Positions 1 to 33,102 of a stretch of DNA of 33,102 nt are shown piece by piece. Below the pieces are notes generated by a model. That model was not told the origin of the DNA. It did not search any database and worked only from the letters and a program-made list of their open reading frames with translations. The stretch is from contig JACSRF010000403.1 in NCBI GenBank assembly GCA_014879875.1, positions 1-33,102 on the forward strand. Reading direction: 5' to 3'. The stretch's first letter is position 1. Every line of letters starts with the position of its first letter. A program made the translations under genes and the position numbers. This stretch comes from Anaerolinea sp. GTDB taxonomy: Bacteria; Chloroflexota; Anaerolineae; Promineifilales; Promineifilaceae.

Positions 1-63
1 GGCTGGCAGCTGCCAGCCCTGGTTGGGTTGATCAACGGTAATTTGCTCGGTTGAAGTTGACAT
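1..63 (-). CDS. Partial CDS, 5' end only, unknown product
   Basis: An ATG at 61-63 on the minus strand opens a frame of 21 codons that runs off the left edge. It reads MSTSTEQITVDQP then NQGWQLPA. An AGGA lies about 10 nt upstream. It starts 12 bp after the PIG-L stop on the same strand, so it is probably the third gene of the arsR-pigL operon. The fragment is too short to assign a family. Confidence 0.5.
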   Translation of the reverse strand, partial: MSTSTEQITVDQPNQGWQLPA

Positions 64-74
64 TAAAAATGTTC

Positions 75-806
75 CTATTGTGAATTTGTGCCGGTGACTC
101 CGGCGAATAAATCCACTTCTGGGCCATGATCATTGGCCGTTAGCTGCGGCCGGGCCAGGCGAAAGAGTTCATGACAGGCCAGGTTTTGCGCTTCGGTTTC
201 CGGGTCGCCGTTGAAGGGGGGATGCTGGCTCTGGTGCTGCTGCGCGGCGCGCACTTTTTGCACCAGGTAATCGCCCACGTCAATGAAGGCAACCGGGCCG
301 CCAACGGTTTCAGTCGGGGGCGGGATGCCGCAGCCCTGCTGGGTTGCCTCTGAGGGAGCGATGTAGTAAAGATGCTGCGGCCGTCCCCCTTCCTGCCGGT
401 ATTGGTCAAACGCGGCCGTTGTCCAGCGGTAAACGGCCAGGTGGTCGGGGTGGCCGGAGATGCCGTCCGGGCCAAAGGTGACGACGACGTCGGGCGGGGA
501 TTGGCGCATCAGGTTCAACAAGCGAGCCGCGCCAACGCTGTCCGGGATGTGGGACAGTTTGCCGTCGAAATAGTCCAGGAAGGTGAGCTGCTGCACGCTT
601 AGTTCGGCGCAGGCGCGGCGTAATTCGGCTTCACGAATAGCGGCCGTTTCTGCCGTACTCTTGCCGGGAATCCCAGCCTCGCCCCGCGTGGCGGTGACCA
701 GATGGACGCGCTTGCCTGCGGCAGCGGTCTTCGCCAACGTGCCGCCCATGGGGAAGGTTTCGTCGTCGGGGTGGGCCAGAATGACCATGAGGGTTGGGGG
801 TATCAT
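75..806 (-). CDS. PIG-L/LmbE family deacetylase
   Basis: A 243-aa protein of the PIG-L (LmbE) zinc-dependent N-acetylglucosaminyl deacetylase family, whose members include MshB and BshB of low-molecular-weight thiol synthesis. The N-terminal HPDDE motif (H12 to E16) and the HPDH motif (H119 to H122) supply the expected zinc ligands and catalytic aspartate. The length is usual for the family and there is no signal peptide, so it should act in the cytoplasm. Its ATG overlaps the arsR stop by 4 bp (ATGA) with a GGAGG 10 nt upstream, which implies translational coupling. The substrate cannot be told from sequence; a thiol glycoside or another GlcNAc conjugate are both possible. Confidence 0.88.
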   Translation of the reverse strand: MIPPTLMVILAHPDDETFPMGGTLAKTAAAGKRVHLVTATRGEAGIPGKSTAETAAIREAELRRACAELSVQQLTFLDYFDGKLSHIPDSVGAARLLNLMRQSPPDVVVTFGPDGISGHPDHLAVYRWTTAAFDQYRQEGGRPQHLYYIAPSEATQQGCGIPPPTETVGGPVAFIDVGDYLVQKVRAAQQHQSQHPPFNGDPETEAQNLACHELFRLARPQLTANDHGPEVDLFAGVTGTNSQ

Positions 807-1207
807 ACGGCCGTTTCCTCCCCCATCTCCAGCATCAATTCACCGGACAGCTTCCCCTCCGGGCCGCATAGGTGCGCCGGTGGCTGTAAGACAGCGCCGG
901 CAGGGTCAAAGAACTGCACCAGCCATTGATGCAGCCCGGTTAACGCCGGTAAGTTCACCTGGTAATAAATCCAACGGCCGTCTAGTACATCACGCCGATC
1001 CTGAATTAGTCCGGCGGCGCGCAGCACTTTCAGATGGTGCGACAACAGATTGGCGGGCAGTCCTAATTCCTCCGCCAGCCAACCGTTGCACGACGCGCCA
1101 CGCATCAGCGCAGCAAAGATACGTAACCGGTTGGGATCGGCTAAAGCGCGGAAAACGGCCGTGATTTCTTCCGGTGTTGGTTCATTTGTCATTGTTTCTG
1201 CATACAT
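803..1207 (-). CDS. ArsR-family winged-helix transcriptional regulator
   Basis: A 134-aa ArsR/SmtB-type regulator. The helix-turn-helix runs from about residue 15 to 80, with the family's FRALADPNRLRIF opening, a recognition-helix region ending in LLSHHLKVL, and a beta-wing (GRWIYYQVN). Only two cysteines are visible, one in the alpha-3 region and one near the C-terminus, and no ELCVCDL-type metal box, so metal sensing is not supported. I chose the ATG at 1207 because AAGGTGG lies 5 nt upstream; a GTG at 1216 is an alternative. A perfect inverted repeat sits directly upstream, which suggests autorepression of arsR and the coupled deacetylase gene. Confidence 0.88.
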   Translation of the reverse strand: MYAETMTNEPTPEEITAVFRALADPNRLRIFAALMRGASCNGWLAEELGLPANLLSHHLKVLRAAGLIQDRRDVLDGRWIYYQVNLPALTGLHQWLVQFFDPAGAVLQPPAHLCGPEGKLSGELMLEMGEETAV

Positions 1208-1217
1208 GAGCGCCACC

Positions 1218-1241
1218 TTAATTCAATGATGGTTGAATTAA
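1218..1241. promoter_or_regulatory. Palindromic operator in front of arsR
   Basis: A perfect inverted repeat, TTAATTCAA-N6-TTGAATTAA, ends 11 bp before the chosen arsR start and touches its ribosome binding site. Size, symmetry and A/T-rich half sites are typical of ArsR-family operators. Binding by the adjacent regulator is inferred. Confidence 0.72.
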
Positions 1242-1303
1242 ATTTGGCTTAAGTGTAACGCCTATGAAAGAAGGTAGTTAGTGACATCTATCATCCAGAA
1301 ACG

Positions 1304-1343
1304 TGACAAATGTAATAGTTCAATGGATATTGAATTAAGAACC
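1304..1343 (+). repeat. 40-bp repeat, copy A, beside the propeller-gene pair
   Basis: Shares the exact 14-mer TGACAAATGTAATA and 32 of 40 positions overall with a second copy at 8976-9015. The two copies lie in the same orientation just outside the two tandem propeller genes. Confidence 0.6.
1319..1333. promoter_or_regulatory. Possible second ArsR-type site
   Basis: TTCAA-N6-TTGAA, the same core half sites and spacing as the operator at 1218-1241. The right half continues as TTGAATTAA, identical to the operator's right half. It lies about 110 bp upstream of the arsR start, within repeat copy A. Confidence 0.4.
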
Positions 1344-1358
1344 AGGTCGTGTATGCAC

Positions 1359-4300
1359 TTATGGTTTATGGAGCACCGGTAAAAGCAGGCGATGGGCGAT
1401 CAACAGGGTCATAATCGCCTGGTTGTTTTGCTGTTCCACTTCGGATGTGGCCGAAGTGAGGGAAAGGGGCAGGTTGATGGTGGTAAAGTAGGGCGTCGCC
1501 GCAGCCACAGTCGCCGTCACCACAATGGTAACAGGCGCCGCCTCCTCCACCAACTCGCCCACATGCCACGTCAGCGTATTGGCTGTCATGGTAGGCGTCA
1601 CGCTGGCGGCGACAAACGTGAGCGCATCAGGCCAGGTTAGCGCCAGTTCACCATCGGCAGCCGGGACACGGCCGTTGTTGCCATACTGTAGGTGAAAAAC
1701 CACCGTCTCGCCCGGCAGCGCCGACGCTGGCCCGGCGCCGCTTACCCAGGTATCAGGATACGCCGACCCCAACGTCACATCATCAATGGCTGCCTGCACG
1801 CGCGGGTCGCCGCTCACCTGCGTCAGCCGAAAATTGACGGTGACGGCCTGCCCGGCCCAGGGAGACATGTCCGCCCAGTAATGTGTCCAGGCTGCGCTGC
1901 CCGTGGCGAGGGGTACGGCCGTTGTCGTCACCCCGTCACTCACCAGCAGTTCCAACCCGGACCCATCCCCCGGCACATCTCCCGGCCGCTGCGCCATAAA
2001 GGCCAGGGTCGGCGCGGGCATGTTGGCTGGGATCGTGACCTGTTGGCTGAGTACGGCCGTGTTGTTTGTGGTAGCCGGTAAAGAACGGTAATAAGTTGCC
2101 GTTATGCCAATGAGTAAGAGATGAACAATATCGTACCGATCAACAGCTGTTTGTGGCGAGTCATGCGCTACACTCGTTAATGGAATTTCAGGTTGCCAAC
2201 CATCATCTGGCATCCATTGACGGTAGTAAGCTCCCGCATTTGCATAACCGCGAACGACAGCATGCACAACCCCTTGAGCGTCTACTGATATGTCGCTTCC
2301 ACGATCATAATAATTTGAGTATGCACTTTGATGGATAAGTGTTGGCTCACTCCATTTACCATTAACTGCCCGCGAAGCATGGTAAATTCTGTGATTGGAC
2401 ACTTCCTCAGACCAGGTTACGTGAATTACACCATCAAGAGAAATTGCCATATCTTCTATTACTCTTTGGGGGAGATCTGACAGAAATCTCAAATATGTTT
2501 TGTTGATTATACTACCATCAGCCAATTGTTGTTGGTGTACCAGGCTGTATTCAGGCGGATTCGTTTCCTGTTTTCTTTCGTACCAGACAAGATGAAGTGT
2601 GTCATCCGATCCAACCGTTAAACTCCCACTTTCATAACCGAAGCTCGTTAACAAAACAGATGGTTGCCAATTACCATTGGGCAACCTTCGCAAATAAAAG
2701 GCAAGTTGCGCAACACTATCTCCATATTGTTCAATCAATAGATGCAGAGTCCCTTTACTATCTGCAGCAGCCTTGACAACACGATATGTTTCTTCAGGGC
2801 CAATAGGTAATGTAACCAATAAAGTGGACGAAGACCATGAGCCATTTACTGATTTATATCTGTAATAGACCCGATTATTGACTGTCCAAAAAACATACAG
2901 ATTATCATTCTGGTCAATTGTCAGCCGGGGTTGATGCCCATACCTAGAAGAGAGTTGTTGACCTGACCATATTCCGGTAATCGCTCGCGTCCTATACGTG
3001 ATAGAACTATTGTCTTCACCTATAATATGTACACCACCCTGGCTATCGGTCACGATATCTACTTGGTGTAAATTACCATCGAGGGTTTCTCCCTCCGTTA
3101 GGCAAGGAGAGGAGCAAACTCCCCCGATTAGAAGGGCGGAGTTGTTACCTGTATGGCGGGGATTGGTCACGGCCGTGACCGTGCCTGTCGTCGTCCAGCC
3201 ATCTAGCGGCGTGGTCGCTTCAAAACCACCATTCAGCAGGGCATTGTTGGCCGGTGGCAGGTAAATGTGCGCCAGATTCTCCATATTCAGGCTGGTAGGA
3301 GCCAGGTCGCCATACCCGGAACGGTTGACATCCAGAGTGTGACTGCCTCCCGTTTTCAGCCGTGAAAAGAAGTCGCCGCTACCATCCGTGATGGCTTCGT
3401 TTAACGGCAAGGGGCTGATCATCAGTGGGGCTTGCGCCAGGGGCGCACCACGATTGTCGGTCAGTTTGCCCTCCAGCGCCCAGGTATAAAACGTGGTAGT
3501 CGGATTGTCCGCCGTGGACCACGCCTCATAGTTAAAGGCATTGTCATGAGCGCGGGCGCGGAAAGAGACGGTGGTGCCGGGCACGGCCGTGTACGCCGCC
3601 GACGTTGTGGTCACCCCCATCTGCCAATCCACCCATGGCCCGGATGAACCCACCTTATACTGAACATCATATGCGGCCAACCCGGCTCCTGATTCCTGAT
3701 CCGTACCTGACCAATACACCTGAAAATCGAGGGTTTGCGAATAAGCTGATATAGTCCCCATCTCAGTTTGTGGTGGCATGACATCTGTGGTTTGCCAGTC
3801 AGGATGCCATTCTGTGTTTCCATAGACAAGAACGCTGGGGATCCCGGTATCCAGGTTATAACCTACAACCTGTGCCCATTCCCAATACCAGTTTCCCTGA
3901 TACTGGATAAATTTTATCAAGGTGAAGGTAATTTCACGGCCGTCTGGTGACCAACCATGCGCCCAGGCATCGGCCTGCACCTCATAAGGATCGTACAACA
4001 TATGCTGGTTTGAACCATCAGCGTTCATCAACCAAAGTTCTAACCAGCCATCACCATCCTGATCACCGCTGTAAGCGATCTGGCTGCCATCCGGCGACCA
4101 GGCCGGGTACACACTGGGCTGGTTAGAAAGCTGGGTTACACCCGTACCGTCGCTGTTCATCACATAAATGTACGGCGTCCCCGTCCGGGCTGAGGTAAAA
4201 GCAATCTGGCTGCCGTCTGGCGACCAGGTCGGTTCGCCATCATAGTTGCCGTGTGCCGTCAACCGCTGCTGGTTAGAACCATTGGCGTCCATCACATAGA

Positions 4301-4799
4301 CCTCAGCCTGCCCATCCCGGTAAGACTGAAAAGCGATCTGGCTGCCATCCGGCGACCAAACTGGATTCACATCGTTGGCCCCATTATGCGTTAGCTGCTG
4401 CAAACCGGAACCGTCGGCATTCATCACAAAGATTTCGTAATCTCCGTCCCGATTCGAGCTAAACACAACGCGGGTAGCGCCCCGATTGTAGCGGGGCTGC
4501 ATGTCGGAACTGCCATGATTCGTTAGTCGGTGCGGCGGCTGGCTGCTGTAAATTTCCCAATTGCCGTCACGATACGATTGAAAAACACCTTTGCTCCAAT
4601 CAGGCGGGTAAAGTAGGGCGCTGCTCACGCCTGCATCGGCCTCACTCGTCGCCAGATGGGGCAACAGGGCGCGTTCGTCTGGGGCAGGTGGGGATGTGGT
4701 TGGTTGGGCAGTAACGGCCGTAACGATGTTCAGCACGGCCGTCATCAACCCCACCACCACAAACAAAACAAAAATTCGACGAAAATGATTGGTTAACAT
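1359..4799 (-). CDS. Secreted multidomain PD40/BNR beta-propeller protein (paralogue 1)
   Basis: A 1146-aa exported protein. Residues 1-32 form a signal peptide (basic start, hydrophobic core ending near TAVTAQ). About residues 65-340 hold PD40/TolB-like propeller blades with repeated WSPDGSQIAF and DGSG motifs. Then come an Ig/fibronectin-like stretch, a short carboxypeptidase-regulatory-like fold (ALEGKLTDNRGAPL), a jelly-roll-like domain split in two (NALLNGGFE and later LSQQVTIPANMPAPTLAF), with a BNR-like propeller of about 340 residues inserted in it, and a DUF11-like beta domain. The C-terminus is the hydrophobic tail RLLLPVLHKP. GGGAGG precedes the start. The inserted propeller region (about 2080-3110) is visibly more AT-rich than its flanks. 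Paralogous to the gene upstream. A surface or extracellular binding role is likely; no catalytic residues are evident. Confidence 0.8.
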   Translation of the reverse strand: MLTNHFRRIFVLFVVVGLMTAVLNIVTAVTAQPTTSPPAPDERALLPHLATSEADAGVSSALLYPPDWSKGVFQSYRDGNWEIYSSQPPHRLTNHGSSDMQPRYNRGATRVVFSSNRDGDYEIFVMNADGSGLQQLTHNGANDVNPVWSPDGSQIAFQSYRDGQAEVYVMDANGSNQQRLTAHGNYDGEPTWSPDGSQIAFTSARTGTPYIYVMNSDGTGVTQLSNQPSVYPAWSPDGSQIAYSGDQDGDGWLELWLMNADGSNQHMLYDPYEVQADAWAHGWSPDGREITFTLIKFIQYQGNWYWEWAQVVGYNLDTGIPSVLVYGNTEWHPDWQTTDVMPPQTEMGTISAYSQTLDFQVYWSGTDQESGAGLAAYDVQYKVGSSGPWVDWQMGVTTTSAAYTAVPGTTVSFRARAHDNAFNYEAWSTADNPTTTFYTWALEGKLTDNRGAPLAQAPLMISPLPLNEAITDGSGDFFSRLKTGGSHTLDVNRSGYGDLAPTSLNMENLAHIYLPPANNALLNGGFEATTPLDGWTTTGTVTAVTNPRHTGNNSALLIGGVCSSPCLTEGETLDGNLHQVDIVTDSQGGVHIIGEDNSSITYRTRAITGIWSGQQLSSRYGHQPRLTIDQNDNLYVFWTVNNRVYYRYKSVNGSWSSSTLLVTLPIGPEETYRVVKAAADSKGTLHLLIEQYGDSVAQLAFYLRRLPNGNWQPSVLLTSFGYESGSLTVGSDDTLHLVWYERKQETNPPEYSLVHQQQLADGSIINKTYLRFLSDLPQRVIEDMAISLDGVIHVTWSEEVSNHRIYHASRAVNGKWSEPTLIHQSAYSNYYDRGSDISVDAQGVVHAVVRGYANAGAYYRQWMPDDGWQPEIPLTSVAHDSPQTAVDRYDIVHLLLIGITATYYRSLPATTNNTAVLSQQVTIPANMPAPTLAFMAQRPGDVPGDGSGLELLVSDGVTTTAVPLATGSAAWTHYWADMSPWAGQAVTVNFRLTQVSGDPRVQAAIDDVTLGSAYPDTWVSGAGPASALPGETVVFHLQYGNNGRVPAADGELALTWPDALTFVAASVTPTMTANTLTWHVGELVEEAAPVTIVVTATVAAATPYFTTINLPLSLTSATSEVEQQNNQAIMTLLIAHRLLLPVLHKP

Positions 4800-4824
4800 G
4801 GTTTCCTCCCTAAAAATGGTAGAG

Positions 4825-4849
4825 GGGCACGGCCGTTACGGCCGTGCCC
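4825..4849. repeat. 25-bp near-perfect palindrome between the propeller paralogues
   Basis: Two 12-bp arms (GGGCACGGCCGT and its complement) flank one central base. Each arm contains the genome's abundant ACGGCCGT word. In the direction of transcription it follows the 4859 gene stop by about 10 bp and is followed by a short T run (ATTTTTA), so it may end or stabilise the upstream transcript. Confidence 0.6.
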
Positions 4850-4858
4850 TGCCATTCA

Positions 4859-7800
4859 CTACCGCATAATAATCGGCAGGTAGCGGAAAGTGGCCGTGTA
4901 AATATGCCCTTCCGCCTGGTTATTGAGCAGTTCCAGTTCGGGGTCATTGGTGGTGATCACGGCCGTGCTGGTGAGCGTGGTAAACGCCGGCGTATTGGCA
5001 TTCACCCGCGCCGTCACCAGGATTTCAAACGGGGCGCTCTTGGCCGGCAAATCCGGCAAATGCCATACCAGCGGGTTAGTAGAAGCGGGGGGTACACTGG
5101 CGGAAAGGAAGGTCATTCCGGCCGGCAGTGTATAAGTGATCGTTACCCCACTGGCCGCTGCCCCACCCCGGTTACTGTAGGTGATACGCTGCACAACCTC
5201 TTGTCCGGGCGCCGCATTGCCATCGCTGACAATAACGTCAGAATCGAGATAAGCTGAGCCAATGGACACTTCATCCAGATAAGCCCAGGCTAATGGCTCA
5301 CCATCTGCCTGCTGCAAAGTGAAGCTGACGCTAATTGTCTGGCCCGCCCAGGGCGTTAGATCAACCCACCCGTGGCTCCATTCCAAACTACTTTCCTGAA
5401 AAGTCGCCATATCTGCGTGTATTGAACCATCGTCCACTGTGACTGAAAAGGCTGTGTCATTTTGCGCAGACATTTTGCCCAGCCGGTATGCATACGAAAG
5501 CGTTGGCGCCGTCATCGTCATCGGAATTGTCATTTGTTGGGCAATCGTTGAATCTTGAATAGAACTACTATATTGGGGACCTCGATAATGAACCTCGTTC
5601 CTATATGGTTCACTACCCACGAACATTATCCACGCCAGATGAACAGCACCCCCTGCATCTATAGCCATTACAGGTGAGTTGGGATCATTTTCGCCGGTTG
5701 ACAAATTAGCAGGAGTTGACCAGGTACGACCGTCAACCTGCTGCATGTGATGTATATCATCGTCTGGTGAATCGCTATATGGCCCACCACCCCAGATAAT
5801 GTGAGCATTCCCAAACTCATCCAGCATGATTTGGGGGTTAGTTTCCGTGTTAGCTAACAACTCAACAGGCAACCACCCGGAGTTTCTTCCTTTTTGAATG
5901 TGGTATATCGAACCGTCTGCATTCCACGTGATGTGAAATGTGCCTTTGGTATCTACGGCCGTTTGCATCGGCCCCCCCCAACCTGTTTGTGCCACATTCT
6001 GTATATCTGACCATACTCCATCAGAATTCATGTATCGGTAGTAAATCGTAGGCACATAATTTGGGATATCTCTCCAGAGGAAGTGAACGCTACCGTTCTC
6101 TTCTACGGAAAAATTGTTATAAACAGCATCCTCAACAATGCCGGTAACATCCTGTGCCTGGAGCCAAACTCCACGCCTATTGGCAACATACATGATTTTA
6201 TGGGCATTATAATCCTGCTCCGAAAACCAAATAATATGGATATCATTGCTGCTATCTATTGCAATTTGAGGTCCTCTAGAATCACCAAAATCATCCTCAA
6301 ACGCGAGTGGGGTTGAAAATGTACCATTCGCTAAACGATAGCTGTACATGACATTAGCTGCCGACTGCCCTGGATAATGGCTTTCCCAGACGACATGAGC
6401 CTTTCCAAAATTGTCAACTGCTAGATCGGGAGACCATGACCAATACCCATCATTAATAACAGTTGTTATTGACCATTGTCCGGTTGTTTTATCACGATAA
6501 ACATAGTAAAGATTCTGCTCAGAAGTCCCACCAATTCCATGAAGATCACCATTTTTATCAACCAATAGCTCGTCTAGTGGATAATGATTATTAGCAATAT
6601 GTTGAATTTGGGACCAATCACCATTTACCAAACGGTAAACATAGTAAAGATGATCATTCCCCCAAACAATATGAACTGTACCGTCTGCATCAACAGCGAT
6701 TTTAACGTTATAACCATCATCAATAATCTCCATAGGGGAGAAGTCAAACGAACGTTGTCCCAGTATCACACCATAATTGCCCGTCAGCCTGGCAAATCCT
6801 GTAATAAGTGGCGTTAACGTTCCGTTCAATTGCCAGTCGTTTTGAGCGATGCCCCCCTCAAAACCCCAGTTCAATACGATGTTATTTGCCGGAGGAAACC
6901 AGACATCTATATCAGCGTCTAGCCCGGCTTGAAAAGTTGTGTTTGGCAACCAACCATAACCATTTTTAATCCAGTTCACTTCATAATTGGTGGCAGATGC
7001 GGCGGTAAAAGCGTTATATTGACCATCACTGTCATCTGACACAACCATCATTGAGGCTGGATCCATGCCCACTGAAATACCGGAAACAGGCGTATCTGTG
7101 TTGTCATAAGCAAATCCTTGCATACCCCAGGCGTAAAGCGTCGTACTTATCTCACTACCCGGAGCAGGCCAGGCAGCTTCATTCTGTGCCCGATCCGCCG
7201 CTCTGATACGGAAATAAACAGCATCACCAGTGTCGCCGTTGCTGTTATCAAAATTCGCGGCAACCGCCGGTGTATTTGTTAGCCAGTTCTGCCATGTACC
7301 ATCATTGAAACGGTATTGCAGATCATAGGAAGCAATGCCCGAACCACCAGGATCAAAACCATTCCATAGCATTAAGGGGGTGTTATCTTGACGGCTATAA
7401 GGTGGTAGAGTCTGGATGTAACTATGCGGCGGCAGGGCTTCAACTGTTGTGGCGGCATCGTGAGAGGCGGGCCAATTTTCGATGCCGTAATGAAGATCGC
7501 GGGCACGGACGCGGAAGTAGTAGGTATTACCACCAGTGCCAGGATAGTGACCAGTTGTAGCCGTTGTCTCCACTAGCCAGTTCGTCCAACTTCCATTCGT
7601 CCCGACCTTCACCTGCACGTCATAGTTGGCAATGCCACCAGAACCGCCTGTATCTGTTCCTGACCAACTTACCGGAATAGGGCCAGGAGATTGTGCGCTC
7701 AATGGCTGTACCTGGGATACCGGCGGCTGCCCATCAATCGTTTGCCAGCGCGGATACCAATCCACATTACTCTGGCTGAGAAGAAAGGTTGTGGGGTCGT

Positions 7801-8779
7801 AATTGTATGCGTTAATATCTCGGCCTTCCTGATAAGCATACTCCCAGTACCAGTTACCCTGGTAGTATACGAAATGAATACGAGTAATGGCGATGTAACG
7901 GCCGTCCGGCGACCAACTGCCCACCCATAAATCAGTATTGTTCGCAGCAGTTAATTCTGCTTGCTGATTTGAGCCATCGGCATTCATCCACCATAATTCC
8001 TGCCACCCATCATTATTCCCATCGGCGTCATAAGCAATTTTTGTGCCATCTGGCGACCACTGTGGGCGGAAACTGTAAGGCTGGGTGGAAAGCTGCACCG
8101 GGCTGCTGCCGTCGGCATTCATCACCCAGATGTGGTATGCGCCACTGCGGTTGGACGAAAAGACAATCTTATTGCTATCCGGCGACCAACTGGGCATCCC
8201 ATCAAAAGCGCCATTGTTGGTCAGCCGTGTCTGACCGCTGCCATCGGCATTCATCACATAGATTTCCGCCTGTCCATCCCGGTAAGATTCAAACAGGATT
8301 TTTGTGCCATCCGGCGACCACTGCGGGTTGCCATCATCCGCCTCATTGTTGGTCAACGCCACGTTACCGCTGCCGTTTACATTCACTCTGTAAATTTCAT
8401 AATCGTGGTCATCGGCCCGGGAAGCGTAGACAACGGCCGTATTACCCCGGTTCAGGTGGGGGTGAATGTCCGCGCGAATGTGGCTGGTTACGGCCGTCTG
8501 CCCTGATCCATCATCATTGCCCACAAAAATGTCCCAATTCCCGTTGCGATACGATTGAAAAGCGATTTTACTGGCAGGCACAACCGAAATAGACTCAGGA
8601 GCAAATTGCGCTTCTGCCGTCTCTGCCAAAGGGTAATGGGGTATATCCTCGATATTTATACGGGAAGGCCTATCCTCCTGGCGTAGGGGTGCGGCCTGGG
8701 CTGTCAGGCCAAACACGGCTGTTACCAACCCCATGACCATACACAAAAACAAAAACCGGCGAAAATGGTTTGCAAACAT
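4859..8779 (-). CDS. Secreted multidomain PD40/BNR beta-propeller protein (paralogue 2)
   Basis: A 1306-aa exported protein with the same plan as its downstream paralogue. The start MFANHFRRF matches MLTNHFRRI of that protein. I chose the second of two adjacent ATGs because GGAGG then has 6-nt spacing. After a signal peptide ending around residue 30 come PD40 blades with repeated WSPDGTKI and MNADGS motifs, two Ig-like domains with paired GGSGIA(N/S)YD motifs, a carboxypeptidase-regulatory-like segment, a jelly-roll-like domain split by an inserted BNR-like propeller (about 5575-6755), and a DUF11-like domain. It ends in FRYLPIIMR. It is longer than paralogue 1 mainly because of the extra Ig-like domain. 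Probably cell-surface or secreted; the ligand is unknown. Confidence 0.8.
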   Translation of the reverse strand: MFANHFRRFLFLCMVMGLVTAVFGLTAQAAPLRQEDRPSRINIEDIPHYPLAETAEAQFAPESISVVPASKIAFQSYRNGNWDIFVGNDDGSGQTAVTSHIRADIHPHLNRGNTAVVYASRADDHDYEIYRVNVNGSGNVALTNNEADDGNPQWSPDGTKILFESYRDGQAEIYVMNADGSGQTRLTNNGAFDGMPSWSPDSNKIVFSSNRSGAYHIWVMNADGSSPVQLSTQPYSFRPQWSPDGTKIAYDADGNNDGWQELWWMNADGSNQQAELTAANNTDLWVGSWSPDGRYIAITRIHFVYYQGNWYWEYAYQEGRDINAYNYDPTTFLLSQSNVDWYPRWQTIDGQPPVSQVQPLSAQSPGPIPVSWSGTDTGGSGGIANYDVQVKVGTNGSWTNWLVETTATTGHYPGTGGNTYYFRVRARDLHYGIENWPASHDAATTVEALPPHSYIQTLPPYSRQDNTPLMLWNGFDPGGSGIASYDLQYRFNDGTWQNWLTNTPAVAANFDNSNGDTGDAVYFRIRAADRAQNEAAWPAPGSEISTTLYAWGMQGFAYDNTDTPVSGISVGMDPASMMVVSDDSDGQYNAFTAASATNYEVNWIKNGYGWLPNTTFQAGLDADIDVWFPPANNIVLNWGFEGGIAQNDWQLNGTLTPLITGFARLTGNYGVILGQRSFDFSPMEIIDDGYNVKIAVDADGTVHIVWGNDHLYYVYRLVNGDWSQIQHIANNHYPLDELLVDKNGDLHGIGGTSEQNLYYVYRDKTTGQWSITTVINDGYWSWSPDLAVDNFGKAHVVWESHYPGQSAANVMYSYRLANGTFSTPLAFEDDFGDSRGPQIAIDSSNDIHIIWFSEQDYNAHKIMYVANRRGVWLQAQDVTGIVEDAVYNNFSVEENGSVHFLWRDIPNYVPTIYYRYMNSDGVWSDIQNVAQTGWGGPMQTAVDTKGTFHITWNADGSIYHIQKGRNSGWLPVELLANTETNPQIMLDEFGNAHIIWGGGPYSDSPDDDIHHMQQVDGRTWSTPANLSTGENDPNSPVMAIDAGGAVHLAWIMFVGSEPYRNEVHYRGPQYSSSIQDSTIAQQMTIPMTMTAPTLSYAYRLGKMSAQNDTAFSVTVDDGSIHADMATFQESSLEWSHGWVDLTPWAGQTISVSFTLQQADGEPLAWAYLDEVSIGSAYLDSDVIVSDGNAAPGQEVVQRITYSNRGGAAASGVTITYTLPAGMTFLSASVPPASTNPLVWHLPDLPAKSAPFEILVTARVNANTPAFTTLTSTAVITTNDPELELLNNQAEGHIYTATFRYLPIIMR

Positions 8780-8944
8780 CATAATCCTCCATATAACTTT
8801 GTAGTTGAGACCGAACCTTCTGAGAGCAGCTCCACCAGGGCGTTATTGTTTCCCCCACAATCAACGCGACGGCTTCTTTTCCTCAGACCATAAAACTAAT
8901 GGCATCGAATTGTACTCAATTTGCTACCCGTGCAAAAGAGTCGC

Positions 8945-8977
8945 CATGTAGGGCAATTTGTCACATTGCCCTACATG
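8945..8977. repeat. Intergenic hairpin, 13-bp perfect arms
   Basis: CATGTAGGGCAAT and its exact complement flank a 7-nt loop. The core GTAGGGC...GCCCTAC recalls the hairpin at 26775-26804. The 391-bp gap 8780-9170 otherwise holds the 40-bp repeat copy B, a possible -10 box and a second hairpin; no gene is seen in it. Confidence 0.75.
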
Positions 8978-9015
8978 ACAAATGTAATAACTCAATAAAC
9001 ATCGAAGTAAGAATC
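8976..9015 (+). repeat. 40-bp repeat, copy B
   Basis: Matches 1304-1343 at 32 of 40 positions, including the first 14. It begins at the last bases of the hairpin at 8945-8977. The palindromic half sites seen in copy A are degraded here. Confidence 0.6.
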
Positions 9016-9070
9016 GGCGTTTAGCGCATGGGGCGACTCGCGGCAGGTGCATGATTTCTGCAAGTAAACG

Positions 9071-9076
9071 TATAAT
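9071..9076 (+). promoter_or_regulatory. Possible -10 box for the ABC transporter gene
   Basis: A consensus TATAAT about 95 bp upstream of the start. No convincing -35 hexamer is seen 16-18 bp before it, so this is tentative. If real, the hairpin at 9087-9118 would lie in the leader. Confidence 0.3.
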
Positions 9077-9086
9077 ACCCTGAGAG

Positions 9087-9118
9087 GATTGGTTCAATCT
9101 CCGAAGATTGAACCAATC
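9087..9118. repeat. Hairpin repeat (GATTGGTTCAATCT family), copy 1
   Basis: GATTGGTTCAATCT and its exact complement flank the loop CCGA. The same arm recurs at 10987-11023 on the other side of the ABC transporter gene. Confidence 0.85.
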
Positions 9119-9170
9119 TTGACCAACTTATTTAAGTGCCGTTCCTTAGCAAGCAACTGGTGAAAGCGTT

Positions 9171-10985
9171 ATGGGATTTATTTTAGGTGGATTAGAAACA
9201 GAAGATTATGACCGGCAGTACAGCGACCGGGAATTATTGGATCGCATTACGAGTTATTTTCGGCCGTATACGCGGCAGATGATCCTGGTAGCGGTCTCTT
9301 TGCTGCTCAACTCGGTCACGACGGCGGCCGGCCCGATCCTCATTGCCAAAGGGATTGACCTGGTGGGACAAAACCCGACGACGGCCGGTATCTGGCTGAT
9401 GGCCGGCGGCATCCTCATCTTGGGCGTGTCGGCCTGGGTGTTCAACTACATCCGCCAGCTTTTTTCGGCGCGAGTCATTGGCGCGGCCGTGCTGCAGCTG
9501 CGCCAGGATGTCTTTACGGCGACCATCGGGCACGACCTTTCCTTTTACGACGAACATCCATCGGGCAAGGTCGTCAGCCGTGTCACCTCTGACACGCAGG
9601 ATTTTTCGGCGGTGATTGATCTAACCATGAACCTGCTCAGCCAACTGCTGCTGGTACTGCTGCTGACGGTGTGGCTGCTGACGATCAATGCCTGGCTGAC
9701 GCTGTTGATGATCGGCATGACGCCGCTGGCGGTGGGCATTGCGCTCAGTTTTCGCCGCGTTGCCCGCCGCGTCACGCAAAATGCGCGGCGGATTACGGCG
9801 ACGATCAACGCGCAAATCCAGGAATCTATCAGCGGCATTGTCGTGGCGAAAAGTTTCCGCCAGGAACCGGCCATTTATGCCACGTTTGCCGACAATAATC
9901 AGCAAGGCTACCAGTTGGGGGTGCAGCGCGGGTTGACGCTGGTGACGATTTTCCCGATGCTGAGCATTGCATCGGGCATTGGCACGGCGCTGCTGGTATA
10001 TGTGGGTGGGTTGGCGACGCGCGGCAGCCTGGCGGCCGTTTCCCCCGGCGAATGGTACCTGTTTATGCAAGGGGTTGGCTTTTACTGGTGGCCGATGACG
10101 AGCATTGCCTCGTTTTGGAGCCAGTTTCAGGATGGTTTGTCGGCGGCGGAGCGGGTCTTTGCCCTGATTGATGCCGAGCCAAAGGTGCAGCAGGTGGGCG
10201 CGGAGCCGGTGGAGCGGCTAAACGGCCGTATCCAATTCCAACACGTCCGCTTTAGTTACACCGATAAGGAAACGGTGCTGCCCGATTTTTCCCTGGACAT
10301 TCGCCCCGGCGAAACGGTCGCTCTGGTGGGGCACACCGGCGCGGGCAAGAGCAGCATTGCCAAACTGATCACCCGTTTTTATGAATTTCAAGGGGGGGGG
10401 ATTTCAATTGATGGGCGCGACATTCGCGCGCTGCACCTGGGGCAGTACCGGCAGCAAATTGGATTGGTGCCCCAGGAGCCGTATCTGTTTTCGGGAACGG
10501 TGCGCGACAATATCCGTTACGGCCGTCCTGGGGCCGACGATGAAGCCGTGCGGCAGGCAGCGCAGCAAATCAGCCAGGGGGAATGGCTGGGGGCGCTGCC
10601 TGCCGGGCTAGATACCGACGTGGGCGAACGGGGCAGCAGCCTCTCGATGGGGCAGCGGCAGTTGGTCGCCTTGGCGCGCGTCATTTTGAAGGACCCGGCT
10701 ATTTTCATTCTGGACGAGGCCACCGCCAGCATAGACCCCTTTACCGAGACGCAAATTCAGGAAGGGCTGGACGAGATTATGCAGCAGCGCACGGCCGTTG
10801 TCATCGCCCACCGTCTCTCCACTGTCAAACATGCGGACCGTATTATTGTGATGCAGCAAGGGCAAATCATTGAAGAAGGCGACCACGACAGCTTGATGGC
10901 GCAGGGCGGGCATTATGCCGAGCTATACGACACCTATTTCCGCCACCAATCGCTGGCTTACATTGACGCCTGGCAACGCACATAA
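9171..10985 (+). CDS. ABC transporter, fused permease and ATPase (exporter half-transporter)
   Basis: A 604-aa type IV (MsbA/MdlB-like) ABC exporter half-transporter that should dimerise in the cytoplasmic membrane. The six-helix transmembrane domain fills roughly residues 35-330. The ATPase follows, with Walker A GHTGAGKSS near 387, Q-loop in LVPQEPYLFSG, signature LSMGQ near 491 (canonical is LSGGQ), Walker B IFILDEA near 510, and the switch histidine in IAHRLS near 545. A run of nine G at 10392-10400 encodes three glycines just after Walker A and keeps the frame. The start has only a weak upstream GGTGA. The gene stands alone between two copies of one hairpin. The substrate is not predictable; lipid, drug or peptide are possible. 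Confidence 0.93.
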   Translation: MGFILGGLETEDYDRQYSDRELLDRITSYFRPYTRQMILVAVSLLLNSVTTAAGPILIAKGIDLVGQNPTTAGIWLMAGGILILGVSAWVFNYIRQLFSARVIGAAVLQLRQDVFTATIGHDLSFYDEHPSGKVVSRVTSDTQDFSAVIDLTMNLLSQLLLVLLLTVWLLTINAWLTLLMIGMTPLAVGIALSFRRVARRVTQNARRITATINAQIQESISGIVVAKSFRQEPAIYATFADNNQQGYQLGVQRGLTLVTIFPMLSIASGIGTALLVYVGGLATRGSLAAVSPGEWYLFMQGVGFYWWPMTSIASFWSQFQDGLSAAERVFALIDAEPKVQQVGAEPVERLNGRIQFQHVRFSYTDKETVLPDFSLDIRPGETVALVGHTGAGKSSIAKLITRFYEFQGGGISIDGRDIRALHLGQYRQQIGLVPQEPYLFSGTVRDNIRYGRPGADDEAVRQAAQQISQGEWLGALPAGLDTDVGERGSSLSMGQRQLVALARVILKDPAIFILDEATASIDPFTETQIQEGLDEIMQQRTAVVIAHRLSTVKHADRIIVMQQGQIIEEGDHDSLMAQGGHYAELYDTYFRHQSLAYIDAWQRT

Positions 10986-10986
10986 T

Positions 10987-11023
10987 CCAGATTGGTTCGA
11001 TCTTGGAGATTGAACCAATCTGG
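10987..11023. terminator. Hairpin after the ABC gene (GATTGGTTCAATCT family, copy 2)
   Basis: Arms of 17 nt with one G-T wobble flank the loop TGG. It starts 2 bp after the ABC stop codon and 6 bp before the stop of the convergent HAD gene, where a hairpin can terminate or protect both transcripts. There is no U tract, so intrinsic termination is uncertain; the repeat identity is firm. Confidence 0.6.
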
Positions 11024-11028
11024 TCAGA

Positions 11029-11847
11029 TCAATCTTCCAAAAAATCTAGCACTTGTGTTAATGACGTGATGCGTATAATGCCAGGGGGAAGCGGTTCGTC
11101 CCAGGCGTCGTGTTGGCGATCAAGCCACAGCCCCAGACGATAGCCACCTTCGTGAACCGCTCCAATGGCATCCACGTGTAGATTATCGCCGACAAACAGG
11201 CATTGTTGGGGCAAGACATTGAGCGCGGCCGCTGCCTGGATGAAAACAGGAGACATCGGCTTGTGTACCCCTACTTCGTCGCTGATAATGATATGACCAG
11301 GCTGGATGAAGCGGCCCAGATAAGATTGCATGATCCCTCTGGCGGCCGGTGTATGATTGGAAATAATGCCCAGCGCCAGGCCCGTTTTTTGCAATTTGCG
11401 CAGGGTGGGCAGCACATCGTCATACAAGCTGGTGGGTAGATAGGCGTAATCATGATAAAGCGCGGCGATGCGCTCCCAGCTTAAATCTGTATAACCGATG
11501 TGGGCGAGAAGCTGCCGATAGTAGGCAATGATTTCCCGTTGTGTTTGCGGAACGATTGGGACGGCCGTGTTTTTTTCCTGAGCGGTTCTGTCCCGGTAGG
11601 CCGCAATAGCCTTGACCACAGCTTCATTCGTACATGGAAATCCACCACGCTGGAACAACATTGTCAGGCGTTCACTGAGCGAGATGTTTCCTGTCGGTTT
11701 TGCCAGGGTTAGATCCCAATCAAACAATATACCGGCAATGTGTTCAATGTGCTTGTCTTTCCCTGTCATTGTGTGCCACCAATACGATTTGTCATATGTT
11801 TGCGTCATCGGCCATCCTTGTGATGCGCCATCAGTCCTGAAATACAT
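11029..11847 (-). CDS. HAD-superfamily hydrolase
   Basis: A 272-aa haloacid-dehalogenase-fold phosphatase. Motif I is DWDLT in GILFDWDLTLAKP, motif II is the serine/asparagine in IISNHTPAARG, and motif IV is VGDNLHVDAIGA, with a lysine in GVHKP before it. It is closest in pattern to phosphoglycolate phosphatase/pyrimidine-nucleotidase-like HADs; the substrate is unknown. I chose the ATG at 11847, which has AGGTGA 5 nt upstream. An ATG at 11808 with AAGGA 6 nt upstream is nearly as good and would drop 13 residues. The frame stays open upstream to 12036, into the dnaK terminator, which cannot be coding. Confidence 0.82.
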   Translation of the reverse strand: MYFRTDGASQGWPMTQTYDKSYWWHTMTGKDKHIEHIAGILFDWDLTLAKPTGNISLSERLTMLFQRGGFPCTNEAVVKAIAAYRDRTAQEKNTAVPIVPQTQREIIAYYRQLLAHIGYTDLSWERIAALYHDYAYLPTSLYDDVLPTLRKLQKTGLALGIISNHTPAARGIMQSYLGRFIQPGHIIISDEVGVHKPMSPVFIQAAAALNVLPQQCLFVGDNLHVDAIGAVHEGGYRLGLWLDRQHDAWDEPLPPGIIRITSLTQVLDFLED

Positions 11848-12011
11848 GTTAATCACCTGCCACTTCTGGATGGATTTGTGCTTACTATACTGTTTTGACC
11901 CTAAAATGACCGTGAAAGTAGCGCATAAACGCGGGAAATTTGCGTGAAAGTGGGGAATACAGTTACACGGAGTTTCACAGGGGGCATACAGAGGTACATC
12001 GAGAGCGGAGA

Positions 12012-12055
12012 GAAAATAAAAACGACCGTTTCCCATAATCGGGAAACGGTCGTTT
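12012..12055 (-). terminator. Rho-independent terminator of dnaK
   Basis: A perfect 15-bp stem (AAACGACCGTTTCCC and complement, loop of 6) lies about 30 bp after the dnaK stop. Read leftward it is followed by TTTTTATTTTCT, a good U tract. The 11848-12083 gap otherwise shows no gene. Confidence 0.85.
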
Positions 12056-12083
12056 ACACGACAGGAGGCAAAAAGGAGGTTAT

Positions 12084-13961
<1,878 letters not shown>

Positions 13962-13985
13962 GTTCTACACTCCTATTCCAGTACA

Positions 13986-14070
13986 TCCGTTGTCCGTAAT
14001 CCGTTGTCCGTAATCCGTAGTCACGGTTCACGGATTACGGATTACGGATTACGATTCACGGTTCACGTTT
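13986..14070. repeat. Head-to-head heptamer array in the dnaK leader
   Basis: Five units of TCCGTNR are followed by about seven units of the complementary type TYACGGW, all in 7-nt register. The two halves can pair into a long imperfect hairpin. The same architecture with other heptamers occurs at 28014-28076 and 31807-31869, each time just upstream of a leftward gene. Confidence 0.85.
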
Positions 14071-14133
14071 TTCAATGCCATTCATCTTAAAGGGCATCTG
14101 TAAGATTTTTGTTGGCGGAGTGTATACGTTGTG

Positions 14134-15060
14134 TTAGCGGCGGCTGGCATAGACAATGCCGCCTAGCAGCAGGGCGCTGCCCAACAGAGTGAGCCAGTTA
14201 GGGATTTCTTGAAAGAGGATGAGCGCCAGCAGAGTCGCGCCAATCGGTTCGGCAATGACAGCGACGGCAACGTAAGCGGCCGGCAGATAGCCAAGCGCCC
14301 AGTTATAGGAGGAGTGGCCGATGAGTTGGGGAAAGAGCGCCATGAGCATCATGACGAAATAGGCCACAAGAGTATATCCAAGCAAGTTGTACCCGGCAGC
14401 CAGAGCAAAGCTGATCAGAAAGAGCGCGGCCGTACTGTAGACAACGGCCGTATAGCTGAGCAAGGACATGGTGGGACGCAAACGACGGCCGATAATCAGG
14501 TAAAACGAAGCGGCGACAGCGCCAATTAGCGCCAGGCCATTGCCCAGCAGCGGGTTGGGTTGGCTGCTAAATTGGGTCAGGCTGAACTGGAAACGGCCGT
14601 CTACCAGCGCCACCACGTCGGCCACGCCAATCAACACACTGCCCACCATCGCCAGCGCAATGCCAATTTTTAACGGCCGTGACAGCCGCTCCCCCAACAA
14701 AAAAGGGGCCATCAACCCCACCCACAGCGGCGACGTCGTCACCAACACCGTCGAACTGGCGACCGACGTATACGCCAGCGAACTGATCCAACTGGCAAAA
14801 TGCAGCGCCAACATAAAGCCAGATAACAACGCCAACCGCCACGCCGCTCCCGACATCTGCGTCAATTCCACCCGCCGCCGCGTCAGGGCTAAGGGCAGCA
14901 AAACGGCCGAGGCGAGCGTCAACCGCCACGCCGCAATGACCAACGAGGGCATCGCCTCCCCCTGCGCCAGACGTACCAAAATGGAGCCGGAAGAAATACC
15001 CAACACACCTAAAAATAGCACCAACAGCGGTGGAAAACGGGGAACAGCATCTCGTTTCAT
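14134..15060 (-). CDS. EamA/DMT-family membrane transporter
   Basis: A 308-aa drug/metabolite-transporter-superfamily permease made of two EamA repeats with about ten hydrophobic segments. Visible family features are LVRLAQGEAMPSLVIAAWRL in the first repeat and YLPAAYVAVAVIAEPIGATL in the second. The ATG at 15060 is preferred over an in-frame TTG at 15105. It stands alone, divergent from the superoxide dismutase gene. Substrate unknown; family members export amino acids or metabolites. Confidence 0.9.
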   Translation of the reverse strand: MKRDAVPRFPPLLVLFLGVLGISSGSILVRLAQGEAMPSLVIAAWRLTLASAVLLPLALTRRRVELTQMSGAAWRLALLSGFMLALHFASWISSLAYTSVASSTVLVTTSPLWVGLMAPFLLGERLSRPLKIGIALAMVGSVLIGVADVVALVDGRFQFSLTQFSSQPNPLLGNGLALIGAVAASFYLIIGRRLRPTMSLLSYTAVVYSTAALFLISFALAAGYNLLGYTLVAYFVMMLMALFPQLIGHSSYNWALGYLPAAYVAVAVIAEPIGATLLALILFQEIPNWLTLLGSALLLGGIVYASRR

Positions 15061-15123
15061 TGATTCTGGATACCTGTTACATTTTTTGACAGTTGCCCGA
15101 CCCAATACTAAAATAGCTTAGAA

Positions 15124-15175
15124 GTTCAACTTCTTGAACGGTAACGGCCGTTATTTAACGGCCGTATGTTAACCA
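15124..15175. repeat. Inverted repeats between EamA and sodA
   Basis: A small hairpin GTTCAA-CTTC-TTGAAC is followed by two AACGGCCGT copies 13 bp apart, framed by GGTAAC and GTTAACC. It sits in the 174-bp divergent intergenic space and could be a regulatory site for either gene; no clear promoter could be called. Confidence 0.4.
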
Positions 15176-15234
15176 TTCAATCTATCCATGACAACAGTTT
15201 ATGAACCCCTGTTTACAATACAAGGAGAAACATA

Positions 15235-15849
15235 ATGGCTTTTGAACTCTCTGCTCTGCCCTATGCCGAAGATGCCCTGGAACCGCACATTGATGCGCGC
15301 ACCATGACCATCCATCATGGCAAGCACCATGCCGCGTACACCAGCAACCTGAATGCCGCGTTGGAAGGTCACACCGATTGGTCTGACAAAAGCATTGAAG
15401 ACATTCTGCGTAATATCAACAGCATCCCCGAAAGCATCCGCACGGCCGTGCGCAACAATGGCGGCGGCTTTGCCAACCATACCCTCTTCTGGAATACCAT
15501 GTCTCCCAACGGCGGGGGTGAACCCACCGGCGCGTTGGCCGCAGCCATTGACGCTGCCTTCGGCAGTTTTGCCGCCTTCCAAGAAAAATTCAGCACGGCC
15601 GCCAAAACCCGCTTCGGTTCCGGTTGGGCCTGGCTCTACGTAGACGCCAACGGCGCCCTCGGCGTCTCCTCCACCCCGAACCAGGACAGCCCGTACATGG
15701 AAGGCGCGACCCCCATCCTCGGCCTGGACGTTTGGGAACACGCTTACTACCTGAAATATCAAAACCGCCGCCCCGACTACGTGACCGCGTGGTGGAATGT
15801 GGTGGATTGGGAAGCGGTGGCCCAAAATTATGCCGCTGCGCAACAATAG
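15235..15849 (+). CDS. sodA: Superoxide dismutase, Mn-type
   Basis: A 204-aa Fe/Mn superoxide dismutase that converts superoxide to peroxide and oxygen. Metal ligands are H27 (TIHHGKHH), H81 (GFANHTLFW), D164 and H168 (DVWEH). Glycine in NNGGGFANH and glutamine in PNQDSP are the positions seen in Mn-type rather than Fe-type enzymes, so manganese is the likelier metal. No signal peptide, so cytoplasmic. AAGGAG lies 7 nt before the ATG. The ferredoxin gene follows after 58 bp on the same strand. Confidence 0.96.
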
Positions 15850-15907
15850 GTGTATAATTGCGCCATTGCTTGACACTTTGACTTAACCGGAAATAAGGAG
15901 AGTTTAG

Positions 15908-16321
15908 ATGACCCACATCATTACGAGATTATGCTTGCGCGATACTGCATGTGTGGAAGTTTGCCCGGTTGAGTGTATGGTCCTGGGTAAACCTGAAGAG
16001 GAATGGCCCTGGCTGTACATTGACCCCGACACTTGCATTGATTGTGGTGCGTGCGTCCCCGAATGTCCTTACGAAGCGATCTTCCCCGAAGAAGAAGTGC
16101 CCTTCGATTACACAGCTCCCGATGGCGGCGTTTGGATTGCCAACACCAAGGAACTGCTGCCCGATGGCGCTCCGTTTGCGGGTGAAATTGATGGGCATGA
16201 GGTGAAGTTGTTGAATGCGAAGAAACTGGCGGCCGGCACACAGCTTGACCTGACAGAAGATATTCCAGCTAATTATGATTTCTTCTCTGAAGGCCCTGGC
16301 TACGACGCGCTGGATGCGTAA
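15908..16321 (+). CDS. Ferredoxin with two iron-sulfur cluster motifs
   Basis: A 137-aa ferredoxin. The first motif is C9-x5-C15-x3-C19-P with a further C23; the second is C43-x2-C46-x2-C49-x3-C53-P (CIDCGACVPECP). This resembles the FdxA 7Fe/8Fe family, but the loop between the first two cysteines is two residues shorter than in the mycobacterial type. A C-terminal extension of about 80 residues without cysteines follows. AAGGAG precedes the ATG. A strong terminator follows, so sodA and this gene may form one unit. It probably carries electrons in the cytoplasm; its partner is unknown. Confidence 0.88.
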   Translation: MTHIITRLCLRDTACVEVCPVECMVLGKPEEEWPWLYIDPDTCIDCGACVPECPYEAIFPEEEVPFDYTAPDGGVWIANTKELLPDGAPFAGEIDGHEVKLLNAKKLAAGTQLDLTEDIPANYDFFSEGPGYDALDA

Positions 16322-16350
16322 GTTCATTCCTGAGTCATAACAAACAACGG

Positions 16351-16392
16351 AAAAACCGAATTAGCCCAAACAAGGCTGATTCGGTTTTTTTT
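16351..16392 (+). terminator. Rho-independent terminator after the ferredoxin gene
   Basis: Arms AAAAACCGAATTAGCC and GGCTGATTCGGTTTTT (one G-U pair) flank a 7-nt loop and end in a run of eight T. It separates the sod-ferredoxin unit from fumarase. Confidence 0.9.
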
Positions 16393-16446
16393 ATTGCCGC
16401 AGAAGGCCAACTGTTGCGCAGCAGTTGACTTTCTCAAGAGGGTAAC

Positions 16447-17880
16447 ATGGCTGAGCATCGTATTGAAAAAGATTCATTAGGTGAAGTGCGCGTGCCTGCC
16501 GGCGCTTACTGGGGTGCGCAAACGCAGCGCGCTGTGCATAATTTTCCAATTTCCGGGCTAAAACCTTACCCCGCTTTTGTCTGGTCCATGGCGATGATTA
16601 AACGAGCCGCAGCCGAAGTGAATGGGGAATTAGGGCTGTTTTCAGACAAGCAGGTTGGGGACGATGTGCTTACGGGGGCAGCCATTGTCCAGGCGATTAT
16701 GGACGCGGCGGATGAGGTGATCAACGGCCGTTTCGCCGATCAATTTGTCGTAGACCCCATTCAGGCCGGGGCCGGCACGAGCCACAACATGAATATCAAC
16801 GAAGTGATCGCCAACCGCGCCAACGAAATCCTCGGCTTTGCTCTGGATGCTTCCCCCAAGCCGGTTCATCCCAACGACCACGTGAACATGGCGCAGTCCA
16901 CCAACGACACCATCCCCACCGCCATCCGCCTCGGCTGCCTGTGGCGGTTGGATGAGCTGCTCGGTGCGTTAGACCACCTGGCAATGGCCCTGGAGCAGAA
17001 GGCGGTTGAGTTTGATGGCGTGGTGAAAAGCGGCCGTACCCATCTCCAAGATGCCGTGCCTGTGCGTCTGGGGCAAGAATTCAGCGCCTATGCCCTCTCA
17101 GTGCGCCGCAATGCCCATAAGATCAAACAAGCGGCCAAAGGGCTGCGCCGCCTGGGCATTGGCGGCACCGCCACCGGAACCGGCCTCAACGCCCACCCCG
17201 AATACCACATGCGCATGGTCAAAACGCTGCGCCGGCTGACCGGCCAAAAATTGCAGAAGTCTGATAACCTGTTCGAGTCCATGCAAAGCATGGCCGACGC
17301 CGTTCATTTTAGCGGCGCCCTGCGCACGCTGGCCCAAGACCTGACACGCATTGCTAACGACTTTCGCCTGCTTGCCTCCGGTCCCAGCACCGGCCTGGAT
17401 GAAATTCGTTTACCGGCCGTACAGCCCGGCTCCTCAATTATGCCCGGCAAAGTAAACCCGGTGTTGGCCGAAATGTTGAACATGGCGATGTTCCAGGTGA
17501 TGGGCAACGACCTGACCGTGATGCTGGCCGGGCAGGCCGGCCAACTTGAACTGAACGTGATGATGCCCATCATGGCTTACAACCTTTTCCAGAGTATGGA
17601 CATTATCATCAATGCCGTCACGGCTTTTGCTGATAAATGTGTGGTTGGATTGCAGGCGAATCCCGAAAAAGCGGCCGGCTGGTTAGCTAAAAACGCAATC
17701 CTCGTCACGGCGCTCAACCCGGTCATCGGCTACCAGAAAGGGGCCGAGGTCGCTAAAGAAGCGATGTCCAGTAACCGTACCGTGCGCGAAGTGGTAGTCG
17801 AAAAGGGGTATCTACCCGTTGAGGAGGTTGACCGCCTGTTAGATGTCCGCAATTTGACGGACGGCGGCATTCAACAATGA
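16447..17880 (+). CDS. fumC: Class II fumarate hydratase
   Basis: A 477-aa class II fumarase, which interconverts fumarate and malate in the TCA cycle as a cytoplasmic homotetramer. The start DSLGEVRVPAGAYWGAQTQR is family-typical. The active-site regions are STNDTIPTA near residue 151, GRTHLQDAVP near 195 and the signature GSSIMPGKVNP near 328. Aspartase is the main alternative, but the N-terminal AQTQRAVHNFPISG pattern favours fumarase. AGAGGG precedes the ATG. No neighbouring TCA genes. Confidence 0.93.
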   Translation: MAEHRIEKDSLGEVRVPAGAYWGAQTQRAVHNFPISGLKPYPAFVWSMAMIKRAAAEVNGELGLFSDKQVGDDVLTGAAIVQAIMDAADEVINGRFADQFVVDPIQAGAGTSHNMNINEVIANRANEILGFALDASPKPVHPNDHVNMAQSTNDTIPTAIRLGCLWRLDELLGALDHLAMALEQKAVEFDGVVKSGRTHLQDAVPVRLGQEFSAYALSVRRNAHKIKQAAKGLRRLGIGGTATGTGLNAHPEYHMRMVKTLRRLTGQKLQKSDNLFESMQSMADAVHFSGALRTLAQDLTRIANDFRLLASGPSTGLDEIRLPAVQPGSSIMPGKVNPVLAEMLNMAMFQVMGNDLTVMLAGQAGQLELNVMMPIMAYNLFQSMDIIINAVTAFADKCVVGLQANPEKAAGWLAKNAILVTALNPVIGYQKGAEVAKEAMSSNRTVREVVVEKGYLPVEEVDRLLDVRNLTDGGIQQ

Positions 17881-17939
17881 GTGCGCAGAGATGATTGACT
17901 GACAAATCTTGTTTTCAGCGGGAAGAACAACGAATTACC

Positions 17940-18713
17940 TCACTTTTTGGATAGGGTTAAACTGACGGGGCAATGGTCTGAACCGTTCACATCGGCGTGA
18001 ATCGCCGCATCTTGTATGCCAGGCTGCAAATCTGGCGAAACAAAAAAGTAATCCAGCCGCCAGCCAACATTACGCTGCCGCGCGCCGCCAATGTAGCTCC
18101 ACCAACTATAGGCGCCGACGCGGGTTGGGTATAGGTGGCGAAAAGTGTCCACGTAACCGGTGGCGACGACCTTATCAATCCAGGCGCGCTCCTCAGGCAA
18201 AAAGCCGGTTGTCTGTTGGTTTTGGCGCGGCCGTGACAGGTCAATTTCCTGGTGTGCCGTGTTCACGTCTCCGCAAAAAATGACGGATTTACCTTGCGCG
18301 CGCAGTTGTTGGCAATAGGTCAAAAAGTCAGCCTTGTAGCCCATCTTAAAAGGAACGCGGCTGTGGTCGCGGCTGCCATTGGGGAAATACGCGCCAATCA
18401 GCACGAAATCATCATACTCGGCAACAATGGTACGCCCTTCACGATCATATGCCGGGATGCCCAGGCCAATCTGCACAGACTTTGGCTGCTGCCGGGTGTA
18501 AAGAGCCACGCCACTGTACCCCTTTTTTTCGGCAAATGCCCAGTATGTATGGTATCCGGCCGGTTCGCGCAAGGATGGTTCTAACTGTTGTGGATGGCAC
18601 TTTGTCTCTTGCAGACAAAGGATGTCTGGTTGGGCTGCTTGCAACCAATCCATGAATCCTTTAGCGGCAGCCGCACGCAGGCCGTTGACGTTCCAGGAGT
18701 AAAGTGTAAGCAT
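17940..18713 (-). CDS. xth: Exodeoxyribonuclease III (AP endonuclease)
   Basis: A 257-aa ExoIII/APE1-type nuclease of base excision repair, which cuts at abasic sites and trims 3' ends. Visible motifs are SWNVNGLRA at the start, CLQETK with the metal-binding glutamate, the GDVNTAH catalytic Asp/Asn and GSDHCPV with the catalytic Asp-His. I chose the ATG at 18713 because family members begin just before SWNVNGLR; a GTG at 18749 is possible. Neither has a clear ribosome binding site. Divergent from the HTH-Sm genes. Confidence 0.93.
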   Translation of the reverse strand: MLTLYSWNVNGLRAAAAKGFMDWLQAAQPDILCLQETKCHPQQLEPSLREPAGYHTYWAFAEKKGYSGVALYTRQQPKSVQIGLGIPAYDREGRTIVAEYDDFVLIGAYFPNGSRDHSRVPFKMGYKADFLTYCQQLRAQGKSVIFCGDVNTAHQEIDLSRPRQNQQTTGFLPEERAWIDKVVATGYVDTFRHLYPTRVGAYSWWSYIGGARQRNVGWRLDYFFVSPDLQPGIQDAAIHADVNGSDHCPVSLTLSKK

Positions 18714-18859
18714 AGAAGAAAGTGTATCTTGTTTGATGTGTTCACGCACAAGAAAACACCGCAGCGTAGCGCAGCAGAAATAGCTTAAACGGAGCGTTCG
18801 TGGGATAATTTACTGCCTTATTATAGCTGTTCAGACAAAGTTAACATGGAGTGAAGCAA

Positions 18860-19648
18860 ATGGCCGAGAATTTATGGGAAATACGTAAACGTAAAAACAT
18901 GAACATCAAACAGTTGGCCGGCAAGGTGGGCATTCCGTTTGATACGCTCGTTGCCTATGAACGAGGGGAACTAATCCCTTCGGCGCATCGGGCCAGGTTA
19001 GCGCGCGCGTTGTTTGTGCAGGTGTCTGACATTAAGGCACAGTCTGATCCGAAACCCCCAGAACGCAAAGCGACCGAACGGCCGGCCGAACACAAGCCGG
19101 CCGAACGTAAACCGGATGAACGGCCGGTCGAGCGCAAACCGGACGAACGGCCGGCAAAGCAAAAATCGGCCGCGCCGCCCAAAGCAAAAATGGCGACGAT
19201 GAAGCCAGCGCGTTCGAGCCAGATCGCCCATTTGCTGCAATTGGCGGCTAAGTTGGATGAAGATGAAACGGCCGTCGCCAACAAAATAGGGAAACCCCTG
19301 CATGAGCTAACCTTGCCCGAAGCGAGTAAATGGCTGCATGAATACACCACCGCGATCATGCAAGACAACGTCACGCGCGCCGAAAAACGCCCCTTGGGCA
19401 CAAGGCGTAAGCGCGCCTATCTACCGGAAAGTGTTGATGAATTTGAATTGAAGTATTTAACAGCGCAACAACAAGCCGGTAACATCTTATCTTTTCATTT
19501 GCTCAATGGCGAGGTGTTTCATGGCCGGATTATCGGCTTTTCCCCATACGCCATCACCATCCAACAAGAAGCGGATGGCGCGCAAATGATGGTGCAAAAG
19601 CTGGCATTGGCCTATTACAGTGCGCCGCCACAGGAGGCAAACACATGA
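18860..19648 (+). CDS. XRE-type HTH protein with C-terminal Sm/Hfq-like domain
   Basis: A 262-aa three-part protein. Residues 5-57 are an XRE/Cro helix-turn-helix (WEIRKRKNMNIKQLAGKVG, then YERGELIP). Residues 62-118 are a basic, proline-rich linker with repeats such as ERKPDERP. Residues 120-165 look like a small helical domain (KPLHELTLPEASKWL) of the kind seen in some phage recombination proteins. Residues 194-256 read like an Sm fold: SFHLLNGEVFHGRIIGFS matches the Hfq Sm1 pattern (hydrophobic-x-L-x-NG-x3-x-G-x-I-x-x-F), followed by an Sm2-like KLALAYYSAP. ATG 18860 has GGAG upstream. It overlaps the next gene by 4 bp. A role in nucleic-acid-linked regulation is inferred; RNA binding is untested. 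Confidence 0.75.
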   Translation: MAENLWEIRKRKNMNIKQLAGKVGIPFDTLVAYERGELIPSAHRARLARALFVQVSDIKAQSDPKPPERKATERPAEHKPAERKPDERPVERKPDERPAKQKSAAPPKAKMATMKPARSSQIAHLLQLAAKLDEDETAVANKIGKPLHELTLPEASKWLHEYTTAIMQDNVTRAEKRPLGTRRKRAYLPESVDEFELKYLTAQQQAGNILSFHLLNGEVFHGRIIGFSPYAITIQQEADGAQMMVQKLALAYYSAPPQEANT

Positions 19649-20067
19649 GCCTGTCAGACCATTTGCGCTATTTGCGGGCTATGTCCGGTGGTCCTGACAC
19701 AGACAGCATCGCCACAGCCCTGGGTTTGGAAAGCCCGCAATCAATTAACAAAGCAGAAACCTTGTACCGCCCGATCAAAGATGTTGCTTTGATTGACCAA
19801 CTGGCTGCTTATTACGGCCGTCCCGCTGCGGAATTTCATTGGCACAATGCCCGGCCACGCAAGTACCTCACCTTCAGCGCCGAGGCGTCCAGACGTACCC
19901 AGTCGCCCTTATCGCTGACGCTGCGTACCGGCGAAGTTGTGACCGGAACAGCCGCCTGGTGGGATTTAAGCAGTATTGGCCTGACGCAGGCAGACGGCCG
20001 TTTGCTCGTTATACAACGCCATGCTGTTATAGATTGGCCCGGCGCTACCGATTGGGAAGATGTATAA
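19645..20067 (+). CDS. Small HTH-like protein with Sm-like C-terminus
   Basis: A 140-aa protein with the same plan as its upstream neighbour in shorter form. Residues 1-65 look like a divergent XRE helix-turn-helix (LRYLRAMSGG, IATALGLESPQSI, LIDQLAAYYGRPAAEF). Residues 85-132 fit a short Sm-like barrel: LSLTLRTGEVVTGTAAWWD then LTQADGRLLVIQRHAVIDW. The start overlaps the previous stop (ATGA) and has GGAGG 7 nt upstream, so the two are translationally coupled. They may form hetero-oligomers, since Sm proteins work as rings; this is inference. The Sm call is weaker than for the upstream protein. Confidence 0.65.
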   Translation: MSLSDHLRYLRAMSGGPDTDSIATALGLESPQSINKAETLYRPIKDVALIDQLAAYYGRPAAEFHWHNARPRKYLTFSAEASRRTQSPLSLTLRTGEVVTGTAAWWDLSSIGLTQADGRLLVIQRHAVIDWPGATDWEDV

Positions 20068-20080
20068 CAGGTTGGGCAAG

Positions 20081-20110
20081 TTCGTCAACCTTTTGGGGGA
20101 ATGGTATAAT
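20081..20110 (+). promoter_or_regulatory. Possible promoter for the 526-aa protein gene
   Basis: TTCGTC and a consensus TATAAT are 18 bp apart, 54 bp before the GTG start at 20164. This would allow transcription apart from the two HTH-Sm genes. The -35 match is poor. Confidence 0.4.
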
Positions 20111-20163
20111 AATCGGCTAGAAAATGAACCTCAAAAAATCCCCCTTAATAACAGGAGTAGGAT

Positions 20164-21744
20164 GTGATTCAAGCCCAGACCCAAACACCGGAGTATTGGG
20201 GGCTAACCTTTACGATAAAAAACTCAGACATTGAGTGCATCAATAACCATTTTTTAGAGACGGAACGTCCGCAAACCGCAGGCGAATTGGCTCGTGTAGT
20301 TATTGCGCACCGTGTACAGGAAGAGATACGAAACATTCAGCGCCTTCTCTCCGGACGTATTGTTTATCAACCTAAGCGCAAGTATGAAACAGGCGAAGAG
20401 CTTGTCTTTCCCGTACTACAATTCGCCCACGGCCAGGTCAAATCTGTGCGTACCGGTCACAACCCACAATATGGGCAGTTTCGTGTGATCGGCGTCGAAA
20501 TAAATGGTAAACCGCGAGAATTCGCGGCCGAATTACAGGCTGACCACGTGCTTAATGCCGATCAGACGACGGCCATCGCCCACAAGCTCGACGTGAATTT
20601 GGAGCAACTTTATCAGCTTTACAGCCACGAAGTTGAGAAAAAGCTGGTCAAGAAGCTTGAAACCGTGCCCGAATTTGTTCGCTTAGGTCAACAATGGTTT
20701 ATCACGTCATTGATGATTGACATCAACATCGGCCATCTACATCTGGCAGAAGCCATTTTGGAGATCAATGACGGTGGCCCCCTGTTACCTGATGAGATGC
20801 TGCCCCATCTCGATCTTGATCCAGGCGTTGATGTCAGCGTCCAGCGTTTCTCGTTAAACAATGCGATGCTGCACGACGGCCGTTTTGATGAAATTGCGCC
20901 GGTTGGCAGCGTCAGTTGGTTTCTGCGCCGTATGGAGCCAGACAGCGTGCGCGAAACGCCAGAGCGATTGCAATTTGCGCCCGTTTCGTATGATCGCGCA
21001 CTGCTCAGCCCACAACTACTGTCGCTAGAACGCGAACTGGATGATGAGTGGTCGGAATTAGAACCTGTCGGGACGCCAGAACCAACCGTGCTCTCATTAA
21101 CCTACCCACACCGCCGTTCTGGGACCCTGCCGCTCAGCTCGCGCACACGCCCCCTCTTTCCCATCAGCCGGTCGCCACGCCATCAAGTCATCTTTGTGGA
21201 TGAAGGGAGTGGCGCGGAAATGACCGGATGGGTGGTGCAGGACGGCCGTTACGTCTATGGCCTCAAAACGTGGTACGAGGAGAATGGAATTGCCGTTGGC
21301 GGTTACATTTATCTGAAACCGGCAGCGGAATCGGGTAAAGTGATCATCAATTTTGATCGGCGACGGCCGCAGCGTGAATGGGTTCGTCTGGCGACTGTGG
21401 CGGATAATCAGATCAAGTTTGAACTGATGCGCCGCTCAATTGGCTGCGGCTATGACGATTTGCTCATTGTGGGGACGGATGTTACGGCCGCGGTGGATGC
21501 TTTATCGAAACGGATCGAGTCGCAGCAGCGTTCGCTATCATCCTTGTTAGCTGAAGTTTTCCCACAGTTGGCAAGCCTGAATCCGCAAAATACGGTTCAT
21601 GCCAAAACGTTGTACAGCGCCGCAAATATGTTACGCCGTGTATCGCCAGGCCCAATTTTTGCTGAATTGGTGCGGCATCCTGCATTCCAATCAGTTGGCG
21701 ATCATTATTGGCGTTTTGACAGCAGCCGTTGGCGCGCTGGTTAA
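20164..21744 (+). CDS. Conserved-looking protein of unknown function, 526 aa
   Basis: I do not recognise the family. The start is GTG with GGAG about 8 nt upstream. Residues 1-60 are helix-rich (TAGELARVVIAHRVQEE) and could be winged-helix-like. Residues 70-130 look like a small beta domain (GEELVFPVLQFAHGQVKSV, then RVIGVEINGKPREFAAEL). Residues 330-400 form a second beta-rich segment (IFVDEGSGAEMTGWVVQ, YVYGLKTWYEENGIAVGGYI). Near the C-terminus are helices with SKRIESQQRSLSSLLAEVF. No signal peptide or membrane segment, no ATPase or nuclease motif. The 148-aa gene follows 9 bp later, so they are co-expressed. Confidence 0.8.
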   Translation: MIQAQTQTPEYWGLTFTIKNSDIECINNHFLETERPQTAGELARVVIAHRVQEEIRNIQRLLSGRIVYQPKRKYETGEELVFPVLQFAHGQVKSVRTGHNPQYGQFRVIGVEINGKPREFAAELQADHVLNADQTTAIAHKLDVNLEQLYQLYSHEVEKKLVKKLETVPEFVRLGQQWFITSLMIDINIGHLHLAEAILEINDGGPLLPDEMLPHLDLDPGVDVSVQRFSLNNAMLHDGRFDEIAPVGSVSWFLRRMEPDSVRETPERLQFAPVSYDRALLSPQLLSLERELDDEWSELEPVGTPEPTVLSLTYPHRRSGTLPLSSRTRPLFPISRSPRHQVIFVDEGSGAEMTGWVVQDGRYVYGLKTWYEENGIAVGGYIYLKPAAESGKVIINFDRRRPQREWVRLATVADNQIKFELMRRSIGCGYDDLLIVGTDVTAAVDALSKRIESQQRSLSSLLAEVFPQLASLNPQNTVHAKTLYSAANMLRRVSPGPIFAELVRHPAFQSVGDHYWRFDSSRWRAG

Positions 21745-21753
21745 GGAGTTGCT

Positions 21754-22200
21754 TTGTCTAGTAATCCACGCCCCACACCAAAATTAACAGTCCCCAAACG
21801 ACCCGGACCAGATACCCTGTTTTACATTGATTATGATTGGTGGGAATCGTCTAGTCTGGACCTGAAAACGTATCTGTATACGCGCCTTTCCAACATCAGT
21901 GACGTAAACATTGACCCGGACATCGAGGAAGTTGATCTGGTTGACGCCAAGACGGGCGAAGTACGGCGGGTGGATGGCTTTCAGTACATGGTACAGGTTT
22001 ATTTTAGCCAATTGCCAGAAGATTTTATGGCCAGCGCCTCTTTAGTAGATGCTGTGTTCTGTGTGCTCCTGGCAAATGGCAATCAACCGATGCTGGCGCG
22101 TGATATTGCCGAGCGTGTGCGCCGCGCCCCAGACGTAATTGTACGTACTTTTTCAGGGCCACGTGTGTACCAGGGTATTCGGCCATTATTGAATGAGTGA
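21754..22200 (+). CDS. Conserved-looking protein of unknown function, 148 aa
   Basis: Not recognised. The start is TTG with AAGGAG 5 nt upstream, a strong site 9 bp after the previous stop. It contains LFYIDYDWWESSSLDLKTYL near residue 24, an acidic segment DPDIEEVDLVDAKTGEV, and an all-helical C-terminus with DIAERVRRAPDVIVRTF. One cysteine, no catalytic motif, soluble. Its tight coupling to the 526-aa gene suggests that the two proteins work together. Confidence 0.78.
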   Translation: MSSNPRPTPKLTVPKRPGPDTLFYIDYDWWESSSLDLKTYLYTRLSNISDVNIDPDIEEVDLVDAKTGEVRRVDGFQYMVQVYFSQLPEDFMASASLVDAVFCVLLANGNQPMLARDIAERVRRAPDVIVRTFSGPRVYQGIRPLLNE

Positions 22201-22492
22201 AACGGCGCAACCGGTGATGGCAGCGACGGTCTCGATCACCGTCAGGCTGTATGGACTGCTGCGTGATTATCACGTGAATGCTGGCCCGTTGGCGCACCGG
22301 CCGTTTACCGTTGTTGTCCCTGCCGACGCCACCGTGGCCACCCTGGCGGCAAACCTGCACATCCCGGTAGAACTGGTGGCCGGCGTGGCTGTTAATGGGG
22401 AAACGGCCGTTCTCGCCACCCCACTGCACGAAGGCGATCAGGTACGCCTTTTCCCACCGGTGGCCGGTGGTTCTTCCCCAACAAGATTGTAG
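22193..22492 (+). CDS. MoaD/ThiS-like ubiquitin-fold sulfur-carrier protein
   Basis: A 99-aa beta-grasp protein. VSITVRLYGLLRDYHV near residue 11, the NGETAVLATPLHEGDQVRLFPPVAGG stretch (split here only by name; NGE near 66, GDQVRLFPP near 81) and a Gly-Gly at 92-93 fit MoaD/ThiS carriers that are activated by an E1-like enzyme and carry sulfur as a thiocarboxylate. Unusually, six residues (SSPTRL) follow the Gly-Gly, so a mature GG end would need trimming. It overlaps the 148-aa gene by 8 bp and has no clear ribosome binding site of its own. No moaE, thiG or E1 gene is in the window, so its partner is unknown. Confidence 0.78.
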   Translation: MSETAQPVMAATVSITVRLYGLLRDYHVNAGPLAHRPFTVVVPADATVATLAANLHIPVELVAGVAVNGETAVLATPLHEGDQVRLFPPVAGGSSPTRL

Positions 22493-22501
22493 AGGTTACT
22501 T

Positions 22502-22936
22502 ATGCGCGTTTTTATCGCCGGGATCATGCAAGGAGACCGTCCAGACCCGTCCATTGACAGCCAGGATTATCGGGTGCAAATTACACACGCCCTGCAAACC
22601 CACATACCCAACGTGGATATTGTTGACCCCTGGGCGCTCAATCCAAACAGCATTTATTACGCAGACCAACAGGCGCGGCACACGTTTTTGACGATGACCA
22701 AACAAGCCAGCGAAGTGCAGTTGCTCATCGCCTACCTGCCTAAACCGAGCATGGGCACAGCCATGGAAATGTGGGAAGCGTATCAGGCAAATGTTTACAT
22801 CATTGCCGTCACTCCCTTGCAGCACCATTGGGCCATTCGCTTCACAGCCAACGAAGTGCTGCCAGACCTGGAAACGTTGCTCGCCGACATTGCCAACGGC
22901 CGTATTGCCCAACTCTTAAACGGCCGTTCCGGTTGA
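22502..22936 (+). CDS. Nucleoside 2-deoxyribosyltransferase-like protein
   Basis: A 144-aa Rossmann-like protein. The start MRVFIAGIMQGD and the later segment PSMGTAMEMWEAYQANVYII resemble the nucleoside 2-deoxyribosyltransferase fold, in which a GT-x-x-E motif supplies the catalytic glutamate. That glutamate would be the one in GTAMEMW. It starts 10 bp after the MoaD-like gene. The reaction is unproven; relatives cleave or transfer (deoxy)ribose on nucleosides or nucleotides. Confidence 0.65.
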   Translation: MRVFIAGIMQGDRPDPSIDSQDYRVQITHALQTHIPNVDIVDPWALNPNSIYYADQQARHTFLTMTKQASEVQLLIAYLPKPSMGTAMEMWEAYQANVYIIAVTPLQHHWAIRFTANEVLPDLETLLADIANGRIAQLLNGRSG

Positions 22937-22984
22937 CGCCGGCCCCATTGCCGACTAGAATTGCAGCGGTTAACAATTACATAC

Positions 22985-23476
22985 GCCCCAGTAGCTCAAA
23001 GGACAGAGCGCCGGACTTCAATAGGAGCCTTTATCAGGAAAATAAACTGATAAAGTGGACAGCACTATATCGGTGAAACCTTCCAGATAACACTGATGGC
23101 AACACCGAGGAAACCTTCGATCTCCTTTTCCTGGTAAAATAAAGCGATTTTTTAGCAGAGGGTTGTAGACTGCATCATACAAAAAACAAAGGCGATCTTG
23201 ACGTTTTGAAAGCTCAAGCTGATCTGGTATTTCCAGCCCGAATGGTTTGACAAATCTGTTAGTTTGAGGGTAAAAGCGCCAAAAAATAATCAAAAGTCAG
23301 TCACCTTACTGACTGATGATTATAGAAGGGTTCCGTAGAGACTACACGTGCTGCACCTGAGATGGTGAAGATATAGTCCAGACTACAAACTGAATCTGAG
23401 CAAGCCTCTATCAGGTAGCGAAAGCTATAGTAGTATGCTAATCCGTAGGTTGGGGGTTCGAGTCCCTCCTGGGGTG
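22985..23476 (+). tRNA. tRNA-Arg(UCU), interrupted by a group I intron
   Basis: Exon 1 is 22985-23018 (nucleotides 1-34) and exon 2 is 23438-23476 (35-73). Joined, they give a 73-nt tRNA: acceptor GCCCCAG with CTGGGGT (G1-U72 wobble), D-stem GCTC/GAGC with GG in the loop, anticodon stem CCGGA/TCCGT with one C27-U43 mismatch, anticodon loop CTTCTAA with UCU at 34-36, T-stem GGGGG/CCCTC and T-loop TTCGAGT. CCA is not encoded. UCU reads AGA and AGG arginine codons. The gene is intact only if the intron is spliced out. Confidence 0.92.
23019..23437 (+). ncRNA. Group I self-splicing intron in tRNA-Arg(UCU)
   Basis: A 419-nt intron starting after U34 and ending in G. P1: exon GGACTT against GAGCCT with the splice-site U-G pair and one A-C mismatch. 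P10: exon CTA with intron TAG just 5' of the P1 strand. P2: CTTTATCAG/CTGATAAAG (23029-23055). P3: CAGCAC (23060) with GTGCTG (23348). P4: TCGGTG (23070) with CACCGA (23103). P6: GGAAACCTTC (23109) with GAAGGGTTCC (23325), one mismatch. P7: GACTA (23340) with TAGTC (23374). P8: CACC/GGTG (23354/23364). The S element AAGATATAGTCC is at 23368-23379 and a GAAA tetraloop stem at 23416-23427. P3 and P7 interlock as the family requires. About 206 nt extend P6; no endonuclease ORF is intact. Confidence 0.9.
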
Positions 23477-23534
23477 CTGATGTAGCCGTGCGTGTTTATT
23501 GTTCACCACGGCTATTTCTTTTCAAACAACTGTT

Positions 23535-23595
23535 AGACCTGACAGTTTTTTGCCAGTCCAACTGGAAAATTTACGGGTTAAAAACCTGTCAGGCC
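23535..23595. repeat. Imperfect inverted repeat (CCTGACAG family) after the tRNA
   Basis: AGACCTGACAG with a T run and its partner CTGTCAGGCC lie about 40 nt apart, with a small CCAGT/ACTGG hairpin between them. It lies in the 146-bp gap after the tRNA and may end its transcript; no gene is seen in the gap. Confidence 0.55.
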
Positions 23596-23622
23596 CGCAC
23601 TTCCCCGTGAGTACCAAAGCCT

Positions 23623-24624
23623 ATGATCTTAATAACAGGCGCTACCGGTTTTTTAGGCCATAACTTGATTCCACGCTTGTTAGCGGCAGGGTATCCGGTG
23701 CGCGCGCTGGTGCGTCCCACCAGTGACGTCGCCTTTTTGCAGCAGTTGGGGGTAGAACTGGCGGTGGCCGAGGATGTGAGTGACGAAACGGCCGTCGCCA
23801 CCGCCTGCCAGGGATGTCAATATGTGATCCACGCCGCCGGGCATTTTCGCTTTTGGGGCGATCTGCCCACCTTTTGGCAAACCAACGTTGCCGGCACAGC
23901 CGCCGTTCTGGCCGCCGCCGCACAAGCCGGCGTCAGCCGCTTTATCCACATTTCTACCATCGTCGTCGCCGGGCACGTCCCACCCGGCACAATCGTAGAC
24001 GAAATTATCCCCTGCCACCCGCTCGATCATTACCAGCGCACCAAACTTGAAGCGGAACAACTGGCCCTGGCTTACCACCGCGAACACAACCTCCCCGTCA
24101 TTGTACTGCGTCCTGGCGCTTTTTATGGCCCCTGGGGACATTATGCCTTCAACCGCCTCTTTTTTGAAGAACCCCTACGCGGCTGGCGCATCAAAGTAGA
24201 CGGTGGACGGCACATCACCTTTCCCGTCTTTGTCCCCGATGTGGCGCAGGGCATCTTACTGGCTTTGCAAAACGGCCGTCCCGGTGAAATCTACAACATT
24301 TGCGGCCAATCTTTATCCCACCAGGTCGTCAACGATATCGTTAGCGACCTGGCCGGCATCAGCCATTGGCGCTTGAGCGTCCCGACAGCGGCCGTTGTCC
24401 TGCTTGCGCGCATCTGGACCGCCCTATCACGCTTCACGCGGCGCGAGCCATACTACCCCATCAACCTGGCCCCTTACGTGTTTCAAGATTGGCAAGTCAG
24501 CGCCGGCAAAGCAGAACAACAGCTAGGCTTCCAACCGACGCCCTTTGCCCAGGGCGCCAAAATCACACTCGATTGGTACCGAGAACAGGGCCTTTTGCGA
24601 CGTAAAAACCGCGCCAACTCGTAA
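23623..24624 (+). CDS. NAD-dependent epimerase/dehydratase (dihydroflavonol-reductase-like)
   Basis: A 333-aa extended short-chain dehydrogenase. The N-terminal MILITGATGFLGHNLI carries the GxxGxxG dinucleotide site, and HYQRTKLEAEQLAL holds the YxxxK catalytic pair near residue 133. LVRPTSD after the second strand is typical of the dihydroflavonol-4-reductase/3-beta-HSD-like branch. The substrate is unknown; sugar nucleotides, sterol-like or aldehyde substrates all occur in this group. The ribosome binding site is weak. The nnr gene follows 25 bp later on the same strand. Confidence 0.9.
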   Translation: MILITGATGFLGHNLIPRLLAAGYPVRALVRPTSDVAFLQQLGVELAVAEDVSDETAVATACQGCQYVIHAAGHFRFWGDLPTFWQTNVAGTAAVLAAAAQAGVSRFIHISTIVVAGHVPPGTIVDEIIPCHPLDHYQRTKLEAEQLALAYHREHNLPVIVLRPGAFYGPWGHYAFNRLFFEEPLRGWRIKVDGGRHITFPVFVPDVAQGILLALQNGRPGEIYNICGQSLSHQVVNDIVSDLAGISHWRLSVPTAAVVLLARIWTALSRFTRREPYYPINLAPYVFQDWQVSAGKAEQQLGFQPTPFAQGAKITLDWYREQGLLRRKNRANS

Positions 24625-24649
24625 AAGTAATCAGTTCGGAGAACAAATC

Positions 24650-26302
24650 ATGTCCCTCAAAGTTTTTCGTGTGGCTGAAATGGTCGCCGTTGAAAAAGCG
24701 GCCCATGCCAGCGGCGTCTCGTACAGCCAGATGATGGAAACGGCCGGCTGGCGCGTCGCCGAAGCCATCATGTCTCGCTACCCCGTTGCCGGATTAAACA
24801 TCCTCATCCTGGTCGGCCCCGGCAATAATGGGGGAGATGGCCTGGTAGCCGGCCGTTACCTGGCCGAAGCTGGGGCGCACGTTGCCTTCTACCTTTACCA
24901 ACCACGCAGCGCCGACAGCGACGAAAATTACGCTAAAGTGCAGCAGATGGGCTTGTTTGTCATAGACGCCAGTTTTGATCAGCGTTATCGCGTGTTACGC
25001 ACGCGCCTCAAAGTAACAGACTTGCTCATAGACGCCTTACTGGGAACCGGCGTCAGCCGCCCGATCAGTGGCGGCATGGCGACGCTGCTGAAACAGGTAC
25101 AGATAGGACTGCAAGAGCGGAAAGATTTTTTAGCAGCGGCGCAGGCCCAGACCGGTTTAATTAGTGTGGCGCAGATACAGCCAACACCCGCTACGGCCGT
25201 TTCCCCTTCTGGTCGCGCGGTGCGTTTCCCCGTCATTGTGGCTGTTGATTGCCCCAGCGGGCTAAATTGTGATACCGGCGCACTCGATGCACTGGCAGTT
25301 GCCGCCGACCTGACCGTTACCTTTGCCGGGCCAAAACGGGGGCATTTTTGCTTTCCCGGAGCGGCCGCTTGCGGTGAATTAGTGGTCGCCGACATTGGCA
25401 TTCCCACCAACCTGCCAGGCGCGCCCGATGTAACTGTCTCCCTGATGACGGCAGCAGCTGCGCAGCGGCTGCTGCCGCCACGGCCGTTACATGGGCACAA
25501 AAGTACCTTTGGCTGGGTAGGCATTGCCGCCGGTGCGGCTGATTATTGGGGCGCGCCGGTATTGGCTGCGCGTGGCGCGTATCGCGTTGGCGTCGGGCTG
25601 GTGGCGCTGGCCGTACCGGCGCGTTTGCGTCCTACCATTGCCGCGCAAATGCCAGAAGCAACTTACCTGCCGACACAAGAGCAGGACACATTGGGCGCGG
25701 AAAGCGCGCTGCTGCTGCGACAGCATATGGGGCGTTACACGGCATTGCTGATTGGTCCCGGCTTGGGCAGCGCCACAACCTTTATGGAGCGCCTGTTTAC
25801 GGCCGATGGGCCTGTGCCCGATTTGCCGCCGCTGGTCATTGACGCCGATGGCCTCAACCTGCTGGCGCGCCAACCCGACTGGCCGCAGCGACTGCCAGCG
25901 CACACCATCCTCACCCCACATCCGGGGGAAATGGCGCGGCTAACGGGGACCGATGTGCAAACGGCCGATCGCGTTGAATTGGCGCAAACACAAGCGCAAG
26001 CATGGGGTCACGTGGTCGTGTTGAAAGGGGCCTATACGGTGGTGGCTGCGCCAGACGGCCGTGCGCATATCATCCCCTTCGCCAACCCGATTCTGGGCAC
26101 GGCTGGCAGTGGCGACGTGTTGGCCGGCGTCATTGCCGGGCTGTTGGCGCAAGGAATATCTCCCATTGATGCAGCTGCACTTGGCGCTTACCTGCACGGG
26201 GCGGCCGGGCAGCTTGCCAGCGCCACTTTGGGCGATGCGGGTTTGCTTGCCGGCGAACTTGCCGATTGGCTGCCGCAGGTACGCCATGCTTTGCGCGCAT
26301 AA
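24650..26302 (+). CDS. nnr: Bifunctional NAD(P)H-hydrate epimerase / ADP-dependent dehydratase
   Basis: A 550-aa fused repair enzyme that converts damaged NAD(P)H hydrates back to NAD(P)H. The N-terminal YjeF_N epimerase half includes VGPGNNGGDGLVAGRYLA near residue 56. The C-terminal ribokinase-like dehydratase half includes ILTPHPGEMARL near 420 and the nucleotide site GTAGSGDVLAGVIAGLL near 482. I chose the ATG at 24650 (CGGAG upstream, start MSLKVF); an in-frame ATG at 24545 would lie inside the preceding gene. A loop between the halves is somewhat long (AAAQAQTGLISVAQ). Cytoplasmic. Confidence 0.94.
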   Translation: MSLKVFRVAEMVAVEKAAHASGVSYSQMMETAGWRVAEAIMSRYPVAGLNILILVGPGNNGGDGLVAGRYLAEAGAHVAFYLYQPRSADSDENYAKVQQMGLFVIDASFDQRYRVLRTRLKVTDLLIDALLGTGVSRPISGGMATLLKQVQIGLQERKDFLAAAQAQTGLISVAQIQPTPATAVSPSGRAVRFPVIVAVDCPSGLNCDTGALDALAVAADLTVTFAGPKRGHFCFPGAAACGELVVADIGIPTNLPGAPDVTVSLMTAAAAQRLLPPRPLHGHKSTFGWVGIAAGAADYWGAPVLAARGAYRVGVGLVALAVPARLRPTIAAQMPEATYLPTQEQDTLGAESALLLRQHMGRYTALLIGPGLGSATTFMERLFTADGPVPDLPPLVIDADGLNLLARQPDWPQRLPAHTILTPHPGEMARLTGTDVQTADRVELAQTQAQAWGHVVVLKGAYTVVAAPDGRAHIIPFANPILGTAGSGDVLAGVIAGLLAQGISPIDAAALGAYLHGAAGQLASATLGDAGLLAGELADWLPQVRHALRA

Positions 26303-26336
26303 CCCCGGTAACTGAATACTACACGGATTACCCAAG

Positions 26337-26789
26337 ATGAAGAAAATTCTCTACGTGGATATGGATGGCGTTCTCGTTGACTTTACCTCCGCCTTTCTGC
26401 GTATCCCGGAACAGACGCTGCTGGCCTATGATGAGCGTCTCGATGAGATACCCGGCATCTTTGCCTTGATGGAACCGCTGCCGGGCGCTGTGGCCGCCTA
26501 CACGGAGTTAGCTGGCCGGTTCGATACCTTCATTTTGTCCACCGCTCCCTGGGGAAACCCATCAGCGTGGTGCGACAAACTGCTTTGGGTGAAGCAGTAC
26601 CTGGGGATTGTCGCGCACAAACGGCTCATCCTCACCCACCACAAACACCTTAATGTCGGCCATTTTCTGATAGATGACCGTACCAAAAATGGCGCCGACC
26701 GCTTTACCGGCGAGCATATTCTGTTTGGGTCAGCGCGGTTCCCAGATTGGCCGACTGTGGTGGCGTATCTCACAAGTAGGGGCACATGA
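26337..26789 (+). CDS. 5'(3')-deoxyribonucleotidase-like HAD phosphatase
   Basis: A 150-aa protein of the NT5C/dNT family of HAD phosphatases, which dephosphorylate (deoxy)nucleoside monophosphates. Motif I is DMDGVLVDF with nucleophile D8 and acid D10; motif II is ILSTAPWGN; and FLIDDRTKNGA supplies the motif IV acids. It starts 34 bp after the nnr stop on the same strand. Short for HADs but normal for bacterial members of this group. Confidence 0.88.
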   Translation: MKKILYVDMDGVLVDFTSAFLRIPEQTLLAYDERLDEIPGIFALMEPLPGAVAAYTELAGRFDTFILSTAPWGNPSAWCDKLLWVKQYLGIVAHKRLILTHHKHLNVGHFLIDDRTKNGADRFTGEHILFGSARFPDWPTVVAYLTSRGT

Positions 26790-26804
26790 TCATATGCCCC
26801 TACT
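26775..26804. terminator. Hairpin between convergent genes
   Basis: AGTAGGGGCA and its exact complement flank 10 nt that contain the palindrome ATGATCAT. It spans the nucleotidase stop codon and faces the thiolase end, so it may terminate both. There is no U tract. The GTAGGG core resembles the hairpin at 8945-8977. Confidence 0.55.
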
Positions 26805-26816
26805 CGACAATATACG

Positions 26817-28001
26817 TTAACGCGCCAGATTCTCAAAAATCCCGGCCGCGCCCATGCCGCCGCCAATACACATCGTCACCATGCCATACTTCGTCTCGCG
26901 GCGCATCATCTCGTGCATAATCTGAACGGTCAGTTTGGCTCCCGTACATCCCAGAGGATGCCCTAGCGCAATCGCGCCGCCGTTGACGTTGACGATCTCC
27001 TCGTTCAACCCCAACTCCCGAATTACAGCCACAGCCTGCGCGGCAAAGGCTTCGTTCAACTCAATCAGGCCGATGTCACCTAGGCTGAGGCCAGTACGCT
27101 GCAACACGCGCGGCACGGCCGTTATCGGCCCCATGCCCATGATCTCCGGACGCACGCCGCCCACATTGAACCCTACAAAACGGAGCAGCGGCTGCAAGCC
27201 TAGTTCCTCCGCCTTCTTGCGCTCCATCACCACCACCGCTGCCGCGCCATCGCTAAGCGGGGAGGAGTTACCCGCCGTCACCGATCCTCCTAGCTTAAAC
27301 ACCGGCTTTAACTTCGCCAACGCTGCCAGCGACGTGTCTGGGCGTAGATGTTCATCTTTGTCAAAGAGGATGGTCTGGCGGATTGACCCATCTGGCCCGG
27401 CCATCACTTCCTCAATTTCCAGCGGCACAATCTCATCCACAAATTTGCCTGCCGCCTGCGCCGCGCCTGCTTTTTGGTGGCTGCCTACAGCAAATTCATC
27501 CTGCATCTGGCGGCTGACCGCAAATTCTTGCGCCACCTGTTCGGCCGTCAATCCCATACCCATGTACACTTCTGGCGCGTTGTCTACCAGCCACGGGTTG
27601 GGGCTGATGCGGTAGCCGGTCATCGGTACCAGGCTCATTGTCTCCGCGCCGCCGGCAATGATGACGTCGGCGCCGTTGGCAATGATGCGCTCGGCGGCCA
27701 TGGCGATGGTTTGCAGGCCGCTGGAGCAGAAGCGGTTGACGGTCATGCCGGGCACACTCGCCGGCAGCCCGGCGCGCAGGGCAATGGAACGGCCGAAATT
27801 CAACCCTTGTGAACTCTCTGGCATGGCGCAGCCCATGATCACGTCATCCACCAGCGCCGGGTCTAGCCCTTCCAATTTTTGCAGCAAGGCTTGAATCACC
27901 GCCGCCGCCATCTCGTCTGAACGCCAGTTGCGGGTTGTACCCCGTTTTGATTTCCCTACGGCCGTGCGCAGCCCGGCCACAATTACAGCTTCTCGTGTCA
28001 T
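26817..28001 (-). CDS. fadA: Acetyl-CoA C-acyltransferase (3-ketoacyl-CoA thiolase)
   Basis: A 394-aa thiolase, the last step of beta-oxidation, which releases acetyl-CoA from 3-ketoacyl-CoA. The acyl-accepting cysteine is C92 in NRFCSSGLQT. The C-terminal pair is the histidine in IALGHPLGCTGAKL and the cysteine in MCIGGGMGAAG. I chose the third ATG (28001), which has GGAG 6 nt upstream and gives the family-typical start MTREAVIVAGLRTAVGK; ATGs at 28007 and 28013 are also in frame. It is the last gene of the leftward fatty-acid operon. A biosynthetic acetoacetyl-CoA thiolase is less likely given the neighbours. Confidence 0.94.
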   Translation of the reverse strand: MTREAVIVAGLRTAVGKSKRGTTRNWRSDEMAAAVIQALLQKLEGLDPALVDDVIMGCAMPESSQGLNFGRSIALRAGLPASVPGMTVNRFCSSGLQTIAMAAERIIANGADVIIAGGAETMSLVPMTGYRISPNPWLVDNAPEVYMGMGLTAEQVAQEFAVSRQMQDEFAVGSHQKAGAAQAAGKFVDEIVPLEIEEVMAGPDGSIRQTILFDKDEHLRPDTSLAALAKLKPVFKLGGSVTAGNSSPLSDGAAAVVVMERKKAEELGLQPLLRFVGFNVGGVRPEIMGMGPITAVPRVLQRTGLSLGDIGLIELNEAFAAQAVAVIRELGLNEEIVNVNGGAIALGHPLGCTGAKLTVQIMHEMMRRETKYGMVTMCIGGGMGAAGIFENLAR

Positions 28002-28013
28002 GTTCATCTCCAT

Positions 28014-28076
28014 TTACGATTGACGATTAACGATTTACGATTCAATCGTCAATCTAAAATCGTCAATCGTCAATTC
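28014..28076. repeat. Head-to-head heptamer array between fadN-like gene and fadA
   Basis: Four units of TNACGAT are followed by about five units of the complementary type TCAATCG, in 7-nt register, filling the whole gap between the two genes. The halves can pair. Confidence 0.85.
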
Positions 28077-30457
28077 CGTAACGGTTTGCCGGTTTGCAGC
28101 ATGTGCATCATGCGGTCGCGGGTCTTCTGTTCGCCGAGCAGCGAGAGGAATGCTTCCCGCTCCAGGTCGAGGATGATCCAGGGGTCTACCCAGGCGGGTG
28201 CGCTCAGGTCGCCGCCGGTGAGAATCCCGGCCAGCTTGTTGGCGATCAGTTGGTCATGTTCGCTGGCATAGCCACCCCACACCAGAGATTGCACGCCGAG
28301 TTTCAACGCCGCCAATGCGTCACGGCCGGCCGCATAAAGTTTATCTACTTGCGGCGGACGCGCGCCGGCGGCGACCAGTTGCAGCGCCCGCTGTTTGGCC
28401 TTGGCCAGGCGATGGTCGGCGTTCATGACGACGGTGTCGCTGTCGCGCACGTAGCCCAGGTCACGGTTTTCCCAGACGGACGTGCCCACTTTCGCCAGGG
28501 CTATTTGCTCGAAGGTTTCCTGCAAAATGGGCAGTATGTCGGCGTTGGCGTTGCGCATGACGGGGTTGATTTTGCGGCGCATCGTTTCCTTGCAGCCACC
28601 GCCGGCCGGAATGAGACCGACGCCAAATTCGACCAGCCCCATGTAGGTTTCGTGAGCGGCTACCGCTTCCCACCCGGCCATCGCCATTTCGACGCCGCCG
28701 CCGAGAGCCATGCCTTGGACGGCCGTGACCACCGGCTTCGGCGCGTGCTGCAACGCAAACGTCAGCGCTTGCAACCCTTTGATCATCTGGTCAAGTTGCT
28801 CCCACATCCCAGAGGCGGCGGCGACGCCAACGGCAAACAGGTTAGCGCCGACGCAGAAGTTCTCCGCGCCATTGCCGATGACCAGGGCGTCAAATTCCTT
28901 GTCCAGTTTGGCCAATGCCTGATGCCCCAGGGCGATGATCTGGTCGTCAATGGCGTTCATCTTGGCGTGGAATTCGTAGAGCAGCACGCCATCGCCCATG
29001 TCGAGCAGGCTGGCGCTGTCGTTGCGCGCCACTTCCTTGCCGGCCGCGTGCAGGTCGGGGATGACGACGATGTTTTTGTCTACGGCCGTTGCCTGATACG
29101 TTTTCGTCTCCCAATCGTAGCAGCTTCCATTTTGGTAGAAGCTGGTGTGCCCGGCGGCGAGCATTTCCTTCACCCAGTCGGCCACTTGCAAGCCGGCTGC
29201 TTCCATTTGGGCGGCCGTTTCCGCCACGCCGAGCATATCCCACATCTCAAACGGGCCGGCTTCATGGCTGAAGCCCCAGCGCATGGCGTCGTCTACGTCG
29301 CTCAATTTGTAAGCGATCTCCGGGGCGACGTGCGCGGCGTAGGCAAAGCCGTAGGTGAGCAGGTCGCGCGCATAGGTGACGGCTTTGTCTTCCGGCTGCG
29401 CCAGCAGTTGGCGCAGGCGTGGGCCAAGTTCTTCCACTTTGCGCACCGCGCCCACTGAGGGGATGCGCACCTTCTCCGGCGCTTCATATTCCAGCGTCGC
29501 CGGGTTCAGCGTCCAGAAGTCGCGCTGGCCGTTGATCATTACTTTTTTGTAGAAGCCCTGGTCGGTTTTGTTGCCGAGCCATTTGTTTTCCAGCATTTGC
29601 CGCATGACGGCCGTGATTTTCTCTGCCTTGAGAATATCGCGGTATGGGTCGTGGGCGACAGCTTCGTATAAATTGCGGTTGACGTGTCCCATCACATCCA
29701 GCCCCACCAGGTCCATGAGGCGGAAGGTGGCGGTTTTGGGACGGCCGATCAGCGGCCCGGTGATGGCGTCAATTTCGGCGATGCTGTAGCCGTTTTCCAG
29801 GGCGTATTCGATGCCGTAGGAGGCGGCGACGGCGAAGAAGCGGTTGCCGATGAAGTTGGGCGTGTCTTTGCAGACGACGACGCCTTTGCCGAGTACGTCA
29901 CGGCCAAAGGCGACGATGAAGTCGAGGACCTCTGGCGCGGTGTCGGGGGTGGGGATCACTTCCAGCAGTTTCAGGTAGCGGGGTGGGTTGAAGAAGTGTG
30001 TGCCCAGGAAGTGCGCTTTGAATTCGGGGGAACGGCCGTTGGCAATCTCGTTGATCGGAATGCCGGATGTGTTGCTGCTGATGATGCTGCCCGGTTTGCG
30101 CACCGCTTCCAGCCGCTCCATCAGCGCCTGCTTCAAATCCAGCCGTTCGATGATGACTTCGATAATCCAATCCACGTCGGCGATTTTGTCGAAGTCGTCT
30201 TCGGTATTGCCGACGGTGATCAAATCGGCGCGGTCGGCGCGTCCCAGGTTGGCCGGTTTCGCCTTGACCATGCGGTCATAGAGGCTGTTCACCAGCCGAT
30301 TACGCGCTTGCGGGTTGTTTTGTTCCGCTGCGCTTAAGTTGGGGGTGGGGATGTCTAGCAGCACAACAGGAATGCCGATGTTTGCCAGGTGCGCGGCAAT
30401 GCCGCCCCCCATCGTTCCCGCGCCGATAATGGCGACTTTGTTGATACGATATGCCAT
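28070..30457 (-). CDS. fadN: Fused 3-hydroxyacyl-CoA dehydrogenase / enoyl-CoA hydratase
   Basis: A 795-aa beta-oxidation enzyme with the dehydrogenase first and the hydratase last, the order of Bacillus FadN and the reverse of Escherichia FadB. The NAD site is VAIIGAGTMGGGIAAHLANIG at residue 8 (GxGxxG), followed by the HCDH C-terminal domains to about residue 400. The crotonase-like part lies at about 490-690, with the oxyanion segment ENFCVGANL, then GMALGGGVEMAMAG and VEFGVGLIPAGGG. A helical C-terminal part follows. AAAGGAGA precedes the ATG. The gene lies between acyl-CoA dehydrogenase and thiolase genes, which completes the cycle. Confidence 0.93.
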   Translation of the reverse strand: MAYRINKVAIIGAGTMGGGIAAHLANIGIPVVLLDIPTPNLSAAEQNNPQARNRLVNSLYDRMVKAKPANLGRADRADLITVGNTEDDFDKIADVDWIIEVIIERLDLKQALMERLEAVRKPGSIISSNTSGIPINEIANGRSPEFKAHFLGTHFFNPPRYLKLLEVIPTPDTAPEVLDFIVAFGRDVLGKGVVVCKDTPNFIGNRFFAVAASYGIEYALENGYSIAEIDAITGPLIGRPKTATFRLMDLVGLDVMGHVNRNLYEAVAHDPYRDILKAEKITAVMRQMLENKWLGNKTDQGFYKKVMINGQRDFWTLNPATLEYEAPEKVRIPSVGAVRKVEELGPRLRQLLAQPEDKAVTYARDLLTYGFAYAAHVAPEIAYKLSDVDDAMRWGFSHEAGPFEMWDMLGVAETAAQMEAAGLQVADWVKEMLAAGHTSFYQNGSCYDWETKTYQATAVDKNIVVIPDLHAAGKEVARNDSASLLDMGDGVLLYEFHAKMNAIDDQIIALGHQALAKLDKEFDALVIGNGAENFCVGANLFAVGVAAASGMWEQLDQMIKGLQALTFALQHAPKPVVTAVQGMALGGGVEMAMAGWEAVAAHETYMGLVEFGVGLIPAGGGCKETMRRKINPVMRNANADILPILQETFEQIALAKVGTSVWENRDLGYVRDSDTVVMNADHRLAKAKQRALQLVAAGARPPQVDKLYAAGRDALAALKLGVQSLVWGGYASEHDQLIANKLAGILTGGDLSAPAWVDPWIILDLEREAFLSLLGEQKTRDRMMHMLQTGKPLRN

Positions 30458-30478
30458 GAATATCTCCTTTGTTGGTCT

Positions 30479-30511
30479 AGATTTGACAAATTTCCAAAAT
30501 TTGTCAAATCT
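30479..30511. repeat. Intergenic hairpin (AGATTTGACAAATTT family)
   Basis: Fifteen-bp perfect arms flank the loop CCA in the 64-bp gap between the acyl-CoA dehydrogenase and the fused hydratase/dehydrogenase genes. There is no U tract; it may affect transcript stability between the operon genes. Confidence 0.8.
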
Positions 30512-30521
30512 GGTAGGCGGT

Positions 30522-31796
30522 TTACTTCAATTCCCTGCGGCTGTAGCCGAGGATGCTGCGGGCGACGATGAGCTGGTTGATTTGCTTGGTGCCTTCGTAG
30601 ATGTCGTTGATTTTAGCGTCGCGCATCCATTTTTCGACGAGCAGGTCGCGCGAGTAGCCGAGCGGGCCGAGCATTTCGACGGCGCGTTGGGTGATCCAGG
30701 TGACGGCTTCGCCGGCGCGATATTTGCACATGCTGGCTTCCAGGCGGTTGCTTTCGCCGTGGGCCATTTGGGCAGTGGCGCGCAGGGTGAGCAGCCAGGC
30801 TGATTTGTAGCGGGCTTCCATTTCCATGATGTCGCGCTCAACGGCCGTTAACGCATGTTTCGGCTTGGTGTAATCAACCACAACCCCTTCTTTTTTCAGC
30901 GTGGCAATGGTGAATTCCAACGCGGCGCGGGCGATGCCGACGGCGCTGGCGGCGACGGCCGGCCGCGAGGAGTCGAACGTTTTCATCGCCCCCTGGAACC
31001 CTTTGCTGGACGCCTTTTGCGTCACGTCGGCGCTGCCGAGCAGGTTGTCAAACGGTATGCGCACGTTGTCGAAGTGCAGCGATACCGTATCGCTGGCGCG
31101 AATGCCCAGCTTGTGTTCCTGCTTGGCGATGCTGACGCCGGGGGTGTGCCCTTCGACGACGAAGGATTTGATACCGGCGCGCCCCGCCTTCGGGTCTACC
31201 GTCGCCCACACCACGCAGATGCCGTCAGACTCTTCCAACGCCAGTTTGCCGCTGGTGATGAAGATTTTTTCGCCGTTGAGGATCCATTCGTGGGTGGTTT
31301 CGTCGAGAACGGCCGTTGTGCGCATCGAGGAGTTATCCGACCCCGCGCCCGGTTCGGTGATCGCCATCGCCCCCCATTTCGGTTGGCCTTCGGTGAAGCG
31401 CTTCAGGAAACGTACCTGCTGTTCTGGCGTGCCGGCCGATTGCACGGCCGCGCCGCCTAGCATCGGGTGCGGCAGGCAGAGGTACTGCCCGGCGTCGCCC
31501 CAACTGAGCTGCTCAATCATGAAAATCAGCGCCAGAGCGGAGTAATCGGGGCCGCTGCGTTCCTTTTTCGGCGCGCTGCTGCCATTGCCGTTGCCGCTCA
31601 ATGATTTTTCGACGCTTTTTAACCCGCGCTTCATCATTTCTTGGGTGAAGGGCCAGGTCATGTCTACGAAAACTTTGGGGCGTTCATGTTCTGCTTCGTC
31701 TAGCTGGCGTGAAAACGGCCGCATCGCCTGTTCCGCCACCATTTTGATCAATTGCTGCTGGTTGTTAATGAAATCAGGAATTGTAAAGTCTATCAT
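30522..31796 (-). CDS. Acyl-CoA dehydrogenase (first of two)
   Basis: A 424-aa flavin acyl-CoA dehydrogenase, which oxidises acyl-CoA to enoyl-CoA and passes electrons to ETF. Family signatures are MAITEPGAGSDNSSMRT (FAD contact) near residue 145 and the C-terminal MLGPLGYSRDLLVEKWMRDAKI (split here: GPLGYSRD and WMRDAKINDIYEGT), where the IYEGT motif is typical. I chose ATG 31796 with GGAG 6 nt upstream; an ATG at 31808 is in frame. Second gene of the leftward operon. A low-complexity GNGNGSSAPKK segment near residue 75 is unusual. Confidence 0.93.
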   Translation of the reverse strand: MIDFTIPDFINNQQQLIKMVAEQAMRPFSRQLDEAEHERPKVFVDMTWPFTQEMMKRGLKSVEKSLSGNGNGSSAPKKERSGPDYSALALIFMIEQLSWGDAGQYLCLPHPMLGGAAVQSAGTPEQQVRFLKRFTEGQPKWGAMAITEPGAGSDNSSMRTTAVLDETTHEWILNGEKIFITSGKLALEESDGICVVWATVDPKAGRAGIKSFVVEGHTPGVSIAKQEHKLGIRASDTVSLHFDNVRIPFDNLLGSADVTQKASSKGFQGAMKTFDSSRPAVAASAVGIARAALEFTIATLKKEGVVVDYTKPKHALTAVERDIMEMEARYKSAWLLTLRATAQMAHGESNRLEASMCKYRAGEAVTWITQRAVEMLGPLGYSRDLLVEKWMRDAKINDIYEGTKQINQLIVARSILGYSRRELK

Positions 31797-31806
31797 GACC
31801 CTCTCC

Positions 31807-31869
31807 ATTTACGATTTACGATTTGCGATTTACGATTCCACTCGTCACTCGTCACTCGTCACTCGTCAC
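31807..31869. repeat. Head-to-head heptamer array between the acyl-CoA dehydrogenase genes
   Basis: Four units of ATTTACG (one with ATTTGCG) are followed by four exact units of TCGTCAC in the same 7-nt register. Here the two halves are only partly complementary. It fills the gap between the two genes. Confidence 0.85.
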
Positions 31870-32961
31870 TCAAATCATAGACAAGCCATCAAAGGCGGCG
31901 AAGCCGCGCGCGTTGCGCAGCCATAGTTCGACCGGGTATTCACGGATGTAGCCATAGCCACCCAAAACTTGCACGGCGCGGTCGGCGACGTCTACCACCA
32001 GTTGGTCTACGTAATTTTTCATCACCGTGATTTCGCGGGTGGCCTCTTGGCCTTTGTCCAGCAGCCAGGCCGCTTCCCACACCAGCAGGCGGGCGGAGTC
32101 TATATCGGTGGCCATGTCGGCGAGCATGAAGGCGATGGATTGGCGATGGCCGATGGGTTCGTCAAACTGCACGCGCTGCTTGGCGTATTCGCGGGCGTAT
32201 TCGTAGCCGGCGCGGGCGACGCCAACGGCCGCCGCGCCCAAGGCCACGCGGCTGTGGTTGAGAATGTGCTGGAAGTTGCAGCCATCCGGGCCACCCAACT
32301 TGTTCGCCGCCAGGACGCGCACATCGTTAAGGGTGACTTTGTAGGTGGGCAAGGCTCTGATGCCCATCAATTTGTCGCGGCTGCTGATGGTCAGCCCGGC
32401 GCTGTTGGCGGGGACGAGAAAGCCCTGGGTACGGCCGTTTTCGTTGGCATAGACCAGGATCATCTCGGCGTTGGCGGCCAGGGGCACGTACACCTTGCTG
32501 CCGTTGAGGAGGTAGCCGTCGCCGTCGGGAACGGCCGTTGTCGCCAGCTTGTGCGGGTCAAATTGAATTTTTGGCTCGGTGAGGGCGGCCGTCATGCGCG
32601 GCGCGCGTTCGTCACAAAAGCCGGGCAGGTATGTTTCCTTTTGTTCCTCTGTGCCCGTCAGCATGAGGGGAATGGCGACCAGATTCGGCAGCATGATGTT
32701 CAGGCTGATGGCCAGATCGCCCCAGGCAAACTCTTCCGCGGCCAGCACGCCGGTTACGGCCGAATATTCGCCAAACCCACCATACGCTTCGGGAATGGCA
32801 GTGGGCAGAAGGCCAATTTCCCACCCTGCCTGTACGACATCTGCCGGGATGACGCCATCTTCTTCCGCGTCACGGTACAGCTTGCGCACCTTTTCCGACG
32901 CAAAGCGGGAGATGGCGCTCACCAGCATTTGCTGTTCTTCATCTAAACGAAAATCTAACAT
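31870..32961 (-). CDS. Acyl-CoA dehydrogenase (second of two)
   Basis: A 363-aa acyl-CoA dehydrogenase, paralogous to the next gene. The start MLDFRLDEEQQML is family-typical and has AAGGAG 6 nt upstream; the frame is open further upstream but without support. Visible parts are the FAD-contact segment AALTEPKIQFDPH, which is altered from the usual TEPxAGSD, the RVALGAAAVGVARAGYEYA helix and the C-terminal QVLGGYGYIREYPVELWLRN (GGYGYIREYP). The altered FAD/substrate segment suggests a distinct substrate. First gene of the operon in this window. Confidence 0.92.
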   Translation of the reverse strand: MLDFRLDEEQQMLVSAISRFASEKVRKLYRDAEEDGVIPADVVQAGWEIGLLPTAIPEAYGGFGEYSAVTGVLAAEEFAWGDLAISLNIMLPNLVAIPLMLTGTEEQKETYLPGFCDERAPRMTAALTEPKIQFDPHKLATTAVPDGDGYLLNGSKVYVPLAANAEMILVYANENGRTQGFLVPANSAGLTISSRDKLMGIRALPTYKVTLNDVRVLAANKLGGPDGCNFQHILNHSRVALGAAAVGVARAGYEYAREYAKQRVQFDEPIGHRQSIAFMLADMATDIDSARLLVWEAAWLLDKGQEATREITVMKNYVDQLVVDVADRAVQVLGGYGYIREYPVELWLRNARGFAAFDGLSMI

Positions 32962-33043
32962 GGTTGACTCCTTATCGTTCTCTGTATAAGTCCGTGGGCA
33001 TGGTTCAAAAAGCAGAAGCCCTTTACAAATTAATCCGCGATTT

Positions 33044-33078
33044 GTCATTCTGAGCGGAGTCTTCGGAGCGAAGAATCC
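33044..33078. repeat. Dispersed palindromic repeat at the right edge
   Basis: GTCATTCTGAGCGGAG followed by CTTCG-GAG-CGAAG and AATCC. The outer ATTCT pairs with AGAAT. Words of this kind (CATTCTGAGC...CGAAGAATC) recur in many bacterial genomes as intergenic elements. The rest of 32962-33102 shows no gene. Confidence 0.5.
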
Positions 33079-33102
33079 CTACGGTTTAGTCAGGTGAACG
33101 GG

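Follow-up and report, generated by a model that had tools for sequence, protein, structure and literature searches.

The window, a 33,102-nt stretch of an Anaerolinea sp. genome (contig JACSRF010000403.1; class Anaerolineae, Chloroflexota), contains a tRNA-Arg(UCU) gene that is interrupted after U34 by a 419-nt insertion. This insertion is almost certainly a bacterial tRNA group I intron that was mobile by homing, whose endonuclease gene has since decayed and that still splices. Its anatomy and site, its relatives, an exact empty site and the remnant of the endonuclease gene could all be established from DNA sequence.

The split tRNA-Arg(UCU) gene and its intron

All features described here lie on the forward strand. 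The 5' exon (22985–23018) runs from the acceptor 5' strand to U34 and the 3' exon (23438–23476) from C35 to the discriminator G73. When the exons were spliced in silico, ARAGORN called a complete tRNA-Arg(tct) with no encoded CCA end, in agreement with an earlier interpretation made from the sequence alone (the sequence-only reading), which had placed two halves of one tRNA at these positions. The intron-free allele of the same-genus genome G001 matches the 5' exon up to U34 in alignment, and the 3' exon is 94–100 % identical to intron-free alleles in close relatives. Standard scanners had been expected to miss or miscall the gene, and they did so: default ARAGORN called zero tRNA genes in the window, and with introns allowed the split gene was misread as tRNA-Ser(gct). 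A probable intrinsic terminator, identified by sequence and fold (TAGCCGTG/CACGGCTA and then TTTCTTTT; −19.2 kcal/mol), stands 3' of the gene at 23483–23522.

The intron (23019–23437) is preceded by U and ends in G. It was matched by R1, a covariance model of the intron's 3' half, with an E-value of 8e-19 in a whole-genome search, the window being one of the model's seeds. In the window the intron–exon border is ambiguous by one base, with a C on both sides; this was resolved because the introns of relatives begin with U, and the boundaries then agree with the 419-nt length, the insertion after U34 and the final G given by the sequence-only reading.

As read from the sequence, P1 (23014–23029) pairs exon GACUU (23014–23018) with the guide (IGS) GAGCC (23025–23029), with a U34·G pair at the splice site and one A·C mismatch. 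The P10 candidate, UAG (23022–23024) with CUA of the 3' exon, has just 3 bp in the window. The P2 hairpin (23030–23054; 23030–23037 with 23047–23054) was assigned by covariation across same-site introns, the P3 5' strand CAGCAC (23060–23065, pairing with 23348–23353) by the P3 pairing test, and the P4–P5–P6 region (23071–23118; P4 is 23071–23075 with 23103–23107) from sequence and relatives. The P7 5' strand GACUA (23340–23344) and the P3 3' strand GUGCUG (23348–23353), together spanning 23340–23353, were again assigned by covariation. A class-wide pairing test placed P8 (23354–23357 with 23364–23367), J8/7 (AAGAUA) and the P7 3' strand UAGUC (23374–23378) within 23354–23378, followed by the P9 region (23382–23437) with its outer stem (23382–23386 with 23430–23434), a GAAA-capped hairpin (23416–23427) and the terminal G (23437).

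Support for this core was drawn from 84 tRNA-Arg(UCU) introns at the same site, 73 of which were readable by the P3 test. Of 34 distinct combinations of the P3 strands, which are far apart and interlocked with P7, 31 were paired at 6/6 positions, whereas 2000 shuffles never gave more than 12. For P2, pairing was complete in 38 of 45 distinct combinations, and shuffling reached 12 at most; P7 covaries (GACTA/TAGTC, GGCCA/TGGTC and GACTG/CAGTC); and a GG(A/G)G guide is found near the 5' end of every intron (84/84). Across 81 introns of the window's class, P7, P8 and three P9-region helices had 96.7 % standard pairs; shuffling gave 75.2 % and sliding no more than 43 %, in an alignment that leans towards the structure because it was fitted to the model. 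P4 pairing is possible in the window and most relatives, with 6 of 10 distinct pairs fitting against a shuffled maximum of 7. The sequence-only reading had proposed helices P1, P2, P3, P4, P6, P7, P8 and P10 with an interlocked P3/P7; P2, P3, P7 and P8 are supported and P1 fits, P4 being weaker and P10 short.

No match to the Rfam group I model RF00028 reached the cut-off in the window or the whole genome. The gathering cut-off of this model (50 bits) is a sensitivity criterion and not a defining property of group I introns. It was passed by the same-site introns L212 (61.1 bits), L099 (57.6 bits) and L217 (55.4 bits) and by the viral same-site introns L292 (81.5 bits) and L299 (74.1 bits), those passing being mostly short. 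The miss is judged a sensitivity problem, since same-site relatives pass, and is probably explained by the insert within the window intron; the Rfam search that had been proposed from the sequence is thus negative on the window copy and positive on its relatives. Core covariation and these relatives support the original interpretation, in which the tRNA-Arg(UCU) gene is split behind U34 by a group I intron. The anticodon-loop host and the GAAA loop were both observed, and the intron is probably IC3-like.

Endonuclease decay and empty sites

In the same-family genome G380 (L082), the intron at this site is 622 nt long and its reading frame is intact. Its product belongs to Pfam family PDDEXK_5 (PF11645; E 8e-38, 130 bits against a cut-off of 26.1) and matches PDB 2OST (I-Ssp6803I; E 4e-5). 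Two pieces of this endonuclease were located in the window intron by tblastn and BLASTP. The N-terminus remnant (HHTKNKGDLDVLKAQ, 23167–23247, intron frame 2) matches the intact protein at 63 % over 27 aa (4e-7 by tblastn, 3e-8 by BLASTP), and the C-terminus remnant (23222–23338, intron frame 3, ending in RVP-stop) at 47 % over 38 aa (1e-10 and 8e-12, respectively). Residues ~29–100 (about 70 residues), including the PD-(D/E)XK catalytic motif, are absent, and the stop codon stands directly 5' of P7. By these similarities, the large P6–P7 insert is what is left of a broken PD-(D/E)XK homing-endonuclease gene, a feature that was missed when the group I call was correctly made from the sequence. 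Further decay states of the gene were found at L081 and L273, and a search of plasmids returned no match to the endonuclease. In the tRNA-Arg(UCU) intron at L123, the endonuclease gene is antisense to the tRNA (tblastn frame −2).

In a DNA search of 59 related genomes, the gene was split at the same site in three other family members and in a single genome from a different family within the class, and many genomes had intron-free tRNA-Arg(UCU) alleles. The comparison for such alleles had been suggested by the sequence-only reading, and it yielded an exact empty site: in G001, the neighbourhood aligns on both sides with exactly the intron absent. Within one genus, three of six genomes are without the intron. 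At one and the same position the intron is present in some genomes and precisely lacking in others, the pattern by which a mobile intron is recognized.

R1 matched 7 of 52 genomes in the family, six at tRNA-Arg(UCU) and one at tRNA(CAU) (G032), and 58 of 396 genomes in the class. ARAGORN with introns allowed gave wrong isotypes at many of these loci, so a stem-matching script with a null test was used instead. The class hosts were tRNA(CAU) after U33 (27, including G032), Leu(UAA) after U34 (18), Arg(UCU) after U34 (14), Lys(UUU) after U34 (4), Tyr(GUA) after U35 (3, plus probably L149), Lys(CUU) after U35 (3), Val(UAC) after U34 (2), Ser(UGA) after U34 (1) and apparently 23S rRNA (L150, L158); a few weak matches are not assigned to any of these hosts.

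Several genomes of the class (L079–L158) had two to four R1 matches each. At L153–L157 the matches were weak and were followed by sequence other than a tRNA 3' half; GTAACAGAATGTCGGTCTC occurs downstream of those in L154–L156, and the flanks are partly alike among several loci.

Same-site introns in distant bacteria and phages

A genome collection was scanned with a pattern made of the core plus CTAA, the 5' half lying outside the pattern, and at least 114 stretches were found. Among the matches listed, 69 of 80 loci rejoin to tRNA-Arg(UCU) after U34 by the stem-matching script, against 0 of 320 at that score for opposite-strand or shuffled upstream DNA. At least eight named phyla of bacteria have introns at this site, as do viral contigs. 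The rejoined records among the matches listed are from Gammaproteobacteria, Alphaproteobacteria, Bacillota, Bacteroidota, Omnitrophota, Desulfobacterales, Hydrogenimonas (Campylobacterota) and Chloroflexota, and for Armatimonadota and Elusimicrobiota the matches listed consist of the core and 3' exon only. Named Chloroflexota records include cores identical to those of L090 and L099. The sequence-only reading overlooked how common the same-site intron is: it is not confined to this bacterium but widespread across bacteria and phages.

In a tree of the core, which has few columns and many open forks, the Arg(UCU) introns form more than one group. Those of the window's family sit among Bacillota, Bacteroidota and Gammaproteobacteria Arg(UCU) introns, and a further Arg(UCU) set of this class groups with Omnitrophota as well as with introns of Lys, Val and Ser tRNAs. 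The endonucleases of Arg(UCU) introns in different phyla are mostly 47–63 % identical to that of L082. Together, the tree placement and this identity favour site-specific transfer among distant bacteria over a local origin. A local origin would mean that the intron of a tRNA-Leu(UAA) or tRNA(CAU) gene in the class moved in by reverse splicing, rather than homing; this bears only on where the intron came from and leaves the splicing mechanism proposed below untouched. The Leu(UAA) introns do lie after U34 behind the same GGACUU target, and hosts are intermixed at deep forks of the core tree, but the window-family introns group apart from their own class's Leu and CAU introns as far as so few columns and so many open forks allow, the Arg(UCU) intron endonucleases of different phyla resemble that of L082 at the identities given, and the one enzyme of a Leu intron that was tested in the class proved to be HNH. 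We consider such a local origin unlikely.

The core pattern also matched 43 viral contigs (L278–L320), about 33 of which rejoin to tRNA-Arg(UCU), and many of these split genes are near other tRNA genes. The long viral introns contain mostly HNH-like frames; two that were tested were HNH and a third was PDDEXK_5. Proteins near sampled viral introns match phage families, e.g. DNA ligase, primase/helicase and phosphatase, and some of the contigs may be proviruses or host DNA. According to a review, all phage introns known in 2014 were in protein-coding genes (PMC3984707). Free-standing relatives of the endonuclease adjoin intact tRNA-Arg(UCU) genes in Synechococcus phage Sf-FR1 (L275, 2351–2926, 60 % identity), Acinetobacter phage Herod (L276, 1906–2441, 41 %) and a viral contig (L321, 1501–1970, 58 %), possibly an intron-free homing arrangement. 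We lean slightly towards the view that tRNA-Arg(UCU) is a major overlooked home of group I introns in bacteria, with its own PD-(D/E)XK lineage, and that the intron is ferried between phyla by phages, in which split tRNA-Arg(UCU) genes occur as well as free-standing endonucleases next to unsplit ones.

Predicted splicing, need for the tRNA and known tRNA introns

In the proposed mechanism, the precursor would be transcribed and the intron would fold with exon GACUU paired to guide GAGCC and U·G at the splice site. A guanosine cofactor would cut after U34, which would then attack behind the terminal G. Ligation of the halves would yield, after maturation, tRNA-Arg(UCU), the reader of AGA. The intron would have arrived by homing, with the lineage's PDDEXK_5 endonuclease cutting intron-free tRNA-Arg(UCU), a target presumed from the gene's location. 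The window copy has lost the endonuclease gene through an internal deletion and a frameshift, and with this loss the intron would splice yet be unable to move by itself.

The genome is a 6.9-Mb draft in 680 contigs, 94.3 % complete, and its tRNA content was determined with an RF00005 search and ARAGORN. Neither found a second tRNA-Arg(UCU) in the assembled part; the other tRNA-Arg genes are ACG, CCG and CCU. Among the 501 arginine codons counted in 20 ORFs of the window, 14 are AGA. Splicing is very probably required by the cell, because no other UCU gene is assembled, AGA is used and a terminator-like hairpin is present. The missing 5–6 % of the assembly could hold an intact second copy. The sequence-only reading had considered that such a copy might exist while this one decays; none was found in the assembled genome, and the ribozyme core is conserved, with only the endonuclease remnant decaying.

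Two alternatives were weighed. The intron could be dead and the tRNA a pseudogene, with another, unassembled tRNA-Arg(UCU) serving the cell, as the fragmented and incomplete draft and the broken endonuclease gene would allow. This appears extremely improbable given that the tRNA stems and ribozyme core residues are intact, that P3 and P2 of the window diverge in sequence from those of relatives with pairing retained, that the assembly yielded no further UCU gene and that the terminator-like hairpin still stands 3' of the gene. Alternatively, the insert could be group I-like without being autocatalytic alone, its removal needing proteins such as a splicing cofactor. Some group I introns require protein helpers in vivo (reviewed in PMC3984707) and the window copy has a long degenerate P6–P7 insert, but the group I signature is kept (U before, G last, P3/P7 pseudoknot and J8/7) and bacterial tRNA introns, the closest studied kind, include self-splicing members (PMC3984707), which makes this very unlikely. 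Most probably, then, a mobile tRNA intron is seen here at a stage when its endonuclease has decayed, and it is kept because the tRNA is needed.

Leu(UAA) introns are likewise group I introns in the anticodon loop of a bacterial tRNA and are present in the window's class after U34, behind GGACUU; the Anabaena tRNA-Leu(UAA) intron has the same GGACUU exon and the same GAGCC guide. They differ in that the host here is tRNA-Arg(UCU) and the endonuclease of the lineage is PD-(D/E)XK (a remnant in the window), whereas the tested Leu enzyme of the class is HNH. The Synechocystis tRNA-fMet intron with I-Ssp6803I is also an anticodon-loop tRNA intron with a PD-(D/E)XK homing endonuclease, although in another tRNA; the Arg-intron enzyme resembles it only distantly and its gene is broken in the window. 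The Ile2 and fMet introns, too, belong to group I and interrupt the anticodon loop of a bacterial tRNA, in other isoacceptors and at other positions in the loop. Split tRNA genes of these two kinds escape tRNAscan-SE (PMC8450103). The tmRNA T-loop introns, likewise group I at fixed sites of a tRNA-like RNA, occupy their main site in 21 phyla, few with endonuclease genes (PMC11915505); their endonucleases are LAGLIDADG, in contrast to the anticodon loop and PD-(D/E)XK of the Arg(UCU) introns.

The bacterial tRNA introns named in the papers searched are Leu, fMet, Ile and Arg(CCU) (PMC3984707, PMC8450103, PMC4033280, PMC5733544), and no earlier report of a bacterial tRNA-Arg(UCU) group I intron was found in the open-access literature, as the sequence-only reading had supposed. 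Cyanobacterial 'group I introns' of 22–49 nt in tRNA-Arg(ACG)/Gly/Lys (PMC5733544) were discounted, since a group I core needs far more sequence than that. By analogy, the window intron would work like known bacterial tRNA introns, the new elements being its host isoacceptor and its endonuclease lineage.

The finding adds an isoacceptor to the known hosts of bacterial tRNA introns and shows that standard annotation (ARAGORN, Rfam RF00028) can overlook a tRNA gene that the cell needs. It brings together at one site the states of a homing life cycle, namely empty, with an intact endonuclease, with a decayed endonuclease and as a bare ribozyme, and the phage genes adjoining tRNA-Arg(UCU) offer a way to test how the intron spreads.
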